From Candidatus Zixiibacteriota bacterium (lineage in GTDB: Bacteria > Zixibacteria > MSB-5A5 > WJJR01), in assembly GCA_040752595.1 (NCBI GenBank), contig JBFMGX010000028.1:1-64000 (forward strand): a DNA stretch of 64,000 nt. The letters are read 5' to 3'. Below the pieces are notes generated by a model that worked only from the letters and a program-made list of their open reading frames with translations, did not search any database and was not told the origin of the DNA. Shown one piece after another: positions 1 through 64,000 of the stretch (the first letter of the stretch is position 1; each line of letters starts with the position of its first letter). Made by a program: the position numbers and the translations under genes.

Positions 1-2
1 TC

Positions 3-200
3 GCCGGCACCTTCAACAACTGGGAGCCGCAGGCGATGGCCCAGAAGCCCGACGGGCGGTGGTCGCTCGCCTTGCCGTTGGCGGCCGGTACCTACGAGTA
101 CCAGTTCCTGGTCGATACCGAATGGCGACCCGACCCCAACAATCCGGGGAAGCGATCGAACCGGTACGGCGGCTTCAACTCGATCTGTGAGGTGATGTGA
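3..200 (+). CDS. C-terminal fragment of a protein with a glycogen-binding (CBM48/AMPK-beta type) domain
   Basis: The gene enters from the left edge; 65 codons and the TGA at 198-200 are visible. The translation begins AGTFNNWEP and contains GTYEYQFLVD, followed by a W-x-PDPNN segment and YGGFNSICEV, the hallmark end of AMPK-beta/CBM48 starch- or glycogen-binding domains (beta-sandwich that binds alpha-glucan through Trp residues). Nothing upstream is visible, so whether this is a free-standing sensor domain, the tail of a glycogen enzyme, or a membrane-anchored protein (a common arrangement in this family) cannot be said. Family assignment is firm from the motif order; function is inferred. 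Confidence 0.8.
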   Translation, partial: AGTFNNWEPQAMAQKPDGRWSLALPLAAGTYEYQFLVDTEWRPDPNNPGKRSNRYGGFNSICEVM

Positions 201-439
201 GTCGCGGCGATCTGATTGAAGGCTGCAACGTCTGCGTACTTGCGATCCCTGCTGGCCGCCGTATCGGTCGCTGCGACCGCCGTCGGCAGTCCGCTGTGTC
301 CACCTGTGTAGCGGTTCAGCAACACCCGGACGGGTAGGAGCTCTTTGCTAAGATGTGGTTTTGTTGTCGATTGGTCTTGGCGAAAGGAGCGGCAATAGTG
401 GCCAGACCCTCTCCTCCGATGTAGCACCCCCATTGTGCC

Positions 440-712
440 GAAACGAATTACGAGTTCGAAAGAGGCCCGGCCCGGTGAGCCATCGAAAGGGCGCCGCTAA
501 TCCCCTACACTCCAACATGATCGGCACACGACAATCTGACCATTCTGGGAATCGCGGACCGGCGAACCGTTCCGTGCTTACGGCGGCGGCAAGTCGACCC
601 ACGTTGGACGATCAATCTGTCAACAACGATCCGCGCCGCTGAGCTGCCGTTCCGCCACTCGAATTCCGCTCTCCTCCGCCGGATCATCTGGGATTCGGTG
701 ACCAAGGACGAA
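440..712 (+). repeat. Dispersed imperfect repeat, copy R1
   Basis: The 579-base gap between the first gene and the next stop codon contains no convincing gene. Its right part resembles 4010-4226 and 17050-17326: shared blocks are an acgagttcg segment, an aattccgctctcc block and the end block atcatctgggattcggtgacc (copy R1 at 683). All three copies have the same orientation and lie just past, or inside, the 3' end of a minus-strand secreted-protein gene. No open frame is conserved among copies, so this is non-coding repeat or very old gene debris. Confidence 0.5.
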
Positions 713-728
713 CGCCCAGAAACGAGAA

Positions 729-752
729 CCCGTGGGCCGGTTGACCCACGGG
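729..752 (-). terminator. Intrinsic terminator-like hairpin after the SBBP dockerin gene
   Basis: CCCGTGGG (729-736) pairs perfectly with CCCACGGG (745-752) around an eight-base loop. Read on the minus strand it lies 27 bases past the stop codon of the gene ending at 779 and is followed by TTCTCGTTT, a weak T-rich run. A closely similar hairpin follows the gene at 4282. Confidence 0.55.
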
Positions 753-778
753 CTTCAGCATCATACTCTTGCCTCACC

Positions 779-2398
779 TCACGGCGCGCAGGGATCGCAG
801 AATTCCGTGGTCGGATTCGCGCCGCGGAAGGCAACGTTGACGACCTTCACGACATCCTGCACGGTCGAGAAGCCATCGCAATTCACGTCCGTGCGCTCCC
901 GCGGGCAGTTCGGATCGAAGGCTGGAGCGCTGCCGCGGAAGGCGACATTCACCGTCTGTACCACGTCCTGCACATTCGCAACAGAGTCGCACTGCGGATC
1001 ACCGTGGCACGGGCAGAAGCACTGACTGTACTTGATGGTCGCGAAGTCGTAGTAGAACGTCGCGGCCACGCCGGGGCTCATGCCGGTGACGTAGACGTTG
1101 CCCCTGCGGTCCACCAAGATGTCGGTTGGCTCGTCCCGCTTGTTTCCCGGACCGTTGTATATCAGTGACCAATCGGCACCGCCGTCCGGGTCGTATTTGA
1201 TCGTGCGGTAATCCTCGGTGAGCTCGACGGGGATACCTGGATGCCACACCGTGGACCAGCCGGTGACATACACGTTCCCCGAAGCGTCCACATCGAGCGC
1301 AGAAGCGAAGTCCCAGCCGTGGGCGAAGACGTCGTCGAACCGCCGTTCCCACAGCAGGGTTCCGGCCGGATCGTATTTCAGCGTCGCGTAGTCGTACTGG
1401 GATGAATTGCCATCACTGGTGCCGGCGACAAATGCGTTGCCGCCCGTGTCGACACCGACGGCTTCGGCCCAATCGTGCCAGCCACCAGGTCCATTGTACA
1501 GCCGCGTCCAAAGTGGAGTCCCACTGGGATCGTATTTTGTCGTGGCGTAATCGGTGTTGTTGAGGTTGACCTGACAATAACCCGTGACGAAGACGTTCCC
1601 GGCATCGTCAACGACGAGATCCCGGGGGGTGTCGTCAAGGTTGCCCGGCCCGTTATAGCTCTGGGACCAAAGAAGCGTGCCATCGGTGCTATACTTCACG
1701 GTTAGGTAGTCCCTCCCCACGCCCTGGCTCCAGCCGGTAACGTACACGTTGCCCAGAGCATCCACATCCAGGGCCAGGGCTTCATCATCACCACCGCCGT
1801 CGAAGGTCCGTAACCAGATGGCATTGCCGTCCGGGTCATACTTGACGGTCATGAATTCCAGACTGGTGTAACCCGGGAATCCCATGTGCCAGGCCGTGTA
1901 CCGGCCTGTGACGTAGATGTTTCCTGCCTCGTCAACTTCGAGGGCGTTGGCCACATCTTCCCCGTTGGCGACGAAGTTGTTCTCCCGCCGTTCCCAAACG
2001 AAGGTGCCGGCCGCATCATACTTCAGCGTGGCCCAGTCGGCCTGGGTCCCGCTCCCCGTGCTGAGGCCCGTTACGTAGACGTTCCCCTCAAGGTCCACCC
2101 CGACGTCGTTGGCCTCGTCCAGGCCACTGACGGGTCCGTCATAGAGCACCGCCCAGAGGAGATTACCGTCAGCGTCGTACTTCAGGGTGGCGTAATCGGC
2201 AACGGTGCTTGGATCGTTCACCGTGCCGGCAACATACACGTTGCCCGCTGTGTCCACATCGATGGCGTAGGGCCAATCGTCCTGACTGGGCGGGCCATCG
2301 TACCGTGCGATCCAGTCGGTCTCCACCTGCGCGGACGCGGACGCCGCCAACCACAAGGTCGCAGCCAGTGCGCCGAGTCCCGCCACAATCCTTTTCAC
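779..2398 (-). CDS. Secreted SBBP beta-propeller protein with C-terminal dockerin-like module
   Basis: 539 residues. A GTG start at 2398 is chosen because GGAGGT stands five bases upstream and the product then begins VKRIVAGLG, a proper signal peptide ending near ASASAQ. Residues 30-460 are about eight tandem SBBP repeats (consensus DYATLKYDxxGxxxW, then GNVYVTG), a beta-propeller fold typical of extracellular proteins. The last 80 residues are a dockerin-like pair of calcium loops (DPQCDSVANVQD and DVNCDGFSTVQD) flanked by CPCH and ending CDPCAP. Likely exported and displayed or held in a complex by the dockerin; no catalytic residues are visible. Neighbour at 2478 has the same tail on a different propeller. 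Confidence 0.88.
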   Translation of the reverse strand: MKRIVAGLGALAATLWLAASASAQVETDWIARYDGPPSQDDWPYAIDVDTAGNVYVAGTVNDPSTVADYATLKYDADGNLLWAVLYDGPVSGLDEANDVGVDLEGNVYVTGLSTGSGTQADWATLKYDAAGTFVWERRENNFVANGEDVANALEVDEAGNIYVTGRYTAWHMGFPGYTSLEFMTVKYDPDGNAIWLRTFDGGGDDEALALDVDALGNVYVTGWSQGVGRDYLTVKYSTDGTLLWSQSYNGPGNLDDTPRDLVVDDAGNVFVTGYCQVNLNNTDYATTKYDPSGTPLWTRLYNGPGGWHDWAEAVGVDTGGNAFVAGTSDGNSSQYDYATLKYDPAGTLLWERRFDDVFAHGWDFASALDVDASGNVYVTGWSTVWHPGIPVELTEDYRTIKYDPDGGADWSLIYNGPGNKRDEPTDILVDRRGNVYVTGMSPGVAATFYYDFATIKYSQCFCPCHGDPQCDSVANVQDVVQTVNVAFRGSAPAFDPNCPRERTDVNCDGFSTVQDVVKVVNVAFRGANPTTEFCDPCAP

Positions 2399-2477
2399 TG
2401 CACACCTCCAATAATTGACTGACAACGACATGACGTCGCGACACGCCGTGATTCGCAGAGTACGTCACCACACCGCC

Positions 2478-3860
2478 TCACGGCGCGCAGGGATCGCAGA
2501 ACTCGGTGGCCTTGTCCGCCCCGCGGAAGGCGACGTTGACCATCCTCACCACGTCGTGAACCGTCGTCATGCCGCTGCAGTTGACGTCCGTCTGTTCGTA
2601 GGGGCAAAGCGGGTCGATCGGGGCCGAATCACCGCGGAAGGCGACATCCACAGTCCGCACGACGTCGTGCACCGAGGTTACGCTGTCACACTGCGGGTCC
2701 GCATGACAGACACACGGACACGGTGGCACCGTGCAGTTCATCAACACGGACACGCTGTCGCCGTAGTAATCGGCTACTGCCAAGTCGAGATCGTCATCCC
2801 CATCCAAGTCCGCGATGGAAACCGACTGGGGCCCGTCTCCGGCCGGGTAGTACGGGACGGCCTCAAATGTCCCGTCGCCGTTGTTCCTCAGCACAGACAC
2901 ATTGTCGCTTAACCTGTTCGCAACCACGAGGTCGGCATCTCCATCCCCGTCCAGATCGGCGGCGCGAACGTCCGTGGGGAGGTTCCAGGCCAGATGGAAC
3001 ACTGCCGGCGCAAAGGTCCCATCTCCGTTGTTTGTCAGCACTGCGACGTTCTGGCTGGAGTAGTTGGCCACGGCGAGGTCGGCATCATTGTCGCCATCCA
3101 GATCGGCGGCCGCGACCGATATCGGCGAATCACCAACCGCGAAGCGGATGGCCGCCGCAAAGCTCGCGTCGCCGTTGTTCTTGAGCACCGACACGCTGTC
3201 GGTGTAGAAATTGGCCGTGGCCAAATCGACATCGCTATCCCCGTCCAGATCCGCTGCGAAGACCGACCACGGGGCATCCCCGGCCACGTAGCTCGCCGCC
3301 GCCCCGAATGTCCCATCTCCATTATTCTTCAGCACCCGGACATTGACGCTGAGCGGGTCCGCCGCGGCCAGATCCAGGTCGTGATCCCCGTCCAGGTCGG
3401 CGGCCACGACGGAATAGGGTCCCCCGCCGGTCGTGTAGTTGATCGCGGCCGCAAACGTCCCGTCCCCGTTGTTCTTCAGGACCGAGACACTGGCGCTGAG
3501 ACTGCTGGAATTGGCCACGGCGAGGTCGGCGTCATCATCACCATCCAAATCGGCCACGAAGACCGACATGGGGAGCTCCCCCACGGGGTAGTTGGTCGCC
3601 GCCGCGAAACTCCCGTCACCGTTGTTCATCAGCACCGAGACATAGTTGCTCGACCGGCTGACCACGGCGAGGTCGGCAACACTGTCCCCGTTAAGGTCAG
3701 CAGCAAAGACCGAATACGGAACGTCACCTACAGCCAACGAGCGTCGGGGCTCGAAGCAGATCCCCTGTGCATGGACGGCCCCTGGCGAGAACGTCCCGCC
3801 AGCAGCCGCTACAATCACCGCCACGTGCCCGAGCAGGCGCGCGGCATCGGAGCGACGCAT
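2478..3860 (-). CDS. Secreted FG-GAP/VCBS-repeat protein with C-terminal dockerin-like module
   Basis: 460 residues. Start at 3860 chosen: AGGAGG lies five bases upstream, and the protein then opens MRRSDAARLLG with a hydrophobic signal segment ending near VHAQG. An ATG directly before it (3863) is too close to the Shine-Dalgarno. Seven or so FG-GAP/VCBS repeats follow (pattern SVFAADLDGDxDxDLAVAN, NNGDGTFAAA), each with Asp-rich calcium sites, predicting a beta-propeller. The C-terminus is the dockerin-like module ending CDPCAP. Same architecture as 32264-33478 and 35804-36442, so it is one of a paralogous set. Role in adhesion or surface structure is inference. Confidence 0.88.
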   Translation of the reverse strand: MRRSDAARLLGHVAVIVAAAGGTFSPGAVHAQGICFEPRRSLAVGDVPYSVFAADLNGDSVADLAVVSRSSNYVSVLMNNGDGSFAAATNYPVGELPMSVFVADLDGDDDADLAVANSSSLSASVSVLKNNGDGTFAAAINYTTGGGPYSVVAADLDGDHDLDLAAADPLSVNVRVLKNNGDGTFGAAASYVAGDAPWSVFAADLDGDSDVDLATANFYTDSVSVLKNNGDASFAAAIRFAVGDSPISVAAADLDGDNDADLAVANYSSQNVAVLTNNGDGTFAPAVFHLAWNLPTDVRAADLDGDGDADLVVANRLSDNVSVLRNNGDGTFEAVPYYPAGDGPQSVSIADLDGDDDLDLAVADYYGDSVSVLMNCTVPPCPCVCHADPQCDSVTSVHDVVRTVDVAFRGDSAPIDPLCPYEQTDVNCSGMTTVHDVVRMVNVAFRGADKATEFCDPCAP

Positions 3861-4009
3861 CATCACCTCCTGCCGTGCCGTCTGTGAAGAACAGACCTCT
3901 GAACTTAAGATACGGGCCACATGCAAGATGTCAACAGCCAATTGTGATGGCCTCTAACGCCCCAGATCTGCGGGTATGGCTCTCGAGTCGTGAACTGTCG
4001 ATCAGATGC

Positions 4010-4226
4010 CACTCACGCCTTCCACGCCAACAAGGATCGCTTGCGGCCGAACTGACCGTCCTGCGCGTTTCGAACTGGCTCGCCGGTGCGGAGTTACGGC
4101 AACGGCGAATGGCCGCTGGTTCGCGTTGCCAGTCTGCAAACGGCATCCCGTGCCGCTGGCAAGCCGTTTCAATGCTCGAAAGCCGCTCTATCGCGTCGAA
4201 TCATCTGGGATTCTGTGACCGAAGAG
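4010..4226 (+). repeat. Dispersed imperfect repeat, copy R2
   Basis: Shares cggagttacggc(a/g)a(c/t)gg (near 4090) and aatcatctgggattctgtgacc (from 4199) with copies R1 (440-712) and R3 (17050-17326). It fills most of the 420-base space between the start of the 2478 gene and the terminator of the 4282 gene. No gene is seen here. Confidence 0.5.
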
Positions 4227-4227
4227 A

Positions 4228-4256
4228 AAGCCCGTGAGGCGCGACCCCACGGGCTT
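4228..4256 (-). terminator. Intrinsic terminator-like hairpin after the large FG-GAP gene
   Basis: AAGCCCGTG (4228-4236) pairs with CACGGGCTT (4248-4256). On the minus strand it follows the stop at 4282 by 25 bases and is trailed by TCTCTTC. Nearly the same stem as the hairpin at 729-752, suggesting that the dockerin gene 3' ends were copied together with their terminators. Confidence 0.55.
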
Positions 4257-4281
4257 CAGCGTTATCCTCGCTTGGTCGTTC

Positions 4282-6501
4282 TCACGGCGCGCAGGGGTCG
4301 CAGAATTCGGTAGCTGGATTGGCGCCGCGGAAAGCTACGTTCACAACCTTGACGACATCCTGCACGGTGGTGACGTTATCGCAGTTCACATCGGTGCGCT
4401 CCCGCGGGCAATCGGGATCAGACACCGGAACTGAACCGCGAAACGCCACGTTTACGGTCTGCACGACGTCTTGGACGTTTGGGAGCCCGTCGCATTGTGG
4501 GTCGCCATGGCATGGGCATGAGCAAAGAGTCACCGCCGCTTCATTCGACGGATCACCCTCGTTCCCTGAGAAGTCCACGGCGCGAATCTTGTAGTAGACT
4601 GTTCCGCCGGCAGGCACCGATTGGTCAAGGAAAGACGAATCGCAGGTGGCACCGACGCGCGTTGACGGGACGGGAATGAAACCGGGAACGATGTCCCGAT
4701 ACACCCAGTAGTAGTCGAAGTCGTCCTCGGCGACCGACCGCCAGTCGAGATCAACATCGGTGCCCGCAGCCGTGGCGACAAGGGCGATCGGCGGAGCCGG
4801 AGCGAGATTGTCCTTCGAGTGTCCCGAATCGGGTGGTGAATCAAAATGGTCTGTGGGATTATCCCCAATCGCGCTCACGAAGAACACGCTCCAGTACATA
4901 CCGTCCGTAATGGTAGAGTCGGCATCGGTGGGCACCTCGGTGCTGTAGAGTGTATCGCCGCGCGCCGGGACAGTCAGGACATAATCCCAGTCGCCGGGCG
5001 GCGTGTCCTTCAGGCCATAGGGATCGTACGCTTTCTCCCCGGACTTGTATGCTCCGATCCGCCGGTAGATTGCGAAGTCCTTGACGAAGTTGTCCGCGCC
5101 CGGATGGCTCAGCCATTGGATTCGGACTCTCCTGCCCTGATCGTTGCCGACGTCGGTGACGTGCACGATTTGTTCCCGATAGCCGGACTGGAACACGTAG
5201 GCGCTGCCAGCGTCGGTGCGACCGCCGGGATTGGCCCCGTAAACGCCGATGATGAAATCGGCCCGGCCGTCACCGTTGATGTCCCCCGCGCTGGCAACGG
5301 AATAGCCGAGCCAGTGATTTGCCGCCTCGCCGTCTTTCTGGAAGAGCAGCGCGCCGTCCAGCCCGGAATAGACATACGCGGACCCGGCGTATGCGTGTCC
5401 CCCGGGGTCGGCGAAATCGGCGCCGATGATAAAATCCGCCTTCCCATCGCCGTTCACATCCCCGACCCCGGCTACCGAGTTCCCCAAGCGGTCACCGGCA
5501 GCCGCGCCATCCTTTTGGTACAGGAGCGATTCGTTCTGACCGGAGTAGAGGTAGACCGATCCCGCATCCGAACGTCCGCCAGGGTCGGCATATCCGGCGC
5601 CGATGATGAAATCGGCATAACCGTCTCCGTTCACATCCCCTGCCCCGGCGACGGACAACCCGAAGTTGTCACCGGCAGCCACCCCGTCCTTCTGGTACAG
5701 AAGCGATCCGCTCAGACCGGAGTAAACATACACCGACCCCGCACCCCAACGTCCGCCCGGGCTGGCGGCTACTGCGCCAATGATGAAATCAGCCCTTCCA
5801 TCCCCGGTCACATCCGCAGAGCCGGCGACCGACGACCCAAGCGCGTCACCGGCTGCTGCTCCGTCCTTCTGATACAACAGCGTCCCGTTCACACCGGAGT
5901 AGACGTACGCGGACCCCGCCGTTGCACGCCCACCGGGATCGGCATAAGGAGCGCCGACGATGAAGTCGCCTTTCCCATCGCCATTCACATCCACCGCCCC
6001 GGCTACCGAGCGTCCCAAGTTGTCACCGGCAGCGGCGCCGTCTTTCTGGTACAGCAGCAGACCATTCGCTCCGGAGTAGACATATGCGGACCCAGCATCC
6101 GCACGTGCGCCGGGGTCGGCATAGGGAGCGCCGATGATGAAGTCGGCTCTACCATCCCCGTCCACATCCCCCGTCCCGGCTACCGACCACCCGAATTGGT
6201 CACTGGCAGCCGCACCATACTTCTGGTACAAAAGCGATCCATTCAGACCGGAGTGGACGTATGCCGAGTTGGCGCCGATCGCGCCAATGATGAAATCGGC
6301 ATACCCATCCCCATTCACATCCCCCGCCCCTGCCACCGAGTACCCCAGCCCGTAGTAGGCAGCAGCTCCGTCCTTCTGATAGAGGAGCACGAACGGCCAC
6401 TCTGAGCCGTGCACCGTACCCGCCGCAGTTGTCATTGCGCAAAGCCACGCCGCGACAAGCGCGCGGTGAGCCCATCGGGAAGCACTTAAACCTGTCTTCA
6501 T
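4282..6501 (-). CDS. Large secreted FG-GAP repeat protein with fibronectin-like region and dockerin-like tail
   Basis: 739 residues. Start at 6501: GGGAGGAGG lies four bases upstream and gives a signal peptide starting MKTGLSASRW and ending near TVHGS. About seven integrin-type FG-GAP repeats follow (LLYQKDGAAAGDxLGxSVAG, GDVNGDGxADFIIGA, YVYSG), the alpha-integrin-like propeller pattern. Residues about 465-640 look like fibronectin type III-type beta sandwiches (VRIQWLSHPG, PIALVATAAGTDVDLDW, YYKIRAVDFSGNEG). The dockerin-like module ends the protein. The product should sit outside the cell; ligand unknown. Confidence 0.87.
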   Translation of the reverse strand: MKTGLSASRWAHRALVAAWLCAMTTAAGTVHGSEWPFVLLYQKDGAAAYYGLGYSVAGAGDVNGDGYADFIIGAIGANSAYVHSGLNGSLLYQKYGAAASDQFGWSVAGTGDVDGDGRADFIIGAPYADPGARADAGSAYVYSGANGLLLYQKDGAAAGDNLGRSVAGAVDVNGDGKGDFIVGAPYADPGGRATAGSAYVYSGVNGTLLYQKDGAAAGDALGSSVAGSADVTGDGRADFIIGAVAASPGGRWGAGSVYVYSGLSGSLLYQKDGVAAGDNFGLSVAGAGDVNGDGYADFIIGAGYADPGGRSDAGSVYLYSGQNESLLYQKDGAAAGDRLGNSVAGVGDVNGDGKADFIIGADFADPGGHAYAGSAYVYSGLDGALLFQKDGEAANHWLGYSVASAGDINGDGRADFIIGVYGANPGGRTDAGSAYVFQSGYREQIVHVTDVGNDQGRRVRIQWLSHPGADNFVKDFAIYRRIGAYKSGEKAYDPYGLKDTPPGDWDYVLTVPARGDTLYSTEVPTDADSTITDGMYWSVFFVSAIGDNPTDHFDSPPDSGHSKDNLAPAPPIALVATAAGTDVDLDWRSVAEDDFDYYWVYRDIVPGFIPVPSTRVGATCDSSFLDQSVPAGGTVYYKIRAVDFSGNEGDPSNEAAVTLCSCPCHGDPQCDGLPNVQDVVQTVNVAFRGSVPVSDPDCPRERTDVNCDNVTTVQDVVKVVNVAFRGANPATEFCDPCAP

Positions 6502-6650
6502 GATGCCTCCTCCCATGCAGCCGATTGATCCAGACGAAATGTGAGAATGCACGACCAGACGATCATTATGACCGAACACTGATTCGTGACCCGCTGTGAA
6601 CGGGCCGGGAAGGTACCGGACTTCTGACTGGCCCAGGAATGCCGGGACCG

Positions 6651-6667
6651 GAGGACTGCGAACCTCA
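6651..6667. promoter_or_regulatory. Shared 17-base block upstream of a secreted-protein gene
   Basis: GAGGACTGCGAACCTCA here is identical to 18650-18666, which lies upstream of the truncated transglutaminase-type gene. Both are about 150-260 bases upstream of minus-strand genes with signal peptides, and the block can fold (GAGG with CCTC). It may be part of a common promoter/leader or of a repeat; no clear -10/-35 pair is seen. Confidence 0.3.
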
Positions 6668-6756
6668 ACGGACAATTTACATCATGTGAGGAAGATCACA
6701 ACGACTTTCTTGACCTGCCCCCCGAAGATCGGTCCAGTTGTTATGTTAGGGTCTGA

Positions 6757-6850
6757 GGTTCACCACGAGTTCACCACGAGTGGCGGAGGGAGTGGATCGA
6801 GATAGGACGGGCTCGCCCGCCTGAGGCGGGTATAATCCCGGCCTGCCGAT
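6757..6850 (-). pseudogene. Tyrosine recombinase remnant A (ends at RHSW-stop)
   Basis: The minus strand encodes RPISIHSLRHSW then stop, identical at the protein level to the stretch before the frameshift in the recombinase pseudogene at 10824-11849. It includes the same tandem 11-base duplication TCGTGGTGAAC and then loses all similarity. A 15-base palindrome (CCCGCCTGAGGCGGG, 6816-6830) interrupts the coding similarity. Only the part carrying the catalytic HxxR box remains. Confidence 0.7.
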
Positions 6851-7021
6851 TCCCGCCGATGGAGTATGGTCGCGCGTTCACACTCCCGGGGCGGTTTCGC
6901 GGCATCGGCCAAGAGGAGAATCCGACCCGACACGGACAGATCTGTTCAGAGACCATTGCAATTGCTCGCGGCCTGGCCCACCTTGCGCGGGAACGGCGTG
7001 CTGCTCTGAAGGAGGCCCCCC

Positions 7022-7555
7022 GTGAAACGGATGCTCGCAATCGTGTTGCTCTCTTCAGGAATGGCAAACGCGCAGGACAAGCCGCCTCAACCGGACCGTT
7101 GGGCTCCGTTGCGCCCACTGGTCGGCCGGTGGGAAGGAACGGGATCCAGTCAGGCCGGGACTTCGACTGTCTCCACCGAGTTTGCCCTTGTGCTTGACAG
7201 TCAGTTCATCCGTGTTTCGAATCGGTCGGTCATCGCCCCGCAGGAGAACACTCCCCAAGGTGAAGTTCACGATGACGTTGGTTACATCAGCTTTGACCGG
7301 CAGCGGGACAGGCACGTGCTACGGGAGTTCCTGAGCGAGGGGTACGTGAGTCAATACACGCTGGACAGTGTCGCGACCGAACCGATGATCCTGGTCTTCA
7401 CCTCGGAGGCGCTGGAGAATGCGCCGCCGGGCATGACGGCAAGACTGCGCTATGAATTGTCGGGCGGCGACACGCTCCGATCCTGGTTTGAATTGGCGTT
7501 TCCGGGTAAGGACTTTTCCTGTTTCATCCAGCAGCAGCTCCGCCGAACGCCGTGA
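7022..7555 (+). CDS. Exported nitrobindin/THAP4-like beta-barrel protein (DUF1579/DUF1794-type)
   Basis: 177 residues. GTG at 7022 follows AAGGAGG by seven bases and yields a short signal peptide (VKRMLAIVLLSSGMANAQ). The mature part starts with LRPLVGRWEGTGS, the G-x-W-x-G-x-G signature of nitrobindin-like and DUF1579 ten-stranded barrels, and continues with alternating strands such as EFALVLDSQFIRVSNRS and LREFLSEGYVSQY. Members bind haem or small ligands or have no known function; the haem-ligating His near the C-terminus that true nitrobindins carry is not evident, so no ligand is claimed. It is bounded on both sides by recombinase remnants (6757-6850 and 7565-7650). Confidence 0.72.
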   Translation: MKRMLAIVLLSSGMANAQDKPPQPDRWAPLRPLVGRWEGTGSSQAGTSTVSTEFALVLDSQFIRVSNRSVIAPQENTPQGEVHDDVGYISFDRQRDRHVLREFLSEGYVSQYTLDSVATEPMILVFTSEALENAPPGMTARLRYELSGGDTLRSWFELAFPGKDFSCFIQQQLRRTP

Positions 7556-7564
7556 GGCGACGCC

Positions 7565-7650
7565 GACCGCGGGTGTGACGTAGTGCTCCCGGCACACCAA
7601 CGCCTGACGGACCGACCCATCGCTCACACGGGCACCGATTTCCGTCGTGG
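7565..7650 (-). pseudogene. Tyrosine recombinase remnant B (C-terminal tail)
   Basis: Minus-strand translation reads VTTTEIGARVSDGSVRQAL then REHYVTP, matching the recombinase end ITTTEIYARVSNQALRRAV...TYYAP at 10824 onwards. The catalytic Tyr position is substituted (Tyr to Gly). It begins ten bases after the stop of the nitrobindin-like gene. Not functional. Confidence 0.68.
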
Positions 7651-7679
7651 TTACCTGTGCGTGCCAACAGGCGATTTGA

Positions 7680-7928
7680 TCAGAGGTTGAGGAAGAACAC
7701 GGGTGTGAGTGCGGCGAGCGCCGCTCCGACTTGAAGCGCCAGTACCTGTAGCGCCTGTCTCGGAGCCTGCGGAAGCCACTTGAGCGCGAAGAAGGCGATG
7801 ATTGGCGTCTGCACAGCCATGAGCAATTGGAAGACGTGGGCCGCGGTCCCCTCATCGGCCTCGCGGACAACGCCAAACAGCGCCATGTGACCGAGAACGA
7901 TGGCGAGGGCGGCGAGCGACATCGCCAC
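7680..7928 (-). CDS. Small conserved membrane protein
   Basis: At least 82 residues with three predicted membrane segments (MSLAALAIVLGHMALFGVV, VFQLLMAVQTPIIAFFALKW and LQVLALQVGAALAALTPVFF). The overall layout (short cytoplasmic N-terminus, DEGTAAH before the second helix, LPQAPRQAL before the third) is like unnamed small membrane proteins of many environmental bacteria. The only standard start is GTG 7928 without a good Shine-Dalgarno, yet the frame continues upstream as TIKKPSAFLPVA, which looks like genuine protein; no ATG, GTG or TTG precedes it before a stop. The true start may be a rare codon or may be lost. Function unknown. Confidence 0.6.
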   Translation of the reverse strand: MAMSLAALAIVLGHMALFGVVREADEGTAAHVFQLLMAVQTPIIAFFALKWLPQAPRQALQVLALQVGAALAALTPVFFLNL

Positions 7929-8074
7929 CGGGAGAAAGGCACTTGGCTTCTTGATCGTTATCAGAAGAGTCTTTACAGTCTGCTGCTACCTTGAGGGGTG
8001 CAGCTGAGTTCCGGCATACCGACCCAGCCCGCGGGAATCACCTCGGATATCAGATAATTTCCACCGCGCTGCTG

Positions 8075-8127
8075 AGCCTGTCATCACTGACCCTTGCGTA
8101 GATCTCCGTGGTCGTGGTGTGCCGAAG
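8075..8127 (-). pseudogene. Tyrosine recombinase remnant C
   Basis: The minus strand encodes RHTTTTEIYARVSDDRLS, almost identical to RHITTTEIYARVSNQALR of the recombinase at 10824 onwards, including the putative catalytic Tyr. Flanking sequence does not match. The remainder of the 525-base gap 7928-8453 holds no gene I can support. Confidence 0.7.
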
Positions 8128-8452
8128 ACAAAGGCGGCGATGCTGGCGGAGAGGCGCGTCAGATCAGTACTGCCCAGTCAGCAGTCGCCGTCGACAACGG
8201 GCGGTCGTCCGGAGCATCGACCCCCTCCGGCGAGCGCGGACGCGGCGGTCACGGTACCGGCGCCACATCGTCGTTGTCTACCCGTTCTACGCAGTTGCAG
8301 GCAAAGACCGGAGAGGTTTGTCGAAAGTCAGGCGAGTCTCACGGCCCGCCTGAACTGCTCTTCCCCCGCCCGTACGCAGATCCTCGATCCTGTCCGAACC
8401 GGTACAAAGGATGCGCGGACCGCAGCCGCGCGATCCTGCCGCGACCGTCTCC

Positions 8453-8965
8453 CTATGGTGCGCACGGAGCGCAGAACGTCGTGTCCGGACCCCAGCCCCG
8501 GAACGCGACGCTCACCATCTTGACGACGTCGACGACAGTGCTGACGCTGTCGCAATTGACATCGGTGCGTTCGCGCGGGCACAGCGGATCGAACACCGGA
8601 GTGTCGCCGCGAAAGGCGACATTCACCGTCTGGACAACATCCTGCACATTGGAAATCGAATCGCACTTGGGATCGGCGTGACAGGGACAATGGCAAGCGG
8701 TCGCGTGCCAGAAGCCGATGCCCAGTCTGTACGACGCCGAGGTCGCCTGCCCCGCCGCCGATTGTCCCACCGACATTCCGATCTTCCAGTGCGCGGAAGA
8801 CGCGTCGATGGCCCCGCCGCCGTTCACCGAGTACCAGTCGTTGAGGTAGTTCGGCAGCACCGGAGCACCGGCCCGTGATGTGAGGGACACCGGTCCCCCG
8901 GCCAGGAGGGCAGCCAGTAGCAGGAGGCCGAAGTACCCGCATCGGATGCGTCTTGATCGATTCAT
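8453..8965 (-). CDS. Small secreted protein: SVGQ-type domain plus dockerin-like module
   Basis: 170 residues. ATG 8965 is preferred over 8971 because AGGAGG then has an eight-base spacer. A signal peptide (MNRSRRIRCGYFG then hydrophobic, to about residue 30) precedes a short domain, residues 36-90: DWYSVNGGG, W-x-I-G-x-SVGQ, LGIGFWHA. The same domain precedes the dockerin in the protein at 15763-16446. The rest is the two-loop dockerin-like module (DPKCDSISNVQD and DVNCDSVSTVVD) ending CAPCAP. Probably one subunit of an extracellular assembly; function unknown. Confidence 0.83.
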   Translation of the reverse strand: MNRSRRIRCGYFGLLLLAALLAGGPVSLTSRAGAPVLPNYLNDWYSVNGGGAIDASSAHWKIGMSVGQSAAGQATSASYRLGIGFWHATACHCPCHADPKCDSISNVQDVVQTVNVAFRGDTPVFDPLCPRERTDVNCDSVSTVVDVVKMVSVAFRGWGPDTTFCAPCAP

Positions 8966-8984
8966 GCTCATCGCCTCCTGTCGG

Positions 8985-10565
8985 CTACTTCGCCTGTGCC
9001 GTCATGGCTTCGAGTCGCTTCTGAAGCTCGGCGATCAGAGCGCGCAGCTCATCGATCTCCTGGGTCTTGGCGTGGAGCGCCTGGATCGCTGCGAACGCGA
9101 CACCATCGGCATCGATCGTCGTGATGTGTTTGTCATCTTCACCGACACCAAAGGCGTTGTAGAAATCCTGCGCCATGGGGCCGATGTGACGGACCTCTGT
9201 GGGCTGCGACTTGTAGTTCCACATGGCGACGGGGATCGAGGCGAGCTTCGCCAGCAACGCGGCGCCGTCGACCGGCTCAATGTTCTCCTTGGCGTTGCGG
9301 TCGGATATGGACGACCACGACCCGCCGCCGGATGCCAACTGTACGCCCGCGGTCGGATTGCCGAGACCATCAATGGCACTCACGAACCGCGCCCCGCCGC
9401 GACAGCGCACGCTGAACTCGTTACCCGTCGATGAGGGAAACTGCGGTGCGATCGCATCGGCCCAGACAAAGCAGCCATCGTGATTGGCGCGTGCATGTAG
9501 GCCGCCGGCGAAAGAGTTGGAACCGCTGGCGGCGTTGTCATACCCACCGGGAATGGTGGAGTAGTTGCCGGTGATCACGTTGCCGACGCCGCCGCCGACG
9601 GTCGCTCCCTGGCCGCTGGCCGTGTTTTGTCGGCCACCGCTGACAGTGGCAATGATGTCATCTGCGACATTCTGGCGACCGCCGCCGACAGTAGACCAGT
9701 CGCCGGAGGCCGTGTTTGAGTCGGAGGACGCATCTCCGCCGCCTCCACCCACTACGGCATATTGCCCGCGGGCGCGGTTGTAGAATCCTCCCCCAATTGT
9801 TGCCAACAGCCCGCTGGCGGCGTTGCCGGCACCACCATTGATGACGCTGCCGACGCCCGTGGCGACGTTACCCGATCCCCCGCCGACTATTGCTTCGACA
9901 GCACTCGCTTCGTTCGCCGTACCGCCACAGACAAGCGAGTTGTCCCCAGACGCCGTGTTATTCTGCCCGCCACTCACGACCGCCTTGCGGCCGGAGGCGG
10001 TGTTCCCCGTACCGCCGGAGACGGCTGTCGCTTCTCCGGAGACAGTGTTGTTGGCCCCGGCGACAAAGGCATCGGTACCCGTGTTCGTGTGACCCGGCCC
10101 GATCGAGACTTTACTGGTGATCGTCCCACCTGACGCGCCGTCCACCGTGCTGGCGCGATAGGTATAGGGGTTCGTGTTCAGCTTCGTCCGCGAGAGCGTC
10201 TCCGGCGGATTGACGCCATCGTCGACAGTAATCTCCAACCAGCGCTCGGTGGCGGAGAACACCGGATCGGTCAGTGCCGCGACCGACCCCAATTGCGCGG
10301 TCCAGAGACCGGCAGCATCGGTGTTTACGACTTGGGTCTCCCCCGGTCCGCCCGGCCAGAGTTCGGTGCCGCCAACCGGAGCATCATAGATCTTGAACGT
10401 GAATGTCTTTGGTCCCGCCGCCGGGGGGGTGCCGACCGCACTGGTCAACTTGCCCTGAACGGTCATGAGCGGGGGGACCGCGGTCGAAGCCGGATTCGCT
10501 CCGGCGATGAGCAATGCGCCAGTGAGCACCACGACGCCAAGAACAACTGCGACACGGCCGTGCAC
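8985..10565 (-). CDS. Secreted fibre protein with YadA-like head repeats and S74 intramolecular chaperone domain
   Basis: 526 residues. GTG 10565 follows AGAGGAGG by seven bases; a signal peptide ends near PASTA. Residues 30-145 form an N-terminal domain (MTVQGKLT, FTFKIYD, TDAAGLWTAQLG, RWLEITVD, NPYTYRA) shared with the protein at 12306-14168. Residues 150-365 are about 14-16 residue repeats of the type GGxxNTASGxxATVSGG, the left-handed parallel beta-roll of YadA heads. The C-terminus has SDRNAKENIEPVDG, then MAQDFYNAFG and a coiled coil (EIDELRALIAELQKRLEAM): the endosialidase-type S74 chaperone that folds trimeric phage tail fibres and then clips itself off. A secreted trimeric fibre is the likely product. 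Confidence 0.87.
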   Translation of the reverse strand: MHGRVAVVLGVVVLTGALLIAGANPASTAVPPLMTVQGKLTSAVGTPPAAGPKTFTFKIYDAPVGGTELWPGGPGETQVVNTDAAGLWTAQLGSVAALTDPVFSATERWLEITVDDGVNPPETLSRTKLNTNPYTYRASTVDGASGGTITSKVSIGPGHTNTGTDAFVAGANNTVSGEATAVSGGTGNTASGRKAVVSGGQNNTASGDNSLVCGGTANEASAVEAIVGGGSGNVATGVGSVINGGAGNAASGLLATIGGGFYNRARGQYAVVGGGGGDASSDSNTASGDWSTVGGGRQNVADDIIATVSGGRQNTASGQGATVGGGVGNVITGNYSTIPGGYDNAASGSNSFAGGLHARANHDGCFVWADAIAPQFPSSTGNEFSVRCRGGARFVSAIDGLGNPTAGVQLASGGGSWSSISDRNAKENIEPVDGAALLAKLASIPVAMWNYKSQPTEVRHIGPMAQDFYNAFGVGEDDKHITTIDADGVAFAAIQALHAKTQEIDELRALIAELQKRLEAMTAQAK

Positions 10566-10823
10566 GGCAGACCTCCTCTGGATATGGTAGGTTGTGACAA
10601 GACGCGAAGACAGATTCCGCGTGTTGACTTCCGGAACCGGAATACAAGATACACACGCTGGTCAATGAATCAAAGTGAATTCCGCCACGAGAATACGGAC
10701 TTGCGCTGATCACTGACTACGAGAGTCACGCGCAGGACGGTAATCGGGGTTCGGCGTCAGGAACGTGGCTGAGCCGGGCGGCCGGCCCAACTGTGTGGTC
10801 AGTCATCCCGGCGCCTTGATGCT

Positions 10824-11849
10824 CTACAGTCCTTTGGGAGCGTAATAGGTCTTCCTCCCCACCGCCCGCCGCAACGCCTGATTTGACACCCGCGCATAGA
10901 TCTCCGTCGTCGTGATATGCCGGTGGCCGAGGGCGCGCTGGACCGGGTACAGGTCGCCGGTTTTCTCGTACAGCCGGGTGGCGAAGGTGTGGTTCACCAC
11001 GAGTTCACCACGAGTGGCGGAGGGAGTGGATGGAGATAGGTCGGGCAATACCGGCCTTGCGGCACAGGGCGGCGAACCGCAGTTGGATCGGCCGCGGACA
11101 CAGGCGTGTCCCCCACCGGCTGCGAAACAGGGGCGTGTCGGGGCCACAGTTGGCTTCAGGGGCGCTTTCTTTGAGGAACCGCCCCAACAGGCGCACCGGT
11201 TGGGGATTGAGGAACACCCGCTCCTCTCCCCCGCCCTTGGTGCGGATGTGCAGGGTCCCGGACTTCAGGTCGACATCTCCCCTGTTCAGAGCCACAAGCG
11301 ACCCCAAACGGATGCTAGTCCCGAGGAGCAGCTCGAAGATCAGGCGGCCACGCTTGCGGTGAGCGAAGTCGAACCGGCAGGCGAGCCCGCCTCGGCGCAC
11401 AGGTGTCTCAGTTCGGTCAGATAGGGCTTGTCTGAGACACCCGATCTCCGCCTCGGTCAGCGTCGCCGGCTCTTTGGCCGCTGTCCGTGCCAACCGGCTC
11501 AGCCGGGCTGAGTTCTCCCGGATCCAGCCCGATTCCAGGCGGAACCCAAAGAATGACCGCCGCCCCGACTTGGCGCGGTTGACAGTGATCGGCTTGCGGG
11601 GAGAGCCGGAGGAGGTGAGCAGGAACTGGTCGGACACCAAAAACCATGCCAGATCGTCGGGGCTGATCCGGCGGACATGGGGGTCATGCCCGCCAAAGGC
11701 GGGTAAACCCGGCCCCTCGCGCTGTGCACTCGGGGTGAACCACCGCCCCAACGACGCCGAATCCCTGCGGTACGCCGCCGGGTGTGCCCAGGTCGCCCGT
11801 CCGCCGCCTGTTGACGGGCGAACCCTGCGATCGCCGCTTCAAGCTTCAT
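10824..11849 (-). pseudogene. Tyrosine recombinase (XerC/D-like integrase) pseudogene, copy D
   Basis: The most complete copy. ATG 11849 follows GGGGAGG on the minus strand and starts MKLEAAIAGFARQQAADGR (SAM-like N-terminal domain); the frame then shifts. The middle reads SPRKPITVNRAKSGRRSFFGF, LTEAEIGCLRQAL, LLGTSIRLGSLVALNRGDVD and HSLRHSW-stop. After a tandem TCGTGGTGAAC duplication (22 bases) the frame resumes as FATRLYEKTGDLYPVQRALGHRHITTTEIYARVS and ends TYYAPKGL at 10824. The catalytic Arg (IRLGSL region), HxxR, H and Tyr are all recognisable, but at least two frameshifts and an insertion near 11385-11420 (RRGGLACRFDFAHRKRG) kill it. It is the reference for all other remnants in this window. 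Confidence 0.85.
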
Positions 11850-12049
11850 CTGCCCAACCTCCCCCGCCCGCATCACTTCATCGATTGAACGGCGAAGAAG
11901 TCAAGTCGAAGAAGCGGCCTTCTTCGCAGAATTCTGTGGGAGGTGGAGGCCGACATCCCCTTGACCACGTGACGGAAAGCGCTATCTTGCCTGTGTAGAC
12001 TGGTCGTCAGTCCCGAGACCCATACACTCAATTGACGCGGGAGGAGTCC

Positions 12050-12163
12050 ATGCGTCGGCTCAGCGCAATGCTCTTGGTGGGGGCGTGTCGCGTCAGGCAT
12101 CTGCCTGCCGTCGCAAACATTCTCAGGCGGAGCCAGGAAGCCGCAGGATTCGGTACGGTGTGA
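12050..12163 (+). other. Possible 5' remnant of a secreted-protein gene (37 codons)
   Basis: GGGAGGAG precedes an ATG at 12050; the first dozen codons (MRRLSAMLLVGA) look like the opening of a signal peptide, after which the frame becomes Arg-rich and stops at 12163. A good ribosome site with an abruptly changing product suggests a gene start cut off by a rearrangement. The rest of 11880-12300 shows nothing coding. Confidence 0.3.
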
Positions 12164-12305
12164 TGGAATGCCCGCACCCGGACCCCGGAGATTGCGACCA
12201 GTCATACCGTTCGGAATGGATCGCGGCGTGACGTGCGAAGTGTCCGATTTGTTGGCTATCATTGTCCGTACCGAATCGATTGTCTCGAAACCGTGGAGGT
12301 CAATC

Positions 12306-14168
12306 ATGAGAAGGTGGAAACGCACCATGCTTGCGTTCGTGGTCGCGGCTCTCGCACACGCGCCGTTGTTCGGCGCGGTCCCCACGACCATGACCGTTCA
12401 GGGCAAACTCACCGACGCTGTCGGCGCACCACTCCCGGCGAACAGCTACCCGTTCACCTTCGCCATCTTTTCTGTCCAGGCCGGTGGATTCGCCGTCTGG
12501 TCGGAAGGCCAGATGGTGACAACCGATGCGGCCGGGATCTGGAGCGCCATGATGGGCGCGGTAACGCCGATTCCGGCGTCGGTCTTCGCCGACAGCGCGC
12601 GCTGGCTGGAAATCTCCGTCGATCCCGGCAAGGGTCCCATCGTGCTGCCGCGCGTGCACCTGAGCACCGGGCCCTACTCGTTCCGCGTCGCGACCATCGA
12701 CGAGGCCACGGGCGGCGACATCCATGGCGATGTCCATCTGCGCAGCGACCTGACAGTCGGCGAGGCGGGGGACGACGGCAATCTCTTTGTCACCGACGCT
12801 GCAGGAAGCAATACCCTTGAGATTGCCGGGGCCACGGGCAATATCAACTCCGTCGGCGACCTGCAACTTGTGGATGCCCTCGGTGGAACGAACCTGGTCG
12901 AAGTCCAATCCATGACGTCGGGCGGCCGAATGCACACTTACGATGAACTGGGTCAATTGACTGCGGCGATTGGGAGCGCCTCGCCAAGCGGCGGCTTTGT
13001 CTATGTCAACAGAGAAGCGGGCGGCGGATACGGCGCCTATATGGATGGCGAAGACGGCAATTCCGGCCATTTCTATCTCTACAAAGCCGGCGGAATCATC
13101 AACATGGAGATCGATGCGGATGATGGTGACGGCGCCTCCCTGCTGACTCTTGATGATGGAGCGCAGTTGACAGTGGCCATTGACGCGAAGGACGGCGCCG
13201 ACGGCGGCAGCCGCATCCGTCTGTACAACAGCGCCGGTGACTTCACGGGAGAATGGGACGCCGACGCCGGTGATGATGCCGGGGCGTTCTGGCTTCGCGA
13301 CGGCGTGAACAACACGGTCTCCATCGACGCGAAGGACGGCGCCGACGGCGGCAGCCGCATCCGGCTGTACAACAGCGTCGGTGACTACACGGGGGAATGG
13401 GACGCCGACGCGGGAGATGATGCCGGCGCGTTCTGGCTTCGCGACGGCTTTCGCAACACGGTGTCTATCGACGCCAAGGACGGCACGGCTGGCGGCAGCC
13501 GTATCCGTTTGTACAACGGCGCTGGTCTGGTGACGATGGAGCTGGATGCCGACGAGAGTGACGCCGGGGATTTGCGGCTGGCGAACGAAGAGGGATTCAA
13601 CAGCGTCGTCATCCAAGCCGCCGAAGCGGTCGGCAACGGGGCCCAGATCGCGCTGTATGATTCCGACAGCAACGCCACGATTGTCCTCGACGCCGAACCG
13701 GGCACGGGGCCGGGACGTGTGACCACGCAAGTGCTGGAGATCACCGGCGGGGCCGATCTCGCGGAGCAATTCACCATCCATCCCAGTGCGTCGGGTGCGC
13801 CGCCGGTTCCCGGGGCGGTTGTCTGCCTCGATCCTGCACATCCCGGTGATTTGGTCGTCTCTGATGCCGCGTACTGTCGCACAGTCGCCGGGATCATCAG
13901 CGGTGCCGGTGGTGTCATCCCCGGAATGCTCATGCGTCAGGACGGCAGCGCCGCCGACGGAACACATCCGGTCGCGCTCACCGGGCGTGTCTATGTCCTG
14001 GCGAACGGCCCAGTCGCCGTCGGCGATCTGCTTACAACGTCCGGCACACCCGGACATGCGATGCGGGTCGTCGATCACGAACTGGCGCGCGGCGCCATCA
14101 TCGGCAAAGCCATGACAGCCCTCGATTCCGGCAGCGGACTTGTGCTGGCCCTGGTCTCGCTGCAATAG
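12306..14168 (+). CDS. Secreted fibre-like repeat protein
   Basis: 620 residues. ATG 12306 has GGAGGT five bases upstream and gives a signal peptide (MRRWKRTMLAFVVAALAHAP). Residues 22-140 are the same N-terminal domain as in the S74 fibre protein at 8985-10565 (MTVQGKLTDAVGAP, TDAAGIWSAMMG, RWLEISVD, GPYSFRV). The middle is a beta-rich repeat region; two copies of a 48-residue unit start at 13179 and 13323 (IDAKDGADGGSRIRLYNS, EWDADAGDDAGAFWLRDG) exactly 144 bases apart, with a decayed third. The last 150 residues (LEITGGADLAEQF, GAVVCLD, VAGIISGAGG, GRVYVLANGPVAVGDLLTTS, GHAMRV, GAIIGKAM) are a conserved C-terminal domain of such fibres, replacing S74. Followed after 27 bases by the protease gene. 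Confidence 0.83.
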   Translation: MRRWKRTMLAFVVAALAHAPLFGAVPTTMTVQGKLTDAVGAPLPANSYPFTFAIFSVQAGGFAVWSEGQMVTTDAAGIWSAMMGAVTPIPASVFADSARWLEISVDPGKGPIVLPRVHLSTGPYSFRVATIDEATGGDIHGDVHLRSDLTVGEAGDDGNLFVTDAAGSNTLEIAGATGNINSVGDLQLVDALGGTNLVEVQSMTSGGRMHTYDELGQLTAAIGSASPSGGFVYVNREAGGGYGAYMDGEDGNSGHFYLYKAGGIINMEIDADDGDGASLLTLDDGAQLTVAIDAKDGADGGSRIRLYNSAGDFTGEWDADAGDDAGAFWLRDGVNNTVSIDAKDGADGGSRIRLYNSVGDYTGEWDADAGDDAGAFWLRDGFRNTVSIDAKDGTAGGSRIRLYNGAGLVTMELDADESDAGDLRLANEEGFNSVVIQAAEAVGNGAQIALYDSDSNATIVLDAEPGTGPGRVTTQVLEITGGADLAEQFTIHPSASGAPPVPGAVVCLDPAHPGDLVVSDAAYCRTVAGIISGAGGVIPGMLMRQDGSAADGTHPVALTGRVYVLANGPVAVGDLLTTSGTPGHAMRVVDHELARGAIIGKAMTALDSGSGLVLALVSLQ

Positions 14169-14195
14169 CGGCGACCCGGCAAAGGAGACACCCAG

Positions 14196-15668
14196 ATGCG
14201 GAAACATATCAAGTTCATTTGCGGCCTATCGCTGTTCCTCGCGTGCGGCTTGATCAGAGGGCCGGTCGCGTGGGGTGAACCGATCCCACCGCCGTTCCGT
14301 GTCCAACCGTTCCTGCTCGCCAGCGGAACGTATGAGAACCACACTGGAACGATGGTCGAGGCGTTCTCACAGACCATCCGTTTCGACGGCGCGGCGTGGT
14401 TGCATTTCCGTTTCGACACCTGCGTGCTCGGTGCACGCAGTGTCCTTGAGATCCGCTCGCTGCAAGACGACGGCATTCAGAGGCGCACCGCCAAGACGCT
14501 CGCCGCGTGGTCCAATATGTCGGCGATATTCAATGGCGACGCCGTCGAGATCACATTGCATGTGGCGCCGGGCGACACGGGCATCCACTTCTCACTATCG
14601 CAAGTGCATGTCGGCAGTTTCCTGAAAGGGGATGAAACCTCCATCAAGTCGCTCTGCGGTGGCGACGACGATCGTGGCCCATCGACTGATTCGCGGGTCG
14701 GCCGACTGTTCTACGGCGGCTGCACCGCCTGGCTCACCGCGAATTCGTCCTTCATCACGGCCGGTCACTGCTGCGACTGGGATCCCGATGATGGCGGACC
14801 GCAACTGCCCGATGGCGTCCTCGATCTTTGGGGTGTGGTTGAGTTCAATATCCCCCAATCATTGGCCAACGGGACTACTGTGGCGGCCGCGCCGGAAGAC
14901 CAGTATCCGATCATCACCAGCAACGTCACGTGGGAGTTCCCTGGCAGCGGCGGCGACATCGGCGACGATTGGTGCGTGTTTGAGGTCGGCGCCAACAGCA
15001 ACACCGGACTGTTGCCGTATCAGGCGCAGAACTTCTTCCGACTGTCAACGGTGCAGCCCCCGGATGATGCCACGATTCGCATCACCGGCTGCGGGATCGA
15101 CGAGACTCCGCCCGGCTCAACCGGCGGACGCAACTCGGACAATATGACTCTGCAGACGGCCTCCGGCGAATACAAGGGCGTCGACATCAACGACGGCAAA
15201 ATCGTGCACGAGTACCGCGTCGATACCGAAGGAGGGAGTTCCGGCAGCCCGATCATCTACAACACAAACGGCCATGCTCTCGGGGTGCATACCAATTCTG
15301 GATGCGATGTTCTGACGGGCCGTAACAAGGGAACCGCCTTTGGCCGGATTGTCTTTTACAACGCGGTGAACGGTTTTCTGGGATCATCGGCCCGTTATGT
15401 TGACAACGCCCACATCAGCACCGGGGAAACGGGGGCCATCTTTGATCCCTACCTCTCGGTGCAGAACGGCGCGACCGGCATCGCCACCAGCGGCCATCTG
15501 TGTATCGCCAAGGGAACATATGATGAGACCCTGGTGATCACCAAGGCGATGACACTCAGAGCTCCGGTCGGGAATGTCTATATCGGTTCGCCGACGCCGC
15601 TGATGCAGCAAGAGCCGACGCCGAGCGCTCCCGATGTGGGCGACGAACAACTGCGGGAGGAGGAGTAA
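14196..15668 (+). CDS. Secreted trypsin-like (S1/glutamyl-endopeptidase type) serine protease
   Basis: 490 residues; AAGGAGA precedes ATG 14196. Signal peptide to about residue 27 (LSLFLACGLIRGPVAWG). The protease domain spans about residues 165-400: FITAGHCC (His191), a GDDWCVF stretch with the probable catalytic Asp257 or 258, and GGSSGSPI with Ser349, in the right order and spacing for chymotrypsin-fold enzymes. The roughly 130-residue region before it is beta-rich and not recognised; a C-terminal 80-residue tail (after SARYVDNAHIS) resembles the start of a right-handed beta-helix repeat. It is probably co-transcribed with the fibre gene upstream, so processing of surface proteins is possible but unproven. 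Confidence 0.84.
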   Translation: MRKHIKFICGLSLFLACGLIRGPVAWGEPIPPPFRVQPFLLASGTYENHTGTMVEAFSQTIRFDGAAWLHFRFDTCVLGARSVLEIRSLQDDGIQRRTAKTLAAWSNMSAIFNGDAVEITLHVAPGDTGIHFSLSQVHVGSFLKGDETSIKSLCGGDDDRGPSTDSRVGRLFYGGCTAWLTANSSFITAGHCCDWDPDDGGPQLPDGVLDLWGVVEFNIPQSLANGTTVAAAPEDQYPIITSNVTWEFPGSGGDIGDDWCVFEVGANSNTGLLPYQAQNFFRLSTVQPPDDATIRITGCGIDETPPGSTGGRNSDNMTLQTASGEYKGVDINDGKIVHEYRVDTEGGSSGSPIIYNTNGHALGVHTNSGCDVLTGRNKGTAFGRIVFYNAVNGFLGSSARYVDNAHISTGETGAIFDPYLSVQNGATGIATSGHLCIAKGTYDETLVITKAMTLRAPVGNVYIGSPTPLMQQEPTPSAPDVGDEQLREEE

Positions 15669-15762
15669 CCCGATCTCGCCGGGCGGTGCACGGCGACGGA
15701 CGATCGCGCCCGTGACAAGAGTGCCTGCCCGGCCCGACGGAGCAGCTGAAGCGGAGGACACA

Positions 15763-16446
15763 ATGAATACGCGACGCAACCGAAGACGCATTATCAGACC
15801 CGATTGGGGATCGGGTGCGCTTACCCGGATCGGTGTGGCCGTGTTCTTGATCGCGCTGCCGGCCCTGGCGGGTGAAGGCCCTCGGCGTCAGAATATCGCG
15901 AGCGACATAGTGCCGAGGTTACAGCCGACGCCGGCCGCCCAACCGGCCGACAGCGGAGGCATGACTCCGGCGGAGATCCCGCGGCGTGCTGACCCTGTCA
16001 TCCCGATCGCGACGGCACAGGCACTCCCCGTCAATCTCGATTGGTACGTGATCGACTATGGTGGTGGCACATCGGTGGGTACCGGCAACGTGTGGACAGG
16101 ACTGTCGGTTGGTCAGAATGCCGTCGGGGAAGTCGCCGCCGGCAATCTGAGGATGGAACTGGGGTTTTGGTACGGCGCAGCGAGTGCCGCGGCGCCGTGT
16201 GCCTGCGATTGCCATGGGGATCCCCTTTGCGACGGTGTGACCACTGTCCACGACGTCGTCTTTGCAGCCGGGGTTGCTTTCCGTGGAGAAGCGGAAATCC
16301 CCGATTCCAACGTGCTCTGTCCCCGGATGACGACCGACGTCGATTGCGACGGGGTTACGAAAATTCACGACGTGGTTCATCTGGTTAACGTCGCCTTTCG
16401 CAGCGCCGACCCGGCGACGGAGTTCTGTGAGCCGTGCGGGATGTGA
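15763..16446 (+). CDS. Small secreted protein: SVGQ-type domain plus dockerin-like module
   Basis: 227 residues. ATG 15763 is preceded by GGAGG with a five-base spacer. A basic N-terminus (MNTRRNRRRIIRPDW) leads into a hydrophobic export segment ending near LPALAGE. A Pro-rich linker leads to the domain LDWYVIDYGGG...W-x-G-LSVGQ...ELGFWYG, which matches the protein at 8453-8965, then the dockerin-like pair DPLCDGVTTVHD and DVDCDGVTKIHD, ending CEPCGM rather than CDPCAP. One of the few dockerin genes on the plus strand. Function unknown; export and complex formation inferred. Confidence 0.82.
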   Translation: MNTRRNRRRIIRPDWGSGALTRIGVAVFLIALPALAGEGPRRQNIASDIVPRLQPTPAAQPADSGGMTPAEIPRRADPVIPIATAQALPVNLDWYVIDYGGGTSVGTGNVWTGLSVGQNAVGEVAAGNLRMELGFWYGAASAAAPCACDCHGDPLCDGVTTVHDVVFAAGVAFRGEAEIPDSNVLCPRMTTDVDCDGVTKIHDVVHLVNVAFRSADPATEFCEPCGM

Positions 16447-16532
16447 GGTTGAACGCACAAGAAAATCGTCCGAACTTGCCACCGGAGAGCCCGGGTCATC
16501 GGCATGTTCTCTGACCCGGTTTCCACACCCAC

Positions 16533-16935
16533 TGTCCGGAGATCTCCCGCTGGATTCCCATGAAGCAGCATTACGCGCCGTCCGGGCTGGCTGCAGCCGG
16601 GTCATGCCGAAGGATTTCGATGGCGCGATCGAAATGGTGATCGCCGGTCTCGAGAAAAGAGCCGACTGATCACTCCGAGGAAACGGGAGATCGTGGCCTA
16701 CCATGAGACCGGGCATGCTATCGTCGCGGCAGCCACGAAGGGCGCCGATCCAGTACACGAGATTCCGATCATCCGCCGCGGTATTGGAGCCTTGGGGTAG
16801 ACCATTCAACTCCCAACCGAAGATCGGTTTCTGCTGACAGCCGAAGAACTGCTGGACAAGATCGACGTTCTGCTGGGATGACCTGCCTCCCGAAGGCTGC
16901 TCCAGTGGTTGTGTTCGGTTCCGCGAGACCAGAGA
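16533..16935 (+). pseudogene. ftsH: FtsH (AAA+ / M41 protease) fossil
   Basis: Three frames together give an FtsH segment: [11 protein letters not shown], then [17 protein letters not shown], then after a +1 shift [17 protein letters not shown] (the HExxH-type zinc motif, here HETGH), [19 protein letters not shown], an in-frame TAG, then TIQLPTEDRFLLTAEELLDKIDVLLG and, shifted again, AAPVVVFGSA. The order matches the FtsH protease domain directly after the AAA lid. The AAA ATPase core and the C-terminus are missing. At least two frameshifts and one internal stop show decay. Source could be a mobile fragment or an old duplication. Confidence 0.82.
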
Positions 16936-17049
16936 GAAGGGGTTGGGGTGGAGCCGGAAGCGGTTTACGGCGGAGCAGATCACTGCTGAACGTCGTGAAG
17001 GGAAGCCGAGACTCGCCAGCGCCCATAGCGACGATCAACCCTCGATTCC

Positions 17050-17326
17050 GCCCAACGACTTACGAGTTCGCAAAAGGTCCGGCCCGGGGAGCTTTCAAAA
17101 GTGTGGCCATAAGTCCTTATCCCCCAACAAGAATCGCCTGCGTCAATCTGGCCGTTCTGCACGTTGCGAACCGACGGACCGTGGCGGAGTTACGGCGATG
17201 GCACGCTGCCACCGCTTCGGCGGGTCAATCCGCGAACGGCAACAAAGGCCGCTGACTGGCCCATTCAGCACCCGAAATCCGCTCTCCCCTGCCGAATGAT
17301 CTGGGATTTGGTGATCGAAGAGCAGG
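17050..17326 (+). repeat. Dispersed imperfect repeat, copy R3
   Basis: Same orientation as R1 and R2; shared blocks include ttacgagttcg(c)aaa, cggagttacggcgatgg and aatgatctgggatttggtgatc (17295 onwards). The 3' end of the truncated gene at 17265-18476 runs into it. The stretch 16935-17265 has no gene of its own. Confidence 0.5.
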
Positions 17327-18476
17327 CGTTCAAACAGAATCCCGTGGGCGGTGAAGACATGGGCGTTGGTGATCTCTGTGCGATGTTGATCTGCTGTGTG
17401 CAGCGGACCGAGGACTCGAAGACGTGACCGGCCTTCCGGCAGGCTCCACTGGACACGTCCATCGACACCCCTTCACTATTGCCCCGCATGTGCTCCAGCG
17501 TCTGCTGGGACCCCTTGCGGGAACCCAGATAGGGCTCGAAAGTGAGCTGGTTTCGCACGTACCCGTAGATCTGGACCGGCGAGGAATCCAGCTCCGCCGC
17601 CAATGCGGCGATCTGATCGGAAAACTGAACATCGATCGTTTCGTCCAGATCACCCGGACCCGGGCCGATCCTCTTGGCGTCGGCGGAGGGGTACAGCACC
17701 GGAGGTCGCCCCTGCAAGTCACCTTGAATCTGCGGAAGCGCTCTCGTTTGAAGGAGCATCGGCCGGGGTAAAGGGTTCTGTCCCTCTACTTCCCACGGCG
17801 CCATGCTGTCTGCAAAGCACTGGCGCAATCGGCCGATCGTCCGCAGTGTTCCGGCTTGGTCTCCGCCGGTTCGGGCCCGTTCCAACTCCGATAGCAGATC
17901 GAGGAGGTGCCCCGACGCCTTGCGACACTGTTCAACCATCTGCGCGTGGCGCGCGAGCTTTTCCCCTGGGTACCCTGCAGCGGCGAGACCGTCGGCCAGG
18001 CTCTGATACTCGGCCAGCAGAATCTGTCCATCCCGCTCCAGTTCGGTCTTCAGATCCAGAAGCCGGCCCACATCTGCAGGGGAGTATTCTCCCACTCCGT
18101 CCCCGGCGGTGAGCCGTAACACCTGATCGCGGCACTCGCTGACCGTGCGCAAATACGTGTCGCGTTCCGGGAAGGGACGTGACCTGGTAGCTGCGAAGAT
18201 CTGGTGTCGCAGAGCTTCGATCCCGGCAGGTTTGGAGACGGCTATCTTCCCCTGAGGTGCATGAGAAGATGTGATGACGTCCTGGAGATCGATGATCTTC
18301 TGACCGTCTTTGTACAGGGCCACGCCTTGCGCGAACAGATCCGTCGCGCACAGGGTCAAACCGAACAGCAGGAGCGCCGCAGTCATCTTACGACAGCGTC
18401 GAATGCTGGGCGTGCTGTCGCAGAGGCCACCGCGGCGGCCGCAAGGACGATGTCGCCAGGTTGCACCCAAGGTCAT
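17265..18476 (-). pseudogene. Truncated secreted transglutaminase-like protein
   Basis: A signal peptide is seen around MTAALLLFGLTLCATDLFAQG (from 18386; the outermost ATG is 18476 and the start is unclear). A long helical region follows (residues about 80-250), then DLDETIDVQFSDQIAALAAEL and the beginning of a transglutaminase-type domain, IYGYVRNQLTFEPYLGSRKG. Normally the catalytic Cys, His and Asp follow this point, but the frame changes character after LEHMRGN at about 17485 and stops in repeat R3, so the catalytic half is absent. A broken gene is the best reading. A transglutaminase/DUF3857-type gene also ends the window at 63319. Confidence 0.7.
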
Positions 18477-18649
18477 CTTCCAGATTCCTCAATCGGTCTC
18501 CATGAGACAACAGAGAGAACCACCCACCCTTCGGGCTGCTTGTGTACCATTTCTGCCCTGACGGTCGCCCCACGGCGCCTGAACACCCGTGGCGACTCCC
18601 ACCGCGAATAAGCCCCAAACGATCTGTAGATGGACCGGTGACCCGATCC

Positions 18650-18666
18650 GAGGACTGCGAACCTCA
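18650..18666. promoter_or_regulatory. Second copy of the shared 17-base block
   Basis: Identical to 6651-6667 (GAGGACTGCGAACCTCA). It lies about 175-265 bases upstream of the truncated transglutaminase-like gene on the minus strand. Confidence 0.3.
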
Positions 18667-18840
18667 TGTCAATTGTAACAAGGGCAGGGCAAATGCGCAA
18701 GTACTCAGTGCGGAAGCCAAGAAACCAGGTCGGCGACCGGTGTACACCTGGCTTGTGTCAGTCAGCACAACGTCATGTTGATAGCACGCATCGAGCTATG
18801 AATGACCACAACCCCTGGCGTGGAATCTGAATTCATCACA

Positions 18841-19006
18841 AACAGTGGGCGACCGGTCACGTATAAATTTTAGTGGTGTACCTGCCCACGATAACTGTTT
18901 CCGCAATGTCCTCGGCCTGGTCATGGCGTTGGGAGGGCTTCTTGTAGGATCGGTGGGCAGACACTGGCATGGCCTCAGGCGCCCGTCGATCCGACGGGCG
19001 CTTTCT
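18841..19006 (+). promoter_or_regulatory. trp operon leader with competing hairpins and an intrinsic terminator
   Basis: Five short segments can pair alternately: GTGGGC (18845-18850), GCCCAC (18884-18889), GTGGGC (18954-18959), GCCCGT (18981-18986) and ACGGGC (18994-18999 region). The last pair belongs to a strong terminator, GCGCCCGTC (18979-18987) with GACGGGCGC (18993-19001), followed by TTTCTTATT. It sits 115 bases before trpE. The arrangement is that of an attenuator, with segment 3 able to sequester either segment 2 or 4. A clear leader peptide with tandem Trp codons is not seen; short frames with one Trp exist at 18798 (MNDHNPWRGI) and 18923 (a 29-codon frame with RHWHGL next to the terminator). 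Mechanism is inferred. Confidence 0.55.
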
Positions 19007-19120
19007 TATTGAGCCGGTGATTTGGCCGATAGGGGTTACAGATCGGCTGTGCGAATGGGCGCGAGCAGGGAGCATCATTGCTGCGACGGCGTTGCGGCAG
19101 AATGGCACGCGAGACCGACC

Positions 19121-20605
19121 ATGGACTTCCGTGACGTCCAACGGCAATTGCGCGATTCACCGATCGCCTTTGTTACGGCGGACGTGCCGGCCGATGTGCT
19201 CACGCCGGCGGCGATTCTGATGCGTCTGAATTCCGACGGCCGCGGTCCCGCCTTCCTGCTGGAGAGCGTTGACCGCGGTCAGTCGGTGGGACGGTACTCA
19301 TTTGTCGGCAGCGCCCCGACCGAGGAAATCGTGCTTTTCCAAGATGGCGGCTGGCACCGCATCGGCTCCCGCCGACACCGCATCACGTCCGGCGATTTGC
19401 CCGCGTTGTTGCGGTCGCGTCTACCTGCGAGATCCATCCCCAAGGGAGTGGCGCCCGCCATCGGCCTGACCGGCGGATGGGTTGGATATTTCGCCTATGA
19501 CGTCATCCGGTTGTGGGAACGGCTTCCCAGTCGCGCTCCCGATGTCCTACAACAGCCATGGATCCACCTGGGGCTCTATGATCGAATCGTCGCCGTCGAT
19601 CACGTTTGCCAGACCGCACGCGCCATCGCGGCTGTCCGGCCTGCGGACTCAAGTCGTCCGGGCGCTGTCCGCGCCTACGAACAATCCCGGCGAGGGTTGG
19701 ATAGACTCGTACGGTGTCTTGGGTGCCCGCTGACTGTCTCACCACTTCCTCCTCAGGCAGAGAGCGTGGCCCGCTCGAACATGTCGCGACAAGAATTCTC
19801 CGCGGCCGTCGCCGCGATGAAGAGCCATATTCGCCGGGGCGACATCTTCCAGGGCGTGCTTTCCCAACGCTGGCGGGTTCCATCGCCAAGGGATGCATTC
19901 GCCGTCTATCGCCGGCTGCGTCAAAGCAATCCCTCGCCGTACATGTTCTTCCTCCGTTGCGACGATCTCGCCATTGCCGGTTCCTCGCCGGAGACCCTGA
20001 TTCAGAAGAACGGTAACGTCGTGACCACCCGCCCGATTGCCGGAACTCGTCCGCGCGGAGCGAACCTGGCCGAGGATTTGCGACGCGAGGAGCAGTTGCG
20101 AAAGTCGCCCAAGGAAAACGCTGAGCATCTGATGCTGGTAGATCTCGGCCGCAACGACCTGGGACGCGTCTGCCGTTTCGGGACGGTGAGGACCGAGCCC
20201 TTCCGCGACATCGAGCGATTCTCTCATGTTCTGCACATGGTGTCCACGGTGCGCGGCCGCATCCGTCCGCGGATCGATGCATTCGATGCGCTGGCGGCGG
20301 CTTTTCCGGCCGGGACGCTGACGGGTGCGCCCAAAATCCGCGCGATGGAGATCATCGACGCCCTGGAACCGTCGCGCCGCGGTGTGTACGGCGGCTGCGT
20401 GGGGTACTTCGACTGGGGAGGGAACATGGACATGGCGATTGCCATTCGCACGGTGGTCATGGACAAGAACGCCGCCTACGTGCAGGCCGGGGCCGGCATC
20501 GTCGCCGACTCCGATGCCGACCGTGAGTTCGCCGAGACATGCAGCAAGGCGGCGGCGCCACTGGCCGCCGCGGGCGGTGTTTGGAATACGAAGGAGCGGC
20601 GATGA
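19121..20605 (+). CDS. trpE: Anthranilate synthase component I
   Basis: 494 residues. It makes anthranilate from chorismate with ammonia supplied by TrpG, the first committed step to tryptophan. The ATG at 19121 starts MDFRDVQRQL; an upstream in-frame ATG at 19022 lies within the leader just past the terminator and is unlikely. FLLESVDRGQSVGRYSFVG (residues 45-63) contains the LLES element of the tryptophan feedback site. The chorismate-binding half is typical: FQGVLSQRW, PSPYMFFL, SSPETLI, PIAGTRPRG, ENAEHLMLVDLGRNDLGRV, FPAGTLTGAPKIRAMEII, and QAGAGIVADSD near the end. It overlaps trpG by four bases (ATGA). Confidence 0.97.
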   Translation: MDFRDVQRQLRDSPIAFVTADVPADVLTPAAILMRLNSDGRGPAFLLESVDRGQSVGRYSFVGSAPTEEIVLFQDGGWHRIGSRRHRITSGDLPALLRSRLPARSIPKGVAPAIGLTGGWVGYFAYDVIRLWERLPSRAPDVLQQPWIHLGLYDRIVAVDHVCQTARAIAAVRPADSSRPGAVRAYEQSRRGLDRLVRCLGCPLTVSPLPPQAESVARSNMSRQEFSAAVAAMKSHIRRGDIFQGVLSQRWRVPSPRDAFAVYRRLRQSNPSPYMFFLRCDDLAIAGSSPETLIQKNGNVVTTRPIAGTRPRGANLAEDLRREEQLRKSPKENAEHLMLVDLGRNDLGRVCRFGTVRTEPFRDIERFSHVLHMVSTVRGRIRPRIDAFDALAAAFPAGTLTGAPKIRAMEIIDALEPSRRGVYGGCVGYFDWGGNMDMAIAIRTVVMDKNAAYVQAGAGIVADSDADREFAETCSKAAAPLAAAGGVWNTKERR

Positions 20606-21168
20606 TCCTCCTGGTGGACAACTACGATTCCTTCACCTACAACCTTTACCAGGCGTTCGGCGGCCTGGGGGCACGCATTGATGTGCGTCGCAATGACGCG
20701 ATCGACATTCCCGGCATTCTCAGACGCCACGACATGATCGTACTCTCGCCCGGCCCCGGTCGTCCGACCGAAGCGGGGGCAACCCCCCAGATCATCCGTG
20801 AACTGTCGGGAGCATTGCCGATCCTCGGTGTTTGTCTGGGGCACCAAGCGATCGGCGAGGTCTTCGGCGGGCGCATCGTGCCAGCCCGTCGCTTGATGCA
20901 CGGCAAGGCATCGCTCATTCGCCATAACCGTCGTGGCGTATTCACAGGTCTGAGCAATCCCATGGTTGCGACTCGGTATCATTCGCTGGTCGTCGAGCGC
21001 TCATCCTGTCCCGCATGCCTTGTGATCACGGCCGAGACGGAAGACGGGACGATCATGGCGCTGCGTCACCGCGAGCACCCGACTGTCGGTGTGCAGTTTC
21101 ACCCCGAATCGATCATGACCCCTGACGGAGAGCGGCTGCTGCGGAATTTTCTGGAAGGACGCTTGTGA
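20602..21168 (+). CDS. trpG: Anthranilate synthase component II (glutamine amidotransferase)
   Basis: 188 residues, the normal length of a stand-alone TrpG. It hydrolyses glutamine and channels ammonia to TrpE. NYDSFTYNL opens the protein; SPGPGRPTEAG is the oxyanion region; the nucleophile is Cys78 in GVCLGHQ, and the catalytic His-Glu pair sits in VQFHPES near the end. The ATG overlaps the trpE stop (ATGA), implying translational coupling. No fusion to trpD is present. Confidence 0.97.
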   Translation: MILLVDNYDSFTYNLYQAFGGLGARIDVRRNDAIDIPGILRRHDMIVLSPGPGRPTEAGATPQIIRELSGALPILGVCLGHQAIGEVFGGRIVPARRLMHGKASLIRHNRRGVFTGLSNPMVATRYHSLVVERSSCPACLVITAETEDGTIMALRHREHPTVGVQFHPESIMTPDGERLLRNFLEGRL

Positions 21169-21219
21169 TCACATGCGTCGCCGTGCTGTTGCCACTAAGA
21201 ACACCCGGAGCATGAGTCG

Positions 21220-22257
21220 ATGCTGAGACCGTTTATCAAAGTCGCGATGGCCGGAAGCGACCTCTGCGAATCCGATGCCGAGACCGCGATGGGATTGGTT
21301 ATGTCCGGTGAGGCCTCACCGGCTCAGATCGCCGCCTGGTTGGTGGCGTTGCGCCTGAAGGGAGAGACGACAGAGGAGATCGTCGGTTTCGTGCATGCAA
21401 TGCGTTCCTCGATGGTCGTGTTGAATGATGTACCCGTCGGAGCGATCGACACGTGCGGCACGGGCGGGGATGGACTGGGCACGTTCAATGTGTCCACCGT
21501 GGCCGGATTGATCGCGGCCGCTTGTGGCGTCCCCGTGGCCAAGCACGGGAATCGCGCCGTTTCATCGCGCTCCGGCTCTGCCGACGTGCTCGCCGCATTG
21601 GGATTCGAAATCGATCCCGGTCCGGCCGTCGTACAAAACGCGCTCGGCACGTGCCGATTCGCCTTTCTGTTTGCGCCCCGATTCCATCCGGCGATGCGCC
21701 ATGCGCTGGCGCCGCGTCGAGAGATCGGCGTGCGCACTGTCTTCAATCTCCTGGGTCCCCTGTGCAATCCCGCCGGTGTCCGGCGTCAGGTCGTCGGGGT
21801 CTATGATCCGAAGCGTCTGCGCCAGATGGCGGAAGTCCTTGCGCATCTGGGCGCCGAACGCGCTCTTGTGGTCTGCGGCCCCCACGATGCGGATGAACTC
21901 CTGCCGTGTGGCGACAATCGCGTCGCCGAATGGGACGGCCAGTCGGTGCGGGAATACACCATCCACCCGAGTGACTGGGGCATGGGAACGCGTTCCCTCG
22001 ACGATCTAACCGGCGGCGATGCCACAGAAAACGCGGGCATCATCCGGGCGATTGCCGGGGGCGTGCCGGGACCGCACACTGACGCAGCCATCATGAACGC
22101 CGGCGCCGCACTCTATATAGCCGGGACAGCGCCTTCCATTGCCGAAGGGATAAGGCAGTCACGCTCCGCCGTGAGCGAGGGGCGGTTGGCGACGTTGCTG
22201 ACATCAGCGGTCGCTGCCTCGCGCGAGGATGGTACGGGCAGGGAGGCGACGCCGTGA
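21220..22257 (+). CDS. trpD: Anthranilate phosphoribosyltransferase
   Basis: 345 residues. Transfers phosphoribose from PRPP to anthranilate. The PRPP-binding loop is DTCGTGGDGLGTFNVST (residues 77-93), followed by KHGNRAVSSRSGSADVLAAL (108-127), and the anthranilate site region HPAMRHALAPRREIGVRTVF. GPLCNPAG follows. The start at 21220 is 51 bases past trpG, the only sizeable gap among the first genes of the operon. Its stop overlaps the trpC start by four bases. Confidence 0.96.
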   Translation: MLRPFIKVAMAGSDLCESDAETAMGLVMSGEASPAQIAAWLVALRLKGETTEEIVGFVHAMRSSMVVLNDVPVGAIDTCGTGGDGLGTFNVSTVAGLIAAACGVPVAKHGNRAVSSRSGSADVLAALGFEIDPGPAVVQNALGTCRFAFLFAPRFHPAMRHALAPRREIGVRTVFNLLGPLCNPAGVRRQVVGVYDPKRLRQMAEVLAHLGAERALVVCGPHDADELLPCGDNRVAEWDGQSVREYTIHPSDWGMGTRSLDDLTGGDATENAGIIRAIAGGVPGPHTDAAIMNAGAALYIAGTAPSIAEGIRQSRSAVSEGRLATLLTSAVAASREDGTGREATP

Positions 22258-23093
22258 GCGAACGGTTGTCATCCGAATCAAAGCCACCGTTGGTTGGTCC
22301 GGCAACCGGGGTGCTGAATGCAATCGTCGATGCGGCGCGGCGTCGGGCGGAGTCATTGCATTCGACGTCATCGGTCGAGGAACTGCTGCGGCAGGGACAG
22401 CGATTTCCCCGTCGTTCATTGATCGCGGCGATCCGGAATCAGTGTCCGGCCATCATCGCCGAAATCAAGAAGGCGTCCCCGTCGAAGGGTCTGTTGCTGA
22501 AACAGGCATTAGATCCTCTCGGTCTGGCGGCGGTGTACGCCTGCGGTGGCGCTACGGCTCTTTCCGTTGTGACGGAACCGGAGTTCTTCCTCGGCGAGAA
22601 CGGTTGGGTCACGGCGATCCGCCAAAACACCGATTTGCCCATTCTGCGGAAAGACTTCATGGTCGAGCCCATTCAAGTGGCCGAATCGGCGGCGCTGGGA
22701 GCCGATGCCATCCTCCTGATTGCTCGAATTCTGACGGCAATGCAACTGCGCGAGTTGCGCGATGCGGCTGGCGCGGCGCAATTGGAAGTGCTGTTCGAGG
22801 TCCACGGAACCGACGACATGGAGAAGGTCGCCGCCTGCGACCCGCACCTTGTGGGCATCAACGCCCGCGACCTTGACGATTTCTCGGTCGACATCGCGCG
22901 CCTGGCCCGGCTTTGCGACCGGTGCCCGTCCGGCGCCGTCGCCATCGCCGAGAGCGGAATCAGCAACGCAGATCAGATTCAGTCACTGATGCAGGTGGGG
23001 TTCCGCGGCTTTCTGATCGGCGAATCCCTGATCACATCGCCCGATCCTGCGGCGCGCCTGCGCGAGTTGTGCAGTGTGGGAAGACAAGGGTAG
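22254..23093 (+). CDS. trpC: Indole-3-glycerol-phosphate synthase
   Basis: 279 residues, a monofunctional TIM-barrel enzyme that closes the indole ring with loss of CO2. GTG 22254 overlaps the trpD stop (GTGA). Motifs include IIAEIKKASPSKG (Lys at the active site), GATALSVVTEPEFF, LPILRKDFMV, ADAILLIARIL, EVLFEVHG, VGINARDLDDF, and AIAESGISNADQ. The phosphate-binding end FRGFLIGESLI is complete. It has a slightly long N-terminus of about 15 residues compared with typical family members. Confidence 0.96.
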   Translation: MSERLSSESKPPLVGPATGVLNAIVDAARRRAESLHSTSSVEELLRQGQRFPRRSLIAAIRNQCPAIIAEIKKASPSKGLLLKQALDPLGLAAVYACGGATALSVVTEPEFFLGENGWVTAIRQNTDLPILRKDFMVEPIQVAESAALGADAILLIARILTAMQLRELRDAAGAAQLEVLFEVHGTDDMEKVAACDPHLVGINARDLDDFSVDIARLARLCDRCPSGAVAIAESGISNADQIQSLMQVGFRGFLIGESLITSPDPAARLRELCSVGRQG

Positions 23094-23095
23094 AC

Positions 23096-23740
23096 ATGGC
23101 TCACACGCGCATCAAGATCTGCGGGATTACCAGGATGCAGGATGCGATCGCGGTCCGGGATTCGGGATGCGATCTGATGGGATTGGTGTTCTGGCCGGGC
23201 AGCCCGCGCTATGTCACAGAACGTCACGCGAGCGAATTGGTTGCCGCCGTCTCGCCGGACCTCGAAACCGTTGGCGTATTCGTTGATGCCGGTCCCGATG
23301 AAATCGCTGCCGTGGCCCGCTCGACAGGCATCACGGCCGCGCAACTGCACGGGGTTATCCGTCCCGGGCCATGGGCGGAACTCGGGAAAGAGATCCGCCT
23401 GATCCGGGCTATCCCCGTCGACTCGCGACCGGCGGACCCGTCGCTTCAGATCGATGCGATCGACGACTACCTGTTTGACCACGGGGGGTCCGGACTACAT
23501 GGCGGGACCGGGCGGACATTCGACTGGTCGTTGATCGAGGGCGCGCGCTCCTGGGGGCGGGTCTGGTTGGCGGGTGGAATCCATCCGGGCAATGTGCCTG
23601 ATGCCATTGCCCAGGTTCGACCCTATGCGATCGATGTTTCCAGCGGCGTGGAGACCGCACCGGGAATCAAGTCCCCGGAACGGATCGCGGCACTTGTGCA
23701 CGCCGTTCGACAGGCCGATGCGCGGCGAACCGGACAATAG
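23096..23740 (+). CDS. trpF: Phosphoribosylanthranilate isomerase
   Basis: 214 residues. Performs the Amadori rearrangement between the TrpD and TrpC steps. ATG 23096 lies two bases after the trpC stop with AAGGG upstream. [12 protein letters not shown] carries the general-base Cys; [26 protein letters not shown] and the C-terminal [16 protein letters not shown] (general-acid Asp) are all present. [18 protein letters not shown] is the usual loop, with small changes from the classic DSxxxGGTG form. Confidence 0.95.
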
Positions 23741-23763
23741 GAGTATCTGTTGCAGGGGACGAA

Positions 23764-24996
23764 ATGGGCAGACAGAGAGACAAAGGACCCGCCTACCTGA
23801 AACGGCCGGATCGACGAGGGCGATTCGGCGTGTATGGCGGACGGTATGTGCCGGAAACGTTGATTCCCGCCTTGGAGCGTCTGACTGCCGATTTTGTCGC
23901 GGCGTGGCGGGACCGGCGTTTCCGTGACGAATACTCCCATCTGCTGCGGGAATATGCCGGACGTCCCACGCCGCTCACCCATGCACCACGGCTGTCCCAG
24001 CGGCTGCGTCGCGGACAGATCTTCCTGAAACGGGAGGATCTTACGCACACCGGATCGCACAAGATCAACAACGTGCTTGGGCAGATCCTGTTGGCCGTGC
24101 GACAGCGCAAGCGCCGGGTCACTGCCGAGACCGGTGCCGGGCAGCACGGAGTCGCCACGGCAACTGTCGCGGCACGTTTCGGACTGACGTGCGACGTGTA
24201 CATGGGTGCTCTCGATATGAAGCGGCAGGCGCCGAATGTCGAACGGATGCAGTTGCTCGGCGCCCGGGTCATCCCCGTTGAGGCCGGGGCGGGAACCCTC
24301 AAGGATGCGGCCAGCGAGGCGATCCGTGACTGGGTGACCAATGTCAACGACACGTACTATGTGCTCGGCTCCGTGGTCGGTCCGCATCCCTATCCCTACA
24401 TGGTGCGCGAGTTCCAGCGCGTCATCGGCCGTGAGGCCAGAGGTCAGTTCCGCAGACTGCTGGGGCGCTCTCCGGACACGCTGGTCGCTTGCGTCGGCGG
24501 CGGCTCCAATGCCATCGGGTTCTTCACCGATTTCTTTTCCGACGCCAGGGTTCGCATGATCGGTGTCGAGGCGGGCGGGTGCGGACTACGCTCCGGCAGG
24601 CACGCAGCGACATTGTCCGCCGGAACTGTCGGCGTATTGCATGGCTCGATGGGATACCTCCTGCAGGATGATGACGGCCAGGTGATCACGCCGCATTCAA
24701 TCTCCGCGGGACTCGACTATCCCGGCGTCGGGCCGGAGCATTCGTTCCTGCGTGACACGGGACGGGTTGAGTATTTGGCGGTCACCGACCAGGAGGCGCT
24801 GGCGGCGTTCTCACTATTGGCCGAATGCGAAGGAATCCTGCCGGCGCTGGAGTCGGCGCATGCCATCGCAGCGCTGTACCAGCTTCCGCGCGACCCAAGC
24901 GGAAAGCGTGTCATTGGAGTCTGTCTTTCCGGGCGCGGCGACAAGGATCTCGGCACGGTGATGGCCGCGCTCGGGGCGGCTCGTTTGGGGAAGTGA
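23764..24996 (+). CDS. trpB: Tryptophan synthase beta chain
   Basis: 410 residues, the PLP enzyme that joins indole and serine. The TrpB1-type signature is present: [27 protein letters not shown] with the PLP Lys100, [14 protein letters not shown], the phosphate-binding GGGSNAIG, and [14 protein letters not shown]. Pairing with TrpA is expected. The stop overlaps the trpA start by one base (TGATG). Confidence 0.97.
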
Positions 24997-25841
24997 TGAC
25001 GGCTGGACATTCAATGACGGACGAGACAACCAGGGGGCGCCCCGGTTCAGTTGGGATCGTCAACTCACGCATCGTGGGGTTGTTCGCCCATGAACCGCCG
25101 GTCATCCCATTCCTGACCGCGGGGTTTCCCACGCGGCGCATGTTCCTGGATACGGCGATCGCGGCCCACGAGGCCGGAGCGAAAGCACTGGAGGTCGGCA
25201 TGCCGTTCTCCGATCCGCTGGCCGATGGACCTGCGATTCAACGTGCCTCGCAGATGGCGTTGAGTGGAGGCACGACCCTGTCGCGCGTTCTGGATTTGGC
25301 CGCATCACTGCGCGCGCGCATGCCCATCCCGATCTTTCTCATGGGGTATCTCAACCCGATCCTGCGCTTTGGCCCGGCCCGCTTTGCGGCCGCCGCTGCG
25401 GCCGCCGGTGTCGACGGCACAATCATTCCCGATTGGCCGCCCGAGGAGGCCGGGGAATGGATTCGCCACTCGCGAGAACATGGTCTGGCCAATGTCTTTC
25501 TCATGGCGCCGACCACGGCCGCTCCGCGTCTCCGCCACATCGACAGGGTGTCCACTGACTTCTCTTATTGTGTCGCGGTGACCGGCGTGACCGGTGCTCG
25601 CTCGGGCATCGCCGATTCCACCCGGGAATTCCTGCGCCGCGTCCGACACCTCGCGCGCAAACCGGTGGTCGTCGGCTTCGGCATTGCCGCCCCGGATCAC
25701 GTACGCGCGTTGGCCGGCCTGGCCGATGGTTTCGTGATCGGGTCGGCCCTCGTCCCATTGTTGGAGGATGGTCCTCCGCGAACGCGCGCGGCGGCGGTCG
25801 GACAGGCGGTGGCGCGTCTTGTCCGTGCGGCGCGCGGGTGA
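24996..25841 (+). CDS. trpA: Tryptophan synthase alpha chain
   Basis: 281 residues from ATG 24996, which overlaps the trpB stop; a second ATG at 25014 is possible. The enzyme splits indoleglycerol phosphate and feeds indole to TrpB. PFLTAGFPTRRMF, EVGMPFSDPLADGPAIQ (catalytic Glu and Asp), GTIIPDWPPEEA and YCVAVTGVTGARS, then GFGIAAPDHVRAL and IGSALV are in family order. It is the last trp gene; a DAHP synthase follows after 46 bases. Confidence 0.96.
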   Translation: MTAGHSMTDETTRGRPGSVGIVNSRIVGLFAHEPPVIPFLTAGFPTRRMFLDTAIAAHEAGAKALEVGMPFSDPLADGPAIQRASQMALSGGTTLSRVLDLAASLRARMPIPIFLMGYLNPILRFGPARFAAAAAAAGVDGTIIPDWPPEEAGEWIRHSREHGLANVFLMAPTTAAPRLRHIDRVSTDFSYCVAVTGVTGARSGIADSTREFLRRVRHLARKPVVVGFGIAAPDHVRALAGLADGFVIGSALVPLLEDGPPRTRAAAVGQAVARLVRAARG

Positions 25842-25887
25842 ACGGATGCACAGAAGTGTCAGTGTCCGCAAATGAAGGAGACACTAT

Positions 25888-26904
25888 ATGCTCATAGTGA
25901 TGGACGTCCACGCATCTAATTCTGAAGTCGAAATGGTCTGTGCCGAGATCCGCGCCCTCGGCCTGGTGCCCCACCCGATGCCGGGGGCGCAACGCACCGC
26001 GATCGGAATCACCGGCAACAAGGGACCGGTGGAGGCGGCGCGATTCGAGGCCATGCCGGGCGTGCTGCAGGTGATCGCGGTGACCGCCCCCTACAAACTT
26101 GTCAGCCGCGAGTTTCGCCCGGACGATTCCGTCGTACGTGTCGGCCCGGCGGCGATCGGAGGCGGACGGTTTGCCGTGATCGCCGGGCCGTGCGCGGTGG
26201 AATCGCCGGAGCAGTTGGAGGCTGTGGCGGTTCGGATCAAGGCCGCCGGCGCCCAACTCATGCGCGGCGGCGCCTTCAAGCCGCGCACGTCACCCTACAG
26301 TTTTCAGGGGTTGGGCGAGGCCGGGCTGAAGATGCTGGCCGAGGTGCGCGATCGTCACGGACTTCCGGTCGTGACCGAAGCGGTCGATCAGGAATCGCTC
26401 GATCTGGTCGCCCACTACGCCGACATGGTTCAGATCGGGGCGCGCAACATGCAAAACTACTCCCTCCTCCGCGCCGCCGGAAGGTGCGGCCGTCCCGTGT
26501 TGTTGAAACGCGGCATGGCGGCAACGCTCGACGAGCTTCTGATGGCGGCCGAGTACATCGTCAGCGAGGGGAACCCCGATGTCGTCCTCTGCGAACGGGG
26601 CGTGCGCACCTTCGCCAATCACGCGCGGAACACCCTGGATCTCTCCGCCGTCCCTTTTGTCCAACGGCTCAGTCACCTGCCGATCATCGTCGATCCCAGC
26701 CATGGGACCGGGATCCGTCACAAGGTGACACCGCTCTCGTGCGCGGCGGCGGCGGTCGGCGCTGATGGGTTGATGATCGAAGTCCATCCCAACCCGGATG
26801 CGGCGCTGTCCGATGGCCCGCAATCGCTCGATCTCGGGCAATTCGACCAGTTGATGCAGCGGGTCGCCGCCATCACGGCCGTAGTGGGACGGCGACTCGG
26901 ATGA
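25888..26904 (+). CDS. aroF: 3-deoxy-7-phosphoheptulonate (DAHP) synthase, type I-beta with N-terminal regulatory domain
   Basis: 338 residues. Condenses phosphoenolpyruvate and erythrose 4-phosphate, the entry to the shikimate pathway. Residues 1-70 form the ferredoxin-like regulatory domain found in Thermotoga-type enzymes ([17 protein letters not shown]...[10 protein letters not shown]). The barrel has [69 protein letters not shown] and IVDPSHGTG, which carry the metal and substrate residues. Placed directly after trpA, it links aromatic precursor supply to tryptophan synthesis; inhibition by an aromatic amino acid through the N-domain is expected from the family, not shown. Confidence 0.94.
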
Positions 26905-27097
26905 GAGACGGACCAGTACGCTGTCCTCCGCTGCAAGGTCGTCATCGGTTTGCTCCGTCTCCGTGGCTTCAAGATCGCCGCTACCCGGCCCTCGTACCGA
27001 TTTGCCGGGGCAATGAAGATTTGGAGCCCAACCGTGTCAGGGTTTGGTTGAATCGCTACAGCGATCGTGTAAGAGCTTCTAACAGAATGAAGGAAAG

Positions 27098-27245
27098 ATG
27101 CCCTCACCCGATCCGCCTGCGGCGGATCGACCTCTCCCCCTCGACTTCGCTCAGGGCAAGCCGGAGGGAGAGGTTAGATTTCCCCTCTCCTCTCTGGAGA
27201 GAGGACAGGCTTGCCCTGAGCGAAGTCGAAGGGGTGAGGGGCTGT
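27098..27245. repeat. MITE-like long inverted repeat
   Basis: Left arm CGACTTCGCTCAGGGCAAGC (27141-27160) is the exact inverse of the right arm GCTTGCCCTGAGCGAAGTCG (27208-27227). Outside these the element continues as CCCTCACCC... and ...GGGTGAGGGG, and a GATCCGCC/GGCGGATC hairpin lies at its left. It stands between the convergent aroF and kinase genes and might act as a two-way terminator. A GAGCGAAGTCGAA core like its arm also occurs in the insertion inside the recombinase pseudogene near 11360. The rest of 26905-27333 shows no gene. Confidence 0.75.
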
Positions 27246-27333
27246 CACCGGAGCATTCAACATACCAAAGCCTCAACGTACCTTGTGTTCCTCATTGTGT
27301 TGGACGCTCCAAGAGAGATCGTCTGGCCGGTCA

Positions 27334-29955
27334 TTAGAAGACCTTGTCCGGTTGTTCCAGCAGCCTCTGGAAACGCGGCAGTTCGCGCAGGGGATCGTAG
27401 CGCGGATCGAGACGGAGCAGCGACACAGAAACCAATGAGGGAATCGAGAGCAGGTACTCGATCTGGTCCAAGGCCTGATCGTACTCACCGACCATGATGT
27501 AGATTTGAGCGAGATCCGCGACTCTCAGAGGCCCGGTCATCGCATCCCTGGAGACGGGAAGAATCTCTGTTCCCAACTTGCCTTCTTGGATCGCCTCTTG
27601 CTTCCGATCCAGGCCGGCGTACGCAAGACCCAACGCTCCGTGTACGCGGTGATCATCAGGCCGCTCTTTGAGTTCGTCCTCCAAGATGACACGGGCAGAG
27701 TCGTAGCACCCTCGGGCGCGCGCCGGTTCGCTCATAAGGTCGTAGACCATGGCCCGCAACAGCGTCTTCGGCATCACGCCTTCGTCCTCGAGAGGTAGAG
27801 GTCTCGAGGACAAACGTGCCATCTGCCCCAATGCCGCAGGATAGTCCCGTCCCAACCAGTACAGCCATAACCATCCAAAGCGGGTATAGTCGTCATCCTG
27901 GTTGGGACTGGATGCCAGCGTTGCACGAGCTGAGCTGGTGTCGCCGCGCCAGAAACAGAAGATCTGAGATTTGGCCACGTATCCGCTGACTTGATCCGGT
28001 GCGAGGGCAATTGACTGATCCATCGACTTGATCGCTGGTGCATAATCTCGCAGATAGCGTTCCGTCAACGAAATGTCCTGAGGCAACCAAACGGATCGCG
28101 GATTCAGAACGAACGCCCGTTGTAGCTGTTGCACCGCGTCACGCAACTGCCCCTGCCGCCGCCAGATGAAGGCCCGGGCGGAGAGAATATCGGGATCATT
28201 GGGGAGGCCGACTTCCGCCGTCGACAGCTCGCGCAGCGCGGCGTCATAGTCTCGAAGACCCCAGTAATAGTAGTAACTCAAAGCGATATGCGCCCAAGGG
28301 AGACGCGGCTGCAGAGCCAGCGCCCGGTCAACCGCGGCCTTGGCCAGGCCAAGACGTTCCGGAGTGGCATCGCCCCCTACGCGGTATATTCTGGTATGCA
28401 CATTGGCGAGCTTGGCATACGCCAGGGCGAATGTGGAATCAAGCTGGACCGCCCGCTGGAACATCTGTACCGCCAACTGGCAGTCTTCACGCGTGAGGTC
28501 CGGTCCCCACAGGAGGTCCGACCCCCGCAGATAGGCCTGATACGCCTCCAGATTCCGCGTCGGCATCGCCTCCAAGGCGGCGTGCTCCGAGCCAACGAGC
28601 GTCACATCCATCGCCTCAGCGATCCGCGATGCAATGTCCGCCTGGAGGGCAAAGATGTCGGTCAGCGGCCGCTGGTACGTCTCCGCCCAGAGATGGGTGT
28701 CATCGGAGACCCGGATCAATTGCGGAACAACCCGCACCATGCTGGTATCGCGGCTCTTGTCCCAGCGGATCGTTCCCTCCAACACGTAGTCGACGCCCAA
28801 TTCCCTGGCCACCTCTCGCAGCTTCTTCGTCGTGTTCTTGTACTGCATCGTGCTGGTGCGCGAGATCACGCCGAGATCGCGGATCACCGCCAACTTCGCG
28901 GTGATTTCGTCGGTGATGCCGTCGGAGAAGTACTCGTCGTCCGACGATCCCAGATTCTCGAACGGCAACACCGCCAGCATCTTGCGCTCAGGAAGAACGC
29001 TCCGCCCGGATGGCAGGAGATAACGGGTCACCAGCGCTCCGGCCGCTGCAACGACAGCAACACCCACAACGACCGCGAGTGCCAACTTCCAAGGTCGTCT
29101 CGCAGCGACGATTCTCGTGCTGGTGACGCGGCCGGCACCGGTCAAAGTCCGTCGGAGCGCGGTCAGGTCTGTCACCAAGTCCGCTGCTGACTGATACCGC
29201 TGGGCGGGATCCTTGGCCAGACACTTGGAGACGATCGACTGCAACTGCTCAGGAACGCCTGTCTTGTATCGCGCCAACGGCTCGGGTGTTTCTGTGACGA
29301 CGGCATAGGCGATGGCGGTCTCCGTCTCTCCCTCGAACGGTCGCTGCCGGCACACCAGCTCGTACAGGATCACGCCCAGCGAGAAGATATCGCCGCGATG
29401 GTCAACCCGCCTCCCCTCGGTCTGCTCCGGCGACATGTAATACGCTGTCCCCATCCGGGTGCCCTTCTTGGTGAGGGTCGTCGCCCCCTTCCACCTCGCC
29501 AACCCGAAGTCCGTGATCTTGACCAGACGCTTGGACGTCACCAGGACATTCTCCGGCTTGATGTCACGGTGCACAATGCCATGTTCATGGGCGGCTTGCA
29601 ACCCCTCGGCGACCTGGATCACCAAATCCAGAATCTCCGATAACGTCAGCTTCTCGTCGCGGGCCAACTCCGGCAGGGATCGCCCCTCGACATATTCCAT
29701 GATGAGGAAGGCGCGCCCATCGGCCTCGCCGACATCGAGAAACGTCGCGATGTGGGGATGACTCAGCATCGCCTGGGCTTTGGCCTCGTGGATGAACCGC
29801 TGCCGAGCTTCCGGATCAGTGGATCGACCGGCGGACAGGAACTTGATGGCAACCTGGCGGTCCAAGTTGGTGTCAGTGGCCAGATACACCTCCCCCATCC
29901 CGCCTTCGCCCAGCTTGGCGGTGATCGTGTAATGGGAGATCGTCTGGCCGATCAT
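27334..29955 (-). CDS. Membrane Ser/Thr protein kinase with TolB-like and TPR domains
   Basis: 873 residues from ATG 29955 (AGGG six to eight bases upstream; an in-frame start further out at 30018 adds 21 residues). The Hanks-type kinase (residues 8-270) has GEGGMGEVYLA, VAIK (Lys38), HRDIKPEN (Asp131) and DFGLA (Asp149), so it should be active. One membrane helix follows (291-310). Residues 325-460 (MLAVLPFENLG, YFSDGITDEITAKLA, VDYVLEGTIRW, HLWAETYQR) are the TolB/adenylyl-cyclase-associated fold often joined to such kinases. TPRs fill 470-870. It probably senses something outside the cell and phosphorylates cytoplasmic targets, which are unknown. Confidence 0.92.
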   Translation of the reverse strand: MIGQTISHYTITAKLGEGGMGEVYLATDTNLDRQVAIKFLSAGRSTDPEARQRFIHEAKAQAMLSHPHIATFLDVGEADGRAFLIMEYVEGRSLPELARDEKLTLSEILDLVIQVAEGLQAAHEHGIVHRDIKPENVLVTSKRLVKITDFGLARWKGATTLTKKGTRMGTAYYMSPEQTEGRRVDHRGDIFSLGVILYELVCRQRPFEGETETAIAYAVVTETPEPLARYKTGVPEQLQSIVSKCLAKDPAQRYQSAADLVTDLTALRRTLTGAGRVTSTRIVAARRPWKLALAVVVGVAVVAAAGALVTRYLLPSGRSVLPERKMLAVLPFENLGSSDDEYFSDGITDEITAKLAVIRDLGVISRTSTMQYKNTTKKLREVARELGVDYVLEGTIRWDKSRDTSMVRVVPQLIRVSDDTHLWAETYQRPLTDIFALQADIASRIAEAMDVTLVGSEHAALEAMPTRNLEAYQAYLRGSDLLWGPDLTREDCQLAVQMFQRAVQLDSTFALAYAKLANVHTRIYRVGGDATPERLGLAKAAVDRALALQPRLPWAHIALSYYYYWGLRDYDAALRELSTAEVGLPNDPDILSARAFIWRRQGQLRDAVQQLQRAFVLNPRSVWLPQDISLTERYLRDYAPAIKSMDQSIALAPDQVSGYVAKSQIFCFWRGDTSSARATLASSPNQDDDYTRFGWLWLYWLGRDYPAALGQMARLSSRPLPLEDEGVMPKTLLRAMVYDLMSEPARARGCYDSARVILEDELKERPDDHRVHGALGLAYAGLDRKQEAIQEGKLGTEILPVSRDAMTGPLRVADLAQIYIMVGEYDQALDQIEYLLSIPSLVSVSLLRLDPRYDPLRELPRFQRLLEQPDKVF

Positions 29956-30067
29956 GGGATCGCCCTGATCAAGAAGTCCCGGCACGATTAAGTTAGCGGG
30001 GAGCGCAAGAATCCACAAGGCAGGAGTTCAACGCAGCGACCGTGTGGAGGACGCTGCTGAGCATCGG

Positions 30068-30140
30068 AGTCAGACCGTTGGTGTTGCGCGCCGCAACACC
30101 TGATTGCCAACCGCGCGTAGACCCCGGTTGTCGTGATCTG
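30068..30140 (-). pseudogene. Tyrosine recombinase remnant E
   Basis: The minus strand reads RQITTTGVYARL, then after a one-base shift GNQVLRRA, equal to the tail HITTTEIYARVSNQALRRA of the recombinase at 10824. It lies between the kinase start and the small membrane-protein gene. Confidence 0.65.
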
Positions 30141-30234
30141 CCGGCGGTCCAATCCCTGTGGACCCAGGAGAGTTGGACGGCCCGCTCAAGGGAAGATCGC
30201 CGGGACCGATCTTCTACTTGTGGAGGGTGCCACC

Positions 30235-30516
30235 ATGTCGGTACAGAAACGTGGTCTCTGGTCGATGGTCTCCGAAGCTCCGCCGGTATTCGTCGGCTTG
30301 GCGGGGTCGGTGATCTTGGCGCTGGAGGGGAAGATTCTTCAACCGCTCTTCACGCTGCTCCTCGTCGCCATCCACCGCTACTCGGGACGGTTCCTGTCCC
30401 GCGTGTATCTGACCTCCGATGAGGTGGCAGACTGGACGGCGGTCAGAACGTTGACCACGGTCTGCTGTCTGGCCCTGCCGTTCTACCTTGCCGTGACCAT
30501 GACGTCGCCTTCATAG
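30235..30516 (+). CDS. Small membrane protein, unknown
   Basis: 93 residues. ATG 30235 has GGAGGG seven bases upstream. Two hydrophobic segments are visible (PPVFVGLAGSVILALEG... to about residue 42, and TVCCLALPFYLAVTM at the C-terminus) with a basic stretch (HRYSGRFLSRVYL) between them. No known family recognised. It lies between two recombinase remnants (30068-30140 and 30595-30690), like the genes near 7 kb. Coding status rests mainly on the ribosome site and sensible membrane topology. Confidence 0.5.
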   Translation: MSVQKRGLWSMVSEAPPVFVGLAGSVILALEGKILQPLFTLLLVAIHRYSGRFLSRVYLTSDEVADWTAVRTLTTVCCLALPFYLAVTMTSPS

Positions 30517-30594
30517 GTCCGGATCTCACAACGAGGAGCGACAGGAACGCTCACGGGCATCAAGGGCGCCCGGCCGCGGGGCCGGAGTGGAGTT

Positions 30595-30690
30595 GCTGAC
30601 GCTCTGGCGCCGATCTCCGTCGCTGTGATCTACCGGTGCCCGAAGGTGCAGGTCGCCGGTCCTGTGGTACAGCCGGGTGGCGAAACCGGG
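30595..30690 (-). pseudogene. Tyrosine recombinase remnant F (starts at FATRLY)
   Basis: Minus strand: FATRLYHRTGDLH, then GHR-stop-ITATEIGARAS in a second frame. Similarity begins exactly where remnant A and the J copy end, i.e. just after the RHS box, and nothing upstream matches. Confidence 0.7.
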
Positions 30691-30700
30691 GCGCAGAAAA

Positions 30701-31483
30701 TCACCGTGAGGTGGGTAACGCGCTGACCTGCGCCAGAAAACGCGTGAACAACTCCATCCCCGGCCAGGTCTGCCGCCGCAAGGCACCGTGTCTTTCCACC
30801 CATCGGGGCGCCAACGTCAGGGGAATCAGACGCGGCGCGTCGTTCGCCAATTCCGCGACCAACCTGGCCAGCGCCGCCGAGATCGGCTGCGGCATCGGCA
30901 CCTTCATGATCGGATTGTTGATCGGATCGACGCACCACGCCGCCGGCGACGTCACGTTGTGTTCCCGGCAGGCCGTGGGACGGTGAGGATGGATGCCGCA
31001 GGACTCGTCGACCAGAAAGGGACAGGGAATCCCCAGAGCAAAGTAGTGCGGCGCGACTTCGAGGGCCCGCTCATCATCGTAATTGTCGGAAAGAAACAGT
31101 TCCACAAGACGGGCAGCGACCAGACGCTTTTCAGCCGTTTGAAACCGCGACAGTACTTCGTGCCGACTCGCTTCCGCCCACGTCTCAATCCGGTCCATCA
31201 GATAGAAACACTCAGGGGCCGAAAGGGCGACCATTTGCCGGCAACAGGCCCCGCATTTGGCCCGGCAGGAGATCGCCCGCCCCGCTTTCTGTTCACGGCG
31301 ACTCGCCAAGGCGACCGTGATGTCTGTCAATTCGAGCGCCAGGGGAACCAGATCCCCCAACGACATTGGCCCCGGGTCGATGTGAACCGTACCCCTAATC
31401 TCGCCGTCAGGCGTCGAAATCGAGACTCGCACAGCCACCGCCCCGCCCGGTGATTCCGGTGCCTGATTCGTGCTCTCGCCCAT
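30701..31483 (-). CDS. YkgJ-family cysteine-cluster (putative zinc/iron-binding) protein
   Basis: 260 residues from ATG 31483 (GGGGGAA upstream). The centre has the family's cysteine pattern: C73-x3-CGACC (Cys77, 80, 81) followed by RQMVALSAPE, then CPFLVDESCGIHPHRPTACREH (Cys154, 162 and 172). Such proteins (YkgJ, formerly UPF0153) bind a metal or Fe-S centre; their function is mostly unknown, with some acting in protein modification. The N-terminal 60 residues are not recognised. The gene stands alone between recombinase remnants F and G. Confidence 0.8.
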   Translation of the reverse strand: MGESTNQAPESPGGAVAVRVSISTPDGEIRGTVHIDPGPMSLGDLVPLALELTDITVALASRREQKAGRAISCRAKCGACCRQMVALSAPECFYLMDRIETWAEASRHEVLSRFQTAEKRLVAARLVELFLSDNYDDERALEVAPHYFALGIPCPFLVDESCGIHPHRPTACREHNVTSPAAWCVDPINNPIMKVPMPQPISAALARLVAELANDAPRLIPLTLAPRWVERHGALRRQTWPGMELFTRFLAQVSALPTSR

Positions 31484-31579
31484 GGTTCCCCCGCTGCGGA
31501 TCACAGCATTCCCGGCTACGATTAGCGCGCGGCGAGATCATCGTCAACCGAAATCCATACCGCGGAGAAAGCGCTTCAC

Positions 31580-31625
31580 TCGCGACGCACCGCCCGCCGG
31601 AGCGCCTGATCTGACACCCCGGCAT
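31580..31625 (-). pseudogene. Tyrosine recombinase remnant G
   Basis: Minus strand gives GVSDQALRRAVRR, the end of the recombinase ARVSNQALRRAVGR. Its upstream side is cut by the MITE-like copy beginning at about 31628. Confidence 0.65.
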
Positions 31626-31627
31626 GG

Positions 31628-31804
31628 CAGGTTGCTGGAAGACACATGGGAGTGGTCCCTCGCGCCCATTTGTCATCCCGAGTCCGCCCATGGCGGACGA
31701 GGGATCTGCTGTTTCTCCGATGAGAGGAAAGCAGATTCTTCGCCCCGCCAGAGAGCGGCGGGGCCCAGAATGACATGGATGGTCCTTTGTCAGCATCCCG
31801 CTAA
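31628..31804. repeat. MITE-like element, copy 1, with internal GTCAT palindromic repeat
   Basis: The left end caggttgctggaagacacat and right end tttgtcagcatcccgctaac are imperfect inverted copies and resemble the ends of copy 2 (31880-32049). Inside lies a palindromic repeat from TGTCATCCCGAG (31671) to CAGAATGACA (31775), with stems around CCCCGCC/GGCGGGG. It is non-coding, and its left end abuts remnant G. Confidence 0.6.
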
Positions 31805-31879
31805 CACAATGAGCGGGCGAAGGAGCTCCCCGATCCGTCCTCCGGACGCCGTGCCTGCCGGCAGGCAGGGATCGAGCTC

Positions 31880-32049
31880 TAACAGGCTGCTGAAAAACAC
31901 CATAGGAAGCCTTGAAAACGGGTCTGTCATGCTGAGCGAAGCGAAGCATCTGCTTCCCCTCCCCTATGAAGAAACAGCAGATTCTTCACCCCGCCGAAGA
32001 GCGGCGGGGTTCAGAATGACAGTGTCGGATGGTTTTTCAGCAACCTGCT
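31880..32049. repeat. MITE-like element, copy 2
   Basis: 170 bases with terminal inverted repeats: taacaggctgctgaaaaaca at the left and tttttcagcaacctgcta at the right. The interior runs from TGTCATGCTGAGC to CAGAATGACA with a CCCCGCC/GGCGGGG stem. The CAGGCTGCTGAAAAA end type is common among insertion-sequence-derived elements. No transposase is encoded. The rest of 31484-32263 has no gene. Confidence 0.65.
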
Positions 32050-32263
32050 AAAGGAAGAGCGGACTGTCTGACCACCGACGGGACGAAGAAAACAATACTA
32101 TTTCAGAATACTATACCTATATGCTCGACGCCGCTTAATGCTCGACAGGGGCGGCGTGGCTGTATTTCTTAATCACGTAGTCGCATCCCTCCGCCGTCAC
32201 AGATCGACGCGCCGCGGAGATTGGTACTCCACAGGCCGCAGTCCAAAGCCAAGGAGGTGTCTC

Positions 32264-33478
32264 ATGCGAAGCAGGAGATTCAATCTCATGACTGCCTGCT
32301 TGTCGCTGGCCGGTTGCCTTGTCCTGAGCACGTCAACGACCCACGGACAGGGATTGTGTTATTTGCCGGCCGTCAACTACGCCCCGGGAGATGGTCCTCA
32401 CTCCGTCTTTGCCGCCGATCTGGACGGAGATGGAGATGCCGACTTGGCAGTCGCGAATGACAACAGTGGCACCGTCTCTGTGCTGGCGAACAACGGAGAT
32501 GGCACTTTCGCGGATGCGGAGGACTACGCAATTGGGGGCGGTCCCACCTCGGTGTTCGCCGCGGACCTGGATGGGGATCTCGATCTTGATCTGGCAGTGG
32601 CCAGAAGCCAGACCGACAGTGTCTCGGTGCTGAAGAACCACGGCGACGGGACCTTCGCCGCAGCGGTCAACTACTCCGCCGGCCACAATCCTTACTCCGT
32701 GTTTGCTGCCGACTTGGACGGAGATGACGACGCGGATTTGGCTGTGGCCGACATAGGTTCCCTGTTGATCTCTGTGCTGATAAACGGCGGCAACGGGACT
32801 TTCTCTCCCCCCGTGACCTACGGGGCTGGGGAAGGACCCATTTCTATCTTCGCGGCCGACTTGGACGGGGACGACGACGCCGATTTGGCGGTGGCGAATG
32901 AGAGCGGATACGACGTGTCCGTGCTGAAGAACAACGGGGATGGGACCTTCTCTGCAGCAACTTCCTACGGAGTTGGCAGTTTCCCGTCCTCGGTCTTCGC
33001 CGCCGACGTCGACGGGGATCTCGATGCCGACTTGGTCGTGGCCAACTACGGCACCGACGATGTCTCGGTGTTGGAGAACAATGGGGACGGGACCTTTGTC
33101 GCGGCGGTCGGCTACGGGGCCGGAGACGGTCCGCGTTCGGTCTTTGCCGCCGATTTGGACGGAGATCTCGATACCGATCTGGCAGTGGCCGATAGTCTCG
33201 GCGACGACGTTTCCGTACTCAGGAACAACGGAGATGGCACGTTTGCCGCGGCGAGTAGCTACGGAACCGGAAACGTCGCTGCTTCAGTCTTCGCCGCCGA
33301 CTTGGATGGCGAGTATGATTTGGACCTGGCCGTCGCCAACTTCTTTGAGGACAATGTCTCCATCCTGCTGAGTTGCGCGTGTCCCTGCCCATGTCACGCC
33401 GACCCGATCTGTGACGGCTTGTTGAACATCGTGGATGTGATCGTCGCCTGTGAGGTCGGCTTCCGCGGGTGGCGCTGA
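32264..33478 (+). CDS. Secreted FG-GAP/VCBS-repeat protein with truncated dockerin-like tail
   Basis: 404 residues. AAGGAGG precedes ATG 32264 by six bases; the signal peptide ends near TTHGQ. About eight VCBS/FG-GAP repeats (SVFAADLDGDxDADLAVAN, NNGDGTFAAA) form a likely propeller. The dockerin-like module starts normally (CPCPCHADPICDGLLNIVD) but only its first calcium loop is present: after VGFRG the frame ends at WR-stop, and the downstream gene begins inside this codon stretch without its own signal peptide. This looks like a deletion joining two genes. Paralogue of 2478-3860. Confidence 0.83.
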   Translation: MRSRRFNLMTACLSLAGCLVLSTSTTHGQGLCYLPAVNYAPGDGPHSVFAADLDGDGDADLAVANDNSGTVSVLANNGDGTFADAEDYAIGGGPTSVFAADLDGDLDLDLAVARSQTDSVSVLKNHGDGTFAAAVNYSAGHNPYSVFAADLDGDDDADLAVADIGSLLISVLINGGNGTFSPPVTYGAGEGPISIFAADLDGDDDADLAVANESGYDVSVLKNNGDGTFSAATSYGVGSFPSSVFAADVDGDLDADLVVANYGTDDVSVLENNGDGTFVAAVGYGAGDGPRSVFAADLDGDLDTDLAVADSLGDDVSVLRNNGDGTFAAASSYGTGNVAASVFAADLDGEYDLDLAVANFFEDNVSILLSCACPCPCHADPICDGLLNIVDVIVACEVGFRGWR

Positions 33479-34227
33479 CGGGACTGGTCCTGCCGCTGGA
33501 AATTCGCTCGGTCACGGGAGGCGCGTTCATCGCCAATTCCTTTGACTACCAGGCCATCAATCGCCTGGCAGCCAGCGGCGTGGCGCAGCATGTCGCCAGG
33601 CAATTCTTCCCCGATCCTGAGGTCGCCAATGAATGTAGCGGGCCCGTCTCGCAGATGTACAGACTCCCCGGCTCCGCTTCCGGCACGTTCTTTGCCAGCC
33701 CGAGCGCCATCATGTGGTCGGGAGTGAACTCCACCGAGCCCTGTCTCGCTGCCGGCTCAGACGGTGTGCCGGGGAGCGGATCACCCTCGCTCCTGCTCAC
33801 CTTCGACGTCACCGCCGCCAGCGGCGAATTTGAGATCGACACCTGCTGTGTCAGACCGGCCAACCACCTGGCCTATGGGATTTGCGGCACGTACGATTGT
33901 CTCTTGCCGGCGTTCACCAAGGGCGTGATCACGATTGCCTGCCATTGCCCATGCTGGGCGGATCCCCACTGCGACTCCATCCCCAATGTTCAGGACGTGG
34001 TTGCCACCGTCGACGTCGCCTTCCGCGGCGGTACGCCGACCTTTGATCTCTCCTGCTGGAAAGGCAACCCGGCCGAGCGCACCGACCTGAGTTGCGACGG
34101 AGTATCCACAGTCATCGACGTTGTTCGCATGGTGGACGTGGCGTTTCGGGGGTATGATCCGGCGACGCGGATCTGCGATCCTTGCCTCTGCGATCCCTAC
34201 CCGACGAGTTGTCCGCCTCTACCATAG
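33469..34227 (+). CDS. Dockerin protein missing its N-terminus (fusion scar with upstream gene)
   Basis: 252 codons from GTG 33469. LVLPLEIRSVTGGAFIANSF aligns with LPFEIRAVTPGSFIADTI in the intact homologue at 57802-58656, whose first 50 or so residues (signal peptide and early strands) are missing here. GSPSLLLTFDVTAASGEFEIDTCC and FTKGVITIACHCPCWADPHCD match the homologue. The dockerin-like tail has both loops (DPHCDSIPNVQD, DLSCDGVSTVID), with an insert (CWKGNPAER) and an extra Cys-rich end. Without an export signal it is probably not functional unless read through from the upstream gene. Confidence 0.7.
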   Translation: MALTGLVLPLEIRSVTGGAFIANSFDYQAINRLAASGVAQHVARQFFPDPEVANECSGPVSQMYRLPGSASGTFFASPSAIMWSGVNSTEPCLAAGSDGVPGSGSPSLLLTFDVTAASGEFEIDTCCVRPANHLAYGICGTYDCLLPAFTKGVITIACHCPCWADPHCDSIPNVQDVVATVDVAFRGGTPTFDLSCWKGNPAERTDLSCDGVSTVIDVVRMVDVAFRGYDPATRICDPCLCDPYPTSCPPLP

Positions 34228-34252
34228 CGATCAACGGACAGTGAGCACGGCA

Positions 34253-34284
34253 CGCGGGGCATCCTGACGGTCGGATGCCCCGCG
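34253..34284 (+). terminator. Intrinsic terminator-like hairpin
   Basis: CGCGGGGCATCC (34253-34264) pairs perfectly with GGATGCCCCGCG (34273-34284) around an eight-base loop, 25 bases past the stop of the 33469 gene. The tail is TCCAAATG, poor in T, so strength is uncertain. Confidence 0.6.
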
Positions 34285-34294
34285 TCCAAATGAC

Positions 34295-34355
34295 AGCCTA
34301 TCGCAGGACAGTACCGCTCACCCGTACGTGAATCGCGGGCATCGTCACATGCCGA
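34295..34355 (-). pseudogene. Tyrosine recombinase remnant H
   Basis: Minus strand: RHVTMPAIHVRVSGTVLR-stop-AV, which lines up with RHITTTEIYARVSNQALRRAV without gaps. About half the residues have changed, making it one of the oldest copies. Confidence 0.6.
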
Positions 34356-34586
34356 TTCCCAGCACCCTCTGAACGAGTGACCGAACGCAGCTCACTGCAC
34401 TTCGCTCCTCTGGCCCGCTGCGATCACGGGCATCCCAGCGGTGCCAGGATTCCAGGATTGCTGTACGATCCGGGCACCATGCGCGGCCCGACCGGCACGC
34501 CCGGTGCGGCCGGCAAGTCCGATTCGATCTGAAAGTTCAGTGTGCAGTCCGTTCCCAGAGAGCCGCAGACGTAGGCCTTGATACTG

Positions 34587-34806
34587 GCATGGAATCGCAG
34601 AGGTCGAAGTTGATGCAGAGATATTCACCCGCTTGGTCAAAGTCCGGCATCCACCAGAACGCTCGCGTCGCTGAGACGAAGGCCGTGTTCCGGGGGAGCG
34701 GGCAGGTGTAGAAATGCTGCGGACGATCATCCGGATCGCTGCCGTCCAGCGCGAACGTCAGGATCGATCCCTCGGTGATCGTCTTGTCGCCGATCGGGGA
34801 AAGACA
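34587..34806 (-). pseudogene. Fragment of an Ig-like/cadherin-like repeat protein
   Basis: On the minus strand one frame reads GDKTITEGSILTFALDGSDPDD, a short unrelated stretch, LPRNTAFVSATRAFWWMPDFDQAGEY. This is the putative-Ig pattern (GDKTVxEGxxLxFxxxAxDPD, FxWTPxxxQAGxY) of large surface proteins. No start, no export signal and an open frame of only about 75 codons indicate a fossil. The remainder of 34356-35030 shows no gene that I can support. Confidence 0.55.
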
Positions 34807-35031
34807 AGATGAAAATCGTCATCTTGGCGGCGAAGACACCCATATCGTCGGGATGCTCGAGTGCCCCAAAAGTACAATCCCGCGCACAGGATGAGGCGGT
34901 CAGATGAGAGACAGTGCCGGCCTCAGAGTGTCGTCTGATGACGTTGCAGGGATCACTGTCGTTGTCATCTGCCAATGCCACAGCGCCCGCCGGGTGATGA
35001 GCTGTTGGCAAGATGAGGAGACTCACACATA

Positions 35032-35571
35032 TTGACGCCGGAGGTGCTGTCGTTGGCAGCGCGGGACATTCTTCTGCTCGGCAACCCGAAGCTGTATTTG
35101 CCGTCCGAACCCGTCACCCGGGAGGAAGCCGATTCCCTTCGGCCTGTCGTGCAGGACTTGCACGACACACTGATGGACTTCCGACAGCGATGGGGTGCGG
35201 GACGCGCGATAGCCGCTCCCCAGATCGGCGTCAGGAAGAGACTGGTCTATATGTGCATCGATTCCCCGGTCGTGTTCGTCAACCCGCGCCTCGAGAATCT
35301 CAGCGAGGAGCGGTTCGAACTCTGGGATGACTGCATGTCGTTTCCTGATCTGTTAGTCAAGGTTGAACGGCACCGGCGTTGTCGGATCATCTTCCGTGAC
35401 CTGGAATGGAAAGAGCACTCGCTCACGGTCACCGATGCCTTGTCCGAACTGCTCCAACATGAATGCGACCACTTGGATGGTATTCTTGCCATTGACCGTG
35501 CCATTGACCGGCGATCTCTCGCCTACCGAAGCCAGCGGGCGTTCTTGGCAGATGGTGGGCCAACGAGATGA
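35032..35571 (+). CDS. def: Peptide deformylase-family protein (divergent)
   Basis: 179 residues from TTG 35032 (GAGGAGA nine to ten bases upstream). Deformylases remove the formyl group of nascent proteins with a bound metal. The three motifs are present in diverged form: GRAIAAPQIG (usual GxGLAAxQ), WDDCMSFP (usual EGCLS; the metal Cys is kept) and LQHECDHLDG (HExxH intact, with two His ligands and the catalytic Glu). The WDDC version belongs to a subgroup seen beside, not instead of, the housekeeping enzyme, so its substrate may differ. It stands alone among pseudogenes. Confidence 0.86.
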   Translation: MTPEVLSLAARDILLLGNPKLYLPSEPVTREEADSLRPVVQDLHDTLMDFRQRWGAGRAIAAPQIGVRKRLVYMCIDSPVVFVNPRLENLSEERFELWDDCMSFPDLLVKVERHRRCRIIFRDLEWKEHSLTVTDALSELLQHECDHLDGILAIDRAIDRRSLAYRSQRAFLADGGPTR

Positions 35572-35599
35572 TGCCCCAGCCACACTCTCCGTGAGGGCC

Positions 35600-35745
35600 G
35601 CCTGATCACACGGCCTTTGCCACACTCCGCCCAAGCGCCTGATCCGCGCGCTGCGACATGGTCCCGTCGGCATCCCCTGTCGAGAACAAGGGCGGCGATC
35701 AGTCACCACGAATGGCGAAGGGAGTGGATCGAGATTCGACGCCCG
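35600..35745 (-). pseudogene. Tyrosine recombinase remnant I/J
   Basis: Two pieces of one decayed copy. 35705-35745 (minus) matches the DNA coding for IHSLRHSW in the 10824 pseudogene, including a single TCGTGGTGA. After about 45 unrelated bases, 35600-35660 reads RADQALGRSVAKA, the tail (ARVSNQALRRAVGR). The piece between (FATRLY...TEIY) is missing. Confidence 0.6.
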
Positions 35746-35803
35746 ATGCGAGGTGCGCAGGGCTGCGACCCACGAGACTTGGTCCCTTTGCTGTCGTGTC
35801 ACC

Positions 35804-36442
35804 TCACGGCGCGCAGGGATCGCAGTACTCGGTTGCCTTGCTCGCTCCTCGGAAGGCGACGTTCACCATTTTGACCACGTCCTGCACCGTGGACACGCCG
35901 TCGCAATTCACGTCGGTCTGCTCACGCGGACAGAGTGGATCAAAGATCGGCGCCGCGCCACGGAAGGCGACATCGACCGTCTTCACGACGTCTTGCACAT
36001 TCGGCACGCCATCGCACTGCGGATCACCGTGGCAGGGACACTGGCACGGTGGCGGCGCGCAGTTGATCAGCACGGAGATGTTGTCGCCGTTGTTGTTGGC
36101 CACGGCCAAGTCCCATGCGCCATCCCCGTCGAAATCGGCGGCGATCACCGAAGTGGGTTCATCCCCGGCCGGGAAGTTCACCGCCGTCGTCACGAACGTC
36201 CCATCCCCGTTGTTTTTCAACACCGAGACGTTGTTGCTGTTGCCATTGGCCACCGCCAGGTCGGCATCGCCATCGCCGTCCAGATCGACGGCAAAGACCG
36301 AGTAGGGGGCATCCCCGGCCGCGTAATTCACCGCCGTCTCAAGACAGAAATCCTGTGCCTGGGCGGGCGCCGACGAGATCGCACATGCGACGACAGTCAC
36401 AATGACCGCTGCTGCCAACGGTACTGCCTTGGACTTACGCAT
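35804..36442 (-). CDS. Short secreted FG-GAP protein with dockerin-like module
   Basis: 212 residues; ATG 36442 has GGAGG five bases upstream (a GTG at 36448 overlaps that site). Signal peptide ends near APAQAQ. Only two FG-GAP repeats (SVFAVDLDGDGDADLAVAN, SVIAADFDGDGAWDLAVAN) remain compared with seven or eight in paralogues, too few for a full propeller, so this may be a contracted copy or an oligomerising one. The dockerin-like tail is complete (DPQCDGVPNVQD, DVNCDGVSTVQD, CDPCAP). Confidence 0.83.
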   Translation of the reverse strand: MRKSKAVPLAAAVIVTVVACAISSAPAQAQDFCLETAVNYAAGDAPYSVFAVDLDGDGDADLAVANGNSNNVSVLKNNGDGTFVTTAVNFPAGDEPTSVIAADFDGDGAWDLAVANNNGDNISVLINCAPPPCQCPCHGDPQCDGVPNVQDVVKTVDVAFRGAAPIFDPLCPREQTDVNCDGVSTVQDVVKMVNVAFRGASKATEYCDPCAP

Positions 36443-36563
36443 GATCACCTCCAGTTGTGGCGTTCGTGAGAAGTAATGTCAGTTCGTGACAGGCGGCACC
36501 AACAGTGATAAGATAGCCCAAGGCGTTCTGCGTCAAGCATAAGTCGTGGGCCGAACAGACCAG

Positions 36564-36613
36564 AATGCCTGTCCTCCTGAAGCCCACGAGGAAATGACAG
36601 AAGGACAGGCATT
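36564..36613 (-). terminator. Long-stem hairpin after the orphan dockerin
   Basis: AATGCCTGTCCT (36564-36575) pairs perfectly with AGGACAGGCATT (36602-36613); the loop is 26 bases. It follows the stop codon at 36633 on the minus strand and carries no T-run, so it may be a degraded terminator or an RNA-stabilising hairpin. Confidence 0.45.
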
Positions 36614-36632
36614 CCCGCATATGCGCGCCGGC

Positions 36633-37034
36633 CTACGGCGCGCAGGGGTCGCAGAATTCCGTCGCCTTGTTGGCACCACGGAATGCCACGTTCACGGCCT
36701 TGACAACGTCCTGGACCGTCGTGACGCCATCGCAGTTGACGTCTATCTGCTCACGCGGACAATTCGGATCAAACACGGGTGCGCTGCTGCGGAAGGCCAC
36801 GTTCACCGTCTCCACCACGTCCTGGACATTCGCCACACTGTCGCACTTCGGATCGCCGTGGCGTGGGCACACACCCTGACAGGCATTACCGAGGTGCTGA
36901 TAAATCGTCGGACGATCCGGTGAGGCACGGCACGGCTCCGCCCGTCGGTGCAGAACCGGCAGCGGGATCGATGAATTCGCGATCGACGTGACTACCCGGT
37001 CGGCCCGGCTGACGTGCCGACAGGAATCTCGCAA
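36633..37034 (-). pseudogene. Orphan dockerin-like module, gene body lost
   Basis: The last 80 codons are a full dockerin-like module (CPRHGDPKCDSVANVQD, then DVNCDGVTTVQD, CDPCAP). The 54 codons in front have no signal peptide, no ribosome site and no recognisable domain. The 3' end of a dockerin gene therefore survives next to the MarR regulator after loss of its 5' part. Confidence 0.65.
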
Positions 37035-37078
37035 CCTGACGTCCGGCCACGAATTGCGACGCGGAGCTATAGAACTGG

Positions 37079-37110
37079 TTTGAGCTCAAATTATGTCGTT
37101 TGAGATCAAA
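37079..37110. promoter_or_regulatory. Twin palindromic operator upstream of the MarR gene
   Basis: Two 12-base palindromes, TTTGAGCTCAAA (37079-37090) and TTTGAGATCAAA (37099-37110), lie 20 bases centre to centre, about two helical turns. The TTTGA-N2-TCAAA type is a common MarR-family operator. They stand 115 bases before the marR-like start, so autoregulation of the whole downstream operon is likely; this is inference from motif and position. Confidence 0.7.
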
Positions 37111-37224
37111 CTATCGCCCGATGTCTGCGTATAAGGGATAATGGCGCCGCGACACGGCAGCAGAAGTTCACATGTCCGGTCTTGATTGATTGCACCGGAC
37201 GTGTTTCGAAACGAGCACAGCCCC

Positions 37225-37731
37225 ATGATCCCAAAACGACGCAATCCCGCATCCACCGTGATTTCTGATGGTCCGCATCTCGACGAAGTGCTGGACTTCA
37301 TGCGCACGCTATGGGCCGTGGATCACGGGCTCCGTTCGCTCTCCAAGGACATGAGGAACTGCCTGGGAGTGACGGGACCGCAGCGACTGGTGCTTCGCAT
37401 GCTCGAACGCTTCCCCGCTTCGAAGCCGGGCGATCTGTCGGTCCTGCTGCATCTTGACCCAAGCACGTTGACGGGCATCCTGAAGCGCTTGGAGCACCGC
37501 CGCCTTCTGTCGCGGATTCCAGATCCGACCGACGGCCGCAGCGCACAGTTGAGGCTGACTGCCCGGGGGGGCGCGTTCTCCCCACCCCGTCGTGGAACCG
37601 TAGAGGATAGCGTGCGTCGCACGTTGGCAAAGCTCCCGCCGTGGAAGATTGAGGCGGCAAAGCAGGTACTGCAATCCCTGGCAGATGATCTCCAGAACAC
37701 CGTCGCTCAGAGGAAGGGGAAACGAGTTTGA
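37225..37731 (+). CDS. MarR-family transcription regulator
   Basis: 168 residues from ATG 37225; an in-frame TTG at 37186 is possible and no strong ribosome site favours either. The winged-helix core reads VTGPQRLVLRMLERFP, DLSVLLHLDPSTLTGILKRLEHRRLLSR and DPTDGRSAQLRLTARG, the recognition helix and wing of MarR proteins. Its stop overlaps the start of the mscS-like gene, so it heads an operon of turgor and trehalose genes. The ligand is unknown. The twin palindrome 37079-37110 is its probable site. Confidence 0.88.
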   Translation: MIPKRRNPASTVISDGPHLDEVLDFMRTLWAVDHGLRSLSKDMRNCLGVTGPQRLVLRMLERFPASKPGDLSVLLHLDPSTLTGILKRLEHRRLLSRIPDPTDGRSAQLRLTARGGAFSPPRRGTVEDSVRRTLAKLPPWKIEAAKQVLQSLADDLQNTVAQRKGKRV

Positions 37732-38852
37732 CGTTCGTTTTCGAACCGTGGCGTATGGGCCTTGCTGCGGCGATCGTGGTCGCCTCGTGGCCAGCCGGCA
37801 TTCTCCTCCGCAGACTCCTGAGGAACAGGATCGGCAGATGGGCGTCACGGACAGAATCGAAGGCCGATGATCTTCTTATCGATTCTCTTCGCCGCCCGAT
37901 CGTCGGATGGTCGATCCTGCTCGGCATATTCGCCGCTATCAAAGTCGCGGGCGTGCCGGCGGAGTGGGCTCATCTGAGTGACAAGGCCATTCTCATCATC
38001 TTCGTGGTGTCGGCGACATTCTGGCTCGCCAACTTCGCCTCCGGTTTGCTCGCGCTTGCGTCCACAGGAAGGGACGGCGATGCACTGCCGGTTGCCGGCG
38101 TGGTGCAGAATGTCATCCGGTTCGCGATTCTGGTCACAGGTACAATCGTACTTCTGGGTACTATGGGGATCTCCATCACTCCGATTGTGACCACCTTGGG
38201 TGTTGGCGGGCTTGCTGTGGCCCTCGGGCTTCAGGAAACGCTGGCCAATGTCTTCGCAGGCATTCACATCACGATGGCCAAGAACATCCGGGTGGGGGAT
38301 TTTGTCCGACTGGAATCGGGAGAAGAGGGGACAATCGAAGATATCGGCTGGCGGACCACTCGGGTGCGGATGCTGCCCAACAACGTCGTTCTTGTTCCCA
38401 ACAGCCGACTGGGGCAAAGCGTGGTCACCAACTATGAATTGCCCTCCAAGGATCTGGCCGTGCTGGTGCCCGTTGGAGTGCACTACGGCAGTGACCTTGG
38501 CCACGTGGAGGACGTGACTTGCGACGTGGCGCGTGAAGTCATGCAGCAGGTCCCGGGGGGAGTGCCCGAATTCGAGCCGTTCATACGGTACAACGCGTTC
38601 GGCGAATCCAGCGTGGACTTCACCGTCATTCTGCGGGGACGGGATTTCGTGTCCCGATACTTGATCATGCACGAGTTCATCAAGCGTCTCCATCATCGGT
38701 ATAACCGGGAGGGAATTGTCATTCCCTTCCCGATCCGTGCTCTCAACTTTGACCAGGAAAAGAGCGGATCGGTTCAAATGGGCTTCGAACCGGCCCATGA
38801 GGTCCGCATGGGGCGCACGAACGACGAGACTAAGAGCGCGGAGGAACGGTGA
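37728..38852 (+). CDS. MscS-family mechanosensitive channel
   Basis: 374 residues; TTG 37728 overlaps the marR stop, with GGAAGGGG nine bases upstream. Several membrane helices lie in residues 8-165. The pore helix and beta-domain signature is GVGGLAVALGLQETLANVFAGI, then RVGDFVRLESGEEGTIEDIGWRTTRV and VLVPNSRL. These channels open on sudden swelling and release solutes such as potassium and trehalose. Being translationally coupled with the trehalose genes on both sides supports a role in osmotic adjustment. Its stop overlaps the otsA start (GTGA). Confidence 0.93.
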   Translation: MTFVFEPWRMGLAAAIVVASWPAGILLRRLLRNRIGRWASRTESKADDLLIDSLRRPIVGWSILLGIFAAIKVAGVPAEWAHLSDKAILIIFVVSATFWLANFASGLLALASTGRDGDALPVAGVVQNVIRFAILVTGTIVLLGTMGISITPIVTTLGVGGLAVALGLQETLANVFAGIHITMAKNIRVGDFVRLESGEEGTIEDIGWRTTRVRMLPNNVVLVPNSRLGQSVVTNYELPSKDLAVLVPVGVHYGSDLGHVEDVTCDVAREVMQQVPGGVPEFEPFIRYNAFGESSVDFTVILRGRDFVSRYLIMHEFIKRLHHRYNREGIVIPFPIRALNFDQEKSGSVQMGFEPAHEVRMGRTNDETKSAEER

Positions 38853-40333
38853 GGGAATCCCGGCTGGCTCGTTTTGTCTCGGAGGTCGCCGGTGATTGCC
38901 GGATCGTCGTCGTTTCCAACCGTGAGCCCGTCATTCATGATTACTCGGACAGCGGGATACGGACTCTTCGCCCCGCCAGCGGCATGGTGACCGCTCTCGA
39001 GCCGATCATCCGCGCGGTGCGGGGGAAATGGGTGGCTCATGGGTCCGGCACTGCCGACCGGCAGGTTGTGGATGCCCATGACCGCGTCGGCATTCCGAGG
39101 TCCAATCCGCAGTACACGCTGAGACGCGTCTGGCTGTCTCAGGAGGAGGAAGTCGGATACTACTATGGAATCGCCAACAGTGCCATTTGGCCGATGTGCC
39201 ACATCACGTTCACCCGTCCGCAGTTCGCCCGACTCGACTGGGACACCTACGGCGCCGTGAATCAGAAGTTCTGCGACGCGGTGCTCGAGGAAGTCGGCGA
39301 CGAGAAGGCCATCGTTCTCATCCAGGATTTCCACCTGGCGCTCCTGCCTCGCCTGCTGCGGATGCAGCGACCGGATCTGACGATCATGCTGTTCTGGCAC
39401 ATTCCCTGGCCCAATCGGGAGGCCTTTCGGGTGTTCCCCTGGGGCGAGGAGCTGCTGGACGGGCTGCTCGGCAGTGATCTTCTGGGCTTCCACATCCAGT
39501 ATCACTGCAACAATTTCCTCGACACCGTCGATCGCGGCATCGAGGCGAAAGTGGACTATGAGAACTTCAGTGTGGTCCGCGGCGGCCGATCGACGGTTGT
39601 GAGGCCCTTTCCGATCAGCGTCGACCTGGATCAGATTCACGAGGATGCGCAGTCGGCGGCGACGCTGCGCCGTCTCAGTGAGTTGCAGTCGAATCACGAT
39701 CTGGAGACAGGGCGCGTCGCTTACTTCGTCGGCATGGACCGCATCGACTACACCAAGGGGATCCTCGAACGCTTGCAGGCGTTCGAGCTCCTGCTGCGGC
39801 GCTCTCCCAAGCTGCGCGGAACAACGAGCTTCCTGCAGTTTGCCGCGCCCAGTCGCACGCAAGTCGGCGCCTATCAGAAGCTCAACGAACAGGTCGTCGC
39901 GCTGGTTGAGGAAATCAACAATCGACATCAGCGCGATGATTGGCTGCCCGTCCACCTCCTGCGCGCGCACCACGACTACGACACCGTCCTCGCCGCCTAC
40001 CACATGGCGGATGTGCTGGCGGTCACTTCGCTCCACGACGGGATGAACCTGGTGGCCAAGGAGTTCGTGTCGTCCCGCTGGGACAACCGGGGCGTGTTGA
40101 TGCTGTCTCGCTTCACCGGCGCGGCGCGGGAACTCGACAGCGCCCTGTTGATCAACCCCTACGACATCGATGAACTCGCAGACTCCATGCAGCAGGCGCT
40201 GCAAATGAACAGAGAAGAGGCCGTGACGAGAATGGAAAAAATGCGGGAAGCCGTCAGAGATCATGACATCTACGCGTGGGGCGAGCGCATCTTCTATGAA
40301 CTGAAACGGATTCAGAGAGGATGGTCGCCGTGA
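38849..40333 (+). CDS. otsA: Trehalose-6-phosphate synthase
   Basis: 494 residues, normal for a GT20 enzyme without a fused phosphatase. It makes trehalose 6-phosphate from a nucleotide-glucose and glucose 6-phosphate. Motifs: VVVSNREPV at the N-terminus, HDYxxxLLPRLLR-type region (QDFHLALLPRLLRMQ), FFWHIPWP-like MLFWHIPWPNREAF, GFHIQYHCNNFL, YFVGMDRIDYTKGI and TSLHDGMNLVAKEF (nucleotide-sugar site). Start GTG 38849 overlaps mscS; the end overlaps otsB by 13 bases. Confidence 0.95.
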   Translation: MRESRLARFVSEVAGDCRIVVVSNREPVIHDYSDSGIRTLRPASGMVTALEPIIRAVRGKWVAHGSGTADRQVVDAHDRVGIPRSNPQYTLRRVWLSQEEEVGYYYGIANSAIWPMCHITFTRPQFARLDWDTYGAVNQKFCDAVLEEVGDEKAIVLIQDFHLALLPRLLRMQRPDLTIMLFWHIPWPNREAFRVFPWGEELLDGLLGSDLLGFHIQYHCNNFLDTVDRGIEAKVDYENFSVVRGGRSTVVRPFPISVDLDQIHEDAQSAATLRRLSELQSNHDLETGRVAYFVGMDRIDYTKGILERLQAFELLLRRSPKLRGTTSFLQFAAPSRTQVGAYQKLNEQVVALVEEINNRHQRDDWLPVHLLRAHHDYDTVLAAYHMADVLAVTSLHDGMNLVAKEFVSSRWDNRGVLMLSRFTGAARELDSALLINPYDIDELADSMQQALQMNREEAVTRMEKMREAVRDHDIYAWGERIFYELKRIQRGWSP

Positions 40334-41085
40334 CACGCTCTCCGGTTGCGATCTGGGTCTTCGACTTCGACGGCACGTTATCGGAGATCGTGGCGGACCG
40401 CGAGGCCGCGGTCCTTCATCCCGACTGCCGTGAGCTGCTCGTGGAACTGACTGCCGATGACACCAACACGGTCGCGATCATATCGAGCCGCTCACTGGAG
40501 GACTTGAGGCGGCGTGTGCCGTTGCCGAGAATTATCTTGGGAGGGTCCAGCGGGCTCGAATGGCGGATGCCCGACGGGACAGTTCTGTCGCCGCCGGCGG
40601 CGATGGGAGAGAGACTGGAGCAGTCCCGTAATCGCCTGGCTCGCGCCTTGAAGCCATTGCAGCGCGTCCCCGGATTGGAGATCGAAGACAAGAAGTGGTC
40701 GCTGGCGATTCACTTCCGGCACGTGGACCCGTCCGCACACGAGGAGATCTTCGCCATACTGGAGAGGGTTGCTACGACACCAGGAATCAAGATGCACCGC
40801 GGTCCGCGGGTCGTCGAAGTACAGGCCCTGCTCGGAATGGACAAGAGCACGGGGCTGCAACGGCTGATCCGAGCCACGCGCGGGACCTCGGCCGGCGCCA
40901 GGATTGTCTACGCCGGTGATGATGAGAATGACGCCACCGCCATTCGGTGGACCCTGTCGCAGGGGGGGATGGGCTTCATCGTCGGGGATTCGATCCAAGT
41001 CAGCGGCGCCACGCGCGTGCCCGATCCGCCCTCGTTGGCCGCGGCGATTCGATCGGTGCTGCTGGAGAAGGCGAGTGTGAGATGA
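40321..41085 (+). CDS. otsB: Trehalose-6-phosphate phosphatase
   Basis: 254 residues, HAD superfamily. DFDGTLSEI (nucleophile Asp15, acid Asp17) is motif I; IISSRSLEDL motif II; LGGSSGLEWR the substrate cap start; and YAGDDENDATAI motif IV. It converts OtsA product to trehalose. ATG 40321 lies inside otsA; a GTG at 40330 with GAGAGG nine bases upstream and a GTGA overlap is an equally good start. Its stop overlaps the next gene (ATGA). Confidence 0.94.
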   Translation: MVAVTRSPVAIWVFDFDGTLSEIVADREAAVLHPDCRELLVELTADDTNTVAIISSRSLEDLRRRVPLPRIILGGSSGLEWRMPDGTVLSPPAAMGERLEQSRNRLARALKPLQRVPGLEIEDKKWSLAIHFRHVDPSAHEEIFAILERVATTPGIKMHRGPRVVEVQALLGMDKSTGLQRLIRATRGTSAGARIVYAGDDENDATAIRWTLSQGGMGFIVGDSIQVSGATRVPDPPSLAAAIRSVLLEKASVR

Positions 41086-41762
41086 GGGAGCGTGCCAACA
41101 GCGCAACTGCACCGCCCTTTGCCGTCATGGACTGCACTCTGCTTCTGCGCATGAGCGGTCTTCCGCCGGCCTACAACATGAGGGATCTGAGTGATCGAAT
41201 CGCATCCTGCAGCGACGACACCCTGTACCACCACTTCTGCGAGACGCTGCTGCGACCGACGTTTGATGATCCGGACTATCGGAACGATTTCGCCGTCTGG
41301 GCCAAACAGGGATTGGGCGATCCGGTGTTGGCCGAACAACTGGGAATCATCGATCCCTACAGTTTTGCTTCGCTGACGGAGCTGCGGGCCCACGTCCACG
41401 AGATCATCGAGGAGCGGCTGGCCGAGGTCTCACCCTGGGCACCGACCGCCCGTCCGGGATATGAATTCCGCTTCACTGAAGCCACCATTGTTGTGTTCGA
41501 TACGGGCGAACGCGTGCGGCGGCCACACGACCTGCCCCGGAGCATCGCCCGCATGAGCGACGGGAGCATCTACTTTCACTTCCTGGAAGCCCGTCGCCGA
41601 CCGCCGCGCCAGATGGACGATTTTTCCGCGTGGCTGCGGGAATACCCGGGGGACTGGGCGCGCCATTTGCAGGCGATTCAAGGCATCGACGTTCACTTCC
41701 ACAGTCTGCCCACGATGCGGCGGGCGCTGGCCGATTCACTGCTGGGATTGCCGGACACATGA
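41082..41762 (+). CDS. DUF5752-family protein
   Basis: 226 residues from ATG 41082, which overlaps the otsB stop; the next gene overlaps its stop. The family features are recognisable: LRMSGLPPAYNMRDLSDRI, DDTLYHHFCETLLRP, DFAVWAKQGLGDPVLAEQLG, then a second similar half with SDGSIYFHFLEAR and DFSAWLREY. The two halves look like an internal duplication. Function is unknown, but placement between a trehalose phosphatase and a trehalose synthase, all coupled, suggests a regulatory or accessory role in trehalose metabolism. Confidence 0.8.
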   Translation: MRERANSATAPPFAVMDCTLLLRMSGLPPAYNMRDLSDRIASCSDDTLYHHFCETLLRPTFDDPDYRNDFAVWAKQGLGDPVLAEQLGIIDPYSFASLTELRAHVHEIIEERLAEVSPWAPTARPGYEFRFTEATIVVFDTGERVRRPHDLPRSIARMSDGSIYFHFLEARRRPPRQMDDFSAWLREYPGDWARHLQAIQGIDVHFHSLPTMRRALADSLLGLPDT

Positions 41763-43000
41763 TGGACAGAACGCTTCAAGACTACACGGAGATCGCCGGC
41801 GGCGCCACGATTCGCCAGCTATCGCAGTTGGGAGAGCGTCTCTCCGGGGCGCGCGTCGTCCATGTCAACTCCACACAGACCGGAGGCGGGGTGGCCGAGA
41901 TTCTCGGCTGGATGGTCCCGTTCATGCGCGAACTCGGCCTCGATGCGCGCTGGGAGGTCGTGACCGGGCCCCAGCGTTACTTTGAGATTACCAAGATGAT
42001 CCATAACAGCTTTCAGGGCCAACCCGGAGTGATCAGCAAGAAAGACTGGAAACTGTACCTGGAAGTGAACGAGGAAAACGCCGCCCGGCTGCGGGACGTG
42101 CTCCGCGATGCGGACTTCGTGATCATCCATGATCCCCAGCCCGCCGCTCTGCTCCACTTCACGCGCGACCGCATCGGGAAGTGGATCTGGCGGGCGCACA
42201 TCGATCTCAGCAACCCCAACCATGAGAACTGGAAGTTCTTCCGTTCCGTCGTCGCCGGGTACGATGCCAGCATCTGCTCCATCGTGGACTTCGCCCGGTC
42301 TCTGCCGCATCGGCAAGTGATCGTGGCTCCCAGCATCGATCCGCTGAGCGAGAAGAACCACGAGCTGGCCCAGTCCGAAGTCGCTGCCATGAGAACGGCA
42401 CACGGGCTCGACCCCGACCGCCCGCTGCTTGTGCAGATTTCCCGGTTCGACCGATTCAAGGATCCACTCGGTGTCATCAGGGCCTATCAACTCGTGAAGC
42501 ATACGTACCCGGTGCAGTTGGTCCTTGCCGGTGGCGGCGCGGACGATGACCCGGAGGGCGATGTCGTCCTGGAAGAAGTGATGGAAGAGGCCAAGAACGA
42601 TGCCGACATCCATGTGTTGAAACTCCCCAGCGGTGCCGATCGTCAGGTCAATGCAATACAGCGCGCCGCCGACATCATCCTCCAGAAGTCCACGCGCGAA
42701 GGGTTCGGCCTCACGGTCACCGAGGCCCTTTGGAAGGGCAAACCAGTGATCGGCGGCGACACCGGCGGCATCCGCCTGCAGGTCATCAACTACCACACCG
42801 GCTTCCTCGTGTCCACGCCGGAAGGCGCGGCCCATCGGATCCGCTACCTATTGCATCATCGGGACATGATGTCCCAGATGGGGCGTACCGGACGCGAGTT
42901 CGTGGGCAGCAACTTCCTTCTGACGCGTCACCTGCGCGAGTATCTCACGCTGCTGTTGGCCCTCAAGCGAGGTGATGGGCAGCGCATTCTCTACGTCTGA
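41759..43000 (+). CDS. treT: Trehalose glycosyltransferring synthase (TreT-type GT4)
   Basis: 413 residues; ATG 41759 overlaps the preceding stop. TreT joins a nucleotide-glucose and glucose to give trehalose in one reversible step. VHVNSTQTGGGVAEIL is the family's N-terminal signature (seen in the archaeal/Thermotogales enzymes); FVIIHDPQPAALL, WRAHIDLSNPN, ISRFDRFKDPLGVI and KSTREGFGLTVTEALWKGKPVIGGD (donor site, E-x7-E) follow. With OtsAB, this gives the cell two trehalose routes in one operon. Glycosyltransferase class is certain; the trehalose specificity is supported by context. Confidence 0.88.
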   Translation: MMDRTLQDYTEIAGGATIRQLSQLGERLSGARVVHVNSTQTGGGVAEILGWMVPFMRELGLDARWEVVTGPQRYFEITKMIHNSFQGQPGVISKKDWKLYLEVNEENAARLRDVLRDADFVIIHDPQPAALLHFTRDRIGKWIWRAHIDLSNPNHENWKFFRSVVAGYDASICSIVDFARSLPHRQVIVAPSIDPLSEKNHELAQSEVAAMRTAHGLDPDRPLLVQISRFDRFKDPLGVIRAYQLVKHTYPVQLVLAGGGADDDPEGDVVLEEVMEEAKNDADIHVLKLPSGADRQVNAIQRAADIILQKSTREGFGLTVTEALWKGKPVIGGDTGGIRLQVINYHTGFLVSTPEGAAHRIRYLLHHRDMMSQMGRTGREFVGSNFLLTRHLREYLTLLLALKRGDGQRILYV

Positions 43001-43066
43001 CGGCTGCGACGGGCGGAGCACGTAATCGTGATCCCAAGGCGCGCTCGACGACGCTGATGACGCCGA

Positions 43067-44791
43067 CTACCGCCGCAACTGTTCCAGCAGCCTCAAGTTG
43101 TAGAAGTTGAGAAGCGCCTCCCGACGCACCACACCGACCACGATCTTCGAGGTTCCATCGCGCACGACGGGAAGCAATGCGTGGCCGGTGAGGTTGAAGG
43201 CCTCCAGGGCCTTCTGAAGATCATCGGCAGGGACCAGCTCCGGAATCTTGTGCCGGGCGACGTCCTCGGCGACGAGGGCCGCACCGACATCGTGTTTCGC
43301 CAGCACGCCCCGCATGTCGTGGAGGGACACGAGCCCCCGCAATTCCCCGCCACTACCTTCCACAACAAAGTGCGTTTCGTGTGACTCCTCGACCACGGCG
43401 AGCACATTGTCGAGCGGCGCCTGGGAGGGAAATCGTGTATAGTGGTCGTCCAGGACATCAGCGACGTGGAACCTCTGCAGGATGTTCAGGTCGCGGCCAC
43501 CGCGAATGTCGATGCCGCGTTTCACCAACTTCATCGTATAGATCGATTCGCTGGAGACGCTCCTGGCCACCACCGTCGAGATGGCCACCGTGATCATCAG
43601 CGGCAGGACAATGTGGTAATCGCCCGTCATCTCAAAGACGATCACCAAGGCAGTGATCGGGGCGTGGGTCGCGGCGGCAATGACGCCGGCCATCCCGACG
43701 AGCGCATAGGCGCCTGGGTTGGCGGTCACCTCCGGAAAGACCGCATGCGCCAGATATCCGAACGCCCCGCCAGCCATGGCGCCCATGAATAACGAGGGTG
43801 CGAAGATACCGCCCGAACTGCCCGATCCCAAGGTCAGGGATGTGGCCACGATCTTGAGAAAGACGAGCGGCACCAGAATCCCCAACGCCAGGTAGTTGTG
43901 TAGGGCCAGCCGCACCGATTCATATCCGTCCGCCAGCAATTGCGGGTACATCAGAGCCAGAAGACCCAACAGCAGGCCGCCGAGCACGGGCTTGAGAACG
44001 TTCGGAATCCGGAGCCGCTCGAAGCCATCCTCCATCACGTCCAGAGTCTTCGTGAACAAGACGGCGACCAGGCCGAGCCCGACGGACATGACCGCGTAGA
44101 ACAGCACCTCCCACGCCGACGCCAACTCGTAGCCGGGGACCGCAAAAGCAGGATGATTGCCCAGGATGCTGCGCGTGAGAACGGAGGCCAGGACCGACGA
44201 CACGAGTACCGGCGAGAACGTCCCGATCGCAAAGTCCCCCAGGATGACCTCCAGGGAGAAGAGAACGCCTGCAATGGGGGCGTTGAACACCGCTGAAATC
44301 CCTGCGGCGGCGCCGCACCCTACGAGGATCTTGATCCGCTCGCCAGAGAACCCCAGGAATTGGCCGACCGTCGACCCGAGCGCCGATCCAATCTGCACAA
44401 TGGGTCCCTCTCGCCCCGCCGACCCGCCGGAGCCAATGCAGGCGGCGGAGGCGACCGCTTTGGCAAGTGCTACGCGCGGCCGGATGACACCCCCCAGACG
44501 TGCCACCGCGTTCATCACCTCCGGCACGCCGTGCCCTCGGGCCTCCCTGGCATAGAGGAAGACGATCGGACCGACGATCAGCCCGCCGATCGCGGGAATG
44601 ACTGCCGTCCAGTAATGGAATCCGCCGGCGCCGAGCGACTGAGAGAGAAAGCGGTCTGTCATGCCGAAGAACAACCGGTTGAAATACCGGATGAGCGCCG
44701 TGAAGCCGATGGCACCAAGCCCGGTGGTGATGCCGACCAACGAGGCGATCAGCAGGAGCGCGTTGGTCCCGCGCACATGCAATCGCTCCAA
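43067..44791 (-). CDS. ClC-type chloride channel/antiporter with CBS domains
   Basis: 574 residues from TTG 44791. The selectivity-filter motifs are GSGGSAGREGPIVQIGSALGS, GAAAGISAVFNAPIAGVLFS and GSGSSGGIFAPSLFMGAMAGG; the gating and proton-pathway Glu are visible in REGP and downstream helices. Two CBS domains make up the last 130 residues (HVADVLDDHYTRFPSQAPLDNVLAVVEES, DVARHKIPELVPADDLQKALEAF). A strong AAGGAGG lies upstream of an in-frame ATA (44819-44821), ten codons before the TTG, where the product would open (M)KLGRFIIQSLERLHV; the real start may be there. It follows the antiporter gene on the same strand. Confidence 0.92.
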   Translation of the reverse strand: MERLHVRGTNALLLIASLVGITTGLGAIGFTALIRYFNRLFFGMTDRFLSQSLGAGGFHYWTAVIPAIGGLIVGPIVFLYAREARGHGVPEVMNAVARLGGVIRPRVALAKAVASAACIGSGGSAGREGPIVQIGSALGSTVGQFLGFSGERIKILVGCGAAAGISAVFNAPIAGVLFSLEVILGDFAIGTFSPVLVSSVLASVLTRSILGNHPAFAVPGYELASAWEVLFYAVMSVGLGLVAVLFTKTLDVMEDGFERLRIPNVLKPVLGGLLLGLLALMYPQLLADGYESVRLALHNYLALGILVPLVFLKIVATSLTLGSGSSGGIFAPSLFMGAMAGGAFGYLAHAVFPEVTANPGAYALVGMAGVIAAATHAPITALVIVFEMTGDYHIVLPLMITVAISTVVARSVSSESIYTMKLVKRGIDIRGGRDLNILQRFHVADVLDDHYTRFPSQAPLDNVLAVVEESHETHFVVEGSGGELRGLVSLHDMRGVLAKHDVGAALVAEDVARHKIPELVPADDLQKALEAFNLTGHALLPVVRDGTSKIVVGVVRREALLNFYNLRLLEQLRR

Positions 44792-44940
44792 CGATTGGAT
44801 GATGAATCGGCCCAGCTTTATGGCAGGCCTCCTTTGTGTCCGGCAGCCCTGCTTACCGTCACCGGTCGCACTCCGTGTGCGCGCATCACGGCGTAGGTGC
44901 CGGCCATCGTCTCCACGGCAGTTCTTCCTTCGGGAAACTC

Positions 44941-46125
44941 CTAGACCGTGGTGGAGATCTCCAACGGCGGCGGATGCAGTTCCTCGAACTCCGGTGGTTG
45001 CGCCCTCATGACCAGACCCGGCATCAGAGTGTTCGCGAGGGTATACACGATCAGACCACCCACGAGAAAGGTCGGATACCCGCCCTCCATGCGCAAGACC
45101 TCAGCGATCACCAGAGTGAACACAAGGGTGGGCAGCATGGGGATGGCCACACGCATCGTTTCGCGCAGTTTCTCGCGGACGACGACGCGCCGGTGAATGG
45201 CGACGAGACCAAGGCGGAGTGGGAGAAACACGGCGAGCAGGACAAGACCTGCGACAACCTGCGCCATCCCCAGCTCGTCCGCGCGCAGAAGCAAACCCGC
45301 ATGAAAGAAGTAGAAGGGGACGAAGATGGAGCCGAACGCCTCCACGGCGTGCAACATCTTCTCAGAACTCATCGCGGGGAGTTGCTCGCGCAGATGTTGA
45401 GCGGCGATGCCGACCGCAAATGCACCCACCAGATAGTAGACGCCCAAGGCACGAGTGATCATCGCGCAGACAATGGCCATGATGATGAGAAACGCGAACT
45501 CCGATTTCGGCGCATATGGCACCACGATTCGTGCGAACAAACGAAAGGCCGGCGGCAACAGGACAATCATCGCCACCAGAATGCCCGTGGAGATTGCCAA
45601 TCGGGAAAGAGACGCCGACTGCAACGCCACAAACAGGACGACGAGCGCCACCAGCTCCGTGGCCACCGACTTGGAGCGAATCCAGAATTGCTCTGACGGC
45701 GACAGGCCAAACCCCCGAATCGAATCGAGGATGAATCCTGTGGACGGAGTCAGGACCGCCAACGCAATCAGCATCCCGACGCGAAGGTCGACATCCAGCG
45801 CCCACATGAGTGCGGGCGACACCAGGGCGAACGCCGCCACGCGAATAAGCACATGCTGCAGAATCACGCGGCGTTCGCGCCGCAGAGCCGCGAACTCGAC
45901 GTCCATCCCGGCGAACAGGAAGAGGGAAACGATGCCCAGTGTTGCCAACAGCTCGACCGTCTGATCGGCTCGGAACAAACCGAAGCCCATTCCGGCCACC
46001 GCACCGATGGCGAGGCTCGTGATCGCCGTGGGAATCCGCAGGTGCTGAAGCAGGCGGGGAATGACGAAGAGCGAAAAGAGCAGAAGGACGTAGTAAACGT
46101 CTTTGCCCAGCGCTTCGGTGCCCAT
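44941..46125 (-). CDS. CPA2-type (Kef-like) cation:proton antiporter
   Basis: 394 residues, about twelve membrane helices and no cytosolic regulatory domain. RLLQHLRIPTAITSLAIGAVAG opens the first inverted half; LGIVSLFLFAGMDVEF, TPSTGFILDS, SKSVATELVALVVLFVAL (ion-site region) and YYLVGAFAVGIA, FVPFYFFHAGLLL follow in family order. It exchanges Na+ or K+ for protons. Between the HPF gene (21-base gap) and the ClC gene on the same strand. Cation preference cannot be told from sequence. Confidence 0.87.
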   Translation of the reverse strand: MGTEALGKDVYYVLLLFSLFVIPRLLQHLRIPTAITSLAIGAVAGMGFGLFRADQTVELLATLGIVSLFLFAGMDVEFAALRRERRVILQHVLIRVAAFALVSPALMWALDVDLRVGMLIALAVLTPSTGFILDSIRGFGLSPSEQFWIRSKSVATELVALVVLFVALQSASLSRLAISTGILVAMIVLLPPAFRLFARIVVPYAPKSEFAFLIIMAIVCAMITRALGVYYLVGAFAVGIAAQHLREQLPAMSSEKMLHAVEAFGSIFVPFYFFHAGLLLRADELGMAQVVAGLVLLAVFLPLRLGLVAIHRRVVVREKLRETMRVAIPMLPTLVFTLVIAEVLRMEGGYPTFLVGGLIVYTLANTLMPGLVMRAQPPEFEELHPPPLEISTTV

Positions 46126-46146
46126 GGATGGAGCGCTCCGGTCCGA

Positions 46147-46458
46147 CTACCGCTTCCGCGCCGACTGTCGGCGCGCACGCAGGACAATGACCTTCTTCCG
46201 GCGTCGCTGCGTCTGGATCTTCTGAACCACGTCGTCGACCGCCGTCCGCAGCTTCTTGGATCGGGACGAAGCCCGATAGAAGCCACTCCGCGCATGCAAG
46301 CGACATGAGACTCGGATTTCGAACCGCTCGAACGCAAGGTCCCATTGAGCGCTCAACATATGGCGAAAGTGGGCTTCCAGATGATCGGTTGCCGTCCGGA
46401 TCAGAAACCGCACGGACGGTGTCAACTTCACGTCTTTGCCGAATACCAGCAGTTCCAT
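46147..46458 (-). CDS. Ribosome hibernation factor-like (S30AE/HPF) protein
   Basis: 103 residues from ATG 46458, with GGAGGG seven bases upstream. MELLVFGKDVKLTPSVRFLI, then HLEAHFRHMLSAQWDLAFERFEIRVSC and KLRTAVDDVVQKIQTQRRRKK follow the beta-alpha-beta-beta-beta-alpha layout of HPF/YfiA, which occupies the ribosome decoding centre in stress. The central strand region is diverged and the protein is unusually basic at its end. It precedes the antiporter with a 21-base gap, so ribosome hibernation and ion transport may be co-expressed under osmotic stress. A modified role is possible. Confidence 0.75.
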   Translation of the reverse strand: MELLVFGKDVKLTPSVRFLIRTATDHLEAHFRHMLSAQWDLAFERFEIRVSCRLHARSGFYRASSRSKKLRTAVDDVVQKIQTQRRRKKVIVLRARRQSARKR

Positions 46459-46685
46459 TGCGGCACCCTCCAGTTTCCTCTGTCTCACAAGGTAGCGATC
46501 TGGCGGGGAGGCGGCAAGGAATCCCGTGCGACCCTCGCGGCACCGTCGTCACGAGTCGTCGCAACCATGGCCCCCGCAACGCGTCGAGCGACGCGACGGC
46601 AACAAACTCTTGTCTGGGTCACCGGGACGGGCTACCATAGTCTCGTCGCAGATCATCCAGTGCCCCGATGAGAAGTCCCGGCCCC

Positions 46686-48584
46686 ATGACCGACGATTCG
46701 CCTGCGCCTAAGACGGCCGATGCCAGGAAGCGTCTCGCGATCCTCGCGCTCGCCGCACTGGGAGTCGTCTATGGCGACATCGGCACCAGCCCGCTCTACG
46801 CCATGCGCGAGTGCTTCCATGGTGACTTCGAAGTGCCGCTCACGCGGGCGAATGTCCTGGGCATCCTTTCGCTCATGGTCTGGGCGTTGATCCTGATCGT
46901 GGCGATCAAGTACCTGACGTTTATCCTCCGGGCGGACAATCGTGGTGAGGGCGGAGTCATCGCTCTCACCGCCCTGGTGAGAAGAGCCCTTGGTGGCGAG
47001 CGGGGATGGCGCTGGCCGGTCATCGCCGCCGGCGTGTTTGCCGCCTCACTCCTCTATGGCGACGGGATGATCACACCGGCGATTTCCGTGTTGAGCGCCG
47101 TTGAAGGCTTGCGCGTCGTTACGCCGGTGTTCGATCCCTATATTGTCCCGTTGACGGTCGGAATCCTCCTGGCGTTGTTCATGGTCCAGTCACACGGCAC
47201 ACAGCGCGTCGGGGTCTTCTTCGGCCCGATCACCCTGACGTGGTTCTGTGTTATCATGCTTCTGGGTCTGCCGAGCATCGTCCAACGCCCGGAAGTGTTG
47301 ATGGCATTCAGCCCGATATATGGATTCGAATTCCTACGGGCGAGCGGAAAGGTCGGCTTCCTGGCCCTGGGCGCGGTCTTTCTGGTGGTCACTGGGGCCG
47401 AGACTCTGTACGCCGATCTGGGGCACTTCGGGCGTCGACCGATTCGGCTGGCGTGGTTCACCGTGGCCATGCCCGCGCTCCTCTGCAACTACATGGGGCA
47501 GGGCGCCGCACTGCTGGGCGATCCGACAGCCGCTGCCAATCCGTTCTATGCACTGGCGCCTCGCTGGGCATTGATGCCGTTGGTTGTCCTCGCGACCGTC
47601 GCGACGATCATCGCGTCGCAGGCGGTCATCACGGGGGCGTTTTCACTGACCCGTCAGGCGATCCAGATGGGCTACTTGCCCCGCCTCAGGATCATTCACA
47701 CGTCGGCCGCGCAGATCGGCCAGGTGTACGTTCCACAGGTGAATTGGATTCTGATGATCTGCACAGTCGCTCTGGTCTTGGGATTCGGATCCTCGAGCCG
47801 ACTGGCGGCGGCATACGGTGTTGCCGTCACGACGACAATGCTGATTGCGACGATTCTCTACGCGGTGGTCGCGCGACTTGATCGACGGTGGCGGTGGCCC
47901 GCCGTGTTGTCGTTCGCGCTGGTCTTCATCGCCGTGGACTTGAGCTTCTTCGGTGCCAACATCAGCAAGATCGCCCACGGTGCGTGGATTCCGCTCGCGA
48001 TTGCCGCCGCCGCTTTCACGCTCATGAGCACGTGGCGGAAGGGACGCGCCATCCTGACGGCGAAGCTCTATGCCGGCAGCCCCACTCTTGAGACCTTTCT
48101 GGATGACCTGCACCAATCGCCCCCACTCCGAATCCCGGGGAAGGCGATCTTCATGGCAGGACGCCGCGATGTCGTGCCGCCCGCCCTGGTCCACAACCTG
48201 CGGCACAACCGCGTCCTCCATCAGGAGGTCGCGATCATGAACATCCGCACGGAAGATGTTCCGTCCGTGCCCAGTGAGGAGAGGGTCACCGTGGAGGAGC
48301 TCGGTGATGGATTCTGGCGCATCGTAGCACGATATGGGTTCATGGAGACGCCCGATGTCTGTGAGGTGCTCGACCTGGCACGAAAGCAGGGGTTGGAGTT
48401 TGAACCGTGGAAAGTCAGCTTCTTCTTGGGTCGCGAGCGTGTCCGGTCCCAACCGTGGCCGCTGATGTCCCTGTGGCGGAAGTACATCTTCTCGTTCCTC
48501 TTGCGCAACGCCCAAGGTGCGACGACGTATTTCAATATCCCCCCGGAGCGGGTCATCGAGATCGGGGAGCACGTGAGCATGTGA
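46686..48584 (+). CDS. kup: Kup-type potassium uptake permease
   Basis: 632 residues from ATG 46686 (a start at 46668 adds six residues). GVVYGDIGTSPLYAMRECF is the diagnostic first-helix motif; DNRGEGGVIAL, YGDGMITPAISVLSAVEGL, GAETLYADLGHFGRRPIRLAW and NYMGQGAALL confirm the family. About twelve helices are followed by a cytoplasmic domain of about 170 residues (PGKAIFMAGRRDVVPPALVHNL, HQEVAIMNI, RYGFMETPDV). It brings in K+ with protons, matching the turgor genes next door. Divergent from the HPF gene. Confidence 0.95.
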   Translation: MTDDSPAPKTADARKRLAILALAALGVVYGDIGTSPLYAMRECFHGDFEVPLTRANVLGILSLMVWALILIVAIKYLTFILRADNRGEGGVIALTALVRRALGGERGWRWPVIAAGVFAASLLYGDGMITPAISVLSAVEGLRVVTPVFDPYIVPLTVGILLALFMVQSHGTQRVGVFFGPITLTWFCVIMLLGLPSIVQRPEVLMAFSPIYGFEFLRASGKVGFLALGAVFLVVTGAETLYADLGHFGRRPIRLAWFTVAMPALLCNYMGQGAALLGDPTAAANPFYALAPRWALMPLVVLATVATIIASQAVITGAFSLTRQAIQMGYLPRLRIIHTSAAQIGQVYVPQVNWILMICTVALVLGFGSSSRLAAAYGVAVTTTMLIATILYAVVARLDRRWRWPAVLSFALVFIAVDLSFFGANISKIAHGAWIPLAIAAAAFTLMSTWRKGRAILTAKLYAGSPTLETFLDDLHQSPPLRIPGKAIFMAGRRDVVPPALVHNLRHNRVLHQEVAIMNIRTEDVPSVPSEERVTVEELGDGFWRIVARYGFMETPDVCEVLDLARKQGLEFEPWKVSFFLGRERVRSQPWPLMSLWRKYIFSFLLRNAQGATTYFNIPPERVIEIGEHVSM

Positions 48585-48794
48585 CCCATGGTGCCCCGTG
48601 GAGGGACATCAATTAGACCACAGTGGGTCCATTGTGTTCACATTCGAAGCGGGGCGCTGTCCGACTTGCATTCGCCAGGTCGCGTACGATCAAGAAGAAC
48701 AGCGCACAGTGGCTCGCATTCACTATCTTGAGTACCCAATCTGTCCCACGGGGGATGACGAACCGTGGTCACCAGAAAACGAATGGAGAACGAC

Positions 48795-49268
48795 ATGATT
48801 CCCGAACTGGAAGGCCTCGCACCGATTTTTCGTACCGCGCACCAGTTGTTCCATCGCGCCCTCGACGGGATCACGGAGTCACGGGCACGCGAACGGCGCG
48901 ACGGCGCCAACCCAATCTTATGGATAGCCGGACATGTGGTCGCTATCAGGGCCGGATTCCTGAAGTTCCTCGGCGTACCCATCGACATTCCGTGGGCGAA
49001 GTACTTCCCGCGCGGCGGTCAGGTCAAGGACGAAGCATCATGGCCGTCTTTGAACCAAGTGCGCGCGAAATGGGATGAGGTCCAGGCCGCGTTCATGTCG
49101 CGGCTCGAACGACTGACCTCGGAACAGATTAGAGCGACGACCGAGGGTCCCAGTCTCGATGATTCTGTGCTCGGTACGCTCAGTCTGGCCGCGCTCCACG
49201 ACACGTACCATGTCGGTCAACTCGCCGCCGCCCGACGGCGGTATGGACTCGATCGTATCGTGGGATAG
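48795..49268 (+). CDS. DinB-family metal-binding four-helix protein
   Basis: 157 residues from ATG 48795 (GGAGA five bases upstream). The DinB/YfiT bundle is recognisable: FRTAHQLFHRALDGI, NPILWIAGHVVAIRAGFLKFLG (first His of the metal triad), and LSLAALHDTYHVGQLAAARRRYGL (the HxxxH pair). DinB-like proteins are thiol-S-transferases or uncharacterised. The 200-base gap before it has no gene I trust. Confidence 0.85.
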   Translation: MIPELEGLAPIFRTAHQLFHRALDGITESRARERRDGANPILWIAGHVVAIRAGFLKFLGVPIDIPWAKYFPRGGQVKDEASWPSLNQVRAKWDEVQAAFMSRLERLTSEQIRATTEGPSLDDSVLGTLSLAALHDTYHVGQLAAARRRYGLDRIVG

Positions 49269-49298
49269 AGTTTCCACGTTCTTCCCCATCCCCGTCCG

Positions 49299-50948
49299 TC
49301 AGTTCGCCGATTTCGCATCGAGTGTGTCCGACTTCCAACGCGGAACGGCGAATTGTTTCGGACGCAAGCGCACCACGTCGCGCAGCCAGTCCTGGGGGTA
49401 ACCGACCTCCTGAGGACGGCCGCTGGAGTCTTTCACATATCCGTCATTGTACTTGCAGATGAGGAATTCTCCCAATTCCCGGTAGCGTCGGACGACCTCC
49501 TCGGCATGGCTCACCGAGTAGTCGGTGAGGTACTGCTGAAGAAGCAGAGCGTCCTGCCGGCGAAGTCCCAATGCCGTTTCCTCGATCACCGGCTGCATCG
49601 CCAGAAACTGGTTCTCCAGCTCATCGCGGACCTTGATGATGTCGTCCTTCATGTAAGAGTACTTCAGGTTGGCGTAGTTCGCGACGAAATTGAACACCCA
49701 CCACGCCGACTCCCAGGAGAATTGGCGCAAACTCCCGGTCGTGAATGACGACGGCACCGCGGTGATCCCGCAGTAGAGCGGCAACCAGACGCTGAAATAG
49801 GTGTCATCCACCCCGTACCAGTAGACTCCTCCAATCGGATTCGGCAACCAATCACGCGACTGCGAGATGAACGAGAATCCGGTCTGCGGCGTGGAGATCG
49901 CCCGCTCCCAACCGTACAAGGTGCTGTCGACTTCCCAAGTCATGGGACGGCAATGATTGGGACTGCCGAACGGCCCCGCGTCTACACCTTTGGTCATGTC
50001 GTACGGCGTCCCCTCGTAGTGGTCGCGCATGATGCTCATCACATCGGCCATCGAGAGCTTCTTGTCGGGTTTGATCCAGAGCGGGTATGGCTTGGCGCCT
50101 TCGACGCCACGGTGGACGTCGGGGGAGAACTCCTGGGAGGGAGCACAACGACAAAAGACGCTCCACACGCGCGTGTCGCAGTAACGGAGATCCTGCGGAC
50201 CTGCCGGGCAGTACGCCTCGCAGAACCGGAACGGTTTGCCCGACTTCGGGTCATAGTATCCCTTCTTGACTGCGAATGAGACGACATTGGGCGAGTGCAG
50301 ACAATTCGCTGGATCATCCATCGGGAACTCGCCGATGCGCGCCCTGTTGGCGTGCGCACAGACATATCCGTCGGGGACCCGCAGCGCGACCCACACCGCC
50401 CCCTTACCACCTGGACCGGTGCCAGCGATCTCCATGTACCACACCTCATGCGGATCGCCGATGGAGAACGACTCGCCTTCGTCGCCATAGCCATACTCGG
50501 CCACCAGTTCGCCGATCACGGTCACAACCTCGCGCGCCGTCTTCGCCCGCTGCAGTGACAGGCGCATCAGGTCCCAGTATGGCAGGATTCCCAACGAGTC
50601 CTCGAGTTCTTTGCGGCCGCCGAATGTCGTTTCGCCGAATGCCACCTGGTATTCGTTCATCAGTCCCAGCACGGCATACGTGTGCGGAACCTGTGCGACC
50701 TTGCCGCGCAATCTTCCACCCCAGCGCCGGATCTCGATGGAATCGCCTGGTCGGTGATCGGCGGCAGGGTCAAAGTTCAAGCGCGGGTGGAATTCCCCAT
50801 CGCAGGTGTAAGTGACCGTCACCGAGCTGTCGATCGATGCGCCCCGCGTGACCATGAAGTTCGTACAGGCCAGGCCCTGATGTGAGTTGAGAACGAAAAC
50901 CGCGCACACAAGAGCAAGGCCCAGATTCAAGACGTGTGGAAAACGCAT
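49299..50948 (-). CDS. Secreted C69-family peptidase (dipeptidase type)
   Basis: 549 residues from ATG 50948 (AAGGAGG five bases upstream). A signal peptide ends at GLA, leaving Cys28 (CTNFMVTRGAS) as the new N-terminal nucleophile of this N-terminal-nucleophile hydrolase family. GLMNEYQVAFGETTFGGR, GESFSIGDPHEVWYMEI, WVALRVPDGYVCAHANRARIG and GVDAGPFGSPNHCRPMTWE are the family blocks. It probably cleaves dipeptides outside the cytoplasm. Stand-alone gene next to the LeuD-like gene. Confidence 0.93.
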   Translation of the reverse strand: MRFPHVLNLGLALVCAVFVLNSHQGLACTNFMVTRGASIDSSVTVTYTCDGEFHPRLNFDPAADHRPGDSIEIRRWGGRLRGKVAQVPHTYAVLGLMNEYQVAFGETTFGGRKELEDSLGILPYWDLMRLSLQRAKTAREVVTVIGELVAEYGYGDEGESFSIGDPHEVWYMEIAGTGPGGKGAVWVALRVPDGYVCAHANRARIGEFPMDDPANCLHSPNVVSFAVKKGYYDPKSGKPFRFCEAYCPAGPQDLRYCDTRVWSVFCRCAPSQEFSPDVHRGVEGAKPYPLWIKPDKKLSMADVMSIMRDHYEGTPYDMTKGVDAGPFGSPNHCRPMTWEVDSTLYGWERAISTPQTGFSFISQSRDWLPNPIGGVYWYGVDDTYFSVWLPLYCGITAVPSSFTTGSLRQFSWESAWWVFNFVANYANLKYSYMKDDIIKVRDELENQFLAMQPVIEETALGLRRQDALLLQQYLTDYSVSHAEEVVRRYRELGEFLICKYNDGYVKDSSGRPQEVGYPQDWLRDVVRLRPKQFAVPRWKSDTLDAKSAN

Positions 50949-51060
50949 GAGTCCTCCTTCCGACATGCCGGGAATCTAACTCACCACCCGGCGGGGAGGT
51001 CAAGTACGCGATTTGCCTTGACCAGATGCGGCGCGGTTGCGCCGAGCCGACACCAACAAA

Positions 51061-51558
51061 TCAGCGCTGCGGCAGCGCGAGCAGTTTCCGCCGGGTATAC
51101 GGGATCAGCCCGCCGGCGTCGATGATCGCCTGGCGTGCCGGCGGCAAGGGAACCATGGCGAACTCCCGGCCGCTGGTCTTGTTCCGCACCTTGCCGGGCG
51201 CGAAGTCAAGCTCATCGCCTTCATTCGCCTCAATGGTCGGACAAATGATCACGTTCAGGCCGAGATTGATGGCGTTCTGCATGAAGATGCGGGCAATGCT
51301 CCGGGCCACGACAATCAGATCATGACCGCGAATCGTGCTGGCTGCCTGCTCACGGCTGGAGCCGCAGCCGAAGTTCTCATCGGCGACGATGACGCTGCCG
51401 GGGGGAATCGCCTTCGCCTTGAGCTTGTTGTTGAACTCGGTGCGATCAAAGAAACAGAACAGCGGCGTTTCCGTAGGCAGGACCGTGGCCATAAACCTGC
51501 CGGGGTAGATATCGTCGGTGCTGATGTCCCTGCCGAGTTTCAGAACGACCTTGCCCAT
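51061..51558 (-). CDS. leuD: LeuD-like hydratase/isomerase small subunit
   Basis: 165 residues, the short small-subunit type. STDDIYPGRF and NFGCGSSREQAASTIRGHDLIVVARSIARIF are the swivelling-domain motifs of isopropylmalate isomerases. Its ATG is one base past the leuC stop. Paired with a LeuC2-type large subunit in a cluster with CoA-transferase and lyase genes and no leuA or classic leuB, so the substrate may be citramalate/citraconate or a related hydroxyacid rather than isopropylmalate. The cluster also includes a dehydrogenase homologue at 55370. Confidence 0.85.
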   Translation of the reverse strand: MGKVVLKLGRDISTDDIYPGRFMATVLPTETPLFCFFDRTEFNNKLKAKAIPPGSVIVADENFGCGSSREQAASTIRGHDLIVVARSIARIFMQNAINLGLNVIICPTIEANEGDELDFAPGKVRNKTSGREFAMVPLPPARQAIIDAGGLIPYTRRKLLALPQR

Positions 51559-51559
51559 G

Positions 51560-52852
51560 TCAACGTCCCTCCCTGCGCGGATCAGTGATCACACCGGTGA
51601 TGGCACTGGCCGCCGCGACCGCCGGACTGCATAAGTAGACTTCGGATTTCGGATTGCCCATTCGGCCCTTGAAATTCCGATTGGTGGTGGCGAGAGCGAC
51701 CTCATCATCACCGAGAGCACCCTGGTGGACACCGAGACAGGGGCCACACCCGGGATTCATCACCACGGCGCCGGCTTTCATGAATTCCTGTATGTAACCG
51801 GCCTCCAAGGCCCGGGTGAAGATGCGGCCCGACGCCGGGAAGACCAACATACGCGTGCCCGCTGCCACCTTGCGACCCTTGAGGATGCGGGCGGCGATTT
51901 CGAGATCATCCAGACGCCCGTTCGTGCAACTGCCGATCACGATCTGCTGCACTGCTTTCCCCGCGACTTCGCCCACCGGCTTCACGTTGTCCACCGTGTG
52001 CGGGCAGGCGATCTGAGGCGCGAGCTTCGATACGTCGATCTCAACGACTTTCTCATAGACGGCGTCGGCGTCCGGGAGGATCCGCTCGATTGGTCCGGTG
52101 ACTCCGGCCTCGGTACGCAGGTAACGTTCGGTTTCATCATCGGCGGGAACGATCCCGCTGGTGGCACCCGCCTCGACGCTCATGTTGCAGATGACAAGTC
52201 GGCTGCTCGTCGACATCGCCATGATGGTCTCGCCATGGAACTCGAGGACGCGGAAGTTCGCCCCCTGCGCCGTCAACCTGCCGATGAGATGGAGAATCAG
52301 ATCCTTCGGTCCCACGTATTCGGGGAACTCCCCGTTCACGACAACCTTGATCGTCGGCGGCACCTCGATGTTGAGCGCGACCCCAAGAGCCCAAACCGAG
52401 GCCATCTCGGTGGCGCCGATGCCGAAGGCGAAGGCGCCGAGGGCGCCATGGCTGGTGGTGTGACTGTCGGTGCCGACGATCACCTGGCCCGGTCGGACGT
52501 AACCGTTTTCCGGCAAGACCTGGTGGCAGATGCCGCCGCGGTCGCCGCGGATGTCGTGGAATTTCCCGACGCCGTGCAGCGTCACGAAGCCACGGATGAG
52601 CTTCTGGTTGGTGGCGGTCTTGGGCCCTTCGGCCGGCACCCGGTGATCGAAGATGATGGCGATCCGGGTGGAATCCCAGGGCTTCGGTTCACGTCCCGTG
52701 CCCTGATAGATTTCCTTGAATTGGTTCACGACCAGCGCCGCGTTCTCGTGCGACATCGCGAGGTCGACACGCGGCTCAACAACATCCATGGCATTGACGG
52801 CATCCACTCCCGCCGCCTTGGCCAGTATCTTCTCGACGACTGTCATTCCCAT
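51560..52852 (-). CDS. leuC: LeuC2-type hydratase/isomerase large subunit (aconitase family)
   Basis: 430 residues from ATG 52852 (AAGGAG five bases upstream). TVVEKILAKAAG, VGTDSHTTSHGALGAFAFGIGATEM, the Fe-S cysteines in IGSCTNGRLDDLEIAA and NPGCGPCLGVHQGAL, and MGNPKSEVYLCSPAVAAASAITG place it in the archaeal-type LeuC/homoaconitase group, which also includes citraconate and dimethylmaleate hydratases. Transcribed with leuD. The specific substrate is inferred from context only. Confidence 0.88.
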   Translation of the reverse strand: MGMTVVEKILAKAAGVDAVNAMDVVEPRVDLAMSHENAALVVNQFKEIYQGTGREPKPWDSTRIAIIFDHRVPAEGPKTATNQKLIRGFVTLHGVGKFHDIRGDRGGICHQVLPENGYVRPGQVIVGTDSHTTSHGALGAFAFGIGATEMASVWALGVALNIEVPPTIKVVVNGEFPEYVGPKDLILHLIGRLTAQGANFRVLEFHGETIMAMSTSSRLVICNMSVEAGATSGIVPADDETERYLRTEAGVTGPIERILPDADAVYEKVVEIDVSKLAPQIACPHTVDNVKPVGEVAGKAVQQIVIGSCTNGRLDDLEIAARILKGRKVAAGTRMLVFPASGRIFTRALEAGYIQEFMKAGAVVMNPGCGPCLGVHQGALGDDEVALATTNRNFKGRMGNPKSEVYLCSPAVAAASAITGVITDPRREGR

Positions 52853-52904
52853 TGGTGCTCCTTGTGGATCATGCTGTCGCAAGCTCTTGAATAACACCAA
52901 CCCC

Positions 52905-53011
52905 TGTCATTCCGAACGAGTCCCCATTCTTGAACGGGGACGAAGTGAGGAACCTGCTGTGTCGGGTGACGACGGGAAACAGCAGATCATTCGCTCCGCT
53001 CAGGATGACAA
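52905..53011. repeat. GTCAT-type palindromic repeat
   Basis: Runs from TGTCATTCCGAACG to GCTCAGGATGACA, with inner stems (CCCCATTC/GAACGGGG and others). It belongs to the same family as the interior of the elements at 31628 and 31880 and the copy at 55223, and occupies the gap between the CoA-transferase and LeuC2 genes. Confidence 0.7.
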
Positions 53012-53052
53012 TGATGGAGGATCCGATTCCTCGCATAGTACGCGGCGGCGTG

Positions 53053-54258
53053 TTAGATCACTGCCTTCTTCTTCAGATCGGCGAGCTCGGCCTCGCCGTA
53101 TCCGAGGCGCCCGAAGATCTCGGTGTTGTGTTCCCCGAGAGCAGGCGGCGGTGACGTGACCGATCCCGGGGTACGGTCGAACATGGCGGTGAGGCCGAAC
53201 ACCTCGATATCGCCGACGTTCGGGACATGCACTTTCTGCAAGACGCCGCGGTGCGCAATCTGACTCTGGCGCACCGCCTGCTTCAAGCTCAGGATCTCGC
53301 CACTCGGCACATCCTGAGCGTTGAGCGCTTCGACCCAGTGCGACGTCGGCTTCTGGGTCAGCCGCGCTTCGAGCAGAGGCGTGAGTGCCTTGCGGTTCTT
53401 CTTGCGCGTGTCGCGCTCCTGGAAACGCGGATCGGTCTTCAACTCCGGCAGCGCCAGAACGTCACAGACCGCTTCCCACTGCTCCTGCTTGTTGGCCGCG
53501 ATGTTGATGTGGCCGTCGAGCGTCTTGAACGTGCCACTCGGCGCGGCGGTGAAGTTGTCGTTGCCCATGACCGGCGGTTCCTGCCCGCCGATCAGGAGAT
53601 TGGCGACCACCCACCCCATGAGCGGCATGATCGAGTCGAGCAACGCCACGTCGATGAACTGCCCATCGCCGGTGCGCTGCCGATGAAAGAGCGCCGCCAT
53701 CACCGCAAAGGCGGCATTCAGCCCGCCCACCGTGTCACACACGGGGAAACCGGCGCGCAACGGTGTCAACCGCTCATCGCCGTTGATCGCCATCTCCCCG
53801 GAAAGTCCCTGGATGATCTGATCGTACGCCGGTTTGTCGGCGTCGGGGCCGGTCTGGCCGAAGCCGGAGATGGCGCAGTAGATCAGCTTCGGGTTGATCT
53901 CGCGCAGGACGGTGTAGCCGATCCCGAGGCGATCCATGACGCCGGGCCGGAAGTTCTCGATCACGACATCGGCATCCCGGACCAGCCGTTTGAAGATCTC
54001 CTTCCCCTCCTGGCTCTTGGTGTTGAGCGTCACCGACTTCTTGTTGCAGTTTTGTGCCAGGAAACTTGTTCCCATCAGTCGCTTGTTGTAGTCCGGCACG
54101 ATCCCGAGTTTACGGGCCAAGTCACCATCCTTGGGATTTTCGATCTTGATGACCTCGGCGCCGAGAAGCGCCAGATGGAGAGAGGCGAACGGACCCGACA
54201 GCACATTGGTGAGGTCCAGAACCTGAATGCCATCGAGAATGCGCGACGTCTTGGTCAT
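53053..54258 (-). CDS. Class III (CaiB/BaiF/Frc) CoA-transferase
   Basis: 401 residues. ATG 54258 is 15 bases past the HMG-CoA-lyase-like gene, with GCAGGT upstream. The knotted-dimer family signs are LDGIQVLDLTNVLSGPFASLHLALLGAEVIKIE, SVTLNTKSQEGKEIFKRLV, DVVIENFRPGVMDRLG and KPAYDQIIQGLSGEM with the catalytic Asp, then GQFIDVALLDSIMP. These enzymes swap CoA between dicarboxylic or hydroxy acids. Next to a lyase it would activate the acid that the lyase then splits; succinyl-CoA is a likely donor in such pathways. Confidence 0.9.
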   Translation of the reverse strand: MTKTSRILDGIQVLDLTNVLSGPFASLHLALLGAEVIKIENPKDGDLARKLGIVPDYNKRLMGTSFLAQNCNKKSVTLNTKSQEGKEIFKRLVRDADVVIENFRPGVMDRLGIGYTVLREINPKLIYCAISGFGQTGPDADKPAYDQIIQGLSGEMAINGDERLTPLRAGFPVCDTVGGLNAAFAVMAALFHRQRTGDGQFIDVALLDSIMPLMGWVVANLLIGGQEPPVMGNDNFTAAPSGTFKTLDGHINIAANKQEQWEAVCDVLALPELKTDPRFQERDTRKKNRKALTPLLEARLTQKPTSHWVEALNAQDVPSGEILSLKQAVRQSQIAHRGVLQKVHVPNVGDIEVFGLTAMFDRTPGSVTSPPPALGEHNTEIFGRLGYGEAELADLKKKAVI

Positions 54259-54273
54259 TGGTGCACCTGCCTG

Positions 54274-55173
54274 TCAGTAGGACAACGGTCCCGTCTTGTA
54301 GACCCGCCCCGGCATCTCCCGGCCGAAGTGATGGGCCACATCCCGCGCGATGGCGATGAGCGCATCGAGATCGATTTCCCGGCGAAGACCAAGGCGTCGG
54401 AGCGCATGAACAAAATCCTCCGTGGCAACGTTGCCGGCCGCGACCTTGGTGAATGGACAGCCACCCAAGCCGGCGAAGGAAGTCTCGAAGCTGGTGACTC
54501 CCGATTCCATGGCGGCAAAGATGTTGGCCATCCCGAGCCCATACGTGTCATGGAAGTGGCACGTGGTGGCGATCTCCGGCGCCAGATCCCGGATACTCCC
54601 GAACAGCCGCCGCACTTGCGCCGGATGCGCATGGCCGGCGGTGTCGGCGAGACTGATGCTCATCAGTCCGGCCTCGATGTAGGACCGGACGATCCCGAGG
54701 ACCCGCTCCTCGGAAATCGGCCCTTCAAAGCCGCAACCGAAGGCGCTTTGTACCGAGACCTGGACTTTCTTGCCCGCGGCGGCCGCCTCCTTGGCGATGG
54801 CGATGATGCGACGCTGCGCCTCCTCCGTGCCCATTCCCGTGTTCTTCCGGCTGTGGGTGTCGGAGGCCGACACTCCGAGACAGAACATCTCGACACCGCA
54901 GTTCAGCCCCCGCTCCAGCCCCTTCTCGTTGAGCACAAGCCCCGAGAAAACCGTCCTGCGTTTCGGGTCAGCACTGAGGGCGCGGAACAACGCGTCGGTA
55001 TCGGCCATCTGCGGGACTTTCTCGGCGTGCACGAATGAGCCGACCTGAACGATGTCGACACCCGCGGCGGCCAGCGATCGGATCCACGCGAGCTTCTTCT
55101 CGGTTGGGACGGTCTGTTTCTCGAATTGCAGGCCGTCGCGTGGTCCAACTTCATGGATGATGATTTCGGGCAT
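54274..55173 (-). CDS. HMG-CoA lyase-family enzyme
   Basis: 299 residues, a DRE-TIM metallolyase. HEVGPRDGLQFE (general motif with metal Asp), SAFGCGFEGPI, SLADTAGHAHP, TCHFHDTYGLGMAN (metal His pair) and FAGLGGCPFTKVAAGNVATED with the signature active-site Cys are all present. HMG-CoA lyase splits 3-hydroxy-3-methylglutaryl-CoA, and relatives act on citramalyl-CoA. Adjacent CoA-transferase and LeuCD-like hydratase favour a C5 or C6 branched hydroxyacyl-CoA substrate. Confidence 0.9.
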   Translation of the reverse strand: MPEIIIHEVGPRDGLQFEKQTVPTEKKLAWIRSLAAAGVDIVQVGSFVHAEKVPQMADTDALFRALSADPKRRTVFSGLVLNEKGLERGLNCGVEMFCLGVSASDTHSRKNTGMGTEEAQRRIIAIAKEAAAAGKKVQVSVQSAFGCGFEGPISEERVLGIVRSYIEAGLMSISLADTAGHAHPAQVRRLFGSIRDLAPEIATTCHFHDTYGLGMANIFAAMESGVTSFETSFAGLGGCPFTKVAAGNVATEDFVHALRRLGLRREIDLDALIAIARDVAHHFGREMPGRVYKTGPLSY

Positions 55174-55222
55174 GGTTTATCCCCACGAGCGAACCAACCT
55201 GTCGCGGCAAGAGGCGACAGCA

Positions 55223-55326
55223 GTCATTCCGAGGCCTGCTGTTCTTTGGCGGGGCGAGGAATCTGCTTTCCTCTCACAAAGGAAGCAGCAGACCCCTCGT
55301 CCGCCATGGGCGGACTCGGGATGACA
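55223..55326. repeat. GTCAT-type palindromic repeat
   Basis: From GTCATTCCGAGGCC to CTCGGGATGACA, with a long imperfect stem (GGCGGGGCGAGGAATCTGC/GCAGACCCCTCGTCCGCC type). Same family as 31671-31775, 31927-32026 and 52905-53011. It separates the lyase gene from the dehydrogenase gene. Confidence 0.7.
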
Positions 55327-55369
55327 TGCGGAAGCCGGCAATAAGATGGACTGGTTCACAGACAACCCA

Positions 55370-56488
55370 TCAGAGCTTCCGGGCGATCGCCTCGCCCATC
55401 TCGAGAGTTGTGGCGCTGCCACCCATGTCGTAGGTCCTTACCTTCCCCTCGGCGATGACTTGGGCGGTGGCCTTTTCGAGCCGGTCGGCCTTCTCTTTTT
55501 CACCCAGCCAATCCAGCATCATCTTGCCGGCGAGGATCGTAGCGATCGGATTGACCTTGTACTGGCCGGTGTACTTGGGGGCGCTCCCATGGGTCGGCTC
55601 GAACACGGCGAGCTTCTCGCCGATGTTGCCGGAGCACCCGAATCCCAGACCGCCGACCATCTGCGCCGCGAGGTCGCTGACAATGTCGCCGAACATGTTG
55701 GTGGCAACCAGAACACCGTAATTCATCGGATTCTTGAGCAACCACATACAGATCGCGTCGACGTTGGCGTCATCCATCCGAATCCCAGGGTACTCCCTGG
55801 CGATGCGCCGTCCGGTCTCCAGGAACATCCCCTCGGTCGCGCGCACGACATTGGCTTTGTGGATGACGGTCACTTTCGGGTAGCGGAACTTCTGGGCATA
55901 CTCGAAGGCAGCACGGATGATCCGCTCACACCCATTCCTTGTGTTGATCTTGCAGGTGATGGCGTAGTCGCTCCCCGGCAGCTTGGTGAAAGGCGCGAAT
56001 GGCTTGCTGAGCTTGTTGAGGACGGCCGTCAACTCGTCCGGAACCGGGCTGAATTCCACGCCGGAGTAGAGATCCTCGGTATTCTCGCGGAACACGACGA
56101 GATCGATCCCTTCTTTATAGTTGAGCGGATTGCCCGGATACGCGCGGCAGGGACGCAGACAGGTATAGAGATCGAACATCTGGCGCATGCGAACGATCGG
56201 GCTGCGGTACACCAGGCCCCTTCCCTGCAGCTCGGGAACGAGTTCACGCTCTGCGTCCTTCACCGGCTTGGAGGTGATGGCGCCGAACATGGCAGCGTCA
56301 CAGTTCTTGAGAAGCGCGATGGTCCGTTCGGGAAACGCATCCCCCTCCTTACACCAGAACTCCCATCCGATGTCGCCGTGCGTGTAGGCGGCGTCGAACT
56401 TGAGCGCATCGAGGCAGATCTTGGTTGCCTCCATGACTTCAACCCCGACGCCGTCTCCGGGCAGCCAGGCGATCCTGCATTTGCTCAT
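55370..56488 (-). CDS. Isocitrate/isopropylmalate dehydrogenase-family enzyme
   Basis: 372 residues from ATG 56488, with GGAGGT upstream. A beta-decarboxylating dehydrogenase: WLPGDGVGVEVMEA, RENTEDLYSGVEF, ITCKINTRNGCERIIRAAFEYA (catalytic Lys region), NVDAICMWLLKNP, ATNMFGDIVSDLAAQMVGGLG and FEPTHGSAPKYTG. The substrate loop (YRSPIVRMRQMFDLYTCLRP) differs from both classic isocitrate and isopropylmalate enzymes, so a different 2-hydroxyacid (malate, methylmalate, homoisocitrate type) is likely. It is the first gene of the cluster after the divergent LysR gene. Confidence 0.87.
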   Translation of the reverse strand: MSKCRIAWLPGDGVGVEVMEATKICLDALKFDAAYTHGDIGWEFWCKEGDAFPERTIALLKNCDAAMFGAITSKPVKDAERELVPELQGRGLVYRSPIVRMRQMFDLYTCLRPCRAYPGNPLNYKEGIDLVVFRENTEDLYSGVEFSPVPDELTAVLNKLSKPFAPFTKLPGSDYAITCKINTRNGCERIIRAAFEYAQKFRYPKVTVIHKANVVRATEGMFLETGRRIAREYPGIRMDDANVDAICMWLLKNPMNYGVLVATNMFGDIVSDLAAQMVGGLGFGCSGNIGEKLAVFEPTHGSAPKYTGQYKVNPIATILAGKMMLDWLGEKEKADRLEKATAQVIAEGKVRTYDMGGSATTLEMGEAIARKL

Positions 56489-56598
56489 GCGACCTCCGTC
56501 CTCTTCGGACCTCGCTTCAGACCCAGGGACTGGCTATTCCTGACCCCGCCTAATCGCCATTGCATGCCGATTGGGAATGAATCGGCCGAATGCTCACT

Positions 56599-56614
56599 TG
56601 TGATACGTGTCACA
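56599..56614. promoter_or_regulatory. Palindrome in the divergent dehydrogenase/LysR promoter region
   Basis: TGTGATACGTGTCACA is a TGTGA-N6-TCACA inverted repeat located 111 bases upstream of the dehydrogenase start and 74 bases upstream of the LysR start. It fits both a LysR T-N11-A type site and a CRP/FNR-family site. Position between divergent genes supports a regulatory role. Confidence 0.55.
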
Positions 56615-56687
56615 ATATGGCCTATTTCCCGTTGCATGACCGAACATTATACCCTATCTTGAGCTTGGCGGCAAACGGTGTTTTCTC

Positions 56688-57617
56688 ATGTCGTCATTCC
56701 AAAAAGTCATGACTATGCGGCGTGTTCTTCCATCACTCTCATCGCTCCAGTGCTTCGACGCTGCCGTTCGACATATGAGCTTCACCAAAGCGGCGCGCGA
56801 GCTCAGTATCACCCAAAGCGCCGTAAGTCGCCGCATCCGGCAGCTTGAGGACTACGTCGGGCAACCGCTGTTTCGCCGCCAAAAACAGCAACTGGTCCTG
56901 ACCGAGCCGGGAGAGGTCTACTTCCTCTCCGTTCGTGACCTTCTCGACCGTGCCGAGGCGGCGACCTTGCAGTTGATGGCGTACGGTACCGGAGGAGGCC
57001 TCCTGACCATCGCATTGTTGCCGACCTTCGGGGCCCGGTGGCTCATTCCACGGCTCGGCGACTTCACGGCCCGCCATCCTGATATTCAACTGAACTTCGT
57101 GACAAAGACCAGGCCGTTCGAGTTTGCCGGCAGCGACATCGACGTCGCCATCCACTTCGGGAGCGATCTCTGGCCGGGTGCGGTCTGCCATCGACTGATG
57201 GGCGAAGTTGTCGTCCCGGTGGCGGCGCCGTCGCTGCTGGCCGGACGTTGTCCACTCACGCGTCCCGCGGAGGTCGGTCGATTCACGCTTCTGCAGCATG
57301 TCACCCGCCCACAGGCCTGGCAGGAATGGCTGCGCGCGTGTCACGTGGAGGACTTGGATGGCCGCGTCGGACCCAGTTTCGAGGAATTCCACATGGTGAT
57401 CCAAGCCGCGATCGCCGGACTCGGTCTCGCTGTCCTCCCCCGGTTCCTGATTCAGGAGGAGCTTACCAGCGGCCGACTAATCGTCGCCATCGACCGTCCC
57501 GTGGCCAGCGAATCGGCGTACTACCTCGTTTGTCCCCAGCGCAAGACCGATCTCCCCCAGGTCGCCGCTTTCCGCGACTGGATGTTGGCGCAGTGTGCGG
57601 CGCAAGAGGCGGAATGA
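56688..57617 (+). CDS. LysR-family regulator (GcvA-like)
   Basis: 309 residues from ATG 56688; starts at 56709 or 56715 (MRRVLPSLSSLQCFDAAVRH) are equally plausible because no ribosome site is clear. The helix-turn-helix is SFTKAARELSITQSAVSRRIRQLEDYVGQPLFRR. The effector domain resembles GcvA-type proteins (LTIALLPTFGARWLIPRLGDF, DIDVAIHFGSDLWPG, VVPVAAPSLL, GLGLAVLPRFLI). It is divergent from the dehydrogenase-lyase-CoA-transferase-LeuCD cluster and is its probable controller. Confidence 0.93.
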   Translation: MSSFQKVMTMRRVLPSLSSLQCFDAAVRHMSFTKAARELSITQSAVSRRIRQLEDYVGQPLFRRQKQQLVLTEPGEVYFLSVRDLLDRAEAATLQLMAYGTGGGLLTIALLPTFGARWLIPRLGDFTARHPDIQLNFVTKTRPFEFAGSDIDVAIHFGSDLWPGAVCHRLMGEVVVPVAAPSLLAGRCPLTRPAEVGRFTLLQHVTRPQAWQEWLRACHVEDLDGRVGPSFEEFHMVIQAAIAGLGLAVLPRFLIQEELTSGRLIVAIDRPVASESAYYLVCPQRKTDLPQVAAFRDWMLAQCAAQEAE

Positions 57618-57801
57618 TCCTGTCCCACTCCGCGCTCGACTCTCTGCCACCACGTCCAGTGACGACGTCCCGTTCTGCTTGTTGACACCGGCCAGGCGCT
57701 GGCATATACTGGCGTCAGTTGCGAAGGGGAATCGGGAGCAGCGCTTCCGATCGTACATCAGCAGTAAGACGGAACGCAAACCTCTGCGAAGGAGTCAAGG
57801 T

Positions 57802-58656
57802 ATGCGACGGATGCTCTGTGCCATCCCCGTAGCGGCAAGTCTATGCCTGGTGCGAACCGCTTTAGCCGCCAATGCGGTGTATGTCGAGTCCAAGACAGTT
57901 GTCGCTGGAGCTCTCGGCGTCGACGTGGGAATCTACCTGTCGAACATCCCTCCTCTTGCCATCATGCACTTGCCCTTCGAAATCCGCGCCGTCACTCCGG
58001 GGTCGTTCATCGCCGACACGATCTCCTTGACCGGAACGGGGCGTCTGACCGGGTACTTCGGCGATGCCGGGACCACCCTGTATTACGCCCAACCGGACGA
58101 CTCGCTGGGTTGTTGGGTCGTGACAGAGCCCCCTGACTTTGCCAGCCCCGACATGGTCCGCTACTACTCGGGCGGAGGGATGTTCCAACGGGATCGGTGC
58201 CTGCCGTCCGGAAGCGACGGCCTCCCGCCCACCGGGACCCCATCACTCGTCCTGCACTTCAATGTGACCGACGTCCCCGGGACCTTCGAAATCGACTCAA
58301 CGTGCGTATGGCACGATGGCCCCGAGTTCGTTGATTGCATGCTATCGTACATCTTTCCGCCGTCGTTCACGAAGGGCGTGATTACGATCGTCCCCTGTGC
58401 GTGTGCCTGTCACGGCGATCCCGAATGTGATGGCCGGCGCGACGTTTTGGATATCCTGGCCATGGTCGGAGAAACGTTCCGGAGATGGACCCCGGTTGAG
58501 GACGTCGACTGCGGACGAGGAAGCCGTGCCGACATCAACTGTGACTGCCGCGTGGATGTTGCCGATGTCGTCGGCATGATTGACGTGGTCGTCCGCGGTG
58601 AGGACGGTGCTACAGTCATCTGCGACGGCTGCTCTAATCAATGCCCGGGGAGATGA
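57802..58656 (+). CDS. Secreted cohesin-like/dockerin-like protein, intact homologue of 33469
   Basis: 284 residues. ATG 57802 has GAAGGAG upstream; the signal peptide ends near RTALA. The main domain (NAVYVESKTVVAGALGVDVGIYL, LPFEIRAVTPGSFIADTI, GTPSLVLHFNVTDVPGTFEID) is a beta-sandwich pattern that recalls cohesins (an opening strand with V-x-S-x-T-V-x-x-G, and later FNV), but no family is firmly recognised. The C-terminal dockerin-like module is diverged (DPECDGRRDVLD, DINCDCRVDVAD) and ends in CDGCSNQCPGR. If the first domain is cohesin-like, the protein could hold partners bearing dockerins; that is inference. Confidence 0.75.
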   Translation: MRRMLCAIPVAASLCLVRTALAANAVYVESKTVVAGALGVDVGIYLSNIPPLAIMHLPFEIRAVTPGSFIADTISLTGTGRLTGYFGDAGTTLYYAQPDDSLGCWVVTEPPDFASPDMVRYYSGGGMFQRDRCLPSGSDGLPPTGTPSLVLHFNVTDVPGTFEIDSTCVWHDGPEFVDCMLSYIFPPSFTKGVITIVPCACACHGDPECDGRRDVLDILAMVGETFRRWTPVEDVDCGRGSRADINCDCRVDVADVVGMIDVVVRGEDGATVICDGCSNQCPGR

Positions 58657-58715
58657 TCCCTGAAGCAATCACAGAAGACCGGATATGAGCCAGGCGGCGC
58701 ACACTCGCTGGCCGC

Positions 58716-61700
58716 TCATCCGATAGTGACCGGTTCGGTCATCGCCAGAGGCGTTTCGAATTCTTCCATCTCGCGGACGGCGGGCTGCCGTTGTGACTGC
58801 GCCACGAGCATGTAGATGGACGGCACGACAAACAGCGTGAACGCCGTGCCGATAATCATCCCGGTCACCAGCATGATGCCGATGCTGTTGCGCGCCCCGG
58901 CGCCCGGACCGTGGGCAAAGACGAGGGGCAGGTGCCCGAAGACGGTCGCAGCCGTCGTCATCAAGATCGGGCGTAGCCGGGTTGCCGAGGCCTCGATGAC
59001 GGCGTCCAGCTTCGTCATTCCGGATTCGCGCAGATGGTTGGCAAACTCAACGATCAAAATGCCGTTCTTGGCCACCAACCCGACGAGCGTGATCAGTCCC
59101 ACCTGACTGTAGATGTTCAGCGTGGTGAATCCGAGAAACGAGAACAACAGGGAACCGCAGAGCGCCAGCGGCACGGAGCCCGCGAGAATCACGAACGGAT
59201 CGCGGAAGCTCTCGAATTGGGCCGCGAGGACTAGGAAGATCAGAATGGCAGACAGAACGAATACACCCAGGAACCGGCCGCCCTCGGTGCGAAGCTGCCG
59301 TGACTCGCCGGCATAATCGACCGTGAAGCCCTGGGGGAGGATCCGCGCCGCCTCGTTCTCCAGAAAGCGCAGGGCGTCATCCAATGACACGCCGGGGGGA
59401 ACCACGCCCTGAATCCGGACGGCGTTTAACTGCTGGAAGCGTTTCAGTTCCCGCGGCTCAGTCGTTGTGCGCAAGGTGGCGAACGTCGACAGTGGCACCA
59501 ACCCGCCGGCGGTTCCGGTGACATAGATGTCCTTCAGTTGGTCCGGGGTCAGGCGCTCGCTGCGTTTGACCTGCGGGATCACCTTGTAGCTGCGGCCCTG
59601 GATACTGAAGCGATTGACATAGTTGCCGCCGAGAAACGTGGACAGGTCCTGCCCCGCCTGGCTCATCTCGACGCCGAGCGATCGGACCTTGTCGCGGTTG
59701 AAGACAACCTCGGTCTGTGGTTGATCGAATTTCAGATCGGCATCGGCGTACATGAACTTCCCGCTGGCATACGCCGCCTGCACAAGTTGATTGGCGAATG
59801 TGACGAGCTGCTCCGGCTCGGCCGTCGAGGCGATGACGAAGTCGACCGGGAAATCCCCACCTCCGGGTAAAGCCGGCGGCACCAGCGAAATCACCCGAAT
59901 CCCGGGGATCTTGGACAGTGCGGCGGACGCCTCAAGTTGAAGCTGTTGCGTACTCTTGGTTCTTTGCCCCCATGGTTTGGTGACCATCCCGCCGAACCCG
60001 CCGGTCGGGAATATCAACTGGAACGTGTTCTTCTTCTCCGGAAACGATTCATAGACGTCCTGGACCTTGGCCGCATAGAGCTTGGTCTGGTCGAGCGTTG
60101 AATTCGCCGAAGCCTGGAGGATTCCGAATATGACACTCTGGTCTTCCTGAGGCGCCAACTCACGTTGCGAGAACATGTAGAAGGGAACGATCAACAAGAT
60201 GACAATGCCCCACAGCACATAGATCACGGGGCGGTACCTCAGCGTGCCCGCCAGCAGTCGCTTGTACGTGTCGCGCACAACCTCGAAGTGCCGGTTGATC
60301 ATCCCGGCGAACCCACGTTGTGTGTCGCCGGCGCGCAAGAGTCTCGATCCCATCATGGGCGACAACGTCAGCGCCACGACGCCCGAGACGATCACGGCGC
60401 CGGCCAGCGTGAAGGCAAACTCGCGGAAGAGCGATCCGGTCAATCCGCCCTGGATCGCGACCGGCGTATAAACGGCGGCCAGCGTGATTGTCATGGCGAT
60501 GATCGGCCCGATCAACTCGCGTGCGGCATCGAGCGCCGCGCGCATGGGACGGGCGCCCCGACGCAGGTGCCGCTCGATGTTCTCCACCATCACGATGGCG
60601 TCGTCGACCACCAGCCCGACCGACAGCACGATCGCCAGCAGCGTGAGCAGGTTGATCGTGAAGCCGGCCAACATCATCAGGAACACGGCGCCGATGAGGG
60701 AAATCGGGATCGCCACCAACGGAATAACGACCGCTCGCATCGACCCCAGGAACAAGAAGATGACCACGATGACGATGAGCAGCGTCTCCGCGAGAGTCTT
60801 GAGGACCTCATCGATGGCGCTCTCGATGTACTCGGTGGAGTCGTAGGGGATTCCGGCCCTCATTCCGACCGGCAGCTCCGCCTGCAATCGCGGCATGGCC
60901 TCCCGAATTGAGCGGATGACATCCAGCGTGTTGGCTCCGGGAAGGACCCAGATGCCCATGAAGATGGCGCCCTGACCGTCGAAACGAACGTCCTGATCAT
61001 AGTTCTCGGCGCCCAGGACGACGTCGGCAATGTCGCCGAGGCGAACGACAACACCGTTGTCCTTCTTGACGACGAGGCGACGGAATTCCTCCGGGGTCTG
61101 GAGGTTGGTGTTGGCGACCAGATTGACGGAGACCAGCGTTCCCTTTGTCCGTCCCAGCGTGGAGAGGTAGTTGTTCTGCGCCAAGGCATCGCGCACCTGC
61201 GAGGCGGTGATTCCCATCGCCGCCATCTTGTCCGGTTCCAGCCAGATGCGCATGGCGAACCGGCGTCCGCCGAGAATCTCGGCACGCTGTACCCCGGCGA
61301 TGGAGCTCAGCTTCGGCTGGACAACGCGCGTCAAGTAGTCGGTGATCTGGTTCTGATCGAGATGATCGGCGGCAAATCCCAGATACATCGCGGCGAACTG
61401 ATTGTCCGCGGTCTCCAGTTCGATGATCGGAGCTTCGGCCTCGGGCGGCAGCTCGTTGCGCACCTGCGCCACCTTGGCCTGGATTTGCGTGAGGGCGGCG
61501 TTGGTCTCGTAATTTAACTTGAGATGCACTGTGATGGTGCTCAGACCCTGAGCGCTCGACGATTCGATGTAGTCGATCCCGTCGGCGCTGGCGATCACCC
61601 GCTCCAACGGCGTCGTGATGAATCCGCGGACCAAATCGGCGTTCGCACCGATGTATGCCGTCGTCACCTTGATGACGGCGATGTCGCTGCGCGGATACTG

Positions 61701-61805
61701 CCGCACGCTCAGCGAGCGGATGGACTGAAGCCCGGCGATGAGGATCACCAGACTCACGACCATCGCCAACACGGGTCGGCGGATGAACAGGTCCGTAAAC
61801 TTCAT
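58716..61805 (-). CDS. RND-type multidrug efflux permease
   Basis: 1029 residues, the usual size of AcrB/MdtB-like inner-membrane pumps. Starts MKFTDLFIRRPVLAMVVSLV. The proton-relay Asp pair lies in VGLVVDDAIVMVENIERHL; other blocks are GVQRAEILGGRRFAMRIWLEP, RAALDAARELIGPIIAMT and GLVAKNGILIVEFANHLRE. The ATG overlaps the stop of the adaptor gene (TGATG), so the two are coupled. No outer-membrane factor is in the window. Confidence 0.95.
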   Translation of the reverse strand: MKFTDLFIRRPVLAMVVSLVILIAGLQSIRSLSVRQYPRSDIAVIKVTTAYIGANADLVRGFITTPLERVIASADGIDYIESSSAQGLSTITVHLKLNYETNAALTQIQAKVAQVRNELPPEAEAPIIELETADNQFAAMYLGFAADHLDQNQITDYLTRVVQPKLSSIAGVQRAEILGGRRFAMRIWLEPDKMAAMGITASQVRDALAQNNYLSTLGRTKGTLVSVNLVANTNLQTPEEFRRLVVKKDNGVVVRLGDIADVVLGAENYDQDVRFDGQGAIFMGIWVLPGANTLDVIRSIREAMPRLQAELPVGMRAGIPYDSTEYIESAIDEVLKTLAETLLIVIVVIFLFLGSMRAVVIPLVAIPISLIGAVFLMMLAGFTINLLTLLAIVLSVGLVVDDAIVMVENIERHLRRGARPMRAALDAARELIGPIIAMTITLAAVYTPVAIQGGLTGSLFREFAFTLAGAVIVSGVVALTLSPMMGSRLLRAGDTQRGFAGMINRHFEVVRDTYKRLLAGTLRYRPVIYVLWGIVILLIVPFYMFSQRELAPQEDQSVIFGILQASANSTLDQTKLYAAKVQDVYESFPEKKNTFQLIFPTGGFGGMVTKPWGQRTKSTQQLQLEASAALSKIPGIRVISLVPPALPGGGDFPVDFVIASTAEPEQLVTFANQLVQAAYASGKFMYADADLKFDQPQTEVVFNRDKVRSLGVEMSQAGQDLSTFLGGNYVNRFSIQGRSYKVIPQVKRSERLTPDQLKDIYVTGTAGGLVPLSTFATLRTTTEPRELKRFQQLNAVRIQGVVPPGVSLDDALRFLENEAARILPQGFTVDYAGESRQLRTEGGRFLGVFVLSAILIFLVLAAQFESFRDPFVILAGSVPLALCGSLLFSFLGFTTLNIYSQVGLITLVGLVAKNGILIVEFANHLRESGMTKLDAVIEASATRLRPILMTTAATVFGHLPLVFAHGPGAGARNSIGIMLVTGMIIGTAFTLFVVPSIYMLVAQSQRQPAVREMEEFETPLAMTEPVTIG

Positions 61806-62932
61806 CAGCTCTCCTCCGGCCTCGGCGCGGCGTCGTTCGACGGCTGGATCTTGTTGTCCACCAGAACCGCCGTGCCACTGCGCAACTTGAAGACGCCGGA
61901 GGTCACAACTTCCTCACCGGCCGCAAGACCGGACAGCACCGCGACCTGATCACCCCGGCCGCCACCGAGCTTGACGAATCGTTGCTGAACGCCAGTGTAT
62001 GACTGGCCCGAAGGGGATTTCATCTCCGTCACGACAAAAACCGAATTGCCATAGGGGGCGTAGTTGATGGCCGACGCCGGCAGCGTGATCACCTCGGCGC
62101 CTTGTCCTACCGAGACCTTCACCTCGACGAACATCCCGGGCCGCAACTGTCGACTGGGATTCTCGAATGTCGCCTGCACCTGGACATTGCGCGTCCCCGC
62201 ATCCACCACCGAGTTGATGGCGGTGATCTTGCCTTTGGGGTGGGCGATGGCAATGCTGTCGGCGGAGACTTCGACCTCGGCTCCGACTTTCAGGGCGCTC
62301 ACCGATTGCTGCGGCAGGGCGAAATCCACATAGATCGGATCCATCGATTGCAGGGGGACAATTGGGTCCCCCGCCCGGAGGTACTGACCGAGATTCACCT
62401 GCCGGATCCCGAGCTCGCCGGAAAACGGCGCGCGGATCAGTTTCCGGTCGATGGTGGCCTGCAGCTCCGCGACCCGGGCATCGGCCTGTTTCAACTCCGC
62501 GGCGATGCGATCGTACTCCGATTGTGCGACCAGATCCTTGTCACGCAATCCGCGGACGCGTTCGAAGTTCAGATTCGCAAGCTCCCGCTGCGCCTCGGCA
62601 GCGGCCAATTGCGCGCGCTCCTGGCTGGCCTCCAAATGGACCAGCACCTCGCCCGCATCGATGTGTCGTCCGGATTCGAACTCGATGCTGGAAACGACTC
62701 CGGGGAGATCGGCGCTCACCGTCACGCCATGCACGGCTGACACGCTGCCGATCGCGTTCAACGTCGCCGGCCAATCCTCTTCATGGGCGACGATTGTCGT
62801 CACCGCCTCGGGCGGCGGTTGCCACGAAGACCCCTGCGCGATCGCGGCGCGAATCTGCAGGAACTTGTATGTCCCGACCGCCGCGATGAACACGAACATC
62901 GCAATCAACATGATGGCCATGCGTTTCTTCAT
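61805..62932 (-). CDS. RND efflux periplasmic adaptor (MFP/HlyD family)
   Basis: 375 residues from ATG 62932 (GAAGGAG eight bases upstream). A single N-terminal anchor (MAIMLIAMFVFIAAVGTYKFL) is followed by the lipoyl half-motifs GVTVSADLPGVVSSIEFESGRHIDAGEVLVHL and APFSGELGIRQVNLGQYL around a coiled-coil hairpin (AQLAAAEAQRELANLNFERV), then barrel and membrane-proximal domains (VTAINSVVDAGTRNVQVQATF, LRPGMFVEVKVSVGQ). It bridges the permease to an outer-membrane channel. Confidence 0.94.
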   Translation of the reverse strand: MKKRMAIMLIAMFVFIAAVGTYKFLQIRAAIAQGSSWQPPPEAVTTIVAHEEDWPATLNAIGSVSAVHGVTVSADLPGVVSSIEFESGRHIDAGEVLVHLEASQERAQLAAAEAQRELANLNFERVRGLRDKDLVAQSEYDRIAAELKQADARVAELQATIDRKLIRAPFSGELGIRQVNLGQYLRAGDPIVPLQSMDPIYVDFALPQQSVSALKVGAEVEVSADSIAIAHPKGKITAINSVVDAGTRNVQVQATFENPSRQLRPGMFVEVKVSVGQGAEVITLPASAINYAPYGNSVFVVTEMKSPSGQSYTGVQQRFVKLGGGRGDQVAVLSGLAAGEEVVTSGVFKLRSGTAVLVDNKIQPSNDAAPRPEES

Positions 62933-63075
62933 CTGGTCTCTCCTTCGCAAATCACAGCATGAATGCCCGTCCCCGCGTTTCAGTCGCTCTCATATGTGCG
63001 CGTGCTCTTGTGTCCGGGACGGATCGTCTTCGCGGGTGGATGACACGGTGCGCCTCGACAGACGGGTGCCGGATG

Positions 63076-63116
63076 ATCCTCTTACGGAGGATTGACAGGC
63101 CTTACGGATCATAAGG
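63076..63116. promoter_or_regulatory. Candidate operator upstream of the RND operon
   Basis: Two inverted repeats sit side by side: ATCCTC-TTACG-GAGGAT (63076-63092) and CCTTA-CGGATCA-TAAGG (63100-63116). Both contain CTTACGGA (63081 and 63101) as a direct repeat exactly 20 bases apart. They lie about 145-185 bases before the adaptor start. A regulator site is plausible; the regulator gene is not in view. The rest of 62933-63318 has no gene. Confidence 0.4.
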
Positions 63117-63318
63117 CGCGGTCGTTTCCCATAAACACGAGGAAAATGATCTCGGTTCCCCCGCAGCCGCACGATGTCGGCCCCAAGGAACGATCAAGAC
63201 GCGACCATCCCGGCTCAACTTATTGAGTGTTATGAGATTACAGGGCCCGAGAGCGAAGGGGCCGCGGCCCTTACTCTTGGGACCGCGCCGCCGACGATCG
63301 ATGAGTCACAACTCACAC

Positions 63319-64000
63319 TCACTTCTTGAACAGCAGCGTCCGCCCACGTTCGTTCTTGTCGGCCAGGAGGACGGCGCGCAGCGAGGGCCAGTCCTCCGCC
63401 TTGCAGATGGGCACACCCAGATGGAGTTCGCGTGAGATTATCAGTACGCTATCCTGGACGTTCACTGTGATCTGGGAGCGTCCAAGCGAATTCTCCACGG
63501 TGGACGACGCGGGTTGATAGACGACCTTCAGCCCATGCAAGTCGATCCGGCACTCGACCCGTTGTTGCATCACACTGGGGAGACAGACCGGCGACTCGCG
63601 CCGTTGATGGAACAACCGGACATCGTCGGGAAGGCACTGCAAGACTCCACCCGTCGGATCGCCGATGCCGAGCCGTAGACGCCCCAGCGAATCGGGCTCC
63701 GGAAGCGGCACATCGACGGCGAAACCGATCTCGACGCGCTGTGGATCGAAACGCAACGGGCCGAATCCCGTCACCTTGGCATCGGTTAGGACCGATGACG
63801 CCAGTGATCCCAAGAATCGCGTCGACTGATCGTCCTGTCCGACCATGCGGTCATAGGCACTGAAGCACCCGCTGCCGTCCAGATACCCCTTGCCAACCAG
63901 CGCCTTCCCCGCTGTGTCCAACCGGAGATCGAAGCGAACGGTCATTGCGCTGGCAAGATCTTCGTCGGCGGAGAGCAGCAACGGTTCCGGATCGGTGCCG
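63319..64000 (-). CDS. C-terminal part of a DUF3857/transglutaminase/DUF3858-type protein
   Basis: 226 codons are visible and the frame is open to the right edge, so the 5' part is outside. The visible part is beta-rich and ends DWPSLRAVLLADKNERGRTLLFKK, typical for the C-terminus of DUF3857-transglutaminase proteins whose last domain is DUF3858-like (SSTVENSLGRSQITVNVQDSVLII...). Such proteins are exported and may act on peptides or cell-surface polymers. The catalytic domain is not visible. Confidence 0.72.
   Translation of the reverse strand, partial: GTDPEPLLLSADEDLASAMTVRFDLRLDTAGKALVGKGYLDGSGCFSAYDRMVGQDDQSTRFLGSLASSVLTDAKVTGFGPLRFDPQRVEIGFAVDVPLPEPDSLGRLRLGIGDPTGGVLQCLPDDVRLFHQRRESPVCLPSVMQQRVECRIDLHGLKVVYQPASSTVENSLGRSQITVNVQDSVLIISRELHLGVPICKAEDWPSLRAVLLADKNERGRTLLFKK

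Follow-up and report, generated by a model that had tools for sequence, protein, structure and literature searches.

Why should single small genes lie between fragments of an integrase gene, and could the 3′ end of such a gene serve as the point at which DNA is exchanged? This question is raised by the window analysed here, the first 64 kb of a 124.8-kb contig (C28) in a 2.9-Mb Zixibacteria genome (G000), of which a preliminary description had proposed that units of a gene plus an integrase tail recall cassettes.

Integrase remnants and small genes in the window

Remnants were located by DNA and protein searches, followed by DNA profile models built from intact integrase copies in relatives. 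All lie on the minus strand, and most are 3′ ends (hereafter tails) of one gene encoding an XerC/D-like tyrosine recombinase: B, C, E, F and the two additional tails of Table 1, with the two possible extra tails being marginal. The remnants were found at the positions previously given, except that A cannot be retained as a tail, being a 59-nt internal piece that runs into a CTCGTGGTGAAC repeat. The DNA profile search returned no other remnants in the remaining 89 kb of contig C28, nor in the 61 kb past the window.

Table 1. Integrase remnants, small genes and repeats of the window. The nhmmer E-values come from the DNA model run over 16 contigs.
Feature	Position	Strand	Evidence or remark
Remnant A, internal integrase piece of 59 nt to the HSLRH codons, joined to CTCGTGGTGAAC repeat	6754–6812	-	95% identity to D; no 3′ tail
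CTCGTGGTGAAC repeat	6758–6782
Nitrobindin-like gene, 177 aa	7022–7555	+	THAP4_heme-bd, Pfam E=3e-4, 21 bits, below the cut-off of 25
Remnant B, decayed integrase 3′ tail, open frame	7597–7664	-	nhmmer E=2e-4; reads QVTTTEIGARVSDGSVRQAL
Small gene, 82 aa	7680–7928	-	ORF; no Pfam match
Remnant C, integrase 3′ tail with TGA at end	8043–8128	-	nhmmer E=2e-12; reads TTTTEIYARVSDDRLSSAV
Possible extra tail, marginal	8320–8382	-	nhmmer E=0.06
Remnant D, XerC/D-like integrase pseudogene, nearly full-length	10823–11850	-	Frame breaks; 25-nt insertion after HSLRH
CTCGTGGTGAAC repeat	10992–11016
Remnant E, integrase 3′ tail	30075–30171	-	nhmmer E=1e-7
Small gene, 93 aa	30235–30516	+	ORF; no family match
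Remnant F, integrase 3′ tail, long-left-arm type, start within HTFATRLY codons	30597–30701	-	nhmmer E=2e-15
CxxCxxCC-domain gene, stop abutting remnant F (distance 0)	30701–31504	-	Pfam PF03692 E=1e-6
Possible extra tail, marginal	31575–31625	-	nhmmer E=0.03; BLAST E=1e-5 against D
Inverted repeat of 104 nt, first arm	31671–31774		86% complementary to second arm
Related copy of inverted repeat	31960–32021
Additional integrase 3′ tail	34288–34377	-	nhmmer E=7e-5
Additional integrase 3′ tail, open frame to TGA	34900–34990	-	nhmmer E=2e-10
Peptide deformylase gene, tail on one side and internal integrase piece on the other	35032–35571	+	Pfam PF01327 E=2e-36
Internal integrase piece, stops at HSLRH as remnant A does; no 3′ tail	35708–35749	-	nhmmer E=0.009; BLAST E=1e-5 against D
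Inverted repeat of 104 nt, second arm	55223–55326		86% complementary to first arm

The 82-aa and 93-aa genes do lie between B and C and between E and F, respectively, as the preliminary description had it. The nitrobindin-like gene is likewise positioned between A and B, but because A is no integrase tail it is flanked by one tail (B) and one unlike fragment, not bracketed by two tails. Remnant B indeed begins shortly after a stop codon, about 16 nt from that of the 82-aa gene; its other end is 42 nt from the nitrobindin stop. Since no homologue of the nitrobindin-like gene is present in the eight nearest relatives (G001–G008) and distant families hold ones of about 40% identity, sequence comparison suggests that the gene is foreign to its family and was probably acquired. 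A syntenic counterpart of the 6.7–8.1-kb region was not found in four relatives.

Two kinds of repeat also occur in the window. The short repeat with CTCGTGGTGAAC, single or tandem, is dispersed in the genome (contigs C15, C22, C47 and C48 in addition to the window), being present outside integrase sequence on C48, C15 and C47, and a repeat of this type interrupts pseudogene D. The 104-nt inverted repeat pair suggests a small interspersed element.

Tail pattern across six genomes

We surveyed 16 contigs, chosen for their integrase matches, from six genomes of uncultured Zixibacteria. About 40 fragments on these contigs retain the 3′ end of the gene, as against one that is 5′-only (G002 C12, 8278–8400), with internal pieces being represented by one on C8, by remnant A and by the piece at 35.7 kb; the same 3′ bias was obtained in a protein search of the own genome that used nearly the whole protein as query. 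The orientation of all copies is constant within each contig (43/43 steps), and the nearest tail within 5 kb of an integrase lies downstream of it in 11/11 cases (p=0.001). The arrangement is not due to chance, and it extends past the window.

The left ends of the tails recur at a preferred place about 100 nt before the stop codon: 15 of 39 fall within model positions 194–206 (13 nt; p=1e-5 against a uniform spread over 138–243), a boundary known to a few nucleotides at best, since local-alignment starts can drift to conserved positions. The boundary is not a single one, as a second group of tails begins at the HTFATRLY codons. At the left ends homology stops sharply, the 30 nt upstream resembling the integrase no more than random sequence does in nearly all tails.

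Many tails keep an open frame up to the stop codon, and together they form a graded series of decay. Codon changes between tails and their nearest intact gene are 165 synonymous to 152 nonsynonymous, as compared to 789:307 between intact integrases, and the tails were therefore coding until rather recently and have been decaying since. Judged from these codons, the tails are clearly former coding ends of the integrase gene.

The idea that the remnants fold into conserved hairpins was not borne out. Neither the tails nor the integrase 3′ end contains a conserved hairpin, their folds being no better than those of shuffles or of other gene parts (mean z of the 3′ ends of intact copies: -0.7 for the top and -0.5 for the bottom strand, values also spanned by other stretches of the gene), and there were no Rfam matches. 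This agrees with the preliminary description in that no attC-like site is evident. GC skew, examined for replication-linked tail orientation, is weak. Tail edges that come to 60 nt or less from a predicted gene end face a stop in 28 of 35 cases; tail enrichment between convergent genes gave no clear signal (12/59 versus 36/238).

The intact integrase gene

Intact copies of the parent gene occur in G005, a family-level relative, which carries six of them plus three that are damaged or partial; the full-length G005 copies share 62–66% protein identity with D. Four aligned copies (three from G005 and one from G006) show 81–84% identity to the first, with the tyrosine-recombinase motifs retained. 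The protein belongs to the Pfam families Phage_integrase (PF00589) and SAM-like N-terminal (PF02899), and its best NCBIfam and PDB matches are XerC/XerD, with a score (183 of 335 bits) that falls far short of the equivalog cut-offs. A DNA search of 132 genomes of the class gave matches confined to six genomes of one order, plus one weak match. The only named close relative with the same integrase is a Candidatus Zixiibacteriota MAG, and searches of phages, plasmids and viral contigs gave no close relative above 60% identity.

Copies of the integrase begin sharply at a common left end, 48 nt upstream of the start codon, and have unrelated flanks, with a right end that is variable except for one type common to four copies. 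That right end lies 59 nt beyond the stop codon; C30 has it at one integrase, C93 at two (at one of these in part) and C5 at one tail. In ten copies from G005 and G006 identity is about 84% between the start codon and position 830 or so, drops to 44% over the last 25 nt before the stop and reaches background level past it. By alignment, the common right end and the divergent last codons fit a renewal of the 3′ end, and could also reflect a naturally variable C-terminus. Reduced synonymous change was not seen at the putative crossover core, the 3′ end of the gene being more variable, not less.

Genes between tails

Intervals between tails mostly hold one small gene in either orientation and rarely an integrase of their own; many are 0.2–1 kb long and some several kb. 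Their cargo includes RRM proteins, DinB, hemerythrin, SnoaL, an esterase, peptide deformylase, cold-shock proteins (named by eye from sequence) and unknowns. Four cargo families are each found next to tails in two genomes, with three of these four pairs spanning different genera: SnoaL in G003 and G005, CBM48 in G002 and G003, a 38-aa gene in G002 and G005 (and also in G006, farther from a tail) and, within one genus, RRM in G000 and G002. In G005 the 38-aa gene forms a complete unit that occupies the 258 nt exactly between two tails; sequences resembling a promoter and a terminator were read in it by eye.

Cargo families are shared between genomes, in different order, and the tails are genome-specific. 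Between tails beside homologous cargo the identity is 0.47–0.63, where all pairs average 0.62, and the closest tail to each is mostly one from its own genome and not the partner's. The CBM48 gene is seen with and without a tail, tail-less homologues being present in at least five genomes, and the mutual homology of the CBM48 paralogues of G002 ends where the tail begins. Because tails cluster by genome and CBM48 homologues without tails exist, gene and tail do not form a fixed travelling unit; we reject such a unit, and the cassette idea of the preliminary description is supported in part only. This leaves two options: tails were joined to cargo independently in each genome, or every event swaps the tail part with the resident integrase, as would follow from a crossover inside the tail, itself putative. 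No empty site, circular form or before-and-after pair was found, and two G005 integrases have flanks to which nothing in G006 corresponds, without synteny there.

Proposed accretion at the integrase 3′ end and competing explanations

We consider the best explanation to be accretion at the end of the integrase coding sequence, where small DNA segments would have been inserted repeatedly, and give it a nearly even chance of being right; it is also the most economical account, in which we infer the recombination step. A multi-copy XerC/D-like recombinase would recognise its own gene's 3′ end as attachment region. Short segments, as a rule a single small gene that brings its own signals and may face either way, would enter by site-specific recombination at a putative core (about codons VQRALGH), presumably through circular intermediates, and would be mobilised in trans. 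Each insert would bring a replacement 3′ end of about 95–150 nt up to the stop codon; since the insert carries this end, the integrase gene would be restored and the old 3′ end displaced downstream, where it would decay into a tail. Repeated rounds would then build arrays of the form integrase-gene-tail-gene-tail. As for the suggestion that the integrase 3′ end is the exchange point, its role as a recurrent boundary between small genes is supported across six genomes, with a preferred left end, a single orientation per contig and downstream tails, while the recombination itself remains conjectural. Accretion is also favoured by the 3′ bias, the recent coding status of the tails, the integrase bodies that are alike up to divergent 3′ ends, the genome-specific tails beside shared cargo and the 38-aa gene unit of G005. 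Against accretion, the proposed core is conserved no further than its codons, the left boundary is not single, cargo homologues without tails exist, no empty site came to light, the variable C-terminus could be ordinary, and the contigs had been chosen for integrase matches.

The main rival, and a serious one, takes the integrase for an IS-like single-gene element, inserted repeatedly in plastic defence islands and decayed with 5′ loss, the small genes being ordinary island genes. Copies with a sharp left end at -48 nt in unrelated flanks would suit such an element, as would the graded decay of the tails, the cargo homologues that have none, and the large ordinary genes and restriction systems that the islands also carry. 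Random decay should nonetheless give 5′ and 3′ fragments in equal number, where about 40:1 was seen, and should show no polarity, where 11:0 was seen; nor does it predict the recurrent left boundary. The 3′ bias and the polarity disfavour this reading, which we judge unlikely. Alternatively, larger integrative elements or islands may have entered at the integrase 3′ end, as happens at tRNA or ssrA genes, and later shrunk to single genes; the tails would then be their attR-type scars, with no cassette-sized mobile unit. Islands of this kind are known to leave displaced 3′ ends on the same strand, downstream of their target (PMC3146451), and intervals of several kb fit such an origin, but the many one-gene intervals of 0.2–1 kb and the scarcity of integrases within intervals make this origin improbable.

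Chromosomal integrons too have single small genes bounded by sites peculiar to a taxon (PMC8352920), and the arrays could be read as degenerate integron arrays in which tails mark attC positions. None of the six genomes encodes an IntI integrase over the cut-off of TIGR02249, the matches splitting at the IntI-specific insertion (profile 180–240), and the Zixibacteria integrase family itself reaches 81 of 265 bits. The tails are clearly coding-sequence remnants and have no hairpin better than shuffles. Folding and integrase tests have already largely refuted the integron reading, to which we give almost no credence.

Accretion at the integrase 3′ end could amount to a non-integron form of bacterial gene capture, in which the end of an XerC/D-like integrase gene is both the docking site of cassettes and the part that each cassette renews, the separators being outdated integrase ends; we advance this wider claim tentatively, as somewhat doubtful.

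Comparison with known systems

attC sites are imperfect inverted repeats that fold as single-strand hairpins. Folding of either strand revealed no hairpins of this type at integrase 3′ ends. Mostly single-gene units with sites in one orientation do form an integron-type array here, with cargo of mixed orientation. As in integrons, for whose chromosomal forms taxon-specific sites are known (PMC8352920), small genes are parted by taxon-specific sites of one orientation next to a tyrosine recombinase, and cargo families are common to genomes whose sites are specific to each. Unlike in integrons, what parts the genes is the recombinase gene's own 3′ coding end, without an attC-like hairpin, the recombinase is XerC/D-like and lacks the IntI insertion, and cargo occurs in both orientations.

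The ssrA islands of Dehalococcoides are tandem islands with the same scar pattern at another target (PMC3146451). Islands at tRNA or ssrA 3′ ends resemble the arrays in that repeated target 3′ ends lie downstream, in one orientation, and bound variable cargo; displaced 3′ ends of this kind, as expected of tandem-accretion islands, are what we observed (11/11; 43/43 steps). The arrays differ in that the target is the integrase gene itself and the inserts are mostly single genes without an integrase.

Suicidal integrases of the SSV/pTN3/pT26-2 type, which the open-access literature describes as exclusively archaeal, split their gene into int(N) and int(C) (PMC8371274). They share with the present case an attachment site inside the integrase gene (a putative one here), int fragments as chromosomal scars and a link to gene capture (PMC8371274), whereas the bacterial gene stays full-length and int(N) fragments are nearly absent: full-length genes lie directly upstream of tails, and one 5′-only fragment stands against about 40 tails. 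The Pfam search gave PF00589 and PF02899 for the integrase, and Phage_integr_3 (PF16795) was absent. With the chromosomal recombinases XerC/XerD the integrase shares family and catalytic motifs, but it is multi-copy and far below the equivalog cut-offs.

If the accretion reading is true, integron-like arrays arose a second time, from an Xer-type recombinase and without hairpin attC sites. Self-targeting integrases, described as exclusively archaeal (PMC8371274), would likewise gain a bacterial counterpart that keeps its gene whole. Genome-specific tails beside common genes offer a readable case for how cassettes acquire their sites, an open question for integrons.

Other genes adjoining tails and integrases

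Genes like Ser/Thr kinases, or the starts of such genes, adjoin tails or an integrase in several genomes (L015 3369–3950; C28 27334–30018; L067 near 6900; G002 C12 5140–6879), which may be chance because the family is large. On contig C10 of G000 (L015), a Cas12b-like effector of 710 aa (1240–3372, minus strand; PADLOC E=4e-95) lies at the end of the tail array and adjoins a CRISPR array of 10 repeats (about 155–840). A derivation of this CRISPR repeat from the integrase was considered and rejected, the match being no better than chance. Next to the partial integrase of the same contig is a fragment of an IS3-like transposase, identified by eye (7697–8056). Directly upstream of intact integrases lie defence-type genes (L072 2288–5545, L073 6003–9089 and L079 8882–9484), comprising an HKD and Snf2 helicase, a type IIG restriction-methylation gene and a restriction-like ATPase.
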